Assembly (NCBI RefSeq): GCF_000744735.1
Contig: NZ_JQMM01000001.1
Span: forward strand, 992,001 to 1,056,000
Length of the DNA: 64,000 bases
Source of the DNA: Porticoccus hydrocarbonoclasticus MCTG13d
GTDB taxonomy: Bacteria > Pseudomonadota > Gammaproteobacteria > Pseudomonadales > Porticoccaceae
Direction: 5' to 3'
The position numbers and the translations under genes are program-made. Below the pieces are notes generated by a model. That model worked only from the letters and a program-made list of their open reading frames with translations, made no database searches and had not been told where the DNA came from. Below, one piece after another: positions 1 to 64,000 of the stretch (positions are counted from its first letter, which is position 1; each line of letters opens with the position of its first letter).

Positions 1-27
1 AGTACCACCATTTCAGGAGACAAATTC

Positions 28-867
28 ATGCCCCAGTGTTCTTTCGATTATCGTGGCAGCGTGGTATTTGTTGCCGGCGGCACCAGTGGTATCAACCTGG
101 GCATTGCCCGGGGTTTTGCGCAGGCCGGTGCGGCTGTTGCCGTACTGAGTCGCTCCCAGGCCAAAGTCGATGCGGCAGTGCTGGCATTGCAGGAATATGG
201 TGGCATCGTACTGGGCTTTGCTGCCGATGTACGCGATGCAGGGCGACTGGAAGTGGTTTTTGGGGAGGCCCACCGCCAACTGGGTTCCATCGACGTGCTG
301 GTCTCCGGTGCGGCGGGCAATTTTTCGGCGGCGGCCAACAGCATGTCCGGCAATGCATTCAAAGCGGTGATGGATATCGATCTGCTGGGGACTTTTCAGG
401 TGCTCCGTTTCTGTTATCCCTACCTGCGGAAACCGGGCGGTTGTGTGATAAATATTTCCGCGCCACAGGCCTTTGTGCCAATGGAAATGCAATCCCATGT
501 CTGCGCCGCCAAAGCGGGTGTCGATATGCTCACTCGCACGACGGCACTGGAGTGGGGGGCGGAAGGCATTCGGGTGAACTCACTGGTGCCGGGCCCTATT
601 GAGGGAACTGAGGGAATGAAGCGACTGTCGCCCCCGGGACCGGGGGGTGCCCGGCAGATAGCAGATTCAGTGCCAATGAAACGGCAGGGCACGGCGGCTG
701 ATATTGCCGCAGCGGCGATGTTTCTCGGTTCTTCTGCCGCGAGCTACATCAGTGGCGCCGTGTTACCGGTGGACGGTGGCTGGAGCCTCGGTGGTGCCGG
801 ACTGATTGGGCAGATCCTGTCGGGCCAGTCCGAAACAGAACGCGGCGAAAAACCTCTCCAACCGTGA
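28..867 (+). CDS. SDR oxidoreductase, 2,4-dienoyl-CoA reductase-like
   Basis: Short-chain dehydrogenase of 279 residues with the N-terminal Rossmann motif GGTSGINLGIA (about residues 17-27) and the C-terminal SDR signature around DGGWSLGG. The stretch after the active site (AAKAGVD, then IRVNSLVPGPIEGTEG) resembles peroxisomal-type 2,4-dienoyl-CoA reductases, which use NADPH to remove the 2,4-diene of polyunsaturated acyl-CoA during beta-oxidation. The usual YxxxK tyrosine is absent: Val158 occupies that position and Lys162 is kept, as is normal in this subfamily. AGGAG lies upstream of the ATG. It converges with dxs, 41 bp away. SDR fold is certain; the substrate is inferred from similarity. 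Confidence 0.85.
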   Translation: MPQCSFDYRGSVVFVAGGTSGINLGIARGFAQAGAAVAVLSRSQAKVDAAVLALQEYGGIVLGFAADVRDAGRLEVVFGEAHRQLGSIDVLVSGAAGNFSAAANSMSGNAFKAVMDIDLLGTFQVLRFCYPYLRKPGGCVINISAPQAFVPMEMQSHVCAAKAGVDMLTRTTALEWGAEGIRVNSLVPGPIEGTEGMKRLSPPGPGGARQIADSVPMKRQGTAADIAAAAMFLGSSAASYISGAVLPVDGGWSLGGAGLIGQILSGQSETERGEKPLQP

Positions 868-908
868 AGCCGTTGCCAGCTTTCGTCGCCAATGCCAGTG
901 GCGTGGTT

Positions 909-2846
909 TCAGGAAGCGGTACCCGACAGATTATTGTTTTTTTGTTGCAGCCGTTGCTGGATGCTGCGCTGGATACCGGCTGCATCAAGCCCGGCCGCCG
1001 CCAATTGCTGCTGATGGCTGCCATGTTCCAGAAATATATCCGGCAGACCCAGGTGCATTACTCCTACCAAAAGGCCCATACAGGCCAGATGTTCGCTGAC
1101 GGCGGCTCCCGCGCCACCTTGGGTAGTATTTTCTTCGAGAGTGACCAGCAGTGTATGTTGTGTGGCTAGCCGGGTTATCAGATCTTTGTCCAGGGGTTTG
1201 ACAAAGCGCATGTCCACTACGGTGGCATCCAGTTGTTCGGCGGCGTCCATGGCTGCAGGTAGCAGGGTGCCAAAGTTCAGTATGGCCACCTGATGGCCTT
1301 TTCGACGGATCAGCCCTTTGCCTATTGGCAGTGCGGTCATCGCCTGCTCAATCGCCGCGCCGGGCCCTGTTCCTCTGGGGTAACGGACCGCAGCCGGGCC
1401 GTTGTGAATATAGCCGGTATAGAGCAACTGACGGGTTTCATTTTCATCAGAGGGGGTCATCACCAGCATGTTCGGGATGCAGCGCAGATAGGTGAGATCA
1501 AAACTGCCGGCATGGGTTGGTCCGTCTTCTCCCACAAGCCCGGCGCGATCAATACCAAAAAGTACATCCAGACCCTGCAGGGCTACATCGTGAATCAGCT
1601 GATCATAGGCGCGCTGCAGAAAAGTGGAGTAGATAGCCACGACGGGCTTGATTCCCTCACAGGCCATCCCGGCGGCCAATGTGACGGCGTGCTGTTCCGC
1701 GATAGCTACATCGTGGAAGCGATTGGCAAAGCGATTGGCAAATTCGACCATCCCAGAGCCTTCGCACATGGCCGGTGTAATCCCTACCAGGCGTGAATCT
1801 TTTTCCGCCATATCACACAGCCAGTTACCGAATACCTGCTGGTATTTGAGTTTTGGCGGATTGACCTTGGCAACGGGTTTTGCGACTGCTATCTGGGGCT
1901 TGGTTTTCGGCTCAATCTTGTTCAGTGCATGATAGCCCACCGGGTCTGCTTCGGCGGGGCCAAATCCCTTGCCCTTGCGGGTAATGGTATGCAACAGGAT
2001 AGGGCCATTCAGGCAGCGCAGATTGTGTAGTGTTTGCACCAGCAGGGGCAGATTATGGCCGTCGATAGGGCCGATGTAATTGAAGCCCAGTTCCTCAAAG
2101 ACAATACCGGGTGCCACCATGGCTTTTAGATGTTCTTCTGTTTTGCGAACAAAGGTGGCCGCTGAGGGTATTGAGCGGAGCACCTTTTTGCCACCTTCGC
2201 GGATGGAGTTATAGAACCGGCTTGACCAGATTTTCGAAAAATAGGTAGCAAGCCCCCCCACATTGTGGGAGATGGACATATTGTTGTCGTTCAGCAACAC
2301 CAGTAGGTCGGCATCGGTGTGGGCGGCATGATTGAGTGCCTCGAAAGCCATGCCTGCGGTCATGGCTCCGTCCCCGATTACTGCCACCGCCTTGCGTTTC
2401 TCACCATTGAGGGCAGAACCCAGCGCCATCCCCAGGGCGGCGCTGATGGATGTGCTGGAATGACCGCCACCGAAGGTGTCATATTCACTCTCCGACCGTT
2501 TTGGGAATGCCGAGAGGCCTTCCATCTGCCGGATATGGAGCATCAGGTCGCGTCGGCTGGTCAGTATTTTATGGGGGTAGGCTTGGTGGCCAACATCCCA
2601 TACCAGACGGTCATGGGGCGTGTTGTATACATAATGCAGGGCAATGGTCAGCTCGACGGTTCCCAGGCCAGCACCGAAATGGCCGCCGCTTTTCCCAACA
2701 CTGTAAAGCAGGTAGGCGCGCAATTCATTTGCGAGCTCCGGCAGCTGCTCCGGTTCCAGTTCGCGGAGATGAAAGGGCTGATCGATGGTGTCCAGCAGCG
2801 GGGTTTCCGGACGAACCAGTGGTATGTCATCAAAGGTCTTTGGCAT
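909..2846 (-). CDS. dxs: 1-deoxy-D-xylulose-5-phosphate synthase
   Basis: The 645-residue protein has the normal length and layout of DXS: an N-terminal thiamine-diphosphate domain ([15 protein letters not shown] near residue 55, [17 protein letters not shown] near residue 160), a central transketolase pyrimidine-binding domain ([15 protein letters not shown]) and a C-terminal transketolase domain. It condenses pyruvate with glyceraldehyde 3-phosphate to DXP, the first step of the non-mevalonate isoprenoid pathway, in the cytosol. It is the last gene of the xseB-ispA-dxs operon, 89 bp downstream of ispA, the standard gammaproteobacterial order. Confidence 0.97.
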
Positions 2847-2935
2847 GCAAGATCAATTCTGGGTAAAGGGTGCAATCTTACACCAAAAAGTCGTGTGAAA
2901 CGTCCCCACCTTACCGAGGTCAATAGCCCTGTACG

Positions 2936-3826
2936 TTAGTATTCCCTTTTGACGATATAGTTTGCTATGGCGCGAAGCTGGTCTGCGCGCTCATCGAAAC
3001 TGGCCAGTGCGGATAGTGACTTGCCGTGAAGCTCGGCGGCTTTTTGTCGGGCGCCATCAATGCCCAGTAGAGATAGATACGTGGGTTTGTTGCGGGCCTG
3101 GTCTGATCCCTGTTGTTTTCCAAGCACAGCGGTATCGGTTGTGACATCGAGAATATCATCCTGTACCTGAAACGCGAGACCGATTGCTTCGCCATAATCT
3201 TTCAGCGCACCGAGCTGCCCTTCCGAGGCACCGGCTGTCATCCCCCCCATCATGACACTGGCGGAAATCATGGCGCCTGTCTTGTGGCGGTGCATATGTT
3301 CCAGTTGCGGGAGTGTGAGCGTTTGGTTGACGGCAGCCATATCGATGGCCTGACCGTAAACCATGCCATCGATGCCAGCTGCTTTGGTCAGCATCGCGAG
3401 TAAGCGCAGCGTTGTCTGTGGGGGCAACTGCTGTGCCTCGAGGAGCTGTTCAAATGCGAGTGCTTGCAGGCCGTCGCCAGCCAGAATCGCTGTGGCCTCG
3501 TCGAAGGCAATATGGCAGGTGGGCTTGCCACGACGCAAATCATCGTTGTCCATGGCGGGAAGATCATCGTGAATCAGGGAATAGGCGTGAATCATTTCCA
3601 GTGCCGCCGCTACCCGGTCGGTGGAAGGATTGATTTCACCCACTGCATTGGCCGCAGCGTAGGCCAGTAGAGGACGAATGCGTTTGCCACCGTTGAACAG
3701 ACTGTAGCGAATTGCCTCGAAAAGGGTGGTTTCTCCCTGGCCGGCAATGGGGAGTATGGCATTGAGATGTTGATCAATTCGCTGCTGCGACTGCTGCTGA
3801 AAGTCTGCAAAAGAAAGGGTGTCCAT
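2936..3826 (-). CDS. ispA: (2E,6E)-farnesyl diphosphate synthase
   Basis: Short-chain trans-prenyltransferase of 296 residues. It has the GGKRIRPLL motif, the first aspartate-rich motif DDLPAMDNDD and the second QDDILD, which bind the Mg-diphosphate groups of the substrates. It adds two isopentenyl diphosphates to DMAPP to give farnesyl diphosphate for quinones and undecaprenyl phosphate. The start codon overlaps the xseB stop codon by one base (TGATG), so the two are probably translationally coupled. The next gene, dxs, supplies the precursor pathway. Confidence 0.95.
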   Translation of the reverse strand: MDTLSFADFQQQSQQRIDQHLNAILPIAGQGETTLFEAIRYSLFNGGKRIRPLLAYAAANAVGEINPSTDRVAAALEMIHAYSLIHDDLPAMDNDDLRRGKPTCHIAFDEATAILAGDGLQALAFEQLLEAQQLPPQTTLRLLAMLTKAAGIDGMVYGQAIDMAAVNQTLTLPQLEHMHRHKTGAMISASVMMGGMTAGASEGQLGALKDYGEAIGLAFQVQDDILDVTTDTAVLGKQQGSDQARNKPTYLSLLGIDGARQKAAELHGKSLSALASFDERADQLRAIANYIVKREY

Positions 3827-4059
3827 CAGCCGCTCTCAGGATCAAAGACCTTGGGTTCAGAGGATCCGCTAGTCAGCATATCGACTTTAAGCTGGGCATC
3901 CTTGAGTGCCTGCTGGCATTCGCGGGTTATTTTAATGCCTGCTTCAAAGGCTTTGAGTGAGTCCTCCAGACTTAGAGTCCCCTTTTCCATGTCGTTGACC
4001 AGTTCTTCAAGCTGGTGCAGTTTTTCCTCAAAATCCAATGGTTTTTTGCGGCTGGCCAC
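3826..4059 (-). CDS. xseB: Exodeoxyribonuclease VII small subunit
   Basis: The 77-residue protein matches XseB in size and pattern: FEEKLHQLEELVNDMEKGTLSLEDSLKAFEAGI, written here in two overlapping parts FEEKLHQLEELVNDME and KGTLSLEDSLKAFEAGI, forms the characteristic helical hairpin. It partners XseA (not in this window) in degrading single-stranded DNA to oligonucleotides. The start is GTG (M/V-A-S-R-K). It is the first gene of the operon with ispA and dxs. No strong promoter could be assigned upstream; GGTCAA at 4109-4114 (TTGACC on the minus strand) is the best -35 candidate. Confidence 0.93.
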   Translation of the reverse strand: MASRKKPLDFEEKLHQLEELVNDMEKGTLSLEDSLKAFEAGIKITRECQQALKDAQLKVDMLTSGSSEPKVFDPESG

Positions 4060-4220
4060 GTTTTACGCTCCAAAAATCAAGCTGCAACACTAACCGAGCC
4101 AGGTGAAGTGGTCAATTCTGTGAGCTCACATCTGTAATCTTTTTCCTACAAAAAAAACAGAAAAATACCAATGGTGGCGGCATTGGAAAGAGTAGATAGT
4201 AATGTGGCATGGACGCTGTG

Positions 4221-4234
4221 ACACATGGATGTGT
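4221..4234. repeat. Perfect 14-bp inverted repeat
   Basis: ACACAT-GG-ATGTGT lies in the 531-bp spacer between xseB and the HNH gene. Its size suits a dimeric repressor or a small hairpin. No regulator can be assigned. Confidence 0.4.
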
Positions 4235-4239
4235 AACGC

Positions 4240-4352
4240 AATGACCAAGGAAAAACATGGATGTTAGGTTATTCTGTGGTTTCCAGATGGAAGCCACAAT
4301 TTCCTGTACTGCCCCTAAAGCCCTGATATCTCCTGTATCAGGGCTTTATTTT
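4240..4352 (+). ncRNA. Candidate small RNA A (structured spacer with terminator)
   Basis: No protein-coding gene is convincing here. The plus strand carries a 10-bp stem at 4275-4298 (TGTGGTTTCC, loop AGAT, GGAAGCCACA, one G-U pair), followed directly by a perfect rho-independent terminator. Two hairpins ending in a U tract with no upstream coding gene on this strand is the layout of a bacterial sRNA. The 5' end is not defined because no clear promoter was found, so the start given is a guess. Confidence 0.35.
4317..4352 (+). terminator. Rho-independent terminator
   Basis: A perfect 12-bp stem, AAAGCCCTGATA pairing with TATCAGGGCTTT across a 7-base loop, followed by ATTTTTTA. It cannot serve the minus-strand xseB operon, whose transcription starts here and runs leftward. 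Confidence 0.8.
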
Positions 4353-4359
4353 TTATCTG

Positions 4360-4387
4360 TTGACAGTGTTTTCTCCGGGTTTATTAT
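4360..4387 (+). promoter_or_regulatory. Strong sigma-70-type promoter candidate
   Basis: A perfect -35 box TTGACA (4360-4365), a 16-bp spacer and TATTAT (4382-4387). It starts immediately after the terminator of candidate A and reads toward a second terminator at 4520-4547 and the HNH gene at 4591. Confidence 0.6.
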
Positions 4388-4393
4388 TGCTGA

Positions 4394-4547
4394 AGTTGTA
4401 CCTCGCAGGAGCAATAGGCCTTCAGTTGCAGCAATGAGCCCAAAGCAGTGTGCCGCCCCAAAAAAATACCCGTGATGCTGCGGTGGGTATGCTTTATGCC
4501 TTTTTGCCCTGATTCTCAGGCCCCGTTCGTTCTTGACGGGGCTTTTT
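4394..4547 (+). ncRNA. Candidate small RNA B, about 150 nt
   Basis: The boundaries are set by the promoter at 4360-4387 and the terminator at 4520-4547. The interval has no convincing ORF but has potential stems: CTGAAG ... CTTCAG near its 5' end and ATACCC ... GGGTAT near 4467-4491. It does not contain the signal-recognition-particle RNA signature. The alternative is simply a leader of the HNH gene with an attenuating terminator. Confidence 0.4.
4520..4547 (+). terminator. Rho-independent terminator
   Basis: A 7-bp G/C stem, GCCCCGT and ACGGGGC, with a 9-base loop and TTTTT. It lies 44 bp upstream of the HNH gene start. Confidence 0.75.
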
Positions 4548-4590
4548 GCATTCTGGAAAGACGGTCTGCAGCTACTTCTGGAATTGAGCA

Positions 4591-5166
4591 GTGGTGGTCG
4601 GCGTGATACAACCGAGGATTTTACGACTCAATCAGGCAGGCCAGCCTATCGAATGGCTGGATTGGCAGGAAGCCGTGTGCCTGTTTGCCAGGGAGCTTGT
4701 TGTCTGGACGTTGGGTGATGTGGTCAAAAAAGTTCATGGAGGTTATAGCCGCCATACCGGAGAACAGACCCGTATGGTATTGCCCAGTATCATTGCCTGT
4801 ACCGGTGAGCAGTTGGCGCGTCCACAGACACGGCACCCGCTGAGCAATCCTGCACTGTTTGCCCGCGATGGTTATTTGTGCATGTACTGTGCCCGTCCCT
4901 TTGAGAGCAATGCGCTCACACGTGATCACATCGTGCCCACTTCCAGGGGTGGGGAGGATCGTTGGGAGAACGTGGTTGCCGCCTGTCGCCGTTGTAACCA
5001 GCACAAAGCTGATCGTCTGCTCGATGAATTAAATATGCAGCTGGTCGCTCTGCCGTTCAGGCCCAACAACGCAGAATATCTGGCACTGATTAACTCCAGG
5101 CGGATATTGGGGGATCAGATGGAATTTTTGCGGAGCCAGTTTTCCAGAAATTCGAGGCTGTTGTAG
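4591..5166 (+). CDS. HNH endonuclease family protein
   Basis: The 191-residue protein contains a full HNH module in its second half: a CxxC pair (LCMYCARPF), RDHIVPTSRGGEDRWENVV, then CRRCNQHKADR. These form the beta-beta-alpha-metal nuclease fold with a structural zinc. The N-terminal part (RILRLNQAGQPIEWLDWQ) is typical of stand-alone chromosomal HNH proteins of proteobacteria whose role is unknown. The start is GTG and alternatives exist nearby. It is probably single-gene; a strong promoter and an intervening terminator lie upstream. Confidence 0.82.
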   Translation: MVVGVIQPRILRLNQAGQPIEWLDWQEAVCLFARELVVWTLGDVVKKVHGGYSRHTGEQTRMVLPSIIACTGEQLARPQTRHPLSNPALFARDGYLCMYCARPFESNALTRDHIVPTSRGGEDRWENVVAACRRCNQHKADRLLDELNMQLVALPFRPNNAEYLALINSRRILGDQMEFLRSQFSRNSRLL

Positions 5167-5280
5167 TCTATTTGTTCGACACTTCCCGGCGATCCTACAG
5201 TTTAACAGGCGTCACATTTTGCCAATTCCATGCTAGCCTCTTGCCCCGAAAGCCATTAACCCATTGTTGAGGATCATTGA

Positions 5281-6048
5281 ATGGAGCTCGGAATTGCCGG
5301 AAAAACGGCGTTGGTTTGTGCCGCCAGTAAAGGGCTGGGTAAAGGGTGTGCGATGGCCTTGGCAGCGGAGGGCGCCAAGCTGGTAATCATGGCGAGGCAG
5401 GCCGGTACGCTGGCAGCAACCGCTGAGGCGATCCGGGTAGCCACGGGCGCCGAGGTGACCACGGTGGTAGGTGACATTACGACGGAGGCGGGTCGGGATG
5501 CGGTCCTTATCGCCTGCCCTGCACCGGATATTCTGGTGAATAATGCCGGGGGGCCGCCGCCGGGAGATTTCCGCAACTGGGGGCAGAAAGAATGGTTCGA
5601 AGCGGTCAATGGCAATATGTATAGCCCGATTGATATGATTCGCCGCACCCTGGATGGCATGATCGAACGACGGTTTGGGCGGATTATCAATATCACCAGT
5701 GCTGCGGTAAAGCAGCCGTTTGAACCACTGGGGTTGTCCAACGGCGCCCGTTCGGGGTTGACCGGTTTTGTGGCCGGGATTTCCCGGGACCCGGCGCGCT
5801 TTAATGTGACCATCAATAATTTATTACCGGGACTCTTTGATACCGAGCGAGGTCATGGCGCCGCCACACTGATCGGTGAGAGCCGGGGGCTTTCTGCCCG
5901 GGACATTATCGCCGGTCTGCCGGCCGGCCGGTTGGGCATGATCGAGGAATTTGGTGCCACCTGTGCATTTCTTTGCAGCCAACAGGCAGCCTACATCACC
6001 GGCCAGAATATCCTGATTGATGGCGGCAACTACCGAGGCACTTTCTGA
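5281..6048 (+). CDS. Atypical SDR oxidoreductase lacking the YxxxK dyad
   Basis: The 255-residue SDR has a good cofactor motif (CAASKGLGKG, residues 13-22), NNAGG near residue 87 and the C-terminal IDGGNYRGTF. In the active site Ser153-N-G-A-Arg157 stands where Tyr-xxx-Lys is expected (LGLSNGARSGLTGF). This substitution is the hallmark of a conserved proteobacterial group often labelled 3-oxoacyl-ACP reductase-like, so it is not a sequencing error. The substrate is unknown and catalysis by the canonical mechanism is doubtful. It converges with the NSS transporter gene, 9 bp away. Confidence 0.8.
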   Translation: MELGIAGKTALVCAASKGLGKGCAMALAAEGAKLVIMARQAGTLAATAEAIRVATGAEVTTVVGDITTEAGRDAVLIACPAPDILVNNAGGPPPGDFRNWGQKEWFEAVNGNMYSPIDMIRRTLDGMIERRFGRIINITSAAVKQPFEPLGLSNGARSGLTGFVAGISRDPARFNVTINNLLPGLFDTERGHGAATLIGESRGLSARDIIAGLPAGRLGMIEEFGATCAFLCSQQAAYITGQNILIDGGNYRGTF

Positions 6049-6057
6049 GGCGCAGTG

Positions 6058-7407
6058 CTAGTTCATCAGGCTCTGTGCCAGTACCATCAGTATCAGTGCT
6101 GGGCAGCAGAATTTTGCGTAGCCGGGCCAGATTCGCCAGAACAGACTGTGCTGTACATCGGGCAGACCTCGGCGAATTTCCTCCAGAACCTGGTCCCTGC
6201 GCCAGACCCAGGTGGCGAAAACACATAACATCAGTCCCAGCAGGGGCTGGCTGTAGCGGGTGGTGAGGGTCACGACGACCGCAAACAGAGTGTCAAAATT
6301 CATCACGATCACCGTGCTGATGGCAAAGACTATCGCGCCGGACAGCCAGGTGGCCATAGGGCGACTGGCAACATGTTGTTCGAGAGTGTAGGAAACGGGC
6401 ACTTCAAGCATGGAAATCGATGATGTGAGCGCTGCGATAGATAGCAGGGTAAAGAACAGCAAAGCAACCACAGTACCGCCAGCCATAGTTTGAAACAGAG
6501 CGGGTAGTGTTTGAAAAATCAGGTCTGGCCCGGCCATCAACGTCCCCTGAGCCGTATAGATTTCCACCCCCTGATGCCGGGCGACAAACATTGCTGGCAG
6601 TACAAGCAGACCCGCCAGAAAGGCCACGGATGAATCCAGTGCCGTGACAATGGCGCCCATGGCGGGAAGGTTGTCGTCTGGCCTGAGATACGAGCCGTAG
6701 ATCAGCATGGTGCCGACTCCGAGTGACAGGGAAAAGAAAGCCTGGCCGAGGGCGCTGAGGATCAATTTTGGATCACCGATGCGGCTGAAATCCGGGATCA
6801 GGTAGAGTTTGAGCCCATCGACTGCGCCGGGCTGGGTGAGCACATAAACGATCAGAAAAACCATCATTGCCAGCAGAGCCGGCATTAACCGACATGACCA
6901 TTTTTCGATGCCGTGCTCAACGCCGGAACTGATAACCGCGCAGGTAACAACCAGAAAAATCGCGCAGAACAGTAGGTTTCTGGGTGCGCTGAAAGCAGTG
7001 AGCCAGTTGGCCAATCCCGGCAGTCCGCTGAGGTTGACCATCGGTTCCAGCAGATAGGCGAGCATCCAGCCGGCCACAATGCTGTAAAAGCTGAGGATCA
7101 GCGCGGCGACAATAATGCCGTAAAAACCCGTCAGTTTTCCCAGCAATCTGGCGTTTTTTCCAGGAGATATGATTTGCAGTGCAGAAACCATATTGGCGCG
7201 GGTATGACGACCGATAATCAATTCGGCCATGAGTGCCGGGTAGGCCAGGCAAAACGCCAGCAGGAAATACACCAGTACAAAGGCACCGCCGCCATTCTCG
7301 GCGGCATTGGTGGGAAATCCCCAGATATTCCCCAACCCCACTGCCGACCCCGAGGCCGCCAGAATAAAGCCAATACGGGATGAGAACTGCCCGCGGGGGG
7401 AAGACAT
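6058..7407 (-). CDS. Sodium-dependent transporter, NSS/SNF family
   Basis: Hydrophobic protein of about 449 residues beginning with the family signature of TM1, GSAVGLGNIWGFP, followed by NGGGAFVLVYFLLAF. Both belong to the LeuT-fold neurotransmitter:sodium symporters that import amino acids or related amines with Na+. About eleven membrane segments can be traced. The ATG at 7407 was preferred over a GTG three codons upstream. The substrate cannot be predicted. A second, different NSS protein occurs at 54028. Confidence 0.9.
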   Translation of the reverse strand: MSSPRGQFSSRIGFILAASGSAVGLGNIWGFPTNAAENGGGAFVLVYFLLAFCLAYPALMAELIIGRHTRANMVSALQIISPGKNARLLGKLTGFYGIIVAALILSFYSIVAGWMLAYLLEPMVNLSGLPGLANWLTAFSAPRNLLFCAIFLVVTCAVISSGVEHGIEKWSCRLMPALLAMMVFLIVYVLTQPGAVDGLKLYLIPDFSRIGDPKLILSALGQAFFSLSLGVGTMLIYGSYLRPDDNLPAMGAIVTALDSSVAFLAGLLVLPAMFVARHQGVEIYTAQGTLMAGPDLIFQTLPALFQTMAGGTVVALLFFTLLSIAALTSSISMLEVPVSYTLEQHVASRPMATWLSGAIVFAISTVIVMNFDTLFAVVVTLTTRYSQPLLGLMLCVFATWVWRRDQVLEEIRRGLPDVQHSLFWRIWPGYAKFCCPALILMVLAQSLMN

Positions 7408-7467
7408 GGCAATCACTCGTGTTGAGCGTTGAGTTCTGACGACCGAAGTTGCCGTCTTGCTGGGATG

Positions 7468-8475
7468 TTAGTCATTCAGCAGCACTATTTTACCGGTGTG
7501 TGAAAACCCTTCCATCCGTTGATGGGCCGCGACCGCGTCCTCCAGCGCCATCACCCGATCAATAACAGGCAGGATCCGGTGTGCTGTCACAAAGTCGATC
7601 ATGGCGGCAAACTCTGCATTGCTGCCCATGGTCGTACCCTGTATACGGATTTGTCGGAAGAAAAGTTTAGCCAGTTCCAACCCTTTGGCCGGGTTGCCAA
7701 GGGTGGCACCAAAGAAGACCAGTCGCCCACCGGGTAACAAACTATCCAGCAGGCTGTTGAGCGCGTCGCCGCCAGCGCTGTCGATCACTGTGTGAAAGCC
7801 GCCGGATTGTTGCCGAAGTTTTTTATAGCACGCTGGATCCCGGTAATTTTCGCCACCGGTTACCCCCATGACTTTGGCGTGAGCCAGCTTCTCATTGCTG
7901 CCACTGCTGACATAGACTTCGGCGCCGAGATTAAGGCACCAGAGAACGGCAAAGGTCGAAACACCGCTGCCGGCACCGGTAATCAATACCCGATGACCGG
8001 GCTGTACATCTCCCTGGGTGGTAACGGCACGCCAGGCAGTCAGTCCCGCCAGCGGAATAGCGGCTGCCTGTGGCCAGTCGAGGTGGGCAGGTTTTGGGTA
8101 AACATCGCTCGCCGCAACACAGATGTATTCGGCGAAAGTGCCCTGGTCCGGCATACCCAATACCCGAAAATCCGGGCCGTAGTGGCGCTGTTCCGGGCCC
8201 CAGTTTTTGGCAGGGTATATCACCACCTGCTGTCCCAACAGCTCGTTCTGGACACCCTCCCCCAGTTCATCGATAACCCCTGCACCGTCAGAGCCGGGAA
8301 CACAGGGTAACTCTATTTTTGGGTACTTACCCTGTGTGATCCAGAGGTCGCGGCGGTTCAGCGCACTGGCAGCCAGTTTTACACTTACTTCACCCGGCCC
8401 AGGGGCTTTTCGTTCAATGTCACGCAGCGTCAGCTTTTCAGGTCCACCAAGACTGTCGAGTACCACTGCCTTCAT
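7468..8475 (-). CDS. NADPH:quinone oxidoreductase-like MDR (YogA type)
   Basis: Medium-chain dehydrogenase/reductase of about 335 residues. The N-terminal GroES-like half contains SALNRRDLWITQGKYPKI and PGSDGAGVIDELGEGV. The Rossmann half has VLITGAGSGVSTFAVLW near residue 165. The NRRDLW motif matches YogA-like zinc-type alcohol dehydrogenase relatives. The start MKAVVLDSLGG was chosen over a longer frame because GGAGAG precedes it and homologues start there. The substrate is unknown. Confidence 0.85.
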   Translation of the reverse strand: MKAVVLDSLGGPEKLTLRDIERKAPGPGEVSVKLAASALNRRDLWITQGKYPKIELPCVPGSDGAGVIDELGEGVQNELLGQQVVIYPAKNWGPEQRHYGPDFRVLGMPDQGTFAEYICVAASDVYPKPAHLDWPQAAAIPLAGLTAWRAVTTQGDVQPGHRVLITGAGSGVSTFAVLWCLNLGAEVYVSSGSNEKLAHAKVMGVTGGENYRDPACYKKLRQQSGGFHTVIDSAGGDALNSLLDSLLPGGRLVFFGATLGNPAKGLELAKLFFRQIRIQGTTMGSNAEFAAMIDFVTAHRILPVIDRVMALEDAVAAHQRMEGFSHTGKIVLLND

Positions 8476-8690
8476 GTTAGCTCTCCATTGTTCGCAGGCG
8501 AAAACAGATCCCTGATCGGTAATCGCGTTGCCTGCGATTTTGACCATGGATACCGACTACACCGCATTGATACTAACATGTCATTATGGGCAGGGAGTGT
8601 AAACAGTTGTGACAGTCATCCTGACTGATTTGCAGGTCGGATGGTTAAGAAATCGAGTCATATCGCAATACTTAAAAAAGGGGAATAGTG

Positions 8691-9110
8691 ATGTATAAAA
8701 ATATTCTGGTTCCGACGGATTTGACGGATAAAAATGAGCCCGCTATCCGGGAAGCACTGTCGATGGCTTTCCAGTCCGGCGGCCAGCTACACCTGCTACA
8801 TGTGCTGGAGAAGCTGGGTGGTGAAACCGATGGAGAGCTGGAAGCTTTTTACCAGAAGCTTGCCAGTCAGGCCGACGAAACCCTGACGCGTTGGCAGCAA
8901 CATTTTCAGTCAGAGTTTCCCGGCGTGCCAATCGAGAAATTGATAGCAGTGGGTAAGCGCGCCCCCGAAATCATCCATTATTGTAGAGAAGTGAAGATAG
9001 ACCTGATTGTGATGGCGGCCCGAATCATCAAGCCGGAACAGCAGTCTTTTGGCACCCTGAGCCATCAAGTCGCCCTGTTCGCGCCAGTATCCGTATTGAT
9101 GGTTCGCTGA
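8691..9110 (+). CDS. Universal stress protein, UspA family
   Basis: A 139-residue single Usp domain: MYKNILVPTDLTDKNEPAI at the start, a conserved LLHVLE strand, and a C-terminal IDLIVMAARI followed by SHQVALFAPVSVLMVR. The usual ATP-binding GxxGxxxxG loop is degenerate here (AARIIKPEQQSFGTLSHQ), so nucleotide binding is uncertain. The ATG preceded by AAGGGGA was chosen over a GTG one codon upstream. It sits directly before the heat-shock gene ibpA but has its own transcription unit. Confidence 0.88.
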   Translation: MYKNILVPTDLTDKNEPAIREALSMAFQSGGQLHLLHVLEKLGGETDGELEAFYQKLASQADETLTRWQQHFQSEFPGVPIEKLIAVGKRAPEIIHYCREVKIDLIVMAARIIKPEQQSFGTLSHQVALFAPVSVLMVR

Positions 9111-9160
9111 AACGCCTTTTGCGTCCTTCTTGTGTTCAGGGAGAGCCAGCCACAGCGACC

Positions 9161-9189
9161 CTTGAAATTCAGATTGCCGTACCTACATA
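9161..9189 (+). promoter_or_regulatory. Sigma-32 heat-shock promoter of ibpA
   Basis: CTTGAAA (9161-9167), a 14-bp spacer and CCTACATA (9182-9189) fit the RpoH consensus CTTGAAA-N13-17-CCCCATNT. The predicted transcript starts near 9196, exactly at the first hairpin of the thermometer leader. Confidence 0.75.
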
Positions 9190-9190
9190 A

Positions 9191-9270
9191 GCCATGTGGG
9201 CGTCACGTCTCTTGCAGAGTGCATGCCCACGACCATTACTTTTTATATTGCTTCTAATGGAGGATATGTT
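9191..9270 (+). promoter_or_regulatory. ROSE-type RNA thermometer in the ibpA 5' UTR
   Basis: Two elements of a ROSE leader are visible. The first is an 8-bp hairpin, GTGGGCGT (9196-9203) with ATGCCCAC (9223-9230). The second is a 3' hairpin in which ATATTGCTTC pairs with the Shine-Dalgarno region GGAGGATAT, with U-G pairs and one bulged G opposite the SD, the hallmark of ROSE elements that melt on heating. It ends just before the ATG at 9271. No folding program was run; the pairing was traced by eye. Confidence 0.8.
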
Positions 9271-9738
9271 ATGGCAACTGTTGACCTGACCCCGCTGTAT
9301 CGCAGCACAATCGGTTTTGATCGTCTTGAACCGTTGCTGGAAACTGCGTTGCGCACTGAGCAGACCTCGACGGTATACCCGCCCTACGATATTGAGGTGC
9401 TCGATGAAAACCGTTATGCCATCACCATTGCAGTGGCTGGCTTTGATCGCGCCGAACTGGATATCCAGGTGGAGAAAGGTGTGCTGACTGTGTATGGCAA
9501 AAAAGCGAGTGACAAGACCTCCCGCAATTACCTGCATCAGGGGATTGCCCGGCGCGCCTTCGAACGCAAATTCAACCTTGCGGATCATGTTGAAGTGACA
9601 TCTGCGGATCTCAACAATGGCCTGCTGACCATCAGCCTGCTCAAGGAAATTCCGGAGGCCATGAAACCAAGAACCATCCCGATCAGTGACGGTGGGAATG
9701 TGTTTGAGAATAGCGATAACAGTAGCCAGGCGGCCTGA
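9271..9738 (+). CDS. ibpA: Small heat-shock protein, IbpA/Hsp20
   Basis: A 155-residue alpha-crystallin-domain chaperone. The N-terminus MATVDLTPLYRSTIGFDRL, YDIEVLDENRYAITIAVAGF and the C-terminal LLTISLLKEIPEAMKP with an I-P-I anchor are typical of IbpA/IbpB. It binds unfolding proteins for later refolding by DnaK/ClpB. A longer in-frame start at 9196 is rejected because it lies inside the thermometer leader and GGAGG sits just before 9271. Sigma-32 transcription and ROSE translation control are both visible. Confidence 0.95.
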   Translation: MATVDLTPLYRSTIGFDRLEPLLETALRTEQTSTVYPPYDIEVLDENRYAITIAVAGFDRAELDIQVEKGVLTVYGKKASDKTSRNYLHQGIARRAFERKFNLADHVEVTSADLNNGLLTISLLKEIPEAMKPRTIPISDGGNVFENSDNSSQAA

Positions 9739-9744
9739 ACAAGT

Positions 9745-9769
9745 GGGGCGGCAGGGTAATTGCCGCCCC
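9745..9769. terminator. Stem-loop after ibpA
   Basis: A perfect 9-bp stem GGGGCGGCA / TGCCGCCCC seven bases after the ibpA stop codon. There is no U tract, so it may stabilise the 3' end rather than terminate by itself. Confidence 0.5.
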
Positions 9770-9954
9770 GCTCACTAAAAATACTTGGGAATTATTTTTT
9801 CCAAACCGTGTCCCACAACACTGTCAGGGTCGAGAGCGTAGCTGATCGGACCGGTGGCAAGACAAGTGGTTCAATGATCAAGCAAGTAAAAGTAAACGGG
9901 TTGGGCACTGTTATTGGACAGTCAGGCCTTCGGTAATCCTCAGGAGTTTTTAGC

Positions 9955-11322
9955 ATGCATCAGTTCAGACATTTCATGCTCGCGGTATCCATGTTGTTGG
10001 TGGTTGGTTTTACCCAGGCGGCGCTACCGCTGCACGATGGCTCAGACAGGGAGCTGCCCTCGCTGTCGCCAATGCTGAAGAGTGTCAGTCCGGCAGTTGT
10101 CAATATCGCGACATTTTCCAGCCAGCAGGCTACGAACAACCCCTTGATGAACGACCCCTTTTTCCGGCATTTTTTCAATGCGCCGGACCCCCGTCAGCAG
10201 CGCCAACAGCCGCCCAGAAAACGCCAGCAAAGCGCGGGTTCGGGGGTGATAGTCAATGCCGATGACGGCATTGTGATGACCAATTATCACGTGATCAAAG
10301 GTGCAGATGAAGTCCAGGTATCCATGGAAGATGGCCGTTCGTTTACCGCCAAGGTCAGAGGTTCCGACCCCGAGTTGGACATCGCCATTTTGCAGATTGA
10401 GGCCGATAACCTGGCTGAAGTACCACTGGGTGATTCCGGCAAACTGGAGGTCGGCGACTTTGTCGTGGCCATCGGCAGCCCGTTTGGGCTCGGACAGACC
10501 GTGACAACCGGTATCGTCAGTGCGTTGGATCGCACCGGTCTCGGTATTGAAGGCTATGAAAATTTCATACAGACAGATGCTTCCATCAACCCCGGCAATT
10601 CCGGTGGTGCACTGGTCAGTCTGCGCGGGGAGCTGGTGGGAATTAATACTGCGATTCTGGCACCAGCCGGTGGCAATATCGGCATTGGCTTTGCTATTCC
10701 TATCAATATGGCCAAAGCCAGTATGGATCAGATACTCGAATATGGCGAAGTGAAGCGCGGTCAGCTGGGTATTGGTATCCAGGATATTACGCCCGAGTTG
10801 CGCGAAGCCTTCAATCTCGAGAACGGCCAGCGAGGCGTGCTGGTGACCGGTGTTAGTGACGACTCCACTGCCAAGAAGGCTGGCGTGCAGGCAGGGGATG
10901 TGATTATTGCCGTCGATGGTGAAGCGACCAACTCTTCCGGACAGCTACGCAGCCAGATCGGCATCAAATCCATTGGTGACGAAGTGCGACTCACCTACAT
11001 TCGCGATGGCAAGGTGAAAAAAGTTGATATTGAGGTGGGTGAGCCACAGCAATTGACGTCCACCACGGGTGAATTGCACAAGCTGCTGGAAGGTGCCCGC
11101 TTTGAAAACAACCCGGATGGTGAGGGTGTACTGGTGTCGGGCTTATCACCGAACTCGGTAGCTGCCTATAACGGTTTGCGCCCCGGTGATGTGATTCTGG
11201 GTGCCAACCGGCAGCGCGTCACCAACCTAGATAGCTTCAAAAAAGCGCTTTCCCTGAGCAAGCAGTCCGTCCTGCTCCATGTCAACAGGAATGGCAACTC
11301 CCTCTACCTGGTGATCCGCTAG
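9955..11322 (+). CDS. Periplasmic serine endoprotease, DegP/MucD (Do) family
   Basis: A 455-residue HtrA protease with an N-terminal signal peptide (about residues 1-22, ending TQA) and a trypsin-like domain with triad His (TNYHVIKG), Asp (DPELDIAIL) and Ser (NPGNSGGAL). Two PDZ domains follow, near residues 260-350 and 365-455. It degrades or refolds misfolded envelope proteins. The length and the QQRQQPPRKRQQ-rich loop after the signal are typical of Pseudomonas MucD. CAGGAG precedes the ATG. It stands alone, 264 bp before the next gene. Confidence 0.95.
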   Translation: MHQFRHFMLAVSMLLVVGFTQAALPLHDGSDRELPSLSPMLKSVSPAVVNIATFSSQQATNNPLMNDPFFRHFFNAPDPRQQRQQPPRKRQQSAGSGVIVNADDGIVMTNYHVIKGADEVQVSMEDGRSFTAKVRGSDPELDIAILQIEADNLAEVPLGDSGKLEVGDFVVAIGSPFGLGQTVTTGIVSALDRTGLGIEGYENFIQTDASINPGNSGGALVSLRGELVGINTAILAPAGGNIGIGFAIPINMAKASMDQILEYGEVKRGQLGIGIQDITPELREAFNLENGQRGVLVTGVSDDSTAKKAGVQAGDVIIAVDGEATNSSGQLRSQIGIKSIGDEVRLTYIRDGKVKKVDIEVGEPQQLTSTTGELHKLLEGARFENNPDGEGVLVSGLSPNSVAAYNGLRPGDVILGANRQRVTNLDSFKKALSLSKQSVLLHVNRNGNSLYLVIR

Positions 11323-11332
11323 CGTTCCATAT

Positions 11333-11370
11333 TATCCGGTGGGCCTGTCTCTTGCAGGCATCACCGGATA
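11333..11370. repeat. Long inverted repeat after the DegP-like gene
   Basis: TATCCGGTG (11333-11341) and CACCGGATA (11362-11370) with an inner CCTG/CAGG pair. This is a strong hairpin with no U tract, so it may be a weak terminator or an mRNA 3' end. The rest of the spacer to 11587 shows nothing recognisable. Confidence 0.5.
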
Positions 11371-11587
11371 CCTTGCCTGCCATGAAAAATCCCTTTGCCT
11401 GTGCCGGTTACATTCATTTGTCATGCAATGATCGATTTAACAGTTATTCAGTCAAAACCAGAGTAGGATGAAAGTGTTCCCTGAGTGGCCAGTCGATATC
11501 GGTATGTAAGCCACGTTTCTACTATCTTCAAAGTATCCGCGCACTCAGGTTTGCAGCGGTCGATTCTTTTCAATAGGGAGTTCAAGT

Positions 11588-11968
11588 ATGAATAATCAAT
11601 CCGTTAGGCAACTGGTCTGCTATATACTGGTTTCCATGGTGATGTTCGCTGGGCTGGTGAGTCAGTCCCATGCGGTGATGGTGGGTACCGATACGGTTGC
11701 CGCTGAGGTTTCTTCCGATCTGGGTCGTGAAGAAATCAAAGACCTTCTGGCTCGTCAGGATGTATCCGATAAACTGACCAGCCTGGGTGTTGATATTGCC
11801 GATGTCAGTGATCGGGTGGACTCAATGAGCGACGCGGAGGTCGCCGAGCTGAACCAGCAGATGGCCGACCTGCCTGCAGGCGGTGTTCTGGGTACAATCG
11901 CATTGGTATTGTTGATCCTGATTCTGCTTGATGTTGCCGGGGTGACCGATATCTTCCCCGGTGTCTGA
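11588..11968 (+). CDS. PA2779-family small exported/membrane protein
   Basis: The 126-residue protein has an N-terminal signal or membrane helix (residues about 8-29), a polar helical middle (REEIKDLLARQDVSDKLTSL, VDSMSDAEVAELNQQM) and a C-terminal hydrophobic segment (LGTIALVLLILILLDVAGV) ending FPGV. This pattern matches the PA2779 family of unknown function, normally next to a PA2778-type peptidase, as here. AGGGAG precedes the ATG. Co-transcription with the next gene is likely given the short gap. Confidence 0.8.
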   Translation: MNNQSVRQLVCYILVSMVMFAGLVSQSHAVMVGTDTVAAEVSSDLGREEIKDLLARQDVSDKLTSLGVDIADVSDRVDSMSDAEVAELNQQMADLPAGGVLGTIALVLLILILLDVAGVTDIFPGV

Positions 11969-12006
11969 AATTGATTCACAGTAATCTGGTCCTTCAAAAA
12001 CACGCG

Positions 12007-12939
12007 ATGATCTCGCGTGTTTTTTTTCTGTGTTCTGTTCTGCTTTCCGGGTGTGTCAGTACACCCCAGACAGACCAGCTGTTGGCTGGACAAGCGGAAG
12101 ATAGCTCCCGGCATGTATCCCACATCATAGAGGGGGTGCCTTTTTTTCCGCAAAACGATTATCACTGTGGTCCCGCTGCTCTCGCCACGGTGCTCTCTGC
12201 CTCTGGGCTTTCCACCGTAGTGCCCGACGATCTGGTGAGCAAGGTGTATGTGCCCGACAGAAAGGGCAGCTTTCAGGTAGAAATGCTGGCTGCTGCCAGA
12301 TCCTATGGACGAATCCCCTATATTATCGAACCCCGTCTCGAGCATCTGATCGGTGAAGTGCAGGCCGACAACCCGGTGTTGGTGTTACAAAATCTGGGCG
12401 TCAGCTGGTATGAGGTCTGGCATTACGCAGTCGTGGTTGGGTACGACCTGAGCAGTGAAAAACTGGTGATGCATTCCGGTGAGAAGAAGCGGCGCATGAC
12501 CAGGCTGGGGGTGTTTGAACAAACCTGGCAACGCAGTGATTACTGGGGTGTGATTCTGCTGAAACCGGGGAAGTTGCCCCGGCAGGTGGACGAACAGAAA
12601 TACTTCCTTTCGGTGATCGACTTTGGGCGCAACAATCCTGCAGTAGACGTGGAAAAAGCCTACCAGGCGGGGCTGGAACGCTGGCCGAACAGCAAGATAT
12701 TCGGGTTTGCCCTGGCCAACCTGCACTACGATATGGGCAAATTGCCGGAGGCGCTTGCCGGGTATCGCCGGTTACTCACCGTCGCCCCGGATTTTGCCCC
12801 CGCCTATAACAATCTCGCCCAATTGCTCTTTGAACTCGGTGAACACACCGAGGCGATTGCCATGGCTGAACAGGCAGTGGCCCTGGGGGGGCCACACGCA
12901 TCAATGTATCAGAAGACCCTCGACGCACTTCGGCAGTGA
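12007..12939 (+). CDS. PA2778-family C39-like cysteine peptidase lipoprotein with TPRs
   Basis: About 310 residues. A lipoprotein signal ends LLSG-Cys16. A papain-like C39 domain follows with catalytic-type Cys54 in YHCGPAALATVL and a His in WHYAVVVGYD. The C-terminal part (about 210-310) holds tetratricopeptide helices (PEALAGYRRLL, APAYNNLAQLLFELGEHTEAI). Substrate and role are unknown; it presumably acts at the envelope with its PA2779 neighbour. The frame is open back to a TTG at 11971, but the ATG at 12007 gives a clean lipobox. Confidence 0.82.
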   Translation: MISRVFFLCSVLLSGCVSTPQTDQLLAGQAEDSSRHVSHIIEGVPFFPQNDYHCGPAALATVLSASGLSTVVPDDLVSKVYVPDRKGSFQVEMLAAARSYGRIPYIIEPRLEHLIGEVQADNPVLVLQNLGVSWYEVWHYAVVVGYDLSSEKLVMHSGEKKRRMTRLGVFEQTWQRSDYWGVILLKPGKLPRQVDEQKYFLSVIDFGRNNPAVDVEKAYQAGLERWPNSKIFGFALANLHYDMGKLPEALAGYRRLLTVAPDFAPAYNNLAQLLFELGEHTEAIAMAEQAVALGGPHASMYQKTLDALRQ

Positions 12940-12949
12940 TCCGCCCGAT

Positions 12950-15900
12950 TTATTCTGCGGGTACATGGAATTTGCTGGTGCGTGACAGTTTTCTGAACAG
13001 CACATAGAAAATCGGGGTAAAAAACAACCCGAAAAACGTTACGCCGAGCATGCCGGAGAAAACCGCAACCCCGATGTCGCTGCGCATTTCGGAACCTGCG
13101 CCGGTGGACAGTACCATCGGGACTACACCCATGATGAATGCGAAGGACGTCATCAGAATTGGCCGCAACCGCATCCGGCTTGACGTCACCGCAGCGTGCC
13201 AGGTGTCCATGCCCTTGTGCTCCAGCTCCCGGGCAAACTCCACGATCAGAATGGCGTTTTTGCTGGCCAGGCCCGCCAGCACGAACAGGCTGATCTGGGT
13301 GAAAATATTGTTGTCGCCACCGGTCAGCCACAGGCCGGCCACCGCCGACAATACCGACAGTGGCACAATACTGATCACCACCAACGGCAGCACCAGGCTT
13401 TCGTACTGTGCGGCCAGCACGAGAAAGACCAGCAACAGGCACAGGGGGAAAATAAAGATGGCGGTATTGCCACTCAGTACCTGCTGGTAGGTCAGGTCCG
13501 TCCACTCAAAGGTCATGCCCAGTGGCAACACCCTGTCAAGAATTTTGCTGATGGCATCCTGAGCTTGACCACTGGAATAGCCGGGTGCCGCGTCACCATT
13601 CATATCTGCCGCCAGATAGCCGTTGTAGCGAATGGCGCTTTCCGGACCGTAACTCTCTTTCATTTCCAGCACGCTGCCCAGCGGTACCATCTCCCCCCGG
13701 TCATTTTTCACTTTCAGGTTCAAGGCATTTTCAGGGCTGGTGCGGTATTCGGCATCCGCCTGGGCAATAACCTGGTAGGTGCGACCGAAACGGTTGAAAT
13801 CATTCACATACAGCGAGCCGAGGTAGACCTGCATGGTATCGAAGATTTCCTTGATATCCAGGCCGAGCTGTTTGGCTTTGGTCCGGTCAAGATCGGCGTA
13901 TAGCTGGGGGACATTGATCTTGTAGTTGGAATAGACATTGACCAGTGCCGGGTCCTGCCATGCGGCCTGTTGAACATTGTCTACAACCGCGGCCAGCTGC
14001 TCATAGCCAAGATTGGCGCGATCCTCGATCTGCAGTTTGAATCCGCCGGTGGTGCCGAGGCCCATGACCGGCGGTGGTGGGAAAATCGCAATGAACGCCT
14101 CATTGATACCGGCGTATTGCATTTGCAGGCGTTCGGCGATGGCCGCGGCGGACAGTTCGGGCGAATTGCGCTGGTCAAAGTTTTCCAGCGTGACAAAGAC
14201 GATGCCGGCACTGGCGCTATTGGTAAAGCCGTTCACCGAAAGGCCGGGGAACTGTACCGCATTGGCGACACCCTCTTCGGCCATGGCAATGCTGCCCATT
14301 TCCCGGATGACGGCTTCCGTGCGGGCCAGGGACGCACCATCGGGCAGCTGCGCGAAACTGATCAGGTACTGCTTGTCCTGGGGCGGGACAAATCCCTTCG
14401 GCAGACCGCTGAAGCCAATAGCGGTCACGCCGATCAATACCAGATAAACCGCAAAAGACGTGGTTTTATGGCTCAGCAAATCAGCGATGGATGTGGAGTA
14501 GGCGCTGGACGATTTTTTGAAGCCCCGGTTGAACAACCGGAAGAAGCCGCCAAACAATTTGTCCATGATCCTTGTCAGGCGATCTTTGGGCGCATCCTGG
14601 CTTTTCAGTAGCAGCGCCGCGAGGGCAGGGCTCAGCGTCAGAGAGTTGAAAGCCGAGATGGTGGTTGAGATGGCAATGGTCAGGGCGAACTGCTTGTAGA
14701 ATTGGCCGGTCAGCCCACTGATAAAGGCAATCGGCACAAATACAGCCACCAGAGTGAGCGAGATCGCGATAATCGGCCCACTGACTTCCTGCATGGCTCG
14801 ATAAGTGGCCTCACGGGGATCCAGTCCCTCGGAAATATTGCGCTCGACGTTCTCCACCACCACGATGGCGTCGTCCACCACGATGCCAATGGACAACACC
14901 AGCCCGAACAGTGACAGGGTATTAATGGAAAAGCCGAACAGCCACATCAGGGCGAAGGTGCCGATAATCGACACCGGCACAGCCAGCAGCGGAATAATTG
15001 AGGCACGCCAGGTCTGGAGGAAGACCACGACCACAATCACCACCAGCAGCAGGGCTTCCAGCAGGGTTTTCACCACAGCCTTGATCGAGTCCTTGACGAA
15101 TACCGTGGGATCGTAGACCACCTCGTAATCGAGGCCCTCGGGAAACAGCGGCTTCAGTGCCTCCATGGTGCGGCGCACCTCATCGGAGATGGCGATGGCA
15201 TTGGCGCCAGGTGCCTGAAAAATCGGGATCGCCACAGCGGGTTTGTTATCCAGCATGGCATTGAGGTTGTAATCGGCAGCTGCCATCTCAATGCGTGCGA
15301 CATCTCTGAGTCGGGTGATCTGACCACTATTGCCGGCATGCACGATGATGTCGGCGAATTCCTCCGGGGTTTCCAATCGCCCCATGGCATTGACGGGCAG
15401 TTGCACATCCACCGGCTCGGCCATGGGCGCGCCGCCGATGATGCCCGCTGCCACCTGCACATTCTGTTCCCGGATCGCCGCAATTACTTCATTGGCCGAG
15501 AGGTTGCGCTCGGCAATTTTCTCCGGGTCGAGCCAGATACGCATTGCATAGTCGCCGGAGCCAAACAGGCGCACCGTGCCAACCCCATTGACCTTGGCCA
15601 GCTCGTCCTTGACATGCATCAGCGCATAGTTGCGCAGGTAGAGCTCATCGTAGCGCTGATCCGGTGATACCAGGTGGACCACCAGGGTGAGATCCGGCGA
15701 ACTTTTCACGACCGTTACCCCGAGCTGCCGCGTCACTTCCGGCAAGCGGGGCAGGGCCTGGGATATCCTGTTCTGTACCATCTGTTGGGCTAGATCGGGG
15801 TCGGTCCCTATTTTGAAGGTGACGGTCAGGGTCATCCGCCCATCTGAGGTGGCCTGGGAAGACATGTAAAGCATGTTTTCCACGCCGCTGAGTTGCTCCT

Positions 15901-16102
15901 CAAGCGGCGTCGCCACTGACTCGGCAATGACTTTGGGATTGGCGCCGGGAAAAGAAGCATTCACTACCACTGAAGGCGGTGTTACCTCGGGGTATTCGGA
16001 AATCGGCAACTGAAACATCGCCAGCAGACCGGCGATCATCACCATCAGGGAGAGTACACCGGCGAAGATCGGTCGATCTATAAAAAATCTGGAAATATTC
16101 AT
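12950..16102 (-). CDS. RND multidrug efflux inner-membrane pump (HAE1/AcrB-type)
   Basis: A 1050-residue full-length RND permease beginning MNISRFFIDRPIFAGVLSL. Twelve membrane segments flank two large periplasmic loops. The TM4 segment with GIVVDDAIVVVENVERN carries the paired aspartates of the proton relay. It exports drugs and other amphiphiles across both membranes with an adaptor and an outer-membrane channel. The adaptor gene is immediately upstream on the same strand; no TolC-type channel gene lies in this window. Confidence 0.95.
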   Translation of the reverse strand: MNISRFFIDRPIFAGVLSLMVMIAGLLAMFQLPISEYPEVTPPSVVVNASFPGANPKVIAESVATPLEEQLSGVENMLYMSSQATSDGRMTLTVTFKIGTDPDLAQQMVQNRISQALPRLPEVTRQLGVTVVKSSPDLTLVVHLVSPDQRYDELYLRNYALMHVKDELAKVNGVGTVRLFGSGDYAMRIWLDPEKIAERNLSANEVIAAIREQNVQVAAGIIGGAPMAEPVDVQLPVNAMGRLETPEEFADIIVHAGNSGQITRLRDVARIEMAAADYNLNAMLDNKPAVAIPIFQAPGANAIAISDEVRRTMEALKPLFPEGLDYEVVYDPTVFVKDSIKAVVKTLLEALLLVVIVVVVFLQTWRASIIPLLAVPVSIIGTFALMWLFGFSINTLSLFGLVLSIGIVVDDAIVVVENVERNISEGLDPREATYRAMQEVSGPIIAISLTLVAVFVPIAFISGLTGQFYKQFALTIAISTTISAFNSLTLSPALAALLLKSQDAPKDRLTRIMDKLFGGFFRLFNRGFKKSSSAYSTSIADLLSHKTTSFAVYLVLIGVTAIGFSGLPKGFVPPQDKQYLISFAQLPDGASLARTEAVIREMGSIAMAEEGVANAVQFPGLSVNGFTNSASAGIVFVTLENFDQRNSPELSAAAIAERLQMQYAGINEAFIAIFPPPPVMGLGTTGGFKLQIEDRANLGYEQLAAVVDNVQQAAWQDPALVNVYSNYKINVPQLYADLDRTKAKQLGLDIKEIFDTMQVYLGSLYVNDFNRFGRTYQVIAQADAEYRTSPENALNLKVKNDRGEMVPLGSVLEMKESYGPESAIRYNGYLAADMNGDAAPGYSSGQAQDAISKILDRVLPLGMTFEWTDLTYQQVLSGNTAIFIFPLCLLLVFLVLAAQYESLVLPLVVISIVPLSVLSAVAGLWLTGGDNNIFTQISLFVLAGLASKNAILIVEFARELEHKGMDTWHAAVTSSRMRLRPILMTSFAFIMGVVPMVLSTGAGSEMRSDIGVAVFSGMLGVTFFGLFFTPIFYVLFRKLSRTSKFHVPAE

Positions 16103-16128
16103 GGCGGTCCTTCAGGGGAATATTGAGA

Positions 16129-17313
16129 CTATTCAGCTGTTGTGTCGGCAGCCTCGGGTTGGGCAGGTGTGGGATCGACCGGCATTCCCGGCCGAATGTG
16201 GGCGAGTCCGTTGATGACTACCTGATCGTCAGGTTGCAACCCGCTCAACACAACCCGTTGCCCTTTGTGATACTGACCCAGGGTGACTTCGCGGTAGGCG
16301 GCGATATGGTCTTCGCCGACCACATAGACAAACTTCTTGTCCTGATTGGTGCCCACAGCGCCAGTGGGAATCAGCAATACCTCCACTTCGGTGGCTGCAC
16401 CGAGTTGAACATTGGCGTACATGCCGGGTGTCAGGGCCCCGTCGGTATTATCAAAGATGGCCCGCGCCCGGATGGTTCCGCTGGAAATATCCAGTTGATT
16501 ATCGAACGCATGGACTTTGCCCCGGTAAACCCGGTCGTCGTTCGCCAGTGTCAGTTCTACCGGCATCGCCGCGGTATTACCGGTGGTCCGGATTGATTGC
16601 AGATAGGTTTGCTCGTCCACATTGAATTCGGCATACAACTGCTGGTTGGATACCAGTGTTGCCAGTACGGGCGCACTGGCACCGGCTTCCACCAAGTTGC
16701 CGACGGTGAGCTCTGCACGGCTTATCCGGCCTGAAAAAGGCGCCTTGATATGCGCATACTGGAGATCCAGCTCCGTTCTTACCACGGTGCTTTCCGCCTC
16801 CTGTATCATCGCGCTGGCTACCTGGTATTCATTTTTCGCCGAATCATAAATGCTGTCCGACACCAGTTTCCGCCCGACCAGCTTGCTGGCCCGTGCCAGT
16901 TCGTCTCGCGCCAGGGTGGTGCGGGACTCTGCAGAGGCAAGTTGTGCTTTTGCCTGTTGCACGGCGGCCTGGTAGGGCCGGGGGTCGATCACAAACAGTA
17001 GTTCACCCCGTTCGACCAGTTGACCATCCTGAAACAGCACCTGCTGAATCTCGCCGCTTACCCGGGGTTTTATCTCGGCAGTATTTACTGCGGTCAGGCG
17101 TCCGGCAAAGCGTGTCCAGAGGCGAACGGATTCCAGCGCCACCGCTGTAACTGGAACCTGTCTCGCAGGTGGTGCACCTGTTGCCGTCTTGTCACTGGAA
17201 TGGCTCTGGTGAGGGAATGCGGCGTAATAGAGGGTCGCCAGCAGGGTCAACAGTACAGTGGCTGTTGCGCCCGCAGCAACGCGAGGGCGCCTTTTGCCGG
17301 ATGTGTCAGGCAT
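16129..17313 (-). CDS. RND efflux periplasmic adaptor subunit (AcrA/MexE-type)
   Basis: A 394-residue membrane fusion protein with an N-terminal membrane anchor (about residues 15-32), lipoyl-like halves (VSGEIQQVLFQDGQLVERG and IKAPFSGRISRAELTVGN) around a coiled-coil hairpin (QQAKAQLASAESRTTLARDE), then beta-barrel and membrane-proximal domains. It bridges the pump and the outer-membrane channel. It is the first gene of the operon, 26 bp before the pump, and diverges from a TetR regulator. Confidence 0.94.
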   Translation of the reverse strand: MPDTSGKRRPRVAAGATATVLLTLLATLYYAAFPHQSHSSDKTATGAPPARQVPVTAVALESVRLWTRFAGRLTAVNTAEIKPRVSGEIQQVLFQDGQLVERGELLFVIDPRPYQAAVQQAKAQLASAESRTTLARDELARASKLVGRKLVSDSIYDSAKNEYQVASAMIQEAESTVVRTELDLQYAHIKAPFSGRISRAELTVGNLVEAGASAPVLATLVSNQQLYAEFNVDEQTYLQSIRTTGNTAAMPVELTLANDDRVYRGKVHAFDNQLDISSGTIRARAIFDNTDGALTPGMYANVQLGAATEVEVLLIPTGAVGTNQDKKFVYVVGEDHIAAYREVTLGQYHKGQRVVLSGLQPDDQVVINGLAHIRPGMPVDPTPAQPEAADTTAE

Positions 17314-17391
17314 GGTTGAGCTCCAGATTTTGAGGTATTAAACGGCTTCCTGTTGCCGAAAAAGGCGATTTGTTCTTGAATATGGCAGCTT

Positions 17392-17409
17392 ACATACCGG
17401 TCGGTATGT
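17392..17409. promoter_or_regulatory. Palindromic TetR-type operator upstream of the RND operon
   Basis: ACATACCG-GT-CGGTATGT is a perfect 8-2-8 palindrome about 80 bp before the adaptor start, in the 308-bp divergent spacer. Its size and CCGGTCGG core match operators of TetR-family efflux repressors. No second copy was seen near the tetR start. Nothing else recognisable lies in this spacer. Confidence 0.75.
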
Positions 17410-17621
17410 CAGTCAATTGCTGAAATCAAAATAGGCTGGCTGGGGCATCGTTTTGTATTTGAGTAATTTATAGATATATTTCAACCGGTAAGCGCAGTTA
17501 CACCATCGTGGGTTTTCAGACGGCAGCGGTGTCAGGGGTTTTGCCAGCTGGCATGGGTTGCTGGGCAAACCGTTAGGTATCTATACTGTGAAGCCTGACG
17601 TTAACCTGAAAGATACCTGAT

Positions 17622-18302
17622 ATGTCGTTAACCGAAACCCGGGAGCGCCTGCTGGAAACAGCGCTTGAGCTGATCTGGCAGAGTAATTACAACAGTGTCG
17701 GTGTGAATGAAATCTGCAAACAGGCGGGCGTCACCAAGGGTGCCTTTTACCACCACTTTGATTCGAAGGCGGCACTGTTCTGTGAGGCTACAGCCTATTA
17801 CTGGCAAGTGATAAAAAGTGATCTTGATGCGGTTTTTTCACCGGTCAACACCCCGCTTGAGCAACTTGAAAATCTGGTGCATTTTCTGTTTGTGGCGAAG
17901 ATGGGTAACGATCGTGCGGGTATCCGGGGCTGCCCTTTTTACAATGCCGGGGCACAGATTGGCTCCGGTGACGAGAAGGTGATCGAAGCGCTCCAGCTAC
18001 TTTCGCAAACTGCGGTAAAATACAACCTGTCACTGGTAAAGGCCCTGCAGTTAGCGGGTTGTCTTGATGACGGTGTGGATGCCGAGCAAACCGCCAGATT
18101 GCTCTATCATTACATCCACGGCGTGCTCAGCTATGCCCAGGTGCACAGTGATGACGAGGAAATCAAACGTGATCTGCCCACCGGTCTCTACCGCTTGCTG
18201 GCACTGAAAACGGACTACTGGTTTAGCACCAGACCCACCTGGGAGCCACAGCCGGGGGTTTCCCCTCTTGTCGGCGAGATACTGTTGCCAAGACTCAGAT
18301 AG
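17622..18302 (+). CDS. TetR/AcrR-family transcriptional regulator
   Basis: A 226-residue regulator. The N-terminal HTH (residues about 5-50) contains GVNEICKQAGVTKGAFYHHFDSK, of which GVTKGAFYHHF is the recognition helix. The C-terminal ligand-binding domain is helical. It diverges from the RND efflux operon and is likely its repressor, acting through the palindrome at 17392-17409. The ligand is unknown. Confidence 0.92.
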   Translation: MSLTETRERLLETALELIWQSNYNSVGVNEICKQAGVTKGAFYHHFDSKAALFCEATAYYWQVIKSDLDAVFSPVNTPLEQLENLVHFLFVAKMGNDRAGIRGCPFYNAGAQIGSGDEKVIEALQLLSQTAVKYNLSLVKALQLAGCLDDGVDAEQTARLLYHYIHGVLSYAQVHSDDEEIKRDLPTGLYRLLALKTDYWFSTRPTWEPQPGVSPLVGEILLPRLR

Positions 18303-18312
18303 CCGCGTTCGG

Positions 18313-19071
18313 TTATACAAAAACCGGGATGGACTCCATATGACCGACCAGTTGTGGCCGGTATTCCCAGTGAGCCTCAATGGTATTCTGGGTGAGCACA
18401 TCGCCGGGTTTTCCCTGTGCGGATAATCTTCCTTCCTTCATCAATACACAATGGTCGCAGTAGCGCAGTACATGGTTGAGATCATGCAGCACGGCGATGA
18501 CTCCGTAACCGCGTTGGCGGCATAGTGAGCGGGCCAGTGCCAGTATTCTGTGCTGTTGTTTGAGATCCTGTGCCGAGGTCGGTTCGTCCAGCACCAGCAA
18601 GGGTGGTTGTGTGGCCTGGCTCAATTGCAGTAGCACCCTGGCCAGATGGACTCTTTGCTTCTCTCCTCCGGACAGTGATGGGAATGCCCTGCCCATCAGG
18701 TGGTGGCAATCCGTGTCTTTCATCAAAGCAGCCACCTGCTGTCTGCCTTCCTGACGGGACAGGGAAAGTGGGATCATTCCCATGGCAACAATTTCGTCGG
18801 CAGTAAATGAAAAGCCAATCTGGCTGAACTGGGGAAGTGCGGCTAGGTGTCGCGCCCTGTCCAGTGGATCCCACTGGCGCAAGGATCGCTGATAAAAAAG
18901 GATGTCACCGGTGACAGGCAGATCACCGCCGATGGCCCTGAGCAAGGTGGATTTTCCCGACCCGTTTGGACCGGCGACCCCCACCATCATGCCCGTGCCG
19001 ATGCTCAGTTGCTCAACGACAAGGTGTGGCACTTTGCCGTGTTGAGAACGGAGATTGGTCAATTCAAGCAT
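18313..19071 (-). CDS. hmuV: Heme ABC transporter ATP-binding protein
   Basis: An ABC ATPase of about 252 residues with Walker A GPNGSGKST, signature LSGGEKQRVHLARVL, Walker B LLVLDEPTSA and an H-loop (AVLHDLNHVLRYCD). It powers heme import through HmuU. The start MLELTNL is preferred, as in homologues; an in-frame ATG at 19092 overlaps the end of the permease gene and is a possible alternative. Last gene of the tonB-exbB-exbD-hmuTUV operon. Confidence 0.92.
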   Translation of the reverse strand: MLELTNLRSQHGKVPHLVVEQLSIGTGMMVGVAGPNGSGKSTLLRAIGGDLPVTGDILFYQRSLRQWDPLDRARHLAALPQFSQIGFSFTADEIVAMGMIPLSLSRQEGRQQVAALMKDTDCHHLMGRAFPSLSGGEKQRVHLARVLLQLSQATQPPLLVLDEPTSAQDLKQQHRILALARSLCRQRGYGVIAVLHDLNHVLRYCDHCVLMKEGRLSAQGKPGDVLTQNTIEAHWEYRPQLVGHMESIPVFV

Positions 19072-19082
19072 AGCGGTAGGCC

Positions 19083-20105
19083 CTAGTTCCATTGACGCCG
19101 TTGCTGGATTAACAGCGCCAGAAAAAAGGGCGCCCCCAGTAGTGCAGTGACCAGACCCACCGGCAGTTCTGCCGGCTGTACCACCAGTCTTGCCATGAGG
19201 TCCGCCACCAGCAGGAGCAGGGCACCGCAGAGTGCAGAGAGCGGGATCAGGCTGCGGTGGTCAGGCCCGGTCACCAGCCTTACCAGGTGCGGTACCACCA
19301 GACCAATAAAACCAATAATACCGGCGTAGGCGACGGAGATGCCGACCCCAACGGCGACCAGAATAATCAGCTGCTGTTTGAGCCCTTCCACGTTGATACC
19401 GAGGTAGCGAGCCTCACATTCCCCGAGTACCAGTGCATTCAATGCGGACGTCTTCCTTTGGAATGCAATAGCCAGGGCCACAACGGTGAAAAATCCCAGC
19501 CACAGGTTTACCTGACTGGCGCCGGCAAGACTGCCCATCTGCCACAGGCTCAATTGGCGAAGCTTTTCATCGTTTGAAAAGTAGCTGATAAAACCGATGG
19601 TCGCACCGGCAAAGGCGGAGATGGCCACTCCGGCCAACAGGAGTACCAGTACTGAGGTGCCCTGTTTCGACCGGGACAGGCTGTAGACCAGCATTGTGGT
19701 GAGCAGGCCGGCGACAAAAGCACTCACGGGCACGGCCAGAGGACCTATGGAGGCGGGAAAAATAGCGATAGCAACAATAGCGCCGACCGCAGCCCCGGAG
19801 GAAACGCCGATAATGCCGGGGTCTGCCAGTGGATTGCGGAACAGTCCCTGCATCACTGCGCCACACTGTGCCAGCATGGCGCCGACAAACACAGACAGCA
19901 GCAGCCTCGGCAGTCTCAGCTCAGTGACGACTACCCGCTGGTAATCATCCAGTGTGCTCCAGTGGGTGCCGAACAGGGTATCGCAGAGTGCCAGTAGGCT
20001 CTCTGTTGGCGGTAAATCCAGCGCGCCCTGCAGTAGCGACAGCAAGCTGCCGAGGATAATCATGGCAACCAGCGCGATACCGGAGATCATAACGGGGAGT
20101 CGCAT
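19083..20105 (-). CDS. hmuU: Heme ABC transporter permease, FecCD family
   Basis: A 340-residue inner-membrane permease with about ten segments. It has the FecCD motifs QGLFRNPLADPGIIGVSSGAA and GIIGFIGLVVPHLVRL, the latter contacting the ATPase. It transports heme from the periplasm to the cytosol with HmuT and HmuV. Its start codon abuts the hmuT stop codon (shared base at 20105). Confidence 0.94.
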   Translation of the reverse strand: MRLPVMISGIALVAMIILGSLLSLLQGALDLPPTESLLALCDTLFGTHWSTLDDYQRVVVTELRLPRLLLSVFVGAMLAQCGAVMQGLFRNPLADPGIIGVSSGAAVGAIVAIAIFPASIGPLAVPVSAFVAGLLTTMLVYSLSRSKQGTSVLVLLLAGVAISAFAGATIGFISYFSNDEKLRQLSLWQMGSLAGASQVNLWLGFFTVVALAIAFQRKTSALNALVLGECEARYLGINVEGLKQQLIILVAVGVGISVAYAGIIGFIGLVVPHLVRLVTGPDHRSLIPLSALCGALLLLVADLMARLVVQPAELPVGLVTALLGAPFFLALLIQQRRQWN

Positions 20106-20947
20106 CAGTTCGCCTTTACTGCAAGGATCAGTTGTCTGGCTTCTTCAATGGACGCTAGGCTCAGTCCTGCGACCAGTGTGCTGCCATCAACGGCAATAAT
20201 GTGCCCGAATCGGGCGGCCCGGCTGTGCGTCAGTACCGGATTGCTTTTGATAAAGCTATCCAGAGCGTGGTCTTTTTCCTGCCCGGCGAGAATGATGATG
20301 TCGGGGTCCATGGCGAGCAGGGATTCTGCCGAGACAGTGCGGTAATTGGTGAAATCTGCAACATTGTGGCCGCCGGTGAGGCGGATGAATGCTTCGCCAG
20401 TGGTGCCGTGGCCGGCCAGGCGAAGCTTGGCGGGATCGGTGGCCAGCAGGAAAGCGGCACTGCTGCCTGTTATAGGCTGGCTTTCCAGGGCTAGCAACTG
20501 TTGATCCAGTCTTGCCAGCAAGGGTGCCACTGTTTCAGACAGGCCCAGTGATTCGGCCACTCGTTGAATATTGTCACGCAACTGCTTCGGATGATCTGGA
20601 GAGGACAATTGCAGCAGGGTGACGCCCGCCTGCCTGAGTGCATCAAGTGCGGGTGCCGGACCCATATGCTCACTGCCAATCACCAGCGTGGGTGACAGGC
20701 TCAGCAGGCCTTCTGCAGACAGGTTACGGTGGTAACCGACGATTTTCAGTGGCCGGTAATCCGGTGGCAGGTGGCTGGTGACATCCACGGCAACCAGATA
20801 CCTGTCCGCCCGCAGAGCAAAGATCAGCTCAGTGACCAGCGCATCGGTGCTCACCAGCCTTGTATCGGCCTGTGTTGTGGCAACAGCGCCAAATAATACC
20901 CCGGCCAACAGGACTGACATCAGGGATGAGCGGAGGAATTTTTTCAT
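20105..20947 (-). CDS. hmuT: Periplasmic hemin-binding protein
   Basis: A 280-residue class III (BtuF-like) binding protein with an Sec signal peptide (residues 1-27, ending TQA) and two lobes joined by a long helix. Motifs include VGYHRNLSAEGLLSLSPTLV and LAGHGTTGEAFIRLTGGHNV, the latter typical of HmuT. It delivers heme to HmuUV. It overlaps exbD by 4 bp (ATGA), showing a tight operon. Confidence 0.93.
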   Translation of the reverse strand: MKKFLRSSLMSVLLAGVLFGAVATTQADTRLVSTDALVTELIFALRADRYLVAVDVTSHLPPDYRPLKIVGYHRNLSAEGLLSLSPTLVIGSEHMGPAPALDALRQAGVTLLQLSSPDHPKQLRDNIQRVAESLGLSETVAPLLARLDQQLLALESQPITGSSAAFLLATDPAKLRLAGHGTTGEAFIRLTGGHNVADFTNYRTVSAESLLAMDPDIIILAGQEKDHALDSFIKSNPVLTHSRAARFGHIIAVDGSTLVAGLSLASIEEARQLILAVKAN

Positions 20948-21357
20948 GGTTTCGATTCCATCAGAATTTGGGTGTCGGTCATCTGTCGTTCATTCAGCAG
21001 CGCCAGCAGTTTGACCAGCGACTCCACGGATGCGCGGCTGTCGGGGGCGACCGTCACAGGCCGGTTTTTGTCATCCAGCTGGGGCAAAAGGCGGGACTGA
21101 AATTCCTGCCAATGGTTGTAGCGCTGTTCGCCAATACCCCAGTGGGGCGAGTCCTGATAGAGCGTGATCAGCAGCCGTTGAGGTCCCTCCTCCAGTTCGC
21201 TGGTAGCCTGGTCGGTATCCGGAATATCCACGGGCAGAGAGAGCAGTCGATGATTGGCGGTAAGCAGCAGGAACACCACGACGATAAAGATGATGTCAAT
21301 CAACGGGGTCAGTTCCAGGCCTGCTTCCAGCTTGATCTGGAGGGGCGAGCGAATCAC
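20944..21357 (-). CDS. exbD: ExbD-type proton-channel subunit
   Basis: A 137-residue protein with a short cytosolic tail, one membrane helix containing the proton-conducting Asp (LTPLIDIIFIVVVFLLL) and a periplasmic domain. With ExbB it converts proton flow into movement of TonB. It overlaps exbB and hmuT by 4 bp on each side. Confidence 0.93.
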   Translation of the reverse strand: MIRSPLQIKLEAGLELTPLIDIIFIVVVFLLLTANHRLLSLPVDIPDTDQATSELEEGPQRLLITLYQDSPHWGIGEQRYNHWQEFQSRLLPQLDDKNRPVTVAPDSRASVESLVKLLALLNERQMTDTQILMESKP

Positions 21358-21905
21358 GGCAGGGTACCCATCGAGACGCCATCGAGCTTCAGCAGTTGCA
21401 GGTTGATAAACTGTTCAGTCCCGCTTATCAACTGGTCGACCCACATATTGAAGCCGTGTGCGCCCACCAGTGCTGGCACCGCAATGATCAGTCCGGCGGC
21501 CGTTGTTTTCATGGCGATCCCCAGCCCGCCGGCAAGCATGGCGGGCTCAATGGGGCCCCGTTGTTCCCCCAGGGTATCAAAGACCTGTATCAGTCCAACC
21601 ACTGTACCCAGCAGTCCCAATAGTGGCGATAGCAGGGCGAGTATCTGCAGTAGCCGGATACCGCTCGCCAGCCGCCGTTGTCGGTGTTGCAGCCACACGG
21701 CAGCAATTTCCTGCTGGATATGTTTTGGCTGTCCAGCGTGTCCTGTCATGACGGTCAGGCTGTCCCGTCTGAGTTTGCCTCGCACGGTTGTGTAACCAAT
21801 CACAACCAGCCGCTCTGTCAGGATGATCAAGGACAGTAGCGCACAAAGTGAGAGCGGATAGGCCATTGGGCCCAGTTGTTGTTCAAGCAGTGTCATCAGA
21901 TTCAT
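21354..21905 (-). CDS. exbB: ExbB/TolQ-type proton-channel subunit
   Basis: A 183-residue MotA/TolQ/ExbB protein with three membrane segments and the conserved tract LLSPLLGLLGTVVGLIQVFDT, then GLGIAMKTTAAGLIIAVPAL. It is the scaffold of the ExbBD motor for TonB. It is followed by exbD with a 4-bp overlap. Confidence 0.93.
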   Translation of the reverse strand: MNLMTLLEQQLGPMAYPLSLCALLSLIILTERLVVIGYTTVRGKLRRDSLTVMTGHAGQPKHIQQEIAAVWLQHRQRRLASGIRLLQILALLSPLLGLLGTVVGLIQVFDTLGEQRGPIEPAMLAGGLGIAMKTTAAGLIIAVPALVGAHGFNMWVDQLISGTEQFINLQLLKLDGVSMGTLP

Positions 21906-21920
21906 GGGACGTAGCAGGCA

Positions 21921-22676
21921 TTAGTGGTAGGTTGATTTTTTCAGGGCGAATTGCACCGGAACCCTGACCCTTGATTCGGCGCTCTTGCCATTTATCCGGT
22001 AAGGCATGAACTCCCAACTGGCAACGGCCTGTAGTGCGGCCTCGTCCAGTACAGCGATTCCCGAACTTTTGCTGACTGACAGCTGACGCTGTTCGCCCTC
22101 GTCGTCGAGCCAGATATCCAGCCAGACTGTGCCCTGCTGGCCCCGCTTGCGAGCAACTGTGGGGTAATTGGGCGGTGTAGGTGGCCTGGCGAACAGAGGT
22201 TCGGTAACCAGCGGCGCTGTATGAATGCCCTGCTGTTTGGGCGATTCAGGCTGGCTAGCCACAACGCTTGCCGTATCGTCAAGCTGCCCTGTCTCGTCCT
22301 CCCTTGTGGCGTGCGGCCGCTTCGCTTCCGGGATTTTTTCCCGAAGTGGTTTTGTCTCTGCAGGGGGTTCGACATTCGGCTCGGTAGTCACTTGGGGCTG
22401 CTTTTTTTCAGGTGTGCGGGCTACCACTGGCTCTGAAGCAGGGGGCTGTCTGTGCTTTGTTGTGGCAATAGGTTCAACAGCTTTTAGCATACTCTGTTCG
22501 CGGCGGAATGAGATCGACACCGCCACTGGCGCGGTGTGAAACGAGGACGCCGATTCAGCAGATGGCGCTTCTGTCGGCGGTAGAGTGATTGCCCAGCTGT
22601 GGGCAACCAGAGCCATCAAAAGGCTCCCGCTCCGCCAAAGCAGTGTTGGCCAGTATGTTTTCAGTGCTTTGCCCAT
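21921..22676 (-). CDS. tonB: Energy transducer TonB
   Basis: The 251-residue protein has an N-terminal membrane anchor with the S-H pair (LMALVAHSWAI), a long proline/glutamate/lysine-rich periplasmic spacer, and a C-terminal TonB domain (YPTVARKRGQQGTVWLDIWL ... SSGIAVLDEAALQAVASWEF). It transmits energy to the outer-membrane heme receptor encoded divergently. First gene of the heme operon, 55 bp from the Fur box. Confidence 0.95.
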   Translation of the reverse strand: MGKALKTYWPTLLWRSGSLLMALVAHSWAITLPPTEAPSAESASSFHTAPVAVSISFRREQSMLKAVEPIATTKHRQPPASEPVVARTPEKKQPQVTTEPNVEPPAETKPLREKIPEAKRPHATREDETGQLDDTASVVASQPESPKQQGIHTAPLVTEPLFARPPTPPNYPTVARKRGQQGTVWLDIWLDDEGEQRQLSVSKSSGIAVLDEAALQAVASWEFMPYRINGKSAESRVRVPVQFALKKSTYH

Positions 22677-22731
22677 AACCGAGATGATTCAAATGTCAGT
22701 GGTGCCCATGGTATACAGTCGGCCTCTTTTT

Positions 22732-22756
22732 GTAAATAATAATGATTCGTATTTAC
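22732..22756. promoter_or_regulatory. Fur box between tonB operon and heme receptor
   Basis: The 25-bp inverted repeat GTAAATA-N11-TATTTAC has AATAATGATTCGTATT at its centre, resembling the Fur consensus GATAATGATAATCATTATC. It lies between the two divergent heme transcription units, where iron repression of both would be expected. A fur gene is present at 56649. Confidence 0.75.
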
Positions 22757-22890
22757 ATTTGAGGTTGGTGTGTGTAAATTGCTGTTCCCATAGTTGGGTA
22801 AGTAGTCGGGTAGGCTGATTTGGTTTCTTGCCAAAAGCGTCGCTATTCCGGGTGCAATTAGTGATGGGGAACAGTGATGGGGAATCCGTT

Positions 22891-24963
22891 ATGAATGATT
22901 GGCAAAAACAGAAAAACTTTTTTTCAGTTGGCTGGTATCAACTGGGTCTGGTGCCCGCGTTACTTCTGTCGTACCCGGCGGTCACTGTTGCCGTCGAGGC
23001 CAACGACAATACTGGTCAGTCTGCAGAATCTTCGGCCTTTGAAGTCGCACCGGTGGTGGTCAGTGCAACCCGGGTAGAGCAGGACATTGACGACGTATCT
23101 CGTGCCATTGTGGTGATAGACGAGGATGAAATAAGCACCATGCAACCCCAGTCGGTGGCGGAAATATTGCGCTATCAGCCAAATATTACGGTATCCGGTG
23201 GCCCCAGACCCGGCAATCAGTCGGTCAATATTCGGGGGCTGACCGGCCAGAAGGTCCTGCAAACCATAGATGGGGTGCGTCAGACATTTGAGTCTGGTCA
23301 TCGTCCCACTTACTTTTTGGATCCTGAGCTAATTCGTGATGTTGAAGTTCTCAAAGGGCCCACCAGCAGCCTGTGGGGTTCGGGTGCACTTGGCGGGGTA
23401 GTTTCCCAAAATACCATTTCTGCCAGAGATTTGTTGAAGCCGGGTGCCAATCTGGGTGGCTTGGTCAAATCGGGTTACAACAGCAACAACCATCAGCAAA
23501 CCACCACCACAGCATTGGCCGGGCGAGTGGGTAATGTAGATCTGCTGGCCAGTGGTTATTACCGGGATGCCAATGACATCGAGCTCGGTAATGGTGACGC
23601 CCTGGCGGGCTCAGCCACGCGGGATCAGGGCGGATTGCTGAAGGCAGAATGGCAAATCGACGACCAGCAATCCCTGGCGATTAATTACCGCCGTGCCGAA
23701 GTGGAAGGCGGTGTGCCTTCCAATGGTGCCGCTAATCTAGGTAGCAGCAATTTCCTGATTGACCGGGATCAGCGAACGACCACCTGGTCAATGGAATATC
23801 ACCTGGATACCAATTCTCCCCTGGTGAACAGTCGGCTGCTGGCCTACAGAAACAAGGTGGAAATGGATGAGTCCAGGGTCAGTGATGGACGCTACGATTC
23901 CACTGAACTGGTGGTGCGGGGTATTAACCTGAACAATCTTTCCATGATAGGTGATATCGCACTGCTCTACGGGATTGATGGTTATCGAGAAGAATTCGAT
24001 GCCCGCCGGGGCGGCATAGACCGCCCTGCACCTCCGGATGCGGAAACCGATGTCTGGGGCGCATTTGTACAGGCCACCGTACCGCTCTCGGAAGCCTGGA
24101 AACTGGAACTTGGTGTCCGTTATGACCGCTTTGAAACCGAGGCTAAGAACCTCAATGCTGACAGCAGTGACAGCGATGTCTCCCCATCGATTGCTGTCAT
24201 CTGGCAGTCATCGGACTGGTTGAAACTGACCCTTCGCCACGATCGGGCATTTCGGGCCCCCGGGGCGGAAGCCCTTTACAGTACGGGAACCCATTTCTGT
24301 ATGTTCCCGGGATTTTGCAACAGCTTCCTGCCCAATCCGGATTTGAAGCCCGAGCAAGCGGCCAACACAGAACTGCTGGCCAATATGCAATTCGAGAACC
24401 TGTTTGCTGATGACAGCCTGCGTATCAATGCCGCTGTTTTCCGCAACAAAGTGGATGACTTTATCGAACAGATCGTCACAGACCCTACCTTCTTCCCGGT
24501 GATGGACCCCGGTTATACCACCTGGGTGAATGTGGATGAGGCGGAGATAAAGGGCTATGAGCTGAGTGCGGATTATCGGCTTGACCAGTGGCAGTTGAAA
24601 CTGGCCTATGGCCAAACACGGGGTGAGGATGATAAAACCGGTGATGATCTCACCAATATTCCTGCCGATACTTTCTCGGCTGACCTGAATTACCGTTTCG
24701 GTGCCAGGCCATGGTTGGCTGGAGTACGCTTTACCCATGCCGCCAGGCAGGATCGTACCGACTACCCGGAGAACACGGCGGGTCAGGAGTACAGTGATTA
24801 CAACATCACGGACCTGTATGCCAGCTGGCAGCCGGAAAGTCTGAACGGCGTCAAGCTTGATCTCACGGTCAACAACGTCACGGATAAGCACTATCGGCGG
24901 GCCTGGGAAGAACTCTATGAGTCAGGACGGGAAATTATCCTGACGGCAACTTACCGTTTCTAG
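22891..24963 (+). CDS. TonB-dependent heme/hemoglobin receptor
   Basis: About 690 residues. A signal peptide is followed by a TonB box region (EVAPVVVSATRVEQD), a plug domain (about 60-170, with NIRGLTGQKVLQTIDGVRQ) and a 22-strand barrel ending in a terminal aromatic (TYRF). The FRAP motif (AFRAPGAEALY) and NPDL, which place it in the HemR/HmuR heme receptor group, are both present. The ATG at 22891 follows GGGGA; earlier in-frame TTG/ATG codons would spoil the signal peptide. Confidence 0.94.
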   Translation: MNDWQKQKNFFSVGWYQLGLVPALLLSYPAVTVAVEANDNTGQSAESSAFEVAPVVVSATRVEQDIDDVSRAIVVIDEDEISTMQPQSVAEILRYQPNITVSGGPRPGNQSVNIRGLTGQKVLQTIDGVRQTFESGHRPTYFLDPELIRDVEVLKGPTSSLWGSGALGGVVSQNTISARDLLKPGANLGGLVKSGYNSNNHQQTTTTALAGRVGNVDLLASGYYRDANDIELGNGDALAGSATRDQGGLLKAEWQIDDQQSLAINYRRAEVEGGVPSNGAANLGSSNFLIDRDQRTTTWSMEYHLDTNSPLVNSRLLAYRNKVEMDESRVSDGRYDSTELVVRGINLNNLSMIGDIALLYGIDGYREEFDARRGGIDRPAPPDAETDVWGAFVQATVPLSEAWKLELGVRYDRFETEAKNLNADSSDSDVSPSIAVIWQSSDWLKLTLRHDRAFRAPGAEALYSTGTHFCMFPGFCNSFLPNPDLKPEQAANTELLANMQFENLFADDSLRINAAVFRNKVDDFIEQIVTDPTFFPVMDPGYTTWVNVDEAEIKGYELSADYRLDQWQLKLAYGQTRGEDDKTGDDLTNIPADTFSADLNYRFGARPWLAGVRFTHAARQDRTDYPENTAGQEYSDYNITDLYASWQPESLNGVKLDLTVNNVTDKHYRRAWEELYESGREIILTATYRF

Positions 24964-24989
24964 TGGCGACAGGGTATAGGTAACCAACA

Positions 24990-25388
24990 ATGACAGCGTG
25001 GGACGACAATCAGGGGATGTCCGGGGATCAGGCAGAAGCACTGCTTCGGCTATTGGCCGAGTGGGGGAATACAACCACTGTCATCGTGCATGGCGGTTGT
25101 GTGTTCGAGTTCAAGGGGTGTTTTCCCGCCGGTAGCCTCGGTGAGGGTTACTACAATCTCGACGGTGGCAGTTCGGGGCTGCACGGGCACATCAATCTCG
25201 GCAGGATCCAGCGGGTGGCTTTCCAGGCGCGTCCCCACCGGGGCAGAGAGAGCTACGCCTTTGTTTTTTTGGACAAGGACAGCGAACCCATTTTCAAGGT
25301 CTTCCTGGGCAGAGACAACGATGGCGAATTATTTCCCGGACAGGTAGCCGAATTTCATCGTATTAGAGAGCACCGCTCGGTGCAGTGA
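24990..25388 (+). CDS. hutX: Cytosolic heme carrier, HutX/HuvX family
   Basis: The 132-residue protein shows the HutX core: FEFKGCFPAGSLGEGYYNL, GLHGHINLGRIQRVAF and FKVFLGRDNDGELFPGQV. Family members bind imported heme and hand it to HutZ. It is shorter than the usual roughly 165 residues because the N-terminal region is reduced. It lies between the receptor and hutZ in what is probably one operon. Confidence 0.88.
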   Translation: MTAWDDNQGMSGDQAEALLRLLAEWGNTTTVIVHGGCVFEFKGCFPAGSLGEGYYNLDGGSSGLHGHINLGRIQRVAFQARPHRGRESYAFVFLDKDSEPIFKVFLGRDNDGELFPGQVAEFHRIREHRSVQ

Positions 25389-25407
25389 CGAATATCAGGA
25401 GAGCAGA

Positions 25408-25932
25408 ATGAGAGAGTCAATTGTGCAGAAACGTATTAATGAAGAAGTGGTCAACTTTATCAGTAGCCGCAAAAGTCTGATGTTATCGACTCTTACAATG
25501 GAGGGAACACCCTATGCCTCCTATGCCCCCTTTGCGATTGGCGAAGAATGTCTGTATGTGTTGATCAGTGAAATTGCCCTGCATGCCGTTAACCTTCAGC
25601 ATTTTCCGGAAGCCTCTGTCCTGATCATCGAGGATGAGGACAGTGCCGGCGAGCTGTTCGCCCGGATCAGGGTAAATTACAGCGTGCAGGCAAAACACAT
25701 TGAGCCGGATGGCAAGCATTGGGCCGAGGGCATAGCACGACTGGCCGACAGACATGGCGAGCGTATTAATCACCTCAGCCAGTTGGCAGATTTCAAGCTG
25801 TTTCGACTTGTTCCTCAGGGTGGACGTTATGTGAAAGGTTTTGGTCGGGCATTTTCCCTGGCGGGAAAAACCCTCGCCGGTGAAACAGTGGATCACCTCA
25901 GGGATGGTCACCAGAAACGGGACGTGGCCTGA
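25408..25932 (+). CDS. hutZ: Heme utilization protein HutZ (HugZ family)
   Basis: The 174-residue protein has a split-barrel flavin-oxidoreductase-like fold (SLMLSTLTMEGTPYASYAPF, HAVNLQHFPEASVLIIEDED) and the C-terminal tail LVPQGGRYVKGFGRAFSL typical of HutZ/HugZ heme oxygenases, which degrade heme and release iron. AGGAGAG precedes the ATG. It lies 19 bp after hutX, whose product delivers its heme. Confidence 0.9.
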   Translation: MRESIVQKRINEEVVNFISSRKSLMLSTLTMEGTPYASYAPFAIGEECLYVLISEIALHAVNLQHFPEASVLIIEDEDSAGELFARIRVNYSVQAKHIEPDGKHWAEGIARLADRHGERINHLSQLADFKLFRLVPQGGRYVKGFGRAFSLAGKTLAGETVDHLRDGHQKRDVA

Positions 25933-25964
25933 AATATCCATTAACCGGAGAGGGGAGAATCGCT

Positions 25965-26435
25965 ATGGAACCACAATTCCTGTGTGTGCATCACAGGCAG
26001 TTTCTGTCAGCCAACCCCTGTACGGCAAGGCGTTACTGGGAGCGGTGTATGCAGGAAGGGCAGGTGTTTATGACACGCAGCCACTATCGGTCAGCGCTCC
26101 CCCATTTTGGTAGCGGTTTTGAAATTGCCATGATTCTGTTGGCCAATGACTGTCAGCCTGTAAAGGTTCAAGGCGGGGGGTATGCTGATGTGGAAAGGCT
26201 TGTTGATGCAGGCCATGGCACGGCTGTCTGTTACAGGCAGCTGGGGCAGTTTCATCTCGAGAAGAACTATCTGTTGACGACGTACTATGCGGTACTTGAG
26301 GCCGGTGAATTTGTCCGTGGAGATCAGTCAGCGATTTACCGGGAAGTCATTTCCAGGGCGCTGGAAAAATCAGCGAGGCCTCCCTGGCCAGCTCCGGACT
26401 CCCCGGTAGCGACCCGACTCAGCACCACGTGCTGA
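25965..26435 (+). CDS. Unknown protein at the end of the heme operon
   Basis: The 156-residue protein has no family I can name. It is soluble, with a Cys/His-rich N-terminus (FLCVHHRQFLSANPCTARRYW) and two helical stretches (ALPHFGSGFEIAMILL, LLTTYYAVLEAGEF) that look like a tetratricopeptide-type pair. GGAGAGGGGAG precedes the ATG and it lies 32 bp after hutZ, so it is likely translated with the heme genes. A heme-related role is inferred only from position. Confidence 0.7.
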   Translation: MEPQFLCVHHRQFLSANPCTARRYWERCMQEGQVFMTRSHYRSALPHFGSGFEIAMILLANDCQPVKVQGGGYADVERLVDAGHGTAVCYRQLGQFHLEKNYLLTTYYAVLEAGEFVRGDQSAIYREVISRALEKSARPPWPAPDSPVATRLSTTC

Positions 26436-26636
26436 GCAGGGCAATGCATTAGGATCTGTTCAAAATTTTCATCATTGATCCCGACAGGGTTGTCCACCAT
26501 CGAGTCGGTTTTTTTGGCATAACTGCAATACGGATCGGGGTTACCATCTGCCCTTGAGCTTGCCTATACTGTGGCACTGTTATATCGACTACAGACCGAT
26601 GTAACTGAACACGATAATAACGAGAGGGTGGTATCC

Positions 26637-27659
26637 ATGAAAAAAATCAAAGCTGTGGTTTATGGTGTCGGGACAATGAATTCGATCATTACCCGTATGT
26701 TGCTCGACAAGGGCGTCGAGATTATCGGGGCCATTTCCCGCAGTCCGGCAAAAGTCGGCAAGGATCTGGGGGAGCTCACCGGGCTCGGGCGCCAGCTGGG
26801 AGTCGCCGTGAGCAATGACGCCGCAGAGGTGTTGAGTCGTGGAGCCGATATCGCGGTTATCGCCGTCAACAGCTATATGTCCGATGCACAGGAGCAGCTC
26901 CGTCTGTGTGCCGAGCATGGTGTGAATGCGGTGACGTTGTCTGAAGAAGCACTGTACCCGTGGGACACCTCGCCCGAGATTACTGCTGAGCTGGACAGCA
27001 TCGCCAAACGCACCGGTGTGACTTTGACGGGTTCCGGTCATCAGGACAGCTACTGGCTCAATATGGTGAGCATGTTGATGGGTACGACCCATCGTATAGA
27101 CAAAGTGCTGGGCCAGGCCAGCTGGAATGTCGACGATTACGGCCCCGAACTGGCTCGCGAGCAACAGGTTGGCACCACCCCGGAGCAGTTCAATACGTGG
27201 CTGGAGTCCGCTTCGCGCCCACCCACCTTTGGTCGCAACGTGTTGGATGCACTGGTGGCGGATACCGGGCTGACGCCCGTGTCGATTACCACGACATCGC
27301 GGCCGGTACTGGCGACGGAACCTCTGCCGGTCGCCTCGCTGGGAATCACGGTTCCCGTTGGTAATGTTCTGGGTTTTACCGATATCGATGAAATTAAAAC
27401 CAGTGAAGGGCCGAGCTTTGTGTTCGAAATGACCGGTTGTGTGTACCGGCCTGATCAGGCTGACATGAATCACTGGAAAATAGCGGGGGAGCCAGACGTT
27501 GAGCTTTCCAATGGAGCGGTTCCCACCGCGATGACCACCTGTACCCAATTGGTCAATAGAATTCCCGATGTGATTAACGCCCCGCCCGGCTTTATCACTG
27601 CCGAGAAGTTACCCCGGCTGCGCTATCGGGCATTCAGCCTGGAAACCTACTTAACCTGA
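26637..27659 (+). CDS. NAD(P)-dependent dehydrogenase of the 2,4-diaminopentanoate dehydrogenase type
   Basis: A 340-residue enzyme with an N-terminal Rossmann fold (VVYGVGTMNSIITRMLLDKG, residues about 6-25) like dihydrodipicolinate reductase, and a C-terminal domain with SGHQDSYWLNM near residue 145. The overall pattern matches NAD(P)H amine/diaminopentanoate dehydrogenase-like proteins. No other genes of ornithine fermentation are nearby, so the substrate is open. The ATG at 26637 was chosen; an upstream in-frame start at 26571 has no support. Confidence 0.75.
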   Translation: MKKIKAVVYGVGTMNSIITRMLLDKGVEIIGAISRSPAKVGKDLGELTGLGRQLGVAVSNDAAEVLSRGADIAVIAVNSYMSDAQEQLRLCAEHGVNAVTLSEEALYPWDTSPEITAELDSIAKRTGVTLTGSGHQDSYWLNMVSMLMGTTHRIDKVLGQASWNVDDYGPELAREQQVGTTPEQFNTWLESASRPPTFGRNVLDALVADTGLTPVSITTTSRPVLATEPLPVASLGITVPVGNVLGFTDIDEIKTSEGPSFVFEMTGCVYRPDQADMNHWKIAGEPDVELSNGAVPTAMTTCTQLVNRIPDVINAPPGFITAEKLPRLRYRAFSLETYLT

Positions 27660-27818
27660 CAGAGTTGCCGCGAGAGGCCAAGCGAGGACGATACCCGGTG
27701 GTTGGATTATCCGAATTGTCTACCGGGTACCGGTCCAAAACGTCGTTCGGATCGTAGGAGTATTGATTGGCCGCTGTCCCATCGCGGTTGTTATGAACCC
27801 TGCGACACGAGAATGACT

Positions 27819-28001
27819 ATGTTTGGACTGTTCAGAAAAAATCCGTTGGAAAAGCTGGAGAAGAGCTACCAGAGCAAACTTCAACAAGCCATGGAGGCAC
27901 AACGATCAGGCAATATTCAAAGGTACGCGGAATTGAGTGAGGAAGCGGACGGTTTCTATCAGAAAATCAAAGCGCTGGAAAATACTGACGGTCGGGAGTA
28001 A
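27819..28001 (+). CDS. Small DUF6435-type protein
   Basis: A 60-residue protein beginning MFGLFRKNPLEKLEKSYQSK and continuing as one long charged amphipathic helix hairpin (AELSEEADGFYQKIKALE). This is the pattern of a small conserved family of unknown function in proteobacteria (DUF6435 / Lacal_2735-like). An ATG two codons earlier (27813) is also possible. Confidence 0.7.
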   Translation: MFGLFRKNPLEKLEKSYQSKLQQAMEAQRSGNIQRYAELSEEADGFYQKIKALENTDGRE

Positions 28002-28107
28002 TCCGCCGGGCAGTTCAGTTCAGGAGGCCTGCCACACATGAATTGTTATAGGCCAAGCTGCTTCGTCATTGGCTAATCGTATACGGCAGCGTCCCCTCTT
28101 TCACCGG

Positions 28108-29796
28108 TCAACCGGCCTTGATCATGCGGTTGCGGCCTGAGGCTTTGGCTTCATATAGTGCATCGTCTGCGGATTTCAGCAGCGTTTCCAGCTGGTCTCC
28201 CGGTTGTGCCAGACAGCTGCCAACACTGACGGTTATTTTTCGTCCCTCCGGCAGCCCGGCCTGCTCAATGCTCAACCGCAGGCGCTCTCCGATCTGCTGT
28301 AACGTCGTTTCATCACAAGGTGAAAGCAGCACCAGAAATTCGTCCCCGCCCCACCGGGCTGCATGATCATAGGGCCTGATACCTGCTTTCAGAAGACCGG
28401 CAACATTGATCAGCGCACGGTCGCCGACCGCGTGTCCGAAGGAATCATTGATAGTCTTGAAATGATCAAGGTCGAGCCAGATGATGCCGAAGGTGTTTTG
28501 CTGGCGGCGTGAACGGTCTATTTCTTGGCTCAGCTGGAGGTTCATACCACGCCGGTTGAGCAGACCGGTTAGCGGATCGAGTTTGGTGAGTTCGTTGAGC
28601 GCCTGTGTGCGGTCCTTGACCCGGGTTTCCAGCTCCTTGGTGTGATTGCGAATTGCCTCGGCCATGTCGGAAAAATGGTTGATCAGTCGACCGATTTCTC
28701 CCGATCCGCTCGGCAGGTCGGCAGGTCGAAGGTCGCCACTTTTCACTTTGAGCATGGCATTATCCAGTGCTGCTACCGGTGTCAGAACCAGCTTTCGCAA
28801 CGCCAGGTGCACCAGCAATATGGCGATCAACAGGATGAGGGTAAACAGCATCATCATGGCTGCAAAACTGCTGACAGGAATCACCTCCTCCAGATCCAGT
28901 AGTGTGAGTTCAAACCAGTCCAGCGAAGGCAGGTAGACAACCCCTGCCAGATAGCGCTTGCCGTCAATGACCACAAACTGGCTTTTTACCTCGCTGGTAT
29001 TGTCGCCGACCTCGCGCAGGGTTGTCATTGTATTCCACAGTGCCTGTTGATCTCGTGGTTGGTCAAAGAGCAACTCAATGGTGTTCTTCTGGCCTTCCGG
29101 TTTTACCAGACTGGCGTAATCAATGATGCCGGGGTCGCGGTGTAACTGGATGGCGCCTGTATGATCCACAAACACGGTCGTGATACCGGGTTGCTCGATA
29201 TCGACGATTTCCTCCAGGAACGCCTCCAGAGGCAGGCCGGTGCCGACAATACCCAGTGTGTTATCGCCGTCTTTCATTTGCACGTCAATCCACAGCTGGG
29301 TAATGCCCAGCTGCGTATCCGGATTGACATTGATGTGAAAGGACTTATTCAGTTTGAGTAGCTGGTAGAACCAGGCGTCATCGGGCTTGTCACTGTCCAG
29401 CGTGTAGCGAAGCTGTTTGCCGGAAAACTCGTCCTCGGCGTTGTTGTAGTAATAGGAGCCGGATTGCTTGAGTGCCACAAAATAATTTTCCGCACTAAAG
29501 TTCCGGCGATAGCTCTCCATCTCACGGATGGCTTCGGCGGCGAGTGCGGGATCATGCTCATTCTTTGCCCAGTTCTGGATGACGCGGGAATCGGCCATCT
29601 GCCGGGCCAGCGCAATTTCCCGCTCAATCGGTTTCAGTAGGCGGGTGCTGTCGTAGCGCACCTGAATATCGGCGGCGCGCAGTCCCCATTCCTCGATAAT
29701 ATTTTTTGCAACCTGCTGGAACAGCAGCCATGCGCACAGGGAGGAAATAACGATGAGAGCTGCCGTCAGAAGTTGAAAACGTGTTTTGATGCTCAA
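28108..29796 (-). CDS. Membrane diguanylate cyclase with periplasmic sensor and HAMP domain
   Basis: A 562-residue protein: membrane helix (about 9-27), a large periplasmic Cache-like sensor (28-300), a second membrane helix (about 305-330), HAMP (about 335-385), a short coiled coil and a GGDEF domain. The catalytic motif RWGGDEF is intact and RPYD five residues upstream forms an RxxD inhibitory site, so it should make c-di-GMP with product inhibition. The signal sensed is unknown. The 250-bp spacer on its 5' side shows nothing recognisable. Confidence 0.93.
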   Translation of the reverse strand: MSIKTRFQLLTAALIVISSLCAWLLFQQVAKNIIEEWGLRAADIQVRYDSTRLLKPIEREIALARQMADSRVIQNWAKNEHDPALAAEAIREMESYRRNFSAENYFVALKQSGSYYYNNAEDEFSGKQLRYTLDSDKPDDAWFYQLLKLNKSFHINVNPDTQLGITQLWIDVQMKDGDNTLGIVGTGLPLEAFLEEIVDIEQPGITTVFVDHTGAIQLHRDPGIIDYASLVKPEGQKNTIELLFDQPRDQQALWNTMTTLREVGDNTSEVKSQFVVIDGKRYLAGVVYLPSLDWFELTLLDLEEVIPVSSFAAMMMLFTLILLIAILLVHLALRKLVLTPVAALDNAMLKVKSGDLRPADLPSGSGEIGRLINHFSDMAEAIRNHTKELETRVKDRTQALNELTKLDPLTGLLNRRGMNLQLSQEIDRSRRQQNTFGIIWLDLDHFKTINDSFGHAVGDRALINVAGLLKAGIRPYDHAARWGGDEFLVLLSPCDETTLQQIGERLRLSIEQAGLPEGRKITVSVGSCLAQPGDQLETLLKSADDALYEAKASGRNRMIKAG

Positions 29797-30047
29797 AGAA
29801 AACCCCTGATTAAGCCATACGTTAAATTATCATTGGATTGCCCGGTGTAGGCAACTGGTCAGTGACTCAAACGCATTTGAATTGACGCCAGAGTACCTGT
29901 CTGGTGCCCGGATTTTTATTCGGGGGTCAAATATCCTGGCAAATGTTTCATGTTGGCAGCCGCCGTGTTCCAATTTGAGCATCTTGGTTACTGGCTGGGG
30001 CAAAACTTTGATGAGGGGTATGTTATAAATTACCGGATCATATTGAA

Positions 30048-30323
30048 ATGAACAAAAATGCTATCAGAGAGTTGCTCGTTCCCATCCTGCAGGACGCCGG
30101 AATTTTTTACCTTCGGGATACTGTTGCCGAAAGCGATTTTGTCGCTGGAGTCTGGGATATCGAGCTGACCGAGCTGGAGATAGACAGTCTGTCAGCGATG
30201 GAGCTTTGTATTGGACTGGAGGTCGAATGGGGACTGACTGTTTTGCCCGAGGATTTGAACAGACTGAGTACACTTGGCCAACTGGTCGATAGAGTAGAAA
30301 AATATTGTGAACAGACTGTATAA
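30048..30323 (+). CDS. Acyl carrier protein-like protein
   Basis: A 91-residue phosphopantetheine-attachment domain: EIDSLSAMELC gives the DSL motif with Ser47 as the prosthetic-group site, and acidic helices II and III (LEVEWGLTVLPEDLNRLSTL) follow. It is too divergent to be the housekeeping AcpP, which sits in the fab cluster. It starts a tight operon with a hydrolase and an AMP ligase and probably carries a specialised acyl or aminoacyl intermediate. Confidence 0.85.
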   Translation: MNKNAIRELLVPILQDAGIFYLRDTVAESDFVAGVWDIELTELEIDSLSAMELCIGLEVEWGLTVLPEDLNRLSTLGQLVDRVEKYCEQTV

Positions 30324-31287
30324 ACGCCTTGCCGGGTGCTGCAAGTCACCCAACCAGCTGAATAAACTCCATATTACCCTTGAAAACCGGATGACGCCGC
30401 TGGAGTTGGCCGGTTTGCGGGATGAGTTCATTACCCGAACAGGGGGTAACTGGTTGTGGAAAAAAATCATGCAGGTTTTTTTCAGAATCCGAAGAAATAT
30501 TCTCGGAAAAGACAGCGTTGTTAGAAAATATATTTCGATTAATACCCGTGAGCTGTCGAAAGTCTGGCTGGCAAAACTCCATGATCAATACTTGCTTGCT
30601 GCGGGTAGCAATGCTCCTGCCCCTTTTGTGCGAAAACGCCTGGGGGGGGCTGTCGTTATCTATGAAGCCGGTGGTGACCGCGCTGGCAAAACATTGGTGG
30701 TCTGTTTTAGCGGAAATTTCCAGCGCATGATGATGCCGACACCGGTATTTCTGCAGTTGATAGACGCAAACAGTGCCGACGTGGTTTTACTTCGAACAGA
30801 GAAGCACAAAGGTTATCGTACGGGCCTCCCTGGGCTCACCCCTGATCTGCAATCATCGCTTGTGGCACTTAAAACCCTGTTGAAGTTTGATGAGTACCGC
30901 AGAGTAGTGACGGTTGGCACCAGTGGTGGGGCAATGCCTTCCCTGTTATCCGCGCTGCGCTGGCAGGCCGATGCATGTCTTAGTGTCAGCCCGAATAATC
31001 CGGAGGACGACCGCTGGCGTTCATTTGCTGACGGGGAGGGGGCTCCGGGGCTTTTCAAGCACTTTGGCATGGGTGAGAAACCGCCTCCTGTGCATATCAT
31101 TTATGGTGAGAGCAGCATCAAAGACGCTGAGTCTGCGAGAGTGATCGAATCGATTCTCCCGTCAGTGAGGCTTGTTCCGGTTCCTGGCGCCGGACATGTC
31201 GCGCTATTTCCGCTGCTTAAACGGGGCGAGCTGGGCAGTGTTCTGCAGAGGACGCTATTCGATGCCGGTTTGCCCGGGAGTGATTGA
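30307..31287 (+). CDS. Alpha/beta-hydrolase-like protein in ACP operon
   Basis: A 326-residue protein with a helical N-terminal extension of about 120 residues and an alpha/beta-hydrolase half. The nucleophile elbow is VGTSGGAM (Ser206), and His297 in GAGHVALF is the likely catalytic histidine. It could release or transfer an acyl group from the preceding carrier protein, as a thioesterase or acyltransferase; this is inference. The GTG start overlaps the ACP gene by 17 bp, showing coupling. Confidence 0.78.
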   Translation: MNRLYKRLAGCCKSPNQLNKLHITLENRMTPLELAGLRDEFITRTGGNWLWKKIMQVFFRIRRNILGKDSVVRKYISINTRELSKVWLAKLHDQYLLAAGSNAPAPFVRKRLGGAVVIYEAGGDRAGKTLVVCFSGNFQRMMMPTPVFLQLIDANSADVVLLRTEKHKGYRTGLPGLTPDLQSSLVALKTLLKFDEYRRVVTVGTSGGAMPSLLSALRWQADACLSVSPNNPEDDRWRSFADGEGAPGLFKHFGMGEKPPPVHIIYGESSIKDAESARVIESILPSVRLVPVPGAGHVALFPLLKRGELGSVLQRTLFDAGLPGSD

Positions 31288-31324
31288 GTTTTAGGGATAA
31301 ATTCCTTTTTGACGGTAATTTGAT

Positions 31325-32725
31325 ATGGGCTTTTTTGCCAAACTTGCGGCACATGCCACGAATAAAATGGCACATCCGGCCATTATTTCAGAGCGCCTGT
31401 CACTCACGTACGGTGAACTTTTTGACTGTGTCAAAAAAACTGCTTTAAACCTTGATGCAGCCGGATTCGGCCCCTCAAAAGTGGTGGGGATCTGTATTGA
31501 AGACGAAGTTGATCACGTGATAATCAGCCTTGCTCTTTTGGCAACAGGTGCCAGTATTATTACCCTTCCCGGGCACGATGCCCCGCAATTGCGAACCAGT
31601 CTGGCCCACAGGGTTTCGGTGACTCGGATAATTGAGTCCTCAGACGCGCATAACTTCCTGGATTACCGTTGTGGCGCATCTCCGTCTCCGGCGTTTCCCC
31701 CCGGCGGTCAAGTAGCTGTTGACAGTGTTTTGTACTTCAGAACCGCAGGTACTACCGGTGATGTGAATGTCGTGCCATTCAGTGAAGCACAGGTTGCCGC
31801 CCAGGCAGACCGTCACAGGGAGTATGCTGGAGAGCGGCTTCTGAGACTTGCCTCCATCGAACACAACAATTCCAAAAGGCACAGGCTTTATTGTGTCTGG
31901 CAGGGCGGAACCAATGTCTTCAAGCCACGGGGTAAATTTGATTTGGTACAGTTCGTTTTACAGCACCGGGTGAGTTGTCTGGATATTTCAAGTATGCATG
32001 CTTCGGATCTGACCGCGCTGAATAAAGTGGGCAAGCTGTCTGGACTCAAGATCCGCACAGGTGGTTCAGCCGTGCCCTATGCGGTTCGTCGCGCGATTCA
32101 GGAAAAAGTGACCACAAACCTTTATGTCAGATATGCAGCCACAGAATGTGGCGCCATATCCATGGCCGGCCCCGGTGACCATGATGAAGCGGGTGCGGTT
32201 GGCATACCACTTGATGGTGTCGAGCTACAAATAGTGAATGATCAGGGCAGCCGGCTGCCACTGGGTGAGCGAGGAGAGATTCGTATTCGGGCCGAGGGAG
32301 TAGCCAGTACCTATCTGAACTCACCCTCAGACACGTCAAAAAGATTCAGGGATGGTTGGTTTTATCCGGGGGATCTGGGGCACATCCATGCTGGTGGGCA
32401 ACTTGTTCTGGATGGGCGAACCGATGACATGATCATCCTGAATGGGCTCAATATCTTCCCCGCTGAGATTGAGCGGGTTCTGGAGACCCACCCTGATGTC
32501 GACTGTGTGGCAGCACTTGGGTTGCCTTCGCAGGTGCATGGGCAAATCCCGGTTGCTGCCGTTATCCTAAAGGCCGGAGTGTCAGTGACTACAGTGGAAC
32601 TTCGATGTTTTGCCAGGGCAAGTCTGGGATTGAGAGCGCCCCGCCGGATTATTGTGTTGGACAGTTTTCCCAGAAACTCCCAGGGAAAAGTGTTGAAAAG
32701 AGAGTTACTCAAATTATTTCAATGA
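31325..32725 (+). CDS. AMP-dependent synthetase/ligase (ANL superfamily)
   Basis: A 466-residue adenylate-forming enzyme with a P-loop-like motif FRTAGTTGDVNVVP (residues about 138-151, the usual Lys replaced by Asn), YAATECGAIS, GWFYPGDLG, RTDDMIILNGLNIFPAEIE and the C-terminal catalytic Lys455 in NSQGKVLKREL. It activates a carboxylic acid as acyl-AMP, presumably to load the ACP encoded two genes upstream. It is shorter than typical 500-550-residue acyl-CoA ligases. A terminator closes the operon 76 bp downstream. Confidence 0.87.
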   Translation: MGFFAKLAAHATNKMAHPAIISERLSLTYGELFDCVKKTALNLDAAGFGPSKVVGICIEDEVDHVIISLALLATGASIITLPGHDAPQLRTSLAHRVSVTRIIESSDAHNFLDYRCGASPSPAFPPGGQVAVDSVLYFRTAGTTGDVNVVPFSEAQVAAQADRHREYAGERLLRLASIEHNNSKRHRLYCVWQGGTNVFKPRGKFDLVQFVLQHRVSCLDISSMHASDLTALNKVGKLSGLKIRTGGSAVPYAVRRAIQEKVTTNLYVRYAATECGAISMAGPGDHDEAGAVGIPLDGVELQIVNDQGSRLPLGERGEIRIRAEGVASTYLNSPSDTSKRFRDGWFYPGDLGHIHAGGQLVLDGRTDDMIILNGLNIFPAEIERVLETHPDVDCVAALGLPSQVHGQIPVAAVILKAGVSVTTVELRCFARASLGLRAPRRIIVLDSFPRNSQGKVLKRELLKLFQ

Positions 32726-32800
32726 TTGAAAACTCTCTTGCTCAGGGAGTTTCCAGTTGTTCTTGATAATTTCCTGTGGGGGTTTTACCGGATAAAGAAA

Positions 32801-32830
32801 AACGGCGGTGTTGTTAACACCGCCGTTTTT
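32801..32830 (+). terminator. Rho-independent terminator of the ACP-ligase operon
   Basis: A perfect 12-bp stem AACGGCGGTGTT / AACACCGCCGTT with a 3-base loop and a T run. The A run on the 5' side may let it also serve the convergent katG on the other strand. Confidence 0.9.
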
Positions 32831-32945
32831 GTGTCAGTTCCGAAAAGGATAAATGACCGCTTCTCTAATCGGAGTCAGGTGCTCGAATGGCTTCGTTTTT
32901 CTGCCGTTGCGAGCACCTTCCCCGTTGGGACTAAAGTTGACCGGG

Positions 32946-35171
<2,226 letters not shown>

Positions 35172-35221
35172 CTAAATAAAAGAAATACAATATTTCAATA
35201 CACAATATAGCGTAGCCCAGC

Positions 35222-35238
35222 GTAAATGCGGCATTTAC
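35222..35238. promoter_or_regulatory. Perfect palindrome between the two katG genes
   Basis: GTAAATGC-G-GCATTTAC is an 8-1-8 palindrome about 65 bp upstream of the exported katG start. Its size fits a dimeric Fur-family or similar repressor. No OxyR tetrad (ATAG-N7-CTAT) is evident in the 306-bp spacer. Confidence 0.55.
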
Positions 35239-35430
35239 ATTCACTATGAAATGGATTGAAAAATTATATTGGTAACGGTATGCACACTGATCGTTCCATC
35301 TCAGGGGTAACGTGGTAGCGTGTATCGTCAAAAGATCGCTGATGAACTGGTCGGGCATATTGACAGACAGTTGGAGAATCTTCCGGGGCAATATTAATTT
35401 TCCGCAACTCGCTATCAGGCATCCTGCTAC

Positions 35431-37637
<2,207 letters not shown>

Positions 37638-37647
37638 CGTTCAGTCT

Positions 37648-37747
37648 GGTTGAACCCGTTATGAGGGTGTTAGTCAGGTTGCCGTAATAACTAAAAAGCC
37701 CCAGCTGATATCAGTTGGGGCTTTTTAGTGTTGGTGGTGGCAGGAAT
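37648..37747. repeat. Repeat module 1: stem, terminator and ssrA-end-like sequence
   Basis: Contains a 23-mer GGTTGAACCCGTTATGAGGGTGT split as GGTTGAACCCG and TTATGAGGGTGT (37648-37670), the terminator at 37691-37728, then TTGGTGGTGGCAGGAATT (37731-37747), which resembles the complement of the ssrA 3' end. A diverged copy of the same order occurs at 38716-38801. The two 23-mers match at 19 positions and all four differences are transitions. Confidence 0.6.
37691..37728. terminator. Bidirectional rho-independent terminator after katG
   Basis: CTAAAAAGCCCCA pairs with TGGGGCTTTTTAG over 13 bp, with A and T runs giving a U tract on both strands. It ends katG. Before island insertion it may also have ended ssrA from the other side. 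Confidence 0.9.
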
Positions 37748-37783
37748 TACTCGCCTCTGCGAGGCGGCGGCGTCTACTAAATA

Positions 37784-37820
37784 AGCCATATAACTATATG
37801 AATAATATAGTTATATGGCT
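37784..37820. repeat. 16-bp perfect inverted repeat
   Basis: AGCCATATAACTATAT, spacer GAATA, then its exact complement. AT-rich and far from a terminator context. It lies just inside the inferred left end of the older insertion and could be a recombinase or excisionase site. Confidence 0.6.
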
Positions 37821-37836
37821 ATGCTGTTTTTATTTA

Positions 37837-37855
37837 TACCCCCATAAATACCCCC
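37837..37855. repeat. TACCCCC direct repeat pair
   Basis: TACCCCC at 37837-37843 and 37849-37855, 12 bp apart. Such paired TACCCCC repeats are common near the ends of tRNA/tmRNA-integrating islands; here no integrase gene of matching position remains. Confidence 0.5.
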
Positions 37856-37984
37856 AAAAGTAAGCCGTTGGGGTGTTTTTGGTATTCCTGCTATCGGTGA
37901 CTGTTAACGAGAAGTTTTGACCACTTCATTCTTACCCTATACTCTGGTCTGTTACGAGATAAACAATAATAGAGGTAAGTAATC

Positions 37985-38356
37985 ATGTCAGATAAAACAC
38001 TTTATGATCGACTCGGGGGCTATGATGCTATCGCTGCATTTGCTGAAAATATCATACCTCGTTTTCGACAAGACGAACATCTAGCTCGCTTTTGGACTCA
38101 TCGATCAATCGACGAAGTTGCTCGCGAAACACAAACGTTTATCAACTATATTTGCTCTACGACGGGCGGCCCAGTGTTTTATACAGGTCGTGATATGGTC
38201 ACAGCCCACAGAGGCATGAGGATCAATAATGACGACTGGGATGCACTTTTGTTCCACTTGGATGCGACCTTTGATCATTTTGGAACCGGCGCGCAAGAAC
38301 GAGAAGAGATGATAGCTATGATCAATAGTGTAAAATCAGATATTGTTGAAGCTTAA
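37985..38356 (+). CDS. Truncated hemoglobin, group 1
   Basis: A 123-residue 2-over-2 globin starting TLYDRLGGYDAIAAFAENI. It has the N-terminal glycine motif, the B/E helix region (FINYICSTTGGPVFYTGRD) and the proximal histidine in DMVTAHRGMRINNDDWD. It binds heme and O2/NO, probably for NO detoxification or sensing. Codon use is AT-richer than katG next door, and the gene sits between two ssrA-end-like repeat modules, so it was probably acquired. Confidence 0.88.
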   Translation: MSDKTLYDRLGGYDAIAAFAENIIPRFRQDEHLARFWTHRSIDEVARETQTFINYICSTTGGPVFYTGRDMVTAHRGMRINNDDWDALLFHLDATFDHFGTGAQEREEMIAMINSVKSDIVEA

Positions 38357-38715
38357 TCTTTTTGGATTAAATATTTCCGTAACTTGCAACGGATATCAGG
38401 TTAAGCCTGAGTCTAATATCTCTCACGCTATGGTGAAGGGATAGCTCCCAACCTGATGAGATATTAGGGTGATCTACGGGTGGTTAGGGCAAGCTTAGGC
38501 GAACTCCAACCATACCGTGATCTTACCCCAGACCTTTCTGTAATCTCCCCGCTACATTGTCGTGAACTTGTTGTACCAGCTCTTTTTAAGTGCCAATTAA
38601 TCATCAGAGTCGGGGCATCCTTGGTTAGCACTATCTTCGATGGCGCACCTCTGAATATTCGGCTTCGCATGATAGCTCCATAAACAGTTTCGTGTCGCCC
38701 ATGCGGGTGCTGTGT

Positions 38716-38801
38716 GGCTGAACCCGCTACGGGGGTGTGCCCATACCAAAAAAGCCCCACCCGAGGGTGAGGCCTTTTTGCTATATGGTGGGGCGGCGGG
38801 A
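38716..38801. repeat. Repeat module 2 / inferred left attachment site of the main island
   Basis: It repeats the order of module 1: a 23-mer (38716-38738, GGCTGAACCCG then CTACGGGGGTGT), a terminator, then TGGTGGGGCGGCGGGA (38786-38801). The last segment matches the complement of the tmRNA 3' end (TGGTGGAGGCGGCGGGA at 52926-52942) except for one missing base. It is read as attL of the island whose attR lies in ssrA. Between trHb and this module I see no convincing gene. Confidence 0.6.
38746..38777 (+). terminator. Rho-independent terminator in module 2
   Basis: AAAAAGCCCCACCC, a short loop, then GGGTGAGGCCTTTTT: an imperfect G/C-rich stem with a U tract, and an A tract on the other strand. 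Confidence 0.75.
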
Positions 38802-38872
38802 GCTTAACTAGTCAATTAATGCTATGATAAATATATAAAATAATAAATTTGATAATAATCAATACTACTATT

Positions 38873-38885
38873 GGTACTACTAAAA
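38873..38885 (+). repeat. Left copy of the island 13-mer
   Basis: GGTACTACTAAAA, exactly repeated at 52804-52816 and inverted at 52759-52771 beside the integrase gene. A partial copy ATACTACTA precedes it at 38862. This is probably an integrase arm-type binding site marking the left end. Confidence 0.7.
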
Positions 38886-38908
38886 TCTTATGTCACTACC
38901 GATTCCAA

Positions 38909-38941
38909 GACATTCAATCCCTGAATGTGGAATTGAATGTC
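38909..38941. repeat. Cluster of ATTCAAT/ATTGAAT inverted repeats
   Basis: GACATTCAAT (38909-38918) and ATTGAATGTC (38932-38941) form a perfect 10-bp inverted repeat, with a further TGAATGT inside and AATTCAATGT just after. Subterminal repeats like this suit excisionase or integrase binding at an island end. Confidence 0.5.
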
Positions 38942-39000
38942 GATCTATCAAATTCAATGTTTGCTGCCTTGCATCACTCCTTGAGTGTCTTGCTCCACCG

Positions 39001-39252
39001 CTATGGTAAATAGGCAATTGCCTTCACTCGTTGTTGCCATTGTAGTTTTTCTGTACCTTCTTGCGGTTTAGGGGGAATTAGGTCGCTAAATGGCTCTAGT
39101 AAAGGTAATTTGTTTTTTATCAGAGCTATGAGCGTGATGTCTACCTGTTTCGGGATGTTGTCTATCAACCTGGCGAGAAATTGAAGCAGTTCGGCCTGAA
39201 GGGTGCCAGGCTGCTTGGCATTCCTATGCCAAAAATAGTACTGATGCATCAT
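39001..39252 (-). CDS. Small hypothetical protein or remnant
   Basis: An 83-codon frame with plausible composition (LQAELLQFLARLIDNIPKQV ... PLLEPFSDLIPPKPQEGTEK), near the island's left end. No family is recognised and it could be a fragment of a larger gene. The rest of 38357-39934 holds only short, AT-rich frames (for example 39546-39806) that I do not support as genes. Confidence 0.3.
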   Translation of the reverse strand: MMHQYYFWHRNAKQPGTLQAELLQFLARLIDNIPKQVDITLIALIKNKLPLLEPFSDLIPPKPQEGTEKLQWQQRVKAIAYLP

Positions 39253-39821
39253 GTTAGTCGATCAATGGGGCTAAGAACTCCCTTCCCCCACGATTCACCA
39301 CATGCGTATATATCTCTGTGGTCGCCTTATCTGAGTGGCATAATTATTCTTTAATTGTAGAAAGGTCGTAGCCTGATTTTAGAGTGTGGATAAGCTGAAC
39401 CTGAAACTATGAAATTTTTCGGGTTTATTGATTTCCTATTGTTGTAGTTGTCTGCTTTATTTTCTTGCGTAGTGAAGATGAGTGCAAATACATCAAATTG
39501 TAATTTACCAATAGCTGAATCAATAACAAAGCTAGCAGCTCCCTGATGAATACCTCTATAAACTATCAGTTTGAGCAACATCCTAGATATACTTCAACAG
39601 ATAGAAAGATTCGGATTCGTAGGTACGAAGTGGTGGGGCAATTTCTAACAAAACAACAATTCTTTTGCTTCCATCTTAACGAATTTCGCGAATCAGCGAA
39701 GGCAGCCAAAAATTCAGTAGAAGAGATATGCATACACCTCAGTACTTCCTGGCGTGTGGCTGGAAACGAATACCTGATTTCTATAAAGCCGGTGCAATTG
39801 TACTGAATGCCTCTGCGAACT

Positions 39822-39865
39822 TTGACATTTTCTTGACTTTTTCCTGACACATCACTGATGTCCCT
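39822..39865 (+). promoter_or_regulatory. Array of four YTGAY half-sites at 11-bp spacing
   Basis: TTGACATTTTC, TTGACTTTTTC, CTGACACATCA and CTGATGTCCCT begin at 39822, 39833, 39844 and 39855. Tandem half-sites one helical turn apart are the binding geometry of OmpR/PhoB-family response regulators. The array lies 70-113 bp before the LtaS-like gene; a response regulator of that family is encoded in the same island. Confidence 0.65.
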
Positions 39866-39934
39866 ACCTCTATTCTGCACTCCTGTAAATGAATCGCTCG
39901 GGTGGACTCCCCGACTGAAACTGAGAGTGCAGGC

Positions 39935-41929
39935 ATGCCTTCATCTTTTTTTTCCAAAAAACACGCAATACCTGAACGTTTGTACCGGTGGTTCAGTTGG
40001 GCCGGTGCCTACGCTCCTTTACTGATGTTGTTTTTCGCAATACTTCTTATCGGTAGCCTGTCTCGAACACTTTTGGTTGCATGGCAATTTGACCGGGTTA
40101 CAGAAACGTCTGTATGGCCTAGTATATTTCTCCATGGGCTACGGGTAGACCTGATCATGGCAGGCATGGCCGTGGCGCCACTGGTCTTGCTTTTGCCAAT
40201 TCTAGGTAATCGTTTCTGCTGGATTGTTTGGAAACGCTTGACAGGCCTGTGGGCGCTAATCTTCTTTTTTGGATTTCTATTCATGGAGCTCGCAACTCCA
40301 ACTTTCATCGCCGAGTATGATACCCGGCCCAACCGCCTGTTTATCGAATACCTGAAGTATCCAAAGGAAATACTGAGTATGCTTTGGCAGGGCTATTTGC
40401 CGAACGTAGCCGTTGGGGTCTTGTTTTGTATTTTGCTGACCGGTCTGTTCACTTGGTTGATGAAACCCTGGTCGCGGGAAACCGATCCAGGCAGTTACCG
40501 CAAAGCGATTTTGGTATGGCCAATCGTGGTTCTAGTTGTATTTATCAGCATTCGCTCCACGACGGGCCATCGCCCGGCTAATCCGGCAATGTTTGCATTG
40601 ACTTCCGATGTGCTCGTTAACTCACTGATTATAAACTCCACTTGGTCCGTGGCGTTTGCCGTCTACAATCTCAAACATGAAGGGAATGCGAGTGACAAAT
40701 ACGGCGATATGGCGATGTCCGAAATTCTGGACGAGGTCAGGAGCGTACCGTGGCTTAGTAGAACAGAGTTTAACTCCAAAAGTTTTCCGACTCTGCACAA
40801 TCAAATTCCTATAAAAAATAGACCGCGCCCCCTTAATTTAGTAATTGTTCTTGAAGAAAGTCTGGGCGCTACTTTTGTCGAATCATTAGGTGGCACTCCG
40901 GTCACTCCACGCCTCGAAGCCTTGAAAAAATTCGGTTGGTGGTTTGAGAATTTGTATGCAACAGGTACAAGATCTGCCCGAGGCATTGAAGCTGTGGTAG
41001 CTGGCTTCTTGCCTTCTCCGGCACGTAGTGTGGTTAAATTATCATTATCCCAAACCAGTTTTTTTACGCTGGGAGAATTGTTGAAGCGCAATGACTACGA
41101 CACAGGTTTCATTTACGGTGGAGAAGCGCACTTCGATAATATGCGCAGTTTTTTCACCGGCAATGGGTTTGACACGATAGTAGATCAGCACGACTTCCTT
41201 AACCCCGCCTTTATCGGGAGCTGGGGTGTAAGCGATGAAGACCTGTTCACTAAGACCCATGAAGACCTTCAGAAGCTTCACGCATCAGGTAAACCTTTTT
41301 TTCGCCTAGTTTTCTCGTCTTCCAATCACTCTCCGTTTGAGTACCCTGACAACAGAATTGAGCAATATGACGTAGAGAAGAACACAGTCAATAATGCCGT
41401 CAAATACGCTGATTATGCCTTGGGTGAGTTTATAGATAATGCACGGAAAAGTGACTACTGGAAAGATACGCTGTTCTTGATTGTTGCAGATCACGATGCC
41501 AGGGTTTGGGGCGATGAGTTAGTCCCCATCAAGAATTTTCAAATTCCAGGGCTGATACTTGGAGCAGATATTGAAAGCCGCCGTATTAAAACGATCACGA
41601 GTCAGATTGATCTTGCGCCAACGCTGCTTTCGCTCATGGGTATTAGCAGCAAACATCCTATGGTTGGCCGTGATTTGGTGAGGTTTCCGGACGAACCCGG
41701 ACGAGCGATGATGCAGTTCAACGATTACTATGCATGGATGGACGATCGCTATAATGTGACTATATTGCGTCCCGACAAAGTGCCTTTAGCAGGAATGTAT
41801 TCGCGAGAAACCAGAGCCACCCAGTACCTAGAGGATGCCCCGGACGAAACCACCACAAGAAAAGTTTTGGCTCATGCACTTCTCCCTCTGATACTGTATC
41901 GCAAGCAAGCCTATGCGCTACCTGAATAA
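39935..41929 (+). CDS. LTA synthase-like membrane sulfatase-fold transferase
   Basis: About 664 residues. The N-terminal third holds about five membrane helices; the periplasmic C-terminal part is an alkaline-phosphatase/sulfatase domain. The metal-ligand region is NLVIVLEESLGATFVESLGG, the nucleophilic Thr (about residue 345) lies in ATGTRSARGIEA, and further metal ligands are in LFLIVADHDARVWG. Such Gram-negative LtaS/OpgB relatives transfer phosphoglycerol or phosphoethanolamine to glycans or lipids. It converges with a regulator/glycosyltransferase operon. A GTG at 39902 is an alternative start. Confidence 0.88.
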   Translation: MPSSFFSKKHAIPERLYRWFSWAGAYAPLLMLFFAILLIGSLSRTLLVAWQFDRVTETSVWPSIFLHGLRVDLIMAGMAVAPLVLLLPILGNRFCWIVWKRLTGLWALIFFFGFLFMELATPTFIAEYDTRPNRLFIEYLKYPKEILSMLWQGYLPNVAVGVLFCILLTGLFTWLMKPWSRETDPGSYRKAILVWPIVVLVVFISIRSTTGHRPANPAMFALTSDVLVNSLIINSTWSVAFAVYNLKHEGNASDKYGDMAMSEILDEVRSVPWLSRTEFNSKSFPTLHNQIPIKNRPRPLNLVIVLEESLGATFVESLGGTPVTPRLEALKKFGWWFENLYATGTRSARGIEAVVAGFLPSPARSVVKLSLSQTSFFTLGELLKRNDYDTGFIYGGEAHFDNMRSFFTGNGFDTIVDQHDFLNPAFIGSWGVSDEDLFTKTHEDLQKLHASGKPFFRLVFSSSNHSPFEYPDNRIEQYDVEKNTVNNAVKYADYALGEFIDNARKSDYWKDTLFLIVADHDARVWGDELVPIKNFQIPGLILGADIESRRIKTITSQIDLAPTLLSLMGISSKHPMVGRDLVRFPDEPGRAMMQFNDYYAWMDDRYNVTILRPDKVPLAGMYSRETRATQYLEDAPDETTTRKVLAHALLPLILYRKQAYALPE

Positions 41930-41967
41930 CTTGGTCAGAACAGTAGAGTTAGTGTGTGGTCTTTTAA

Positions 41968-43254
41968 TTAAGCGACGTTAACGTGGATCAGAAACTCCGT
42001 TCCTTCGTTACTTGATTGTGCGATTTCGAGATTCCATCCCAATCGCTCGCAAACCAACCTGACGATCAACAAGCCAAAGGTGGTGTTACTGAATTCTCCG
42101 GCTGTAGATTTCTCACTACTTGGCATTCCAATAACGTTCAGATCTTTAGTTATTTTGTCAGGAAGCCCAGGCCCGAAGTCTCGTACCGAAATTTTGTTCT
42201 CGATTAATCGAACCTCCACTTCTGCATGGGTGTGACGTAGCGCATTCTGTAACAAATTACGCAATAACATTCGTACCAAAGCAGGATGAGTAGTGACTCG
42301 TAGCTCCGGGCTGTTGTTGGAAACTGTGATGCGTCCGGCATGCTCCGGAAGTCCATGTTCCAGATCATCAATGGTGTTGAGAATGACATCTTGCAGGACT
42401 ATGGTTCTGGCATCGCCTTCGGACACCTCACTGCGAGCAAGCTCAAGCAGTACCTCCGTATCGTCGCGCATGGTTTGCATGGCCCGGCGGATGCGGCCAA
42501 TGGTTTTTTGATCCGCTGGAGACAGGCTTTGACGTTGTTCTAATACGTTCAAGGCACCACTCATTACGGCCAAAGGCGTGCGTAGTTCATGGCTGGCTAG
42601 TTTCACAAAGGATTTTTCGCGTTCGATATGGTTTTCCAGCGCGAAAAGAAATCGGTTAAATGCCTCGGCAATATCGCAAAACTCCTGATCACGATAGTCT
42701 GTGTCGATTTTTGGTATTGTAGATCCAGGTGCTGTGTTAAAGACTTCATGAGTGAGCTTTTTGAAAGGACGTACCAAGTATCGGGCTCCTGTGTGGGCAA
42801 CAAAAAAGCCGATCAGAATCATCAGGCCAGCCGCTCCAACCAGCATAAGCTGAACCAAGGCCTCACGATTTTCCATGATGGTAATATCTTGGGCCAAAAA
42901 GAGCTTGCCATTGGTTGCTTCCAGTTGCTCGCCATGGATTAGCAACGTTGTTTGATCTATCTCGATTTCCTCTGAAAACGGCAACAAACGACTCTGAAAA
43001 TATTCCGGAAGTATAAGCTCCGTTTCACCTTTTGGTAGGTAAATGGCTTCCAGTTGCGCCGTTTTTATTGGTTGAAAACTCCCTTCCTGAATTTGCTTCT
43101 TGAAATACTCTGCGTCTGCTTTCAGTTCAAGGTCAAGAATGGTGTTTTCAACGTCATTAACAAATACCTCAACAATGAACATCGAGGTTGCGGTCGTAGT
43201 GGCAATCAAAAAAAATAGAGTTCGGGACAACCGTATGGTCAAAGATGACTTCAT
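41968..43254 (-). CDS. Sensor histidine kinase
   Basis: A 428-residue kinase: membrane helix (about 9-30), a short periplasmic sensor (31-132), a second helix (about 134-155), HAMP-like linker, HisKA with phospho-acceptor His222 in SHELRTPLAV, and a HATPase with NLLQNALRHT, VRDFGPGLP and TTFGLLIVRLVCERLGW. It should phosphorylate the adjacent response regulator. Its start overlaps that gene's stop by 4 bp. The sensor domain is too short and divergent to predict a ligand. Confidence 0.92.
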   Translation of the reverse strand: MKSSLTIRLSRTLFFLIATTTATSMFIVEVFVNDVENTILDLELKADAEYFKKQIQEGSFQPIKTAQLEAIYLPKGETELILPEYFQSRLLPFSEEIEIDQTTLLIHGEQLEATNGKLFLAQDITIMENREALVQLMLVGAAGLMILIGFFVAHTGARYLVRPFKKLTHEVFNTAPGSTIPKIDTDYRDQEFCDIAEAFNRFLFALENHIEREKSFVKLASHELRTPLAVMSGALNVLEQRQSLSPADQKTIGRIRRAMQTMRDDTEVLLELARSEVSEGDARTIVLQDVILNTIDDLEHGLPEHAGRITVSNNSPELRVTTHPALVRMLLRNLLQNALRHTHAEVEVRLIENKISVRDFGPGLPDKITKDLNVIGMPSSEKSTAGEFSNTTFGLLIVRLVCERLGWNLEIAQSSNEGTEFLIHVNVA

Positions 43255-43994
43255 GGCGTATCTTCGCCCCTATTTGCTGGTACGTCCAAACGATACCCAC
43301 GACCATGGATTGTTTTTACCAGCCCGTTGCCCAGGCTCGCTTGCAGGGATTTTCGAAGTGTGTAGATATGTGTGCGAAGACTATTGCCTTCCGGTTCCCC
43401 ATGATGGGCGCCCCATACGGCATCAGTTAGCGCCTCGTGGCTGAGAAAGCTCGGATACGCTCGCATCAACAATTCAAAAAGACGAGCTGGTGTGCCGGAC
43501 AAATCTGTTTTCAACCCACGCAGTTCCACTTCCAGTGTGCCTGGATCGAATCGAACATCCCCAGCTCTCAAGACCGGTCTCTGTGGCGAATAGCGCCGAT
43601 GGAGAGCTTCAACCCGTATCTGTAATTCACGCAGTTCAAACGGCTTCACAAGATAATCATCGGCACCAGAATCAAACCCTTTTTCTTTGTCGGCCAGGGC
43701 GCTTAGTGCTGTCATCAAAATAATAGGAGTCTGGCATTGCAGATCTTGTCGGATACGACAACAAATATCATAGCCATTGACGCCGGGCAGCATAAGATCG
43801 AGTACGATAACGTCATAGGTGTGTGTGGCCAGTAAATGCAGAGCGGTCAAGCCATCAGCAGCGAAATCTAGTGTGTAGCGATTTTCACCTAGGAACTCGA
43901 ACAGGTTTTCTGCAAGATCCACTTCGTCTTCGACAATCAATAACCTGAGAGGAGATTGTAAAGTAGGTTCGAGAGAAGTCTGATCAGATGTCAT
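43251..43994 (-). CDS. OmpR/PhoB-family response regulator
   Basis: About 247 residues. The receiver domain has the acidic pair VEDEVD, phospho-acceptor Asp66 (VIVLDLMLPG) and Lys in DDYLVKPFE. The C-terminal winged helix (HEALTDAVWGAHHGEPEGNS ... LRTHIYTLRKSL ... TIHGRGYRLD) binds DNA. It is the likely reader of the 11-bp arrays at 39822-39865 and 46933-46976. ATG 43994 was chosen over 44015 because CGGAG lies before it, inside the end of the upstream gene. Confidence 0.93.
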   Translation of the reverse strand: MTSDQTSLEPTLQSPLRLLIVEDEVDLAENLFEFLGENRYTLDFAADGLTALHLLATHTYDVIVLDLMLPGVNGYDICCRIRQDLQCQTPIILMTALSALADKEKGFDSGADDYLVKPFELRELQIRVEALHRRYSPQRPVLRAGDVRFDPGTLEVELRGLKTDLSGTPARLFELLMRAYPSFLSHEALTDAVWGAHHGEPEGNSLRTHIYTLRKSLQASLGNGLVKTIHGRGYRLDVPANRGEDTP

Positions 43995-43995
43995 T

Positions 43996-45480
43996 TTAGC
44001 GAACTCCGTTGGCATTAGACACTGGTTGCTTGTTGTGGATCAATCCTTCAATAACCAACAATTGATAGCGTTTATTTTCCATAATCTTTAGAGCTGACGA
44101 AGATAAATTAGCTACTTTGTCCTCTGACCAGTCTCTGGGAATTGCGACGTATAAGCTTTTAAACCTGTTGGCACTTGACAAGATTTTCAAATCGTTCTGC
44201 GTTACTTCCAAAGCATTTCCACCTGAGTAAAATCTGGCTGAAAATGGCAGATCATTCAAATAGATCAATGGGCTGTCATCGGCTTCCTTGATCAATTGAT
44301 AATAGTTTACCAGTTCTTTTTCTGTTTTGAGCGGTGCCCAACCTGCTGCGGTTAGGCTCACGAATACGGTTAATAAAACCGGCACAAGCGCGACTATTCC
44401 ACCCCGCATACGACATAAATATAAAGACTCCCATCGCGACACCCAGCGGCCGATAAGAATAGCTGTAAACGGCAACGAGGGCAGTATATACGTCCAGAGT
44501 GTATTTCCCGCGAGTGTGAAAAACAGCATTGGCGCTAGTGCGCTAATCAGCAAAAAGCTAACACCAGCGTTTGATGTGATCTTATGTACAACGCCTTTTC
44601 TTGTGCCCCTGAACCAAGTGAGGACTAGACAGACCAATGCAACGATGCCCCAAGGGAAAGATGCCCACAACCAGAAAACCCAAATCATGCCTTTGGGCTG
44701 ATCGTGAGCGTTACCATAGAGGTCTCCTGCCCACCCTGGATCCAGAAACCGACGGATATGCTCACCCACGATGAAGTAGTCCAGAAAACCGGGGGTCTTT
44801 AACTCAGCCAATAGGTACCAGGGGCAGACGAGCAGGGCCGTCATCAGTATTCCTCTTAACCAAGGCAGACGCCGTAGGTTCGTGATCGCTTCCCGCCAGA
44901 GGGATAACCACAAAACGATGGGAATCCCGACCAGCACTATGGCCAGCGGCCCCTTCGACAGAAATCCGATTGCCAGTCCAAGAAAAAAAAGCCATCGCCA
45001 TAGGCCACTTTTCCCTGACATCACTAGACAAAAGCTGACCAAACTAAGCGTGGTGCCCAGCGCCAAGAAGGCGTCTGTCATCACGGCACCGGAGCTGATA
45101 TAAGTGAGTGCCATGGTTGCGAAGACCAAGCTGCTCCATTGGGCCACTTGTAAATTCCAGAGCTGCCGTGCCAATCGCCAGATCAGTCCGATCATAGCAA
45201 TCGTTGCCAGCCAAGAGGGAAAACGTAGAGAAAACTCCGAGACACCAAATATATTGATGGCCCCAGCCTGGGCCCAGAATGACAAGGGTGGTTTGCCCCA
45301 AAACGGAACCCCGGGCTCAAACCATGGGGTGATCCAGTCACCAGTTTCAGCCATCAAGCGAGCAATTTCTGCGTAGCGCGGCTCGGTGGTGTCGGAAAGT
45401 GGAAGTAGTACCATACCAATGAAACGACTAACAAGTACCGCTGCCAATATCAGCATCCAGAGGTTAAACCGCTTTGACAT
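43996..45480 (-). CDS. ArnT/PMT-like membrane glycosyltransferase (GT39/GT83)
   Basis: A 494-residue protein with about eleven membrane helices. The first periplasmic loop has DTTEPRYAEIARLMAETGDW and FEPGVPFWGKPPLSFW, matching the ArnT/PMT family that transfers a sugar from undecaprenyl phosphate to an envelope acceptor such as lipid A. The donor is probably made by the GT2 enzyme encoded just upstream, whose gene overlaps this one by 17 bp. The start MSKRFNLWM was chosen. The sugar and acceptor cannot be deduced. Confidence 0.88.
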   Translation of the reverse strand: MSKRFNLWMLILAAVLVSRFIGMVLLPLSDTTEPRYAEIARLMAETGDWITPWFEPGVPFWGKPPLSFWAQAGAINIFGVSEFSLRFPSWLATIAMIGLIWRLARQLWNLQVAQWSSLVFATMALTYISSGAVMTDAFLALGTTLSLVSFCLVMSGKSGLWRWLFFLGLAIGFLSKGPLAIVLVGIPIVLWLSLWREAITNLRRLPWLRGILMTALLVCPWYLLAELKTPGFLDYFIVGEHIRRFLDPGWAGDLYGNAHDQPKGMIWVFWLWASFPWGIVALVCLVLTWFRGTRKGVVHKITSNAGVSFLLISALAPMLFFTLAGNTLWTYILPSLPFTAILIGRWVSRWESLYLCRMRGGIVALVPVLLTVFVSLTAAGWAPLKTEKELVNYYQLIKEADDSPLIYLNDLPFSARFYSGGNALEVTQNDLKILSSANRFKSLYVAIPRDWSEDKVANLSSSALKIMENKRYQLLVIEGLIHNKQPVSNANGVR

Positions 45481-46492
45481 GACGCACCTCAGTTCTATGG
45501 CGACTGGCCTGTTGAGGTATGCCATTCCAGCCTTCAATCACTTCCTCTGTCAGGTACGCCGGGCGCTGCTTCGACTCCATATAGGTCTTGCCGACGTATT
45601 CACCTACGATGCCCACACCCATCAATTGAATGCCACCCAGAAAGCTGATGATGGCGACAAGCGACGGATAACCGTTGGTTGCATCACCCAGCATGATTGC
45701 TTTCACTACAATCCACAACCCGAACGCCCCACCCATGCTGGCCGCGATGAGCCCGATAACGGTTGCCCAGCGCAATGGTGATACAGAAAACGAGGTTAGC
45801 CCTTCAAGAGCCAAGCCTATTAACTCGGGGTAATCCCATTTTGTCTCACCTGCCGCCCGGGGCTCACGATCATACTGGATGACCTGAGTAGGCAAGCCGA
45901 TCCAGGCAAACAATCCTTTCATATAGCGATTGCGCTCCTTGAGTACTAGAAGAGCATCTATTGCTTTTCGGCTCATTAGCCGAAAGTCCCCGGTATCCAC
46001 CGGGATATTCGTCCGGCTGGTTCGGTTCAACAACCGGTAAAAAAGGTGAGCACTCCAGCGTTTGAACAGGGTTTCGCCCGCTCGTGAGCGACGCTGCATC
46101 AGGACAACATCTACACCAGATAGCCAGCATTCAATCATTGCAGGAATCAGTTCAGGCGGATCTTGCAGATCAGCATCTAGCACAATTGCCGCATCGCCCT
46201 TAGCATAGTCTAGGCCCGCTGTCATTGCGGCTTCCTTTCCAAAATTTCTGCTTAGTTTGATAAGTCGGATGCTGGGCGTTCGGTTCATAACACTCCGGAT
46301 ATACTGAGCACTGCCATCGTCACTGCCGTCATCTATCAAGACGATTTCCCAATAGATGCTTAACTTGGCAAGCACCGGCAAGAGCCGCTCAAAAAAGAGC
46401 GGTAGCATCGGACGCTCATTGAACAGCGGTACCACCACTGATAACAGTGGTTTATCAAACAGCAGAATGGGAGATTCAATGTGTTTATTCAT
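45464..46492 (-). CDS. GT2 polyprenyl-phosphate glycosyltransferase (GtrB/ArnC/DPM1-like)
   Basis: A 342-residue protein. The GT-A domain (LLSVVVPLFNERPMLPLFFE, VLIDDGSDDGSAQYI, AIVLDADLQDPPELIP) is followed by two C-terminal membrane helices (about 245-305), as in GtrB. It makes undecaprenyl-phosphate-sugar on the cytosolic face. Position between gtrA-like and ArnT-like genes gives a complete make-flip-transfer pathway. It overlaps the upstream gene by 8 bp. Confidence 0.92.
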   Translation of the reverse strand: MNKHIESPILLFDKPLLSVVVPLFNERPMLPLFFERLLPVLAKLSIYWEIVLIDDGSDDGSAQYIRSVMNRTPSIRLIKLSRNFGKEAAMTAGLDYAKGDAAIVLDADLQDPPELIPAMIECWLSGVDVVLMQRRSRAGETLFKRWSAHLFYRLLNRTSRTNIPVDTGDFRLMSRKAIDALLVLKERNRYMKGLFAWIGLPTQVIQYDREPRAAGETKWDYPELIGLALEGLTSFSVSPLRWATVIGLIAASMGGAFGLWIVVKAIMLGDATNGYPSLVAIISFLGGIQLMGVGIVGEYVGKTYMESKQRPAYLTEEVIEGWNGIPQQASRHRTEVRHVKAV

Positions 46493-46868
46493 GAAAAACG
46501 AACCTCTGATAGATGATGTAATTCATTGCAGCGACAAGACCTGTGGTGGCGACTTGTGAAAGAGTAACGTGAATTGTCAGGACACTATGGAACAGAAAGA
46601 AAAAAACGAGATTGCATAGCCAAGCGACAAAACAAGAGCTGACATAGCGCCATATTGTGCGCCTGTGAGAGCCGCTAATACGGAACGTTAGACGTCGTTG
46701 GAGGACGTAGTTGAATGCCGCTCCAGTCACGCTCCCACCTGCAGTTGCTCTCATTGGCTCAAGCCCGAGGGTGATTAGCGCCGTCATAACAAACCAGTGA
46801 AACAGCGTGGCAAGGCCACCTGCAGCTATAAATCTCTGCAATTGGAGCGGTAAGAAGAACTTGTTCAT
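46485..46868 (-). CDS. GtrA-like flippase
   Basis: About 127 residues with four membrane helices: LQRFIAAGGLATLFHWFVM, then TGAAFNYVLQRRLTFR, the hallmark GtrA loop, and a C-terminal YIIYQRFVFHE. GtrA proteins flip undecaprenyl-phosphate-linked sugar to the periplasmic side. First gene of the five-gene minus-strand operon. The start at 46868 gives a standard GtrA N-terminus; the frame stays open to a GTG at 46943, inside the operator array. Confidence 0.87.
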   Translation of the reverse strand: MNKFFLPLQLQRFIAAGGLATLFHWFVMTALITLGLEPMRATAGGSVTGAAFNYVLQRRLTFRISGSHRRTIWRYVSSCFVAWLCNLVFFFLFHSVLTIHVTLSQVATTGLVAAMNYIIYQRFVFHE

Positions 46869-46932
46869 AAGGGAAACAACCACTTTGGTGACTGACAGAG
46901 ACTGCAAGATATTGTGTCGGTACCTTAGCCTA

Positions 46933-46976
46933 CCCAGTGTCACGGCTTTGTGAGGGTTTCATCAGGAAAATATCAA
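46933..46976 (-). promoter_or_regulatory. Second 11-bp-spaced half-site array
   Basis: Read on the minus strand: TTGATATTTTC, CTGATGAAACC, CTCACAAAGCC, GTGACACTGGG in contiguous 11-bp steps. The first matches the first repeat of the array before the LtaS-like gene at ten of eleven bases. It lies 65-108 bp before the gtrA-like start. The last two units are weaker. Confidence 0.55.
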
Positions 46977-47594
46977 AATGTGAAATGATTGAAGTCCGAA
47001 AGTTTCTTTAGGTAGTTGATTGCCAAATGCTGCGGCGGAGCTGTTTGGGGATTTGAATATCCCCAAGAGTCTAGATACTCCGCATGGTAAAAATGAACCA
47101 TCGGAAGAAGCATGAACAAACTTCGTCAATTTAGGGAAGGATTCAAAAAAGTATCAACAAGAGGCTGTTACGGAAAATTTACCGGCTTGCACTCCTGAAT
47201 TTTCGCAGAGCGTCGCAGTTAGGCATCATCCCAGTTCAGCCAGTGCAGTATGGGCATTGCGTCAACTAGTTGAATTTTTGTTCGCTTGTATCCTTGGGGG
47301 ACTGAGTGGCATGATCGTACGCTAATATTTCAGAACGTCCGGGATGATACCGTCTTGGCAGGGATTCACAAACAGGGATGGCGCAAGTCAGGCAGAGATT
47401 GAGGCCGGGTTTCTGGATGATATATGTTCTTTCCTGTGAAGGCGGTGTGGTGCTGGTGTCAACGATTCCAACGACCCCGCTGCCGAAACGATGAATAAAC
47501 CCAACTACCCGTTGGAGTAGTTATGGGAGAGATTGCCGTTAGCTTGGAAACGAACAAGACTGTGGTAGATTCGCCCACTTTCTAAATATAACAG
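46977..47594. other. Non-coding island spacer
   Basis: About 620 bp without a supportable gene on either strand; frames are short and no family motif is readable. A small hairpin AACTAC / GTAGTT occurs near 47499-47518. It may hold degraded sequence at the junction between the glycosyltransferase locus and the recombinase module. Confidence 0.4.
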
Positions 47595-47606
47595 GAAGTT
47601 AACTTC
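47595..47606. promoter_or_regulatory. Palindrome covering the ribosome-binding site
   Basis: GAAGTTAACTTC is a perfect 12-bp palindrome ending two bases before the ATG of the next gene and covering its Shine-Dalgarno region. It could be an operator or a hairpin that hides the site. Confidence 0.45.
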
Positions 47607-47607
47607 T

Positions 47608-48369
47608 ATGAATTCTGGTTATGACTCTAAAAGTTGTAATGCGTTAGAGAAGCCGTTTTATAAACCTATTGAAGCGGCGTTGCGTTGGTGCAATCTCATT
47701 GCTCAAGAGGAAGTGATTCTTCGTGCTGTGGGAGAGGCAGTTATACCTACACCTAGTATGTTCCCCCAATGGCCCTGCTTGCGTGCTAATGCGGAACGCA
47801 TTTTAGATGCGGTATTGAATGGCGGATTAACTTATGGTCGCGACGGTCGATCTGTTGTGGCGGGTGAACAGGTGGCTAAAGCACGTTTGACCATTCGCCA
47901 TGCAGACTTAAAAGAGTGGATGCAAAAGTACTATCCTGACCAAAAGCCCGCATTTTTGTTTGATGAAATTGAGAAAGCTACCCACACCGCCATAAATGCA
48001 GATACGTTTCGGGCTCTACAGGCAGATCGTGATGCACTAAAAGCTCGTCTTGAAAAAGCTACTGAAGTGTACCGCGAGTTAAAACAAGATAATGATATTA
48101 TCACTGCCGAACGTGATTCGCTCCGCGCGATAGTTGAAAAAATGTCGGCTCCGAGTGAGCGAGCAGAGACAACATATCTCAATGTTATTGGTGGGTTAGT
48201 AGAGTTAATGCTCAGCCAATCACCAGGTGGAAAAGCTCATTCGATATTTAATTCTCAGGGGGCCATTATCGCCGCGTTGCTTGGATACTATGAAGGAAAA
48301 CCGGGCATTGCAGCTCGAACCTTGGAAGAGAAGTTTGCGGCAGGGAAAAGGAGTCTCAAATCTAGCTGA
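47608..48369 (+). CDS. Unknown island protein with coiled coil
   Basis: A 253-residue protein. The N-terminal half (KPFYKPIEAALRWCNLIAQE ... GEAVIPTPSMFPQWPCLRAN) resembles uncharacterised proteins often seen beside integrases in proteobacterial islands. Residues about 128-180 form a coiled coil (FRALQADRDALKARLEKATE, REDLKQ-like heptads), and a helical tail follows. There is no enzymatic motif. It starts a same-strand series with AlpA-like, HTH and recombinase genes. Confidence 0.7.
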   Translation: MNSGYDSKSCNALEKPFYKPIEAALRWCNLIAQEEVILRAVGEAVIPTPSMFPQWPCLRANAERILDAVLNGGLTYGRDGRSVVAGEQVAKARLTIRHADLKEWMQKYYPDQKPAFLFDEIEKATHTAINADTFRALQADRDALKARLEKATEVYRELKQDNDIITAERDSLRAIVEKMSAPSERAETTYLNVIGGLVELMLSQSPGGKAHSIFNSQGAIIAALLGYYEGKPGIAARTLEEKFAAGKRSLKSS

Positions 48370-48474
48370 TTTATTACCGCAACTGCGGCTGAGATTGCCG
48401 CACCTGCGATGACCGGCGCAAGTTAAAATCATCACTATGAAGTCATGTTCAGCAACACCCAAGAGGGTACTAAC

Positions 48475-48756
48475 ATGCTTCAAACCATCCTGCGGCTCCC
48501 TGCCGTCAAACAACAAAGCGGCCTTTCTCGCTCTACTCTTTACCTGCGAATTAGCAAAGGGCTATGGACTAAACCCATCTCATTAGGTGGTCGATCTGTT
48601 GGTTGGCCTGCCTCGGAAATTGAAACCCTTAATGCCGCTCGGATCGCCGGTAAAACGGATGATGAGATACGTAAGTTGGTTCTTGCCTTGCAGAAAGAAA
48701 GGGAAGAATCCTATCGGCTGTTGCTTTCAGGGGTATCTTCCAGTGGGGTTCTCTGA
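48475..48756 (+). CDS. AlpA-family regulatory protein
   Basis: A 93-residue protein with an excisionase/AlpA-type winged HTH: LRLPAVKQQSGLSRSTLYLR then SKGLWTKPISLGGRSVGWPASEI. The motif L-R-L-P-x-V then G-x-S-R-S-T-x-Y is the AlpA signature. In CP4-57, AlpA activates the integrase; here it could drive either recombinase. The ATG at 48475 follows AAGAGGGT. The stop overlaps the next start. Confidence 0.87.
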   Translation: MLQTILRLPAVKQQSGLSRSTLYLRISKGLWTKPISLGGRSVGWPASEIETLNAARIAGKTDDEIRKLVLALQKEREESYRLLLSGVSSSGVL

Positions 48757-49193
48757 TGGCCAACTACAACCCCAATCTGGCAAAAATTCATCGCAATTAC
48801 ACGGTGGAAGAAGTGGCTTCTCTGTTTGGTATCCACAAAAACACGGTGCGGGGGTGGATCAAGACGGGGATGCCTGTTTGTGATGACAGGCGGCCAACGC
48901 TGATTCTTGGGTATGAAATACGTCGTTACCTGCAGCGTACACGTACAGCAGGAAAACAACGTTGCAAACCCTTTGAACTCTATTGCATGCGGTGCCGATC
49001 ACCCAGGAAGCCTGCTGAGAATATGGTTGATTTCACCCCTATAAATGAGACTACAGGTCGGTTAGTGGGGATTTGTCCCGACTGTGAAACGCTGATGAAC
49101 CGCTACGCGAACAAGTCCAGTTTGGCCCAGATTCGGCAGCATCTGGAGGTGTGCTTCCCGATAGGTCAAAAACACATAAGCAAGACCAGTTAG
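48756..49193 (+). CDS. Helix-turn-helix protein with zinc-ribbon-like tail
   Basis: A 145-residue protein. The N-terminal MerR/excisionase-like HTH (YTVEEVASLFGIHKNTVRGW) is followed by a domain with two cysteine pairs, YCMRCRSPRKP and GICPDCETLMNRY, likely binding zinc. The start codon overlaps the AlpA-like stop (TGATG). It probably regulates or assists the recombinase that follows. Confidence 0.75.
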   Translation: MANYNPNLAKIHRNYTVEEVASLFGIHKNTVRGWIKTGMPVCDDRRPTLILGYEIRRYLQRTRTAGKQRCKPFELYCMRCRSPRKPAENMVDFTPINETTGRLVGICPDCETLMNRYANKSSLAQIRQHLEVCFPIGQKHISKTS

Positions 49194-49229
49194 TTCCCCG
49201 TAAACAGTGACTATGTGTGGAGGTATCAG

Positions 49230-50342
49230 ATGACTAGAAAATATCACCCGGATAATGAGCGGATGAAGCGTAAGTATTTCATCTTTTTGAAAGAGGCGAA
49301 GCGTCAGGATGACTCATCGGTTGATGCCGTTGCCAAGGCGATAAGTCGTTTTGAAGCCTATACCAAGTGGCGTGATTTTAAGGCGTTTCACTTTGAGCAG
49401 GCGGTTGGATTCAAGGCGCACTTAAACAAGTATCGGAATGAACAGACGGGTTCCAGCTTGAGCAAGGCAACCATGAATTCCGCGTTACGCAGCTTGAAGA
49501 CCTTTTTTCAATGGCTGGCAATGCAGGCGGGGTATAAGTCCCGTATCAATTACACCGACACGGAGTATTTCAATCTGTCAGATAAGGATACAAGGGTTGC
49601 CACGGCAAAACGGAATCGGCCTGTACCAACGCTTGAACAGATTCAGCGGGTAATTGCAGTCATGCCTTCTAATACCGTGCTGGAAAAGCGCAGCAGGGCT
49701 TTGGTGGCCTTTACGCTGTTGACGGGTGCCAGGGATAGCGCCATTGCTTCATTTAAGCTGAAGCATGTGGATTTGGCTGCCGGGAGCGTTTTTCAGGATG
49801 CTCGGGAGGTTAACACCAAGGCCAGCAAGACCTTCACTACGTACTTTTTCCCGGTTGGTGACGATATTCGGCAGATTGTGGAAGATTGGGTTCACTACCT
49901 GAAAAATGAGCTGTTATTCGGTAACGATGACCCGTTATTTCCTAAAACCGAGGTAAAGCCAGGTGCACGGCGTGTCTTTGAGTCGGTTGGTGTTCTGAAA
50001 GAGCACTGGAGCAATGCCACCCCCATTCGAAAGGTGTTTAAGGAAGCATTCGAGCAAGCGGGACTGCCTTATTTCAATCCCCACAGCTTTCGCAAGACCT
50101 TGGTGCAGTTAGGTGAAAAAACCTGCCGTGGCCCTGAAGAGTTCAAGGCGTGGAGTCAGAATCTTGGCCATGATGGTGTGCTGACGACGTTCTATAGTTA
50201 TGGCGAAGTGCAGCAATCCCGGCAGTATGAAATATTAAAGGCGCTACGGGAGCCGCGTGCTGATGTTCAGTCTAGTCAGGTTGATGAAATTGCCAGGGCT
50301 GTGGCACGCGAAATGAGAGCGCATTCTCTCGCCGAGCTATAG
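49230..50342 (+). CDS. Tyrosine recombinase (second integrase of the island)
   Basis: A 370-residue phage-integrase-family protein. The SAM-like core-binding domain (about 25-110) precedes a catalytic domain with an intact set: Arg in TGARDSAI, Lys near NTKASKTF, HSFR in NPHSFRKTL, His in LGHDGVLTTF and the nucleophile Tyr in FYSYGEV. It differs from the CP4-57-type integrase at 51515 by lacking its N-terminal arm domain. ATG 49230 follows GGAGG. It is likely mobile-element machinery of a module with its own regulators. Confidence 0.88.
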   Translation: MTRKYHPDNERMKRKYFIFLKEAKRQDDSSVDAVAKAISRFEAYTKWRDFKAFHFEQAVGFKAHLNKYRNEQTGSSLSKATMNSALRSLKTFFQWLAMQAGYKSRINYTDTEYFNLSDKDTRVATAKRNRPVPTLEQIQRVIAVMPSNTVLEKRSRALVAFTLLTGARDSAIASFKLKHVDLAAGSVFQDAREVNTKASKTFTTYFFPVGDDIRQIVEDWVHYLKNELLFGNDDPLFPKTEVKPGARRVFESVGVLKEHWSNATPIRKVFKEAFEQAGLPYFNPHSFRKTLVQLGEKTCRGPEEFKAWSQNLGHDGVLTTFYSYGEVQQSRQYEILKALREPRADVQSSQVDEIARAVAREMRAHSLAEL

Positions 50343-50375
50343 TGCTGGGAGGCTGTAAAAAAGAGGAGGGATTCA

Positions 50376-50621
50376 TTGAAAAAGCCAGCAAGGAAAAATA
50401 AGGATAAATTGCCTCCAGCGCCGGAGTTGGCTCCGGAACTGGCTGAGTCACCACCGATTAGTGATGTGTATTTTGCGGAAGAGCATATGCATGAGGTGCT
50501 GACCGAGTATTACGGCAAGGAAGAGACTGATAGGGTGAGAAAGCGTATTTATGGGGATAGCAAAAAGCCATGTTCGCAAACTCACATTATTTCCCCTCTC
50601 ATTTGCTCAATAACTATCTGA
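50376..50621 (+). CDS. Small protein coupled to recombinase and CoiA-like genes
   Basis: An 81-residue, lysine/proline-rich protein with a TTG start preceded by the very strong ribosome site GAGGAGGG. Its stop codon overlaps the next gene's ATG (TGATG). Both features support translation. No family is recognised. Confidence 0.6.
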   Translation: MKKPARKNKDKLPPAPELAPELAESPPISDVYFAEEHMHEVLTEYYGKEETDRVRKRIYGDSKKPCSQTHIISPLICSITI

Positions 50622-51418
50622 TGAATGAAGTCGCTCTACCATACGGACTCAAAAACAATGAGCTGGTGCACATCTCTGAGGTAGAAGCAGGGTTGGGATG
50701 TGATTGTTTTTGTCCATGTTGCCAGTCCAGGCTTGTTGCAAGGAAAGGCAACGAGAAGAGACATCACTTTGCGCATTATTCGAATGAAGCATGCTCTGGA
50801 GGGCTTGAAACGGCTGCTCATCTATTGGCCAAGGATATCTTGAGTAAGGCAGCATACATAGCGCTACCTCCGGTAGAACTATACTTTGAGACTGGTCGGA
50901 GGTTGTTGCGTTTATCTGACGCTAGAAAATATAAGATCGACCGCGTGAGGGTGGAGAGTAGCATCGAAAATATAAGGCCTGACCTTATTCTTACGATTGG
51001 TGGGCGTGATCTGATTGTTGAAGTGTTTGTAACTCATAAGGTGGATGATGAGAAAGTCAGTCGCATTAAACGACTGGGGGTGTCTGCTATCGAAATAGAT
51101 TTGAGCCACTCTATTTGGGATGGAACCAGAGAAGATATGTCCTCCTTAGTCGTAGATGAATGGTTTTTTAAGAACTGGATTTTTAATGCTCGAGCTGTTC
51201 AGGAGTTCGATCGGTTGATGGGTCTAGCTCTCAAGAAACCCACTATAGTTCGAGGGTTTTCAACGCATGTGGACTTGTGTCCTCTAAAAAAAAGAACATA
51301 CAAAGGGAGGCCTTATGCGAGCTTTAATGATGACTGTGTAGGCTGCGAGTATCTTTTAGAGGGTATGACTGAAAGAGGCTATATATGCTGTATCGGCCAT
51401 TTGCCGGATGAGATTTAA
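50621..51418 (+). CDS. CoiA-like nuclease family protein
   Basis: A 265-residue protein. The N-terminal zinc-finger-like part CDCFCPCCQSRLVARKG is followed by RHHFAHYSNEAC, typical of competence protein CoiA and related proteins. The nuclease core has RPDLILTIGGRDLIVEVFVTH, a PD-(D/E)xK-type active site (D, E-V). A C-terminal Cys cluster (CPLKKR, CVGCEYL, YICCIGH) may bind metal. Its role in the island (DNA processing or defence) is inferred only from fold. The start is coupled to the preceding small gene. Confidence 0.78.
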   Translation: MNEVALPYGLKNNELVHISEVEAGLGCDCFCPCCQSRLVARKGNEKRHHFAHYSNEACSGGLETAAHLLAKDILSKAAYIALPPVELYFETGRRLLRLSDARKYKIDRVRVESSIENIRPDLILTIGGRDLIVEVFVTHKVDDEKVSRIKRLGVSAIEIDLSHSIWDGTREDMSSLVVDEWFFKNWIFNARAVQEFDRLMGLALKKPTIVRGFSTHVDLCPLKKRTYKGRPYASFNDDCVGCEYLLEGMTERGYICCIGHLPDEI

Positions 51419-51514
51419 GTATTTCTTGATAGGAATAATCACGTCTGAGTGTCTTGTATACGCGAGCTTGGCGCATCTCAGTCCAGAGGTGCTAGATCAA
51501 GGTCGGTGCTGAAA

Positions 51515-52759
51515 TTACCCATTGACGACGGAGAGGGCTGCTGTACCGGTGAGGCTCATATTTCCGGTGGCGGCCTTTTCGATATGTTCGCTCCACCAAG
51601 TCATGACGGGAATACGACGTTCAATGTATTGGGCGCGGTTATAGGCGTTTCGCACTTCATTTTTTCCGGTATGGGCCAGTGCTGCTTCAATGACTTCTGG
51701 GTCAAAGCCCTGTTCATTGAGCGTGGTGCTGGCTAAAGCTCTCATGCCATGTGCTACCAGTTGCTTGTCGAAGCCCATGCGCTTTAGCGCCATATTAGCG
51801 GTTTGCGGGTGTGTGTGGGTTCGGAGATTTCTGTCAGAGGGGAATACAAACTCACTGCAGCCACTGATGGGTTTCATCAATTCCAGTAAGCCGACGGTTT
51901 GCCGCGTCAACGGGACAGTGTGAGCTTTCTTCTTTTTCATTCGTTCAGCAGGGATATGCCAAAGCTGGTTCTCCAGGTCAATTTCATCCCAGCGAGTACC
52001 GGCAGCTTCGCCAGGGCGCATCATCGTATGTAGTTGCCATTCGATCAAACAGCGAGTGGTTAGTTTGATGCTGGCCAAGGATAGGGCCTTCATCAATTCT
52101 GGGAGCTGGCTGGGGGCGAGTGTGGGCTGGTGTTGTTTGTCAGGTGTTTGAAAGGCTTTGCTAATACCGGAAAGGGGATTGTTTGGGATCACACCCGTGT
52201 TGACTGCAAAGGTCATTATTTCATTCAGGCGTTGGCAGAGCCGTTTAACTGTTTCAAGGCTGCCTTTGGCTGCAATGGGCTTGATGGTGGCAATGGCTTT
52301 GACGGCAGTTACCTTGTGAATCGGCATTTTTCCCAATGTAGGGAAGATATGCAGCTCCAGTGAACGCCAGGAGTCATTGGCGTGCTCGGGGGTGACGGTG
52401 GTTTTTTTGATCTCCAGCCAGTCACTCGCAATTTTCATCAACGTATTGTTGTGGGCCTCTTCATTGGCTTTGGCCAGTTCATCCCGGTGTTCTTTGGGGT
52501 CAATGTCCTTTGCCAGTAGCTTTCTGGCCTCTTCTCGTTTGGCGCGTGCGCCCGCTAATGACAGTGTAGGGTATGCCCCAAGGCTGAGACTGGTACGAAC
52601 CTTGGTGAAGGGTCGGTGGTAATCCAGCAGCCAAATTTTGGAGCCGTTGGGCTTTACGCGAAGCTGTAAGCCACCCCCATCGGAAAGAGAGTAAACCTTG
52701 GCCTTAGGCTTTGCCTGACTGACTTCGGTATTGGTGAGGGGCTTGGTTGTACGGGCCAT
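51515..52759 (-). CDS. Tyrosine integrase, CP4-57/P4 type
   Basis: A 414-residue integrase with the N-terminal DUF4102 arm domain (LTNTEVSQAKPKAKVYSLSD ... LSLGAYPTLSLAGARAKREE), core-binding domain, and catalytic Arg (MMRPGEAAGTRW), Lys (KKKKAHTVPL), HGMR, His (ALAHTGKNEVRNAY) and Tyr. Everything needed for activity is intact. It starts 167 bp from the 3' end of ssrA, the attachment site known for CP4-57, so it is the probable integrase of the 14-kb island. Its start codon lies in an inverted 13-mer. Confidence 0.95.
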   Translation of the reverse strand: MARTTKPLTNTEVSQAKPKAKVYSLSDGGGLQLRVKPNGSKIWLLDYHRPFTKVRTSLSLGAYPTLSLAGARAKREEARKLLAKDIDPKEHRDELAKANEEAHNNTLMKIASDWLEIKKTTVTPEHANDSWRSLELHIFPTLGKMPIHKVTAVKAIATIKPIAAKGSLETVKRLCQRLNEIMTFAVNTGVIPNNPLSGISKAFQTPDKQHQPTLAPSQLPELMKALSLASIKLTTRCLIEWQLHTMMRPGEAAGTRWDEIDLENQLWHIPAERMKKKKAHTVPLTRQTVGLLELMKPISGCSEFVFPSDRNLRTHTHPQTANMALKRMGFDKQLVAHGMRALASTTLNEQGFDPEVIEAALAHTGKNEVRNAYNRAQYIERRIPVMTWWSEHIEKAATGNMSLTGTAALSVVNG

Positions 52760-52816
52760 TTTAGTAGTACCGCTTTGGTTGATAAATTGATGGTACTACA
52801 ATGGGTACTACTAAAA
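52759..52816. repeat. Inverted and direct 13-mers at the integrase end of the island
   Basis: TTTTAGTAGTACC at 52759-52771 is the exact inverse of GGTACTACTAAAA at 52804-52816; a partial GGTACTACA lies at 52792-52800. A further exact copy is at 38873-38885 at the far end. Likely integrase/excisionase arm sites that may also autoregulate the integrase promoter. Confidence 0.7.
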
Positions 52817-52856
52817 AAGCTGGATTAGATAGGGTTTGTTAGGATGCTATAGGCGT

Positions 52857-52893
52857 AAAAAAACCCGTAATTCGTTAAAATTACAGGCTTTTT
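52857..52893 (-). terminator. Terminator of ssrA
   Basis: On the minus strand CCTGTAATT pairs with AATTACGGG around TTAACG and is followed by a run of seven T. It lies 33 bp after the tmRNA 3' end. Confidence 0.85.
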
Positions 52894-52925
52894 CGGTCTT
52901 CTTGGTAAGGTATAAAACCTTGAAT

Positions 52926-53303
52926 TGGTGGAGGCGGCGGGAATTGAACCCGCGTCCGTCAGTCCTCTGCCGAGAGATCTACATGCTTAGTGCAGTCTAT
53001 TAAATTTAGCGGGTTGCAACCCGACAGACAGGGCGCGCAAACCGCGATTCCGGTGAGTTTTTAACGAATCCACCCCGGACGAGCTTCATCGCGATCATGT
53101 GAGATATGACACCTGATAGCCCCGAAAGGCTCCGGACGCACAAGCACGGCTCCGGTCAGATGGCACCCTACCGGGTATTAAGCGGCGAGTGCGTAGTTGT
53201 CGTCGTTGGCAACTATAATTTGCGACTTTGGATTTACGAGATTGGTCGCCATCTCGGCATGCACCCAGGGTTTTGTAACCGGCGTCGAATCCAAATCGCC
53301 CCC
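52926..53303 (-). ncRNA. ssrA: Transfer-messenger RNA (tmRNA)
   Basis: A 378-nt tmRNA. The 5' end GGGGGCG pairs with the 3' CGCCTCC before the encoded ACCA, forming the tRNA-like acceptor. The T-arm GGGTTCAATTCCC is intact. The reading frame on the minus strand at 53210-53178 encodes the tag ANDDNYALAA and a stop. It rescues stalled ribosomes with SmpB, encoded next. Its 3' end is the attachment site of the neighbouring island. Confidence 0.97.
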
Positions 53304-53421
53304 TGAAACTGCTTTGAGTGTTTCTGTTAAAAAACATTGTCTCAATGGAGATCTTACCACAGAGACCATTGGTTCATTAGACTTATTCTGTGGATGAAGT
53401 TCACTGACAGGGCGTTAATGA

Positions 53422-53901
53422 TCACCGGGCGCGGCGGACCAGGCGTTGTTTCTGTCGTGCCCAATCACGATTTTTTTCAGTTTCGCGTTTATCGTGTTCT
53501 TTTTTGCCCTTGGCGAGAGCGATTTCACACTTCACCAGGTGGTTTTTCCAATACAGTGCGGTGGCTACACAGGTGTAGCCTTTCTGATTGACACCGTTGA
53601 ACAATTTACCGAGTTCACGCTGATTGAGCAGCAACTTGCGGGTGCGGCCGGGGTCGGTGACGTAGTGGGTGGACACGGTGCCCAATGGGGTGATGTGTGA
53701 ACCAATCAGATAAGCCTCACCGTCTTTCAGTAATACATAGCTGTCAGTGAGCTGGGCTTTGCCGGCGCGCAGGCTTTTTACTTCCCAGCCCTGCAGAACG
53801 AGACCCGCTTCGAATTTTTCCTCGAGCTGGTATTCGTGACGGGCCCGCTTGTTGAGTGCAATGGTGGGGTTTTTTTGAGGGTGTTGGGATTTGTTAGCCA
53901 T
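53422..53901 (-). CDS. smpB: SsrA-binding protein SmpB
   Basis: A 159-residue protein with the SmpB core: [39 protein letters not shown] and a basic C-terminal tail ([20 protein letters not shown]) that enters the ribosome's mRNA channel. It delivers tmRNA to stalled ribosomes. It sits just upstream of ssrA on the same strand, the normal arrangement. Confidence 0.97.
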
Positions 53902-54027
53902 GGGTCGGCATTATAAGGATTGCGCTGGGGTGCGCCTATGGTTTTGTGGCGTTATGCGTGATTGCCTTGGTTTTGTATATCTTGGATTGCCGGTACAATC
54001 CGGTCAGTTTTGACAAGGAAATCGCCG

Positions 54028-55437
54028 ATGGCGGAACAACAGCAGCAATCCCCTGCAGAGGTTGATGGGTCTGGATCAGTTCCCGGGGGACACCCTGTCT
54101 GGTCCAGCCGCTGGACCTTTGTGCTGGCGGCAACCGGTTCGGCGGTGGGTCTGGGGAATATCTGGAAGTTTCCCTATATTGCCGGTGAAAATGGCGGCGG
54201 CGCTTTTGTGCTGGTGTATCTGCTGTGTATTTTACTGGTAGGAATTCCCGTCATGGTGGCGGAGGTCATGCTGGGTCGGCGTGGTCGGCAGAGTCCGATC
54301 AATACGATGCGCCGCCTGACCACAGAGGCGGGCCTGGAGCGACACTGGCATGCGATAGGCTGGTTGGGTGTCATAGCCGGATTGATGATTCTTTCCTATT
54401 ACGCGGTAATTGCCGGGTGGGCGCTCAATTACATTGGGAAGATGGCCAGCGGTGCATTCCAGGGCGCCAGTGCCGACCAGGTTGCCATTATTTTTGCAGA
54501 CCTGTTGTCCGACCCGAAAGCACTGATTCTGTGGCAGACAGTCTTCATGATTCTGACCCTGTTAGTGGTTATTGGCGGGGTAACCCGCGGGCTTGGTGTT
54601 GCGGTAAGGATATTGATGCCGGTGCTGTTTGTACTGCTGCTGATCCTGCTGGTGTTTGGCATTCAGCGAGGGGATTTTGCCCAGGCTGTGAATTTTCTGT
54701 TCAGTTTCAACTATGAGGCATTGACCTGGGCGGGGGTTCTGGAGGCCATGGGGCATGCGTTTTTTACCCTCAGTCTGGGGATGGGTGCCATTATGGCCTA
54801 TGGTGCCTACATGCCTGAGCATGCCCGGATTGGCCGCACCGTGCTTGCCGTCGGTTTTCTGGATACGGTGGTGGCGCTGGTTGCCGGGCTGGCCATATTC
54901 CCCATTGTGTTTGCAAATCCGTCGATTGCACCCGGGGCGGGTCCGGGGTTGCTGTTTGTCAGCCTGCCAATCGCATTTGGCAATATGACGGGAGGATTAT
55001 TATTTGGCAGCCTGTTCTTTGTGCTGGTGACTTTGGCCGCCTGGAGCTCGGCGATCTCGCTGATCGAACCCGCCGTTGCCTATCTCATCGAATCGAAAAA
55101 ATTTACCCGTATTACCGCGAATCTGCTGCTCGGTGGTATTGCCTGGATTGTTGGGCTGGGGAGTGTTTTATCCTTTAATATCTGGGCAGAAAAGCAGGTT
55201 GCGGGGTTTAATTTCTTTGAGTTTATGGATTTTCTGACCTCCAGTGTCATGTTGCCGCTCACCGGTCTATTTATCGCTTTGTTTGCGGGCTGGTTGATGA
55301 GACCGGAAACCGTGCGGAGTGAGCTCGCGGATGAGTCGGGTCGGGTCTTCGCGAGCTGGTACTGGATATTGCGATATGTTTCGCCAATAGCCGTGGGGAT
55401 CATTTTTGTGATGGGCCTCTACAAGACATTTTCCTGA
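54028..55437 (+). CDS. Sodium-dependent transporter, NSS/SNF family
   Basis: About 469 residues and around twelve membrane helices. TM1 signature GSAVGLGNIWKFPYIAGENG identifies the LeuT-fold neurotransmitter:sodium symporter family. Substrate unknown, likely an amino acid. The ATG at 54028 follows AAGGAA; the longer frame from 53962 is not supported. The gene stands between smpB and ratA, which are adjacent in E. coli, and its stop overlaps the ratA start (TGATG). Confidence 0.92.
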   Translation: MAEQQQQSPAEVDGSGSVPGGHPVWSSRWTFVLAATGSAVGLGNIWKFPYIAGENGGGAFVLVYLLCILLVGIPVMVAEVMLGRRGRQSPINTMRRLTTEAGLERHWHAIGWLGVIAGLMILSYYAVIAGWALNYIGKMASGAFQGASADQVAIIFADLLSDPKALILWQTVFMILTLLVVIGGVTRGLGVAVRILMPVLFVLLLILLVFGIQRGDFAQAVNFLFSFNYEALTWAGVLEAMGHAFFTLSLGMGAIMAYGAYMPEHARIGRTVLAVGFLDTVVALVAGLAIFPIVFANPSIAPGAGPGLLFVSLPIAFGNMTGGLLFGSLFFVLVTLAAWSSAISLIEPAVAYLIESKKFTRITANLLLGGIAWIVGLGSVLSFNIWAEKQVAGFNFFEFMDFLTSSVMLPLTGLFIALFAGWLMRPETVRSELADESGRVFASWYWILRYVSPIAVGIIFVMGLYKTFS

Positions 55438-55874
55438 TGCTGACAACCATAAAACGCAGTGCGCTGGTGATGTTCTCCGCTGAGCAAATGTATGATCTGG
55501 TCAATGATGTGAACAGTTACCCACGCTATATGGAGGGCTGTGTCGGAGCCGATATATTAGAGCTGTCGGAGGACGGTATGGTGGCCAGACTAGACTTGAA
55601 AAAAGGGGGCATCGGTTACAGTTTTACCACTCGAAATACTCTGAAAAAACCCGAGCAGATTACCATGAGCCTTGAGCAGGGGCCTTTTAAAAAGTTGTCC
55701 GGTGAGTGGCACTTCAAACCATTGACGGCAAATGCCTGCAAAGTGATGCTCGACCTGGAATTTGAATTTAATAGTCTGTCGGTAGGACTTGCCTCCACCA
55801 GCCTGTTTACCTCTGTGGCGAACAATCTGGTAGATTCGTTGGCAAGGCGTGCTCAGGAGGTCTACGGTCCGTGA
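55437..55874 (+). CDS. ratA: RatA-family START-domain protein
   Basis: A 145-residue COQ10/START-like protein: KRSALVMFSAEQMYDLVNDV at the start, YPRYMEGCVGADIL, and a C-terminal helix (LFTSVANNLVDSLARRAQEV). In E. coli RatA was described as a toxin blocking ribosome subunit joining; relatives bind ubiquinone for respiration, and the latter role is as likely. It is coupled to the upstream transporter and overlaps rnfH by 4 bp. Confidence 0.92.
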   Translation: MLTTIKRSALVMFSAEQMYDLVNDVNSYPRYMEGCVGADILELSEDGMVARLDLKKGGIGYSFTTRNTLKKPEQITMSLEQGPFKKLSGEWHFKPLTANACKVMLDLEFEFNSLSVGLASTSLFTSVANNLVDSLARRAQEVYGP

Positions 55875-56191
55875 AAGATATTGAGTTGATTACCGTGGAG
55901 GTGGCCTATGCGTTGCCTCATCGTCAGCAACTGCTGGCGCTTAAGGTTGCACCCGGAACCACTGCGTATGAGGCGGTTCGACAGTCCGGAATTGTGCAGC
56001 AGTTCCCCGAGATTGATCTGGAAAATGTAAAAATGGGCATCTTTGGGCAGGCCCTGGGCACCAAAGGCCTCAATCCGCCAAAGACCTATGTGTTGGAAGC
56101 GGGTGATCGGGTGGAAATTTATCGGCCTCTGACCGTGGATCCCAAAGAGATTCGCAAACGGCGTGCGGCGAAGGCCGGGCAGAGTAATTGA
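55871..56191 (+). CDS. rnfH: RnfH-family ubiquitin-fold protein
   Basis: A 106-residue beta-grasp protein: LITVEVAYALPHRQQLLALK, GTTAYEAVRQSGI and GDRVEIYRPLTVDPKEIRKR, the last being the family signature. The GTG start overlaps the ratA stop. Function is unsettled; the ratA-rnfH pair is strongly conserved. It converges on bamE with no spacer. Confidence 0.93.
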   Translation: MKDIELITVEVAYALPHRQQLLALKVAPGTTAYEAVRQSGIVQQFPEIDLENVKMGIFGQALGTKGLNPPKTYVLEAGDRVEIYRPLTVDPKEIRKRRAAKAGQSN

Positions 56192-56575
56192 TCACTCGGT
56201 GCTTTCTATATTCACCGTAGTGGGAATAAAGTCACCTCTGAATCCCACCAGTTGGTCGTTTTCAAAGAAAATCGCCATCCGCTCCCTGACTTCTTCACCG
56301 TTACTGGGCGACAGGCTGTAATAATAGTCCCAGCGGTCTTCATTGAAGGTATCTGAAACCAGGGGTGTCCCCATCACAAAACGCACCTGGGACTTGGTCA
56401 TGCCCGGACGAAGCTGGTCAATCATGTCCTGGGTGATAACATTTCCCTGTTGGATATCGAATTTATGCACATTGGGTAGTTTGGGCATACTGAAATCCGG
56501 CATTGAGACACCTGAGCACCCGGCGAGTAACGCGGTCACTGCCAGATAGCAGGTAATTCTTGCAGTAAAATGCAT
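56192..56575 (-). CDS. bamE: Outer-membrane assembly lipoprotein BamE
   Basis: A 127-residue lipoprotein. The signal ends LLAGC, and the SmpA/OmlA domain has [20 protein letters not shown] then [20 protein letters not shown]. It stabilises the BAM complex that inserts beta-barrel proteins. The start at 56575 gives a proper lipobox; upstream extension is unsupported. It diverges from fur, a layout common in this class. Confidence 0.95.
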
Positions 56576-56648
56576 TGGGGGTTCCAGAGTTTTCAGTGAA
56601 CGGCGATAATACAGAATCAATTGAGTGTATTAAAGAGGCGGTAGCAGA

Positions 56649-57059
56649 ATGAAGGATGAAAACCGGGACTTACGGAAGGCGGGGCTCAAGGTCACCGTAC
56701 CCCGTCTGAAGATCCTGCAGATTCTTGAGGAAATCAATGAAAGTCATATGAGTGCCGAGGATGTGTACCGCAAATTACTCGAAGCCGGTGACGATGTCAG
56801 TATTGCCACGGTATATCGGGTGTTGACTCAGTTCGAGAGTGCCGGCCTGATTACACGCCATAATTTTGACAGCGGTCCGGCAGTTTATGAAATTGATCGG
56901 GGTATTCATCACGATCATATGGTGAATGTAGATAGTGGCGATGTGATTGAATTTCAAAGCAGTGAAATTGAAGCGTTGCAGAAAGCGATCGCTACCAAGC
57001 ATGGGTTCGATCTGGTGGGCCACAATCTGGTGCTCTACGTCAAAGAGGCTAAAAGATAA
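56649..57059 (+). CDS. fur: Ferric uptake regulator
   Basis: A 136-residue Fur: winged HTH (VTVPRLKILQILEE ... VYRKLLEAGDDVSIATVYRV) and a metal-binding domain with HHDHMVNVDSGDVIEF. The CxxC of E. coli Fur is absent, as in several gammaproteobacterial Furs. With Fe2+ it represses iron genes; the box at 22732-22756 in the heme locus is a likely target. It diverges from bamE. Confidence 0.96.
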   Translation: MKDENRDLRKAGLKVTVPRLKILQILEEINESHMSAEDVYRKLLEAGDDVSIATVYRVLTQFESAGLITRHNFDSGPAVYEIDRGIHHDHMVNVDSGDVIEFQSSEIEALQKAIATKHGFDLVGHNLVLYVKEAKR

Positions 57060-57070
57060 TTGAGGGTTGA

Positions 57071-58288
57071 TTACGCGATTTTGGTCTGATTTCTGCCAGC
57101 TTCTTTGGCACGATACATGGCGCTGTCGGCAGCTTTCATGACGCCATCAAAATGCAGGGCGTCCTGTGCATCGGCAACGCCTATACTGACGGTCACCCGG
57201 ATATTGCCGCGGCGTCGTGAAGCGCCACGTTTCTTTTCGCCGCTGGACTGATAGCGTGGTCGATTTTTGTTGTCCCGGGTGGCCATGTCGTAATTTGCAA
57301 TATTCTTGCGCAGTTGTTCCAGGTAATCGACGACCTGCTCCCGTGTTTTGCCGCGAAACAGCAGGCAAAACTCCTCTCCCCCAAAGCGGTAGGCTCGTCC
57401 GCCCCCACTGACCCGGCGCAGTTGCGCGGCAATGGCACGAAGTACTTGGTCACCCAGGTCGTGACCATATTGATCATTGATGGATTTGAAATGGTCCACA
57501 TCCACCATCGCCAACGCATAGTGGTTTCCCATGGTGCGTACATCGCGGAGCAGTGCCCGCCGGTTGGGGATCTGGGTCAGTTCGTCCCGGTACACCATGT
57601 TGAGCAGGGCCTGGGTCTGGTTGATAATCAACAGTAATCCGGCGGCAGAAAACATGATTGAGGAAATATGCGGTAACTGAAACCATCCCACGGTGATAAA
57701 GCTGAAGAACACGCAGCCTGGCAGGCTGCTGTCCAGATACTCCCGGCGAAGCAATGGCAGGATGATGCTGAAGGTATAGACCAGTAGAAACAGTAATCCC
57801 GCTGTGGCGGATATCTTCAGGCCGAAAAAAGTACTTTCGTTGATGCCGGGCAGGAGGTGGGAAAACCAGAGGGGTTGCCACTGAAACAGGCTGATGATGA
57901 TCAGTGCAAAGATTGAGATGAAGGCCGTCAATACCAGAAAAGCCGGGTGTCGCCAGCCGGTGTCGGGGAGAATAATGAACACGCCCAGTATCAGTGGCAG
58001 ACAAAGTGAGATGAGGCTGAAGATCTGGTTGGCCGGCTCAGCATTCAATGGCGCCTGCAGGAAATGCCGAATCAGCCAGTAGCTGATCAGCATTGTCATG
58101 GCCGTACCCAGATTTTTGGATTGGTTTGCCAGTAAAGCCATGAAAGCGGCGAGCCCGCAGACGATGAAGGGCAACTGCTCCAGCAGAGCCCGTTGATCGT
58201 TGTTCAATGCGGGGTATTGCCAATAGGTGAAGACTGCCAGCATCAGGCAGAACATCGGGGCGAGCAGGCGAATAATAATTTGTGACAT
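57071..58288 (-). CDS. Membrane diguanylate cyclase
   Basis: About 405 residues: six to seven N-terminal membrane helices (to about residue 215) and a GGDEF domain with YRFGGEEF intact. No RxxD inhibitory site precedes the motif. A basic insert (NKNRPRYQSSGEKKRGASRR) interrupts the domain before its last strand, which is unusual. It should make c-di-GMP. The ATG at 58288 was chosen over a TTG at 58321. It converges with fur. Confidence 0.92.
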   Translation of the reverse strand: MSQIIIRLLAPMFCLMLAVFTYWQYPALNNDQRALLEQLPFIVCGLAAFMALLANQSKNLGTAMTMLISYWLIRHFLQAPLNAEPANQIFSLISLCLPLILGVFIILPDTGWRHPAFLVLTAFISIFALIIISLFQWQPLWFSHLLPGINESTFFGLKISATAGLLFLLVYTFSIILPLLRREYLDSSLPGCVFFSFITVGWFQLPHISSIMFSAAGLLLIINQTQALLNMVYRDELTQIPNRRALLRDVRTMGNHYALAMVDVDHFKSINDQYGHDLGDQVLRAIAAQLRRVSGGGRAYRFGGEEFCLLFRGKTREQVVDYLEQLRKNIANYDMATRDNKNRPRYQSSGEKKRGASRRRGNIRVTVSIGVADAQDALHFDGVMKAADSAMYRAKEAGRNQTKIA

Positions 58289-58435
58289 AACTGGCGAGTT
58301 GCGTTCGCCTTCCCTGTTCAAAAGATAATCAGTCTAAAAGGTTACGGCTGTTGCGTAAATATCCGGGCGCGAAGGCTATCTAATCATTTGTGGGCCATAT
58401 GGCTGTGTTCCAGACCCTATAAGAGCAGTGTGTAC

Positions 58436-59221
58436 ATGTGGAAATGGTTGAGATTAACAACAGTGTATTTGCTGCTCTTGTCCCCGGTTCCTGCAGTAGC
58501 AGACCGTTTTTGTTGGTTGCTGGCTGAAACCTATTACGAGCAACTCTACTGTGAAGTGCAGGCTGCGGGTCAGGGGGCTGACTTACCTTCATTGCTGGAC
58601 TTCCGGCGTAACAACGACAAAATTCAGGCTCTGTTGCTCAGGCGGCCTGCAGCCAGAGCCGGTATTGACGTTGCCGTGCCAGCCGATACCCGACTGCCTG
58701 TGCCGGAGATCGTTGAGGCAGCAGAGCCCCTCAAGATCGACAACGGACTGGATGGCTGTCAACTCGATCATCAGTGGTTGACTTGCGAGGGAGTTCGCTA
58801 CGTGCTGGTGAGCAATCTGGCCAATAGCAGGCTGGCGGGAGGTGTGCTCAAACCATCGAATAAAATGCGCATACCGGCATTTCGCGGGGCAATGGATGAT
58901 GGGATCGCCCGAGCTGACTACTTGGCGGCGGCCTATCGACAATATTTGGAGAAAATGATGGAAATCGGCCTTGGCGGGTCGACGTTTTCCTATGCGAAAT
59001 TTGTCTATCTGTTTGATGATGTAATAGCAAAGGGTGTGGATTTTGCGCAGCGCTTTGAAACGATGTTTGGTTTTCTGAAGGAGGATAAGCAGCGTCTGGC
59101 TGTTAACGAGTCGCAGCCAGACTCACTGGCGCTGCAGCCAGGACAGTGTGATCGGTTTGGGCGTCAGCTGGTGGTGTGCAATAACGGCAGAAAGAATTAT
59201 CTGTTTCGCCGACAGGATTAG
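58436..59221 (+). CDS. Exported protein of unknown function
   Basis: A 261-residue protein with a signal peptide (about 1-22, ending AVA). The mature part has scattered Cys residues (FCWLLAETYYEQLYCEVQ, DGCQLDHQWLTCEG, QCDRFGRQLVVC) that could form disulfides in the periplasm. A middle helical stretch (ADYLAAAYRQYLEKMMEIGL) is seen. I recognise no family. It overlaps the convergent gene by 4 bp. Confidence 0.75.
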   Translation: MWKWLRLTTVYLLLLSPVPAVADRFCWLLAETYYEQLYCEVQAAGQGADLPSLLDFRRNNDKIQALLLRRPAARAGIDVAVPADTRLPVPEIVEAAEPLKIDNGLDGCQLDHQWLTCEGVRYVLVSNLANSRLAGGVLKPSNKMRIPAFRGAMDDGIARADYLAAAYRQYLEKMMEIGLGGSTFSYAKFVYLFDDVIAKGVDFAQRFETMFGFLKEDKQRLAVNESQPDSLALQPGQCDRFGRQLVVCNNGRKNYLFRRQD

Positions 59222-59595
59222 TCGATCCGCTCTGCGCGTCCGTGTTCGATCACCCGCGAAGGTTTGGCAGACAATACCCGGTATGCCTTAAGCATATTAA
59301 ATACGGCGTGGCCAAGGTGCTGTTCTGCCATGGCCAGTTCGCGGGCGGTGATCATCTCGCGCTCGTGATTGCTCAGGTTGGCGGGGTCGCCGCCGAGTTC
59401 TGTATCAATGCGTTGCATTAGCTGATCGATAAACAGTTGGCTGTCTCCGCAGGACTGGTGTAAGCCGTCGGCATATTGTTTCACTGTTCCGGGGAGGTCG
59501 CGCATTGCCTGAAAAGAGGCTTTTGTATTTCGTATAGCCAGTCTGGCCGGCAACATGCTCAGGTTAAAGCTCGCTGATAAAAACTGGTGGATCAT
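59218..59595 (-). CDS. Small helical protein of unknown function
   Basis: A 125-residue, mostly helical protein (MREMITARELAMAEQHLGHA-like tract, FNMLKAYRVLSAKPSRVIEH), with no signal peptide and no known family. AGGAG-like bases (GGAGCC) precede the ATG. It lies between the exported protein and a small membrane protein. Confidence 0.65.
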   Translation of the reverse strand: MIHQFLSASFNLSMLPARLAIRNTKASFQAMRDLPGTVKQYADGLHQSCGDSQLFIDQLMQRIDTELGGDPANLSNHEREMITARELAMAEQHLGHAVFNMLKAYRVLSAKPSRVIEHGRAERID

Positions 59596-59761
59596 AACTG
59601 GCTCCTTCCGGGTTTCTTTGCGGAAATGTCAGTATAGCAGAGGTCTGCGGTCGACAATCCGCGGGTCTACCTCAAAAGGAATTACACGTGATTGGTTCAT
59701 GCGGCGATACGTTGGAGCGGCCAGCTTGTCACTTGAATGTTTTGCGAGGTCATTAATCGGG

Positions 59762-59866
59762 TTAGCCGATCATCGAAGCGGCGGCAATGAGCAATAGCAT
59801 GACGCCAACGCCTATCAGTACCAATTTTCCGACTCTGGCCAGTGTTTCTGTATCTTCTCTCTGCAC
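59762..59866 (-). CDS. Small single-pass membrane protein, 34 residues
   Basis: GTG start at 59866 with AGAGGG eight bases upstream. It has a charged N-terminus (QREDTETLARVGK), then one hydrophobic helix (LVLIGVGVMLLLIAAASMIG) at the C-terminus. No family can be assigned; it is too short for standard gene finding. It lies 71 bp from recN on the same strand, downstream of it. Confidence 0.5.
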   Translation of the reverse strand: MQREDTETLARVGKLVLIGVGVMLLLIAAASMIG

Positions 59867-59936
59867 GGTAACGCCCTCTTATTATGGAGAAAGGGCCCAG
59901 CATAGCGGTTTGAATGCTTGAATTTATTGATCTGTA

Positions 59937-61619
59937 TCAAGCAGTTTGTTCACCCAATTGTAGCATTTCCCTGGCATGACTGAGGCTGGTATCAGTCGTT
60001 CTTGCACCTCCGAGCATGCGTGCGATTTCATTGGTGCGGTCAGCACCTGAAAGCGACCGGATACCGCTGTTGGCAGAATGTTCGCCGGTGGTTTTTGTTA
60101 CCAGCAGGTGGTGGTGAGCGCAGGCGGCAACCTGTGGCAGATGCGTTACGCAAATAACCTGTCCCTGCCCTCCGAGCTGGCGTAACAGTTTGCCTACCAC
60201 ATCTGCGGTGGCGCCACCAATGCCCACATCCACCTCGTCGAAAACCAGGGTGGGGACCGCCGAATGGTTTGCAGCGATAACCTGGATAGCCAAACTGATT
60301 CGTGAAAGCTCGCCACCAGATGCGACTTTGGCAAGGGGTCTTGGCGGTTCACCGGGATTGGTGGTGATCAGAAATTCGATGGTCTCCATGCCGTTGGCTG
60401 TTAATTGCCCCGATTTGACCGGGGTAAGTTGAGGTATGAATTTTGTGCCATCCATCGAAAGTGCCGAAAACTGCTGTTCAACCAGTGCAGAAAATACAGT
60501 TGCCGCGGCTGTTCGGCGGGCCGTGAGATTTTCTGCCAGCGAGAGGTACTGGTCGGAGAGGGTGGCGGCCTGTTGTCGAAGTTTTTCAATACTACCCTCG
60601 CCACCGGCAAGATTGTCCAGTTCTTCCTGTAGCGCCAGACGTTTGGCCGTTAGCTCTGGTGGGTCGATGCGGTGTTTGCGCGCCAACTGATAGATGGCGC
60701 TCAAGCGTGTTTCCAGTTGCAGTAGCCGCTCCGGGTCCAGTTCGAATTTGTCCAGATGTTGCTGGATTTCACGGCTGGCTTCCGCCACTTCAATGGCCGC
60801 ACTGTTCAGCAGATTTTCTGCCTCAATCAGCTCAGCAGGTTTGCCGGGCATGTTGGCCAGCAACTGTAAGGCCTTGCCTAGGCTGTCTTGCAAGTTGAAG
60901 TCTTCTGCTTCACAGCAGAGCTGTAACAACGACCCGCTGTCCCTGAGTATGGCCTCTGCATTTCCCAATTGCTGTTGCTGGTGTTCCAGCTGTTCCAGCT
61001 CACCTTCTGCCAGGGACAGTTCATCCAGTTCCGATAACTGAAATGTGAGCAGTTCCCGTCTGGCATTCAGTTCGTCTGAGGCGTTCTCCAGCTTATCCAG
61101 CAGCTGTGTTGTGGTCGCCCACTGTTGATAAATCTGTCGCAACTCGCCAGCCAGCTCCGAACATCCGGCAAAGCTGTCCAGTATTTTGTGATGGGTCTCC
61201 CTGCGCAACAGGGACTGGTGTTCATGCTGGCTGTGAATGTCGATCAGCATCTCGCCAAGCTCACGCAGCTGCTGCATGGTGGCGGCCTGGCCATTGATGT
61301 AGCCCCGGGATCGGCCTTCGCGGGTCAACAGCCTCCGCAATAATACTTCGTCACCGTTTTCGGCAAAATCGTTATCGATCAACCACTGTCGGGCCGCTAC
61401 AATCTCTGTCAGATCAAATAATGCTGAGACCTCGGCGCGTTCCTGGCCCTGGCGAATCCGATCTGTATCGGCGCGATCTCCCAGCGCCATTGCCAGGGCG
61501 TCGAGCACCAGGGACTTGCCTGCGCCGGTTTCGCCGGTCAATGCTGTCATGCCGACACCGAAATCCACTTCGAGGGATTCCACCAGCGTGAAATGTTTGA
61601 CTGTCAGGGTAGTAAGCAC
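59937..61619 (-). CDS. recN: DNA repair protein RecN
   Basis: A 560-residue SMC-like ATPase: Walker A GMTALTGETGAGKSLVLDAL at the N-terminus, long coiled coils from about 150 to 370, and the C-terminal signature VASGGELSRISLAIQ and Walker B VLVFDEVDVGIGG, written VFDEVDVGIGG. It acts in double-strand-break repair. No clear LexA box (CTG-N10-CAG) was found upstream, although recN is SOS-controlled in many relatives. Confidence 0.97.
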   Translation of the reverse strand: MLTTLTVKHFTLVESLEVDFGVGMTALTGETGAGKSLVLDALAMALGDRADTDRIRQGQERAEVSALFDLTEIVAARQWLIDNDFAENGDEVLLRRLLTREGRSRGYINGQAATMQQLRELGEMLIDIHSQHEHQSLLRRETHHKILDSFAGCSELAGELRQIYQQWATTTQLLDKLENASDELNARRELLTFQLSELDELSLAEGELEQLEHQQQQLGNAEAILRDSGSLLQLCCEAEDFNLQDSLGKALQLLANMPGKPAELIEAENLLNSAAIEVAEASREIQQHLDKFELDPERLLQLETRLSAIYQLARKHRIDPPELTAKRLALQEELDNLAGGEGSIEKLRQQAATLSDQYLSLAENLTARRTAAATVFSALVEQQFSALSMDGTKFIPQLTPVKSGQLTANGMETIEFLITTNPGEPPRPLAKVASGGELSRISLAIQVIAANHSAVPTLVFDEVDVGIGGATADVVGKLLRQLGGQGQVICVTHLPQVAACAHHHLLVTKTTGEHSANSGIRSLSGADRTNEIARMLGGARTTDTSLSHAREMLQLGEQTA

Positions 61620-61689
61620 CAGTAATGCCTGTTTGTGTGAAGTGACATCAGAAGAACAATGTTATACACAATTTTTAAGCGCGTCTGCC

Positions 61690-61717
61690 CTTGAAACATG
61701 GGGCAATGGCCCAATAT
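61690..61717 (+). promoter_or_regulatory. Sigma-32 promoter of grpE
   Basis: CTTGAAA (61690-61696), a 13-bp spacer and CCCAATAT (61710-61717) fit the RpoH consensus. It lies 57 bp before the grpE start. Confidence 0.8.
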
Positions 61718-61774
61718 AGCGGGTTGAAGCAAAGTCCTGAAGCAGCGTATTCAATAGAAGAAGGGAGATGTTGC

Positions 61775-62359
61775 GTGTCAACAGAACAAAATCATCAGGA
61801 GCCGGATCCACAGGATCCCGGTTCAGAGGGCGCCGCTGAGTCGCGGCCTGAAGTAGAGCAGTCAGAGGCGCAATCAGCAACCGGCGAGGTTGAACAGTTG
61901 ACGACCGATCTGGCCAACGCCAAGGACCAGGTGCTGAGAACCCATGCGGAAATGCAGAACCTGCGACGGCGTATGGAGCGCGATGTGGAAAACGCACACA
62001 AGTATGCTCTCGAAAAGTTTGTCGGTGAGCTGTTGCCAGTGGTCGATAATCTTGAGCGTTCCATTCAGGCAATGACCGATGTCGGCGATGAGTTCAAAGC
62101 GGTCAGTGACGGCATTGAGCTCACCCTAAAGAGCTTCCAGGATGTGCTGGCTCGCTTCAAGGTGGAAGCCATTGATCCCGGTGGTGAGGCGTTTAATCCC
62201 GACCTTCATCAGGCGATGAGTATGCTTGAAGTGCCTGATGTAACCCCCAACACCGTCATTGATGTGTTCCAGAAGGGTTACACACTCAATGGTCGGCTGA
62301 TTCGTCCTGCGATGGTGGTAGTCGCCAAGTTGGCAGCGAATAACACCGGCGAGCCTTGA
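61775..62359 (+). CDS. grpE: Nucleotide exchange factor GrpE
   Basis: A 194-residue DnaK co-chaperone: a coiled-coil N-terminal half (EQLTTDLANAKDQVLRTHAE, MQNLRRRMERDVENA) and a C-terminal wing (FNPDLHQAMSMLEVPDVTPN, VFQKGYTLNGRLIRPAMVVV). It releases ADP from DnaK. The GTG start was chosen because AAGGGAG precedes it; the frame is open upstream but that would extend through the promoter. Confidence 0.96.
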   Translation: MSTEQNHQEPDPQDPGSEGAAESRPEVEQSEAQSATGEVEQLTTDLANAKDQVLRTHAEMQNLRRRMERDVENAHKYALEKFVGELLPVVDNLERSIQAMTDVGDEFKAVSDGIELTLKSFQDVLARFKVEAIDPGGEAFNPDLHQAMSMLEVPDVTPNTVIDVFQKGYTLNGRLIRPAMVVVAKLAANNTGEP

Positions 62360-62382
62360 AATTCCGCAATGCGGGCCAATAT
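62355..62382 (+). promoter_or_regulatory. Sigma-32 promoter of dnaK
   Basis: CTTGAAA (62355-62361), a 13-bp spacer and GCCAATAT (62375-62382). The -35 box contains the grpE stop codon. Same spacing and nearly the same -10 as the grpE promoter. Confidence 0.75.
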
Positions 62383-62435
62383 ACAGACTCAGAAACCAAT
62401 TTTTACCAGTTTAAGCAAACCCGGAGAAACAGATA

Positions 62436-64000
62436 ATGGGCAAAATAATCGGAATTGACCTCGGCACCACTAATTCCTGTGTGGCTGTACTTGAGGGCGA
62501 CAAGCCGAAAGTGATCGAAAATGCCGAGGGCACGCGCACCACGCCGTCTATCGTCGCATTTGCCGAAGACAATGAAATTCTGGTGGGCCAGTCAGCCAAA
62601 CGCCAGGCTGTGACCAATCCCAGCAATACCCTGTTTGCCGTCAAGCGGCTGATTGGTCGTCGTTTTGATGACGATGTAGTGCAGAAAGACATCAAGATGG
62701 TGCCCTACAAAATCGTCAAGGCGGACAATGGCGATGCCTGGGTGGAAGTCAAAGGTGACAAAAAAGCGCCGCCGCAGATTTCGGCCGAAGTGCTGAAGAA
62801 AATGAAGAAGACGGCAGAAGACTATCTGGGTGAGAAAGTCACCGAGGCCGTCATTACGGTGCCAGCCTATTTTAATGACTCCCAGCGGCAGGCTACCAAG
62901 GATGCCGGTCGGATTGCGGGCCTCGATGTCAAGCGCATTATCAATGAGCCAACGGCTGCTGCGCTGGCCTATGGTATGGATCGTGATCCCGGCGACCGCG
63001 TTGTGGCTGTCTTCGATCTGGGTGGCGGTACTTTTGATATCTCAATCATTGAGATTGCCGATGTGGATGGTGAACACCAGTTTGAAGTGCTGTCCACAAA
63101 TGGTGACACATTCCTCGGGGGTGAAGATTTCGACCTGCGATTGATCGAGTACCTGGCCGCCGAGTTCAAAAAGGACAGCGGCATAGACCTGCACAGCGAT
63201 CCGCTTGCGCTACAACGTCTCAAAGAGGCTGCGGAGAAAGCCAAGATTGAGCTGTCATCCAGTCAGCAAACTGAAGTGAATTTACCCTACATTACTGCCG
63301 ATGCCACCGGTCCGAAACACCTGGTGGTCAAGCTGACTCGCTCCAAACTCGAGTCTCTGGTGGAAGAGCTGGTTGCCCGTTCCATGGAGCCGGTGAAAAT
63401 GGCTCTGAAAGACGCCGGAAAATCTGCTTCAGAAATTGATGATGTCATTCTGGTAGGTGGTCAGACCCGGATGCCCATGGTGCAAAAATACGTCACCGAT
63501 TTCTTCGGCAAAGAACCGCGCAAGGATGTCAACCCCGATGAGGCTGTTGCCGTTGGTGCCGCGATTCAGGCAGCGGTGATGTCCGGTGAAGTAAAAGACG
63601 TGCTTCTGCTGGATGTGACACCCCTGACCCTGGGTATTGAAACCATGGGTGGTGTGGCGACACCTCTGATTGAGAAAAACACCACGATCCCGACGAAAAA
63701 ATCGCAAATTTTCTCAACGGCAGATGATAATCAGCAAGCAGTAACGGTTCACGTAGTTCAGGGTGAGCGCAAGCAGGCAGCCGGCAATAAGTCATTGGGC
63801 CGTTTTGATCTGGCTGATATTCCCCCGGCACCTCGCGGCATGCCTCAGATTGAGGTGACTTTTGACATTGATGCAAATGGCATTCTCAATGTTAGTGCCA
63901 AAGACAAGGCTACTGGAAAAGAGCAGTCCATTATCATCAAGGCTTGCTCTGGCCTCTCAGATGACGAAATCGACAAAATGGTCAAGGATGCCGAGGCAAA
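62436..64000 (+). CDS. dnaK: Molecular chaperone DnaK (partial, runs off the edge)
   Basis: The first 521 residues of Hsp70: [31 protein letters not shown] and [14 protein letters not shown] in the ATPase domain, [20 protein letters not shown] linker and substrate-binding domain to [16 protein letters not shown], where the window ends. The C-terminal lid is outside. It folds proteins with GrpE (adjacent), DnaJ and IbpA. GGAGA precedes the ATG. Confidence 0.98.

Follow-up and report, generated by a model that had tools for sequence, protein, structure and literature searches.

A probable mobile ColRS-like regulon for envelope remodeling on an ssrA island of Porticoccus hydrocarbonoclasticus

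We analyzed a window of 64,000 nucleotides from the single-contig, 2.47-Mb genome of the marine bacterium Porticoccus hydrocarbonoclasticus MCTG13d. A six-gene set within it probably constitutes a mobile, self-contained ColRS-like regulon for envelope remodeling under metal or envelope stress. The new observation here is that tandem YTGAY-N6 repeats stand upstream of both gtrA and ltaS, the first genes of its two transcription units. At the level of sequence, the island that carries the set, the set itself, its recurrence and its mobility are all directly demonstrated.

Open reading frames and domain matches confirmed all six genes of the original prediction, which had read their identities from motifs. 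Five minus-strand genes overlap or abut to form one operon with its own two-component system, as had been claimed; consecutive overlaps, from gtrA to the kinase gene, are about 8, 17, 20 and 4 bases. The operon encodes GtrA, a flippase-family membrane protein of 127 aa (46485–46868; PF04138, 4e-18); a GT2 enzyme, a GtrB-type polyprenyl-phosphate sugar synthase (45464–46492; PF00535); a PMT/ArnT-like GT-C glycosyltransferase, hereafter PMT (43996–45480; PF02366, 6.9e-22), whose reading frame opens at 45537 but whose likely start is the ATG at 45480; an OmpR/PhoB-type response regulator, RR (43251–44015; PF00072 and PF00486); and a sensor histidine kinase, HK (41968–43254; HisKA/HATPase_c). Flippase, polyprenyl-phosphate sugar synthase and GT-C enzyme thus adjoin one another, as in a three-component glycosylation system. 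The sixth gene, ltaS, lies on the plus strand (39935–41929) and encodes an LtaS-like, sulfatase-fold transferase of 664 aa (PF00884, 7.8e-47). The outer limits first proposed for the set fit the likely true starts, the ATG codons at 39935 for ltaS and at 46868 for gtrA. The orientation of ltaS needs correcting: it is not divergent from the operon but convergent with it, tail to tail, with 38 bases separating the ltaS and HK stop codons. Separate promoters are therefore needed, with none in common. That ltaS nevertheless belongs with the operon, as originally proposed, is borne out by a predicted operator that precedes gtrA and ltaS alike and by recurrence in varied gene orders.

The operator emerged as a conserved block when ltaS upstream regions were aligned, and consists of YTGAY repeats with an 11-base period (YTGAY-N6). 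Upstream of ltaS in the window, the repeats read TTGAC, TTGAC, CTGAC and CTGAT (39822–39859, plus strand). Upstream of the gtrA operon they read TTGAT, CTGAT, CTCAC and GTGAC with the same 11-bp period (46939–46976, minus strand); two of these four are degenerate, and the site has one mismatch to the strict pattern. The strict three-repeat pattern is expected 0.01 times by chance in the window, and two overlapping matches were observed, both at ltaS. This is the one place in the 2.47-Mb genome where it occurs; a backwards control pattern gave one match, elsewhere. A position weight matrix (PWM) trained only on betaproteobacterial loci ranked the window's ltaS promoter first and its gtrA promoter second. 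On PWM score alone, the gtrA site does not stand out from random maxima; what gives it weight is its position and a gammaproteobacterial model. A third operator-like site, at 17595–17632 and flanked by a TetR gene and an AcrB-type efflux operon, has one to two mismatches, is not strict, lies outside the island and is probably a chance occurrence.

The same operator marks related loci in other genomes. Across 85 loci totaling 1.67 Mb, several of them near-duplicates, 44 of 45 strict sites precede a module gene by no more than 400 bases; the remaining one lies before the first gene of the operon in L017, a distant cluster. Where the module RR is present, the site upstream of gtrA was one of the five top-ranked of about 40,000 positions in 38 of 41 loci, and the ltaS site ranked first in 20 of 22. 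Loci lacking the RR also lack the gtrA site, with three exceptions: L027, where the regulator has been lost or has diverged, and L046 and L088, which lie on cut contigs. Comparative genomics strongly supports the view that the site tracks the module RR and that the set is a portable regulon, and equally that the gtrA operon and ltaS are regulated in common through the predicted operator.

The gene set itself recurs. We scanned one genome per species for PMT relatives and took the best 80 of the 501 found as homologous loci. The co-occurrence search that the original prediction called for has a positive outcome: all six genes stand together in 20 of these 80 loci, in Marinobacter and Alcaligenaceae; in a further 16, some of them in other genera, the five-gene operon occurs and LtaS is missing. 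The exact set is thus not unique, and close functional precedents exist; a literature search conducted mostly outside subscription journals found no publication on it. Gene order varies. Most Marinobacter loci share the window's convergent placement of LtaS; L039 and L043 have it upstream of gtrA. The Alcaligenaceae sets, which also include dgkA and a DedA-like gene, place it between HK and gtrA. The order in Bordetella ansorpii, for example, is GT2, DedA-like, RR, HK, LtaS, GtrA, GT2, PMT, DgkA. Considering only the 62 loci whose flanks reach at least 7 kb on either side, we see LtaS linked in 16 of the 32 that have the module RR and in 0 of the 30 that lack it (Fisher p = 2.7e-6, a value that ignores kinship). 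Distance matrices of the components correlate at 0.91–0.98. Given this recurrence and the common operator, we reject a chance neighborhood as the explanation for LtaS.

The set lies on a 14.1-kb genomic island (38786–52925) inserted at the 3′ end of ssrA, the tmRNA gene (52926–53303, minus strand). The distal att copy, TGGTGGGGCGGCGGGA (38786–38801, plus strand), equals the ssrA end minus one base; its partner is the ssrA end itself, TGGTGGAGGCGGCGGGA, which begins at 52926 and is one base longer (52926–52942, plus strand). A tyrosine integrase with an Arm-DNA-binding domain (51515–52759, minus strand; PF00589, PF13356, PF22022) adjoins ssrA and is likely the integrase of the island. A plus-strand block (48445–50342) encodes an AlpA-like regulator (48445–48756), an excisionase-like HTH protein (48756–49193) and a second tyrosine recombinase (49215–50342). 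In two genomes of the same genus (L151, L152) the site is empty, with the base corresponding to 38785 joined directly to the ssrA end at 52926. Porticoccus sp. SAT26 (L014) carries 38786–52925 at about 99.9% DNA identity, most 250-base blocks being 100% identical, whereas the flanks of the island (katG/globin, smpB) are only about 93% identical. This difference indicates recent acquisition or exchange by the two species. The empty sites and the SAT26 copy together secure the ssrA island that the original prediction had postulated.

At the same site, a third congener (L153) shares the integrase end of the island, its integrase being 99% identical, and retains the 48445–50342 block; its cargo, however, is a restriction-modification system. 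The island backbone therefore swaps cargo. A GtrA and a GtrB-type GT2 on such an island, whose backbone bears restriction-modification cargo in another species, recall GtrABC-type glucosylation of the O-antigen or surface as a protection against phage. We consider that function improbable for the present set, because its third enzyme is a PMT/ArnT-like GT-C protein and because it includes LtaS and a two-component system of its own, joined in relatives by dgkA and DedA.

Movement extends well beyond the genus, in which PMT is rare (this genome and one of 16 congeners). PMT, GT2, RR, HK and LtaS are 74–87% identical to their Marinobacter counterparts, compared with 67–68% for the housekeeping protein DXS. 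Halopseudomonas formosensis and Marinobacter goseongensis share the five-gene operon at 99.87% identity over 5.55 kb, and Pusillimonas caeni and Bordetella ansorpii share a 12.5-kb copy at 99.98%. A conjugative plasmid of Marinobacter shengliensis carries all six genes beside the metal transporters DmeF, MntP and VIT. To judge from these comparisons, the set has spread between very different bacteria.

It is useful to compare the module with ColRS of Pseudomonas putida, the nearest characterized regulon. There, ColR activates PP0035–PP0033, which encode GtrA, ArnC-like and ArnT-like proteins, on excess Zn, Fe, Mn or Cd, and deletion of PP0035–PP0033 drops the zinc MIC from 5 to 4 mM (PMC4074579). 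The regulon includes PP0035–PP0033, dgkA and cptA (PMC4074579, PMC2689224). In both systems, two-component control is exerted over a GtrA/ArnC-like GT2/ArnT-like operon. Both also have an 11-bp-period box, an ExxE motif just before TM2 and a periplasmic loop of similar size. The ColR consensus has an 11-bp architecture of the TTCAC-N6-TTCAC type; the module boxes share the 11-bp period and end in (C/G)AC, and by eye 39822–39837 matches the published 16-bp consensus at 15 positions (PMC2689224). ColS carries an ExxE metal-binding motif immediately before TM2 (PMC8306577). The window's HK has a periplasmic loop some 100 aa long and ExxE (ENRE) just before TM2, and the motif is just proximal to TM2 in 36 of 41 module kinases. 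Thus, in box architecture and in ExxE beside TM2, the predicted regulator resembles Pseudomonas ColRS. The two differ in that the P. putida targets are scattered over the chromosome, whereas the module is one mobile unit with an LtaS-like enzyme in place of the phosphoethanolamine enzyme and with boxes of TTGAC/TTGAT repeated in tandem up to four times. In Halopseudomonas, the module RR coexists with the best native regulators, to which it is only 41–43% identical; these native proteins are presumably ColR-like.

The genes near the module may also point toward metals. Among the best 80 of 501 loci, 22 have known metal transporters no farther than 10 kb away and 0 of 20 control regions do, a comparison that is only suggestive of linkage because the metal-gene queries were picked after two neighborhoods had been seen and the loci are interrelated. 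These neighbors are CzcA in Achromobacter-type and Pigmentiphaga loci and VIT in Marinobacter and Halopseudomonas. In the other 58 of the 80, including the window's own island, metal transporters are absent within 10 kb, and the Achromobacter loci with metal genes are without the module RR. A whole-genome search for HME-RND proteins gave many matches and stands outside this statistic.

The same regulon could instead have cationic antimicrobial peptides as its signal and defense against them as its selected function. Such peptides are possible signals for PmrAB, and PmrB is among the better matches to the HK (99 bits). They can also be the signal for CarRS of Vibrio vulnificus, which activates itself and dgkA-eptA-mdoB, full polymyxin resistance requiring all three (PMC10433830). 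As is predicted for the module, CarRS combines a self-activating two-component system with a phosphoglycerol transferase-type enzyme, dgkA and envelope defense (PMC10433830), but it has EptA instead of the GtrA-GT2-GT-C triad, recognizes the motif GACAN6TACA and is not known as mobile. Against a peptide function stand the position of ExxE, which is that of ColS, the metal genes near 22 of the best 80 of 501 loci, and the hosts, which are mostly marine or soil bacteria. We therefore regard peptide defense as possible but unlikely, and favor metal or envelope stress as the signal.

Two further systems share parts of the arrangement. Cupriavidus metallidurans has gtrMAB, a GtrA-GtrB-GT-C triad on mobile DNA, within the pMOL30 metal islands, several genes being induced by heavy metals (PMC2864759); those loci are not known to have a dedicated RR-HK pair or LtaS, and protein identity to the module is low, 28–32% for the GT-C enzyme. 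In Xanthomonas, ColRS-type regulator genes (raxRH) likewise adjoin lipid A remodeling genes (arnT-lpxE-eptA), but the enzymes are different and the cluster is not described as mobile (PMC8306577).

The original prediction also envisaged a make-flip-transfer set with an ArnT-like final enzyme. GT2, GtrA and a PMT/ArnT-like GT-C protein are indeed present, but PMT does not qualify as ArnT, nor GT2 as ArnC. The Arn (Ara4N)/PmrAB system rests on a polyprenyl-linked sugar, a GT-C transferase and two-component control. The module follows this logic yet falls outside Arn by wide margins: PMT scores 129 bits against the curated ArnT model NF009784 (cut-off 567), and GT2 scores 177 bits against the ArnC model NF007986 (cut-off 529). 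We therefore reject an Arn system. GT2 is closest to GtrB (sll0501, 3.2e-91, versus 7.9e-46 for ArnC), and PMT is a distant relative of the ArnT structure 5ezm (7.4e-15). In the alignment to 5ezm, D55, E84 and K85, which we take to be ArnT pocket residues, fall on T50, G80 and K81 of PMT, so that D55 and E84 are not kept. A deacetylated aminosugar of the NaxD type (the GalN/GlcN lipid A route, NaxD-FlmK, Lgm type) was likewise rejected, since PF04794, the YdjC/NaxD deacetylase family, has no match anywhere in the window's genome. By sequence resemblance, YdjC/NaxD does occur in the distant cluster L017.

In alignment to LtaS/LtaP structures, the LtaS-like enzyme has the full catalytic set: E308, T342, D519 and H520. 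Its closest solved structure is 3lxq (VP1736 of Vibrio parahaemolyticus, 2.8e-145), followed by the LtaS/LtaP structures. Against the curated Gram-positive LtaS model NF053595 it scores 67.8 bits (cut-off 970), and by this measure it is LtaS-like, not LtaS proper. Its donor would be phosphatidylglycerol, given its family and the dgkA linkage in other copies; in Methylophaga, a relative stands after CzcA, CDF and dgkA. The dgkA gene of the window's genome lies elsewhere, without the strict operator. In Gram-positives, CsbB-GtcA-YfhO is a three-component machine that decorates lipoteichoic acid. A Gram-negative analogue, in which LtaS makes a glycerophosphate chain and the GT2-GtrA-GT-C triad decorates it, would agree with their common operator and the conserved LtaS residues. 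We judge it highly improbable: the 16 five-gene loci without LtaS (among the best 80 of 501) imply that the sugar machine is useful on its own, and the nearest solved relative, VP1736, is uncharacterized.

The favored reading, a ColRS-like regulon, suggests the following sequence of events. The HK would sense periplasmic stress, most likely an excess of divalent or trivalent metal, by way of an acidic patch and ExxE beside TM2. The RR would then bind the tandem YTGAY-N6 boxes in two promoters, a step for which comparative genomics argues strongly, and switch on gtrA-GT2-PMT-RR-HK, its own gene included, together with the convergent ltaS. GT2 would load a sugar on undecaprenyl phosphate, GtrA would flip the product, and the GT-C enzyme would transfer the sugar in the periplasm to an envelope acceptor, most likely, from knowledge of the family, a phosphate or sugar on lipid A or the LPS core. 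The LtaS-like enzyme may use phosphatidylglycerol to decorate an envelope glycan or LPS with phosphoglycerol; DgkA, whose gene is linked in Alcaligenaceae copies, would recycle the diacylglycerol. PMT and the LtaS-like enzyme may act on one molecule, as the original prediction had it. The net effect would be an altered surface charge and altered binding of metal or cationic peptides.

Bolder, and in our view rather unlikely, is the idea of a new mobile class of envelope defense in which a ColRS-like sensor directs sugar and phosphoglycerol to one acceptor, producing a glycosylated glycerophosphate undescribed in Gram-negatives. If it were true, sequence searches for the operator would suffice to find the whole regulon.

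Lipid A remodeling under two-component control is usually viewed as core-genome regulation of scattered genes. Here, sensor, regulator, boxes and effector enzymes move together across families and classes, so that one transfer would bring the response to a stimulus as well as the chemistry. The operator provides a sequence signature for finding more targets and relatives. Through it, the poorly understood LtaS-like enzymes of Gram-negatives are also linked to machinery for sugar transfer, so that their function can be put to the test. Overall, the role of the module is probably protection against metals or membrane stress.

The backbone of the ssrA island is shared with a congener (G015), whose locus L153:6225-15900 carries an integrase 99% identical to that of the window; the cargo there is not the envelope set but a restriction-modification gene of type I/IIG-like character, together with a helicase. 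Just inside each end of the window's island lies one copy of a 23-base direct repeat (91%; window 38863-38885 and 52794-52816), and these copies are possibly integrase arm sites. Adjoining the island are two head-to-head katG-like genes (window 32946-35159 and 35460-37637), whose protein products show an identity of about 55-58%. Loci L093, L094, and L095 (Pusillimonas caeni, Bordetella ansorpii, and Pollutimonas bauzanensis) share 12.5 kb of DNA at 99.98-99.99% identity, reflecting either very recent spread or, possibly, contamination of one assembly.

Outside the island, repeats at window 17595-17632 also resemble the operator, with one or two mismatches; they separate a TetR gene from an operon for AcrB-type efflux. 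The same putative operator as that of the envelope set precedes a distant cluster in another genome (L017:2373-8886, G038), which comprises methyltransferase, GT2, GtrA, YdjC/NaxD-like deacetylase, PMT, response regulator, and histidine kinase genes and may represent an aminosugar variant.

In Halopseudomonas (L187:1-3678, G424), a second LtaS-like gene is divergent from genes for a ColR-like response regulator and a histidine kinase with ExxE before TM2. This arrangement suggests that the ColR-like regulator type is tied to LtaS-like enzymes outside the module too.
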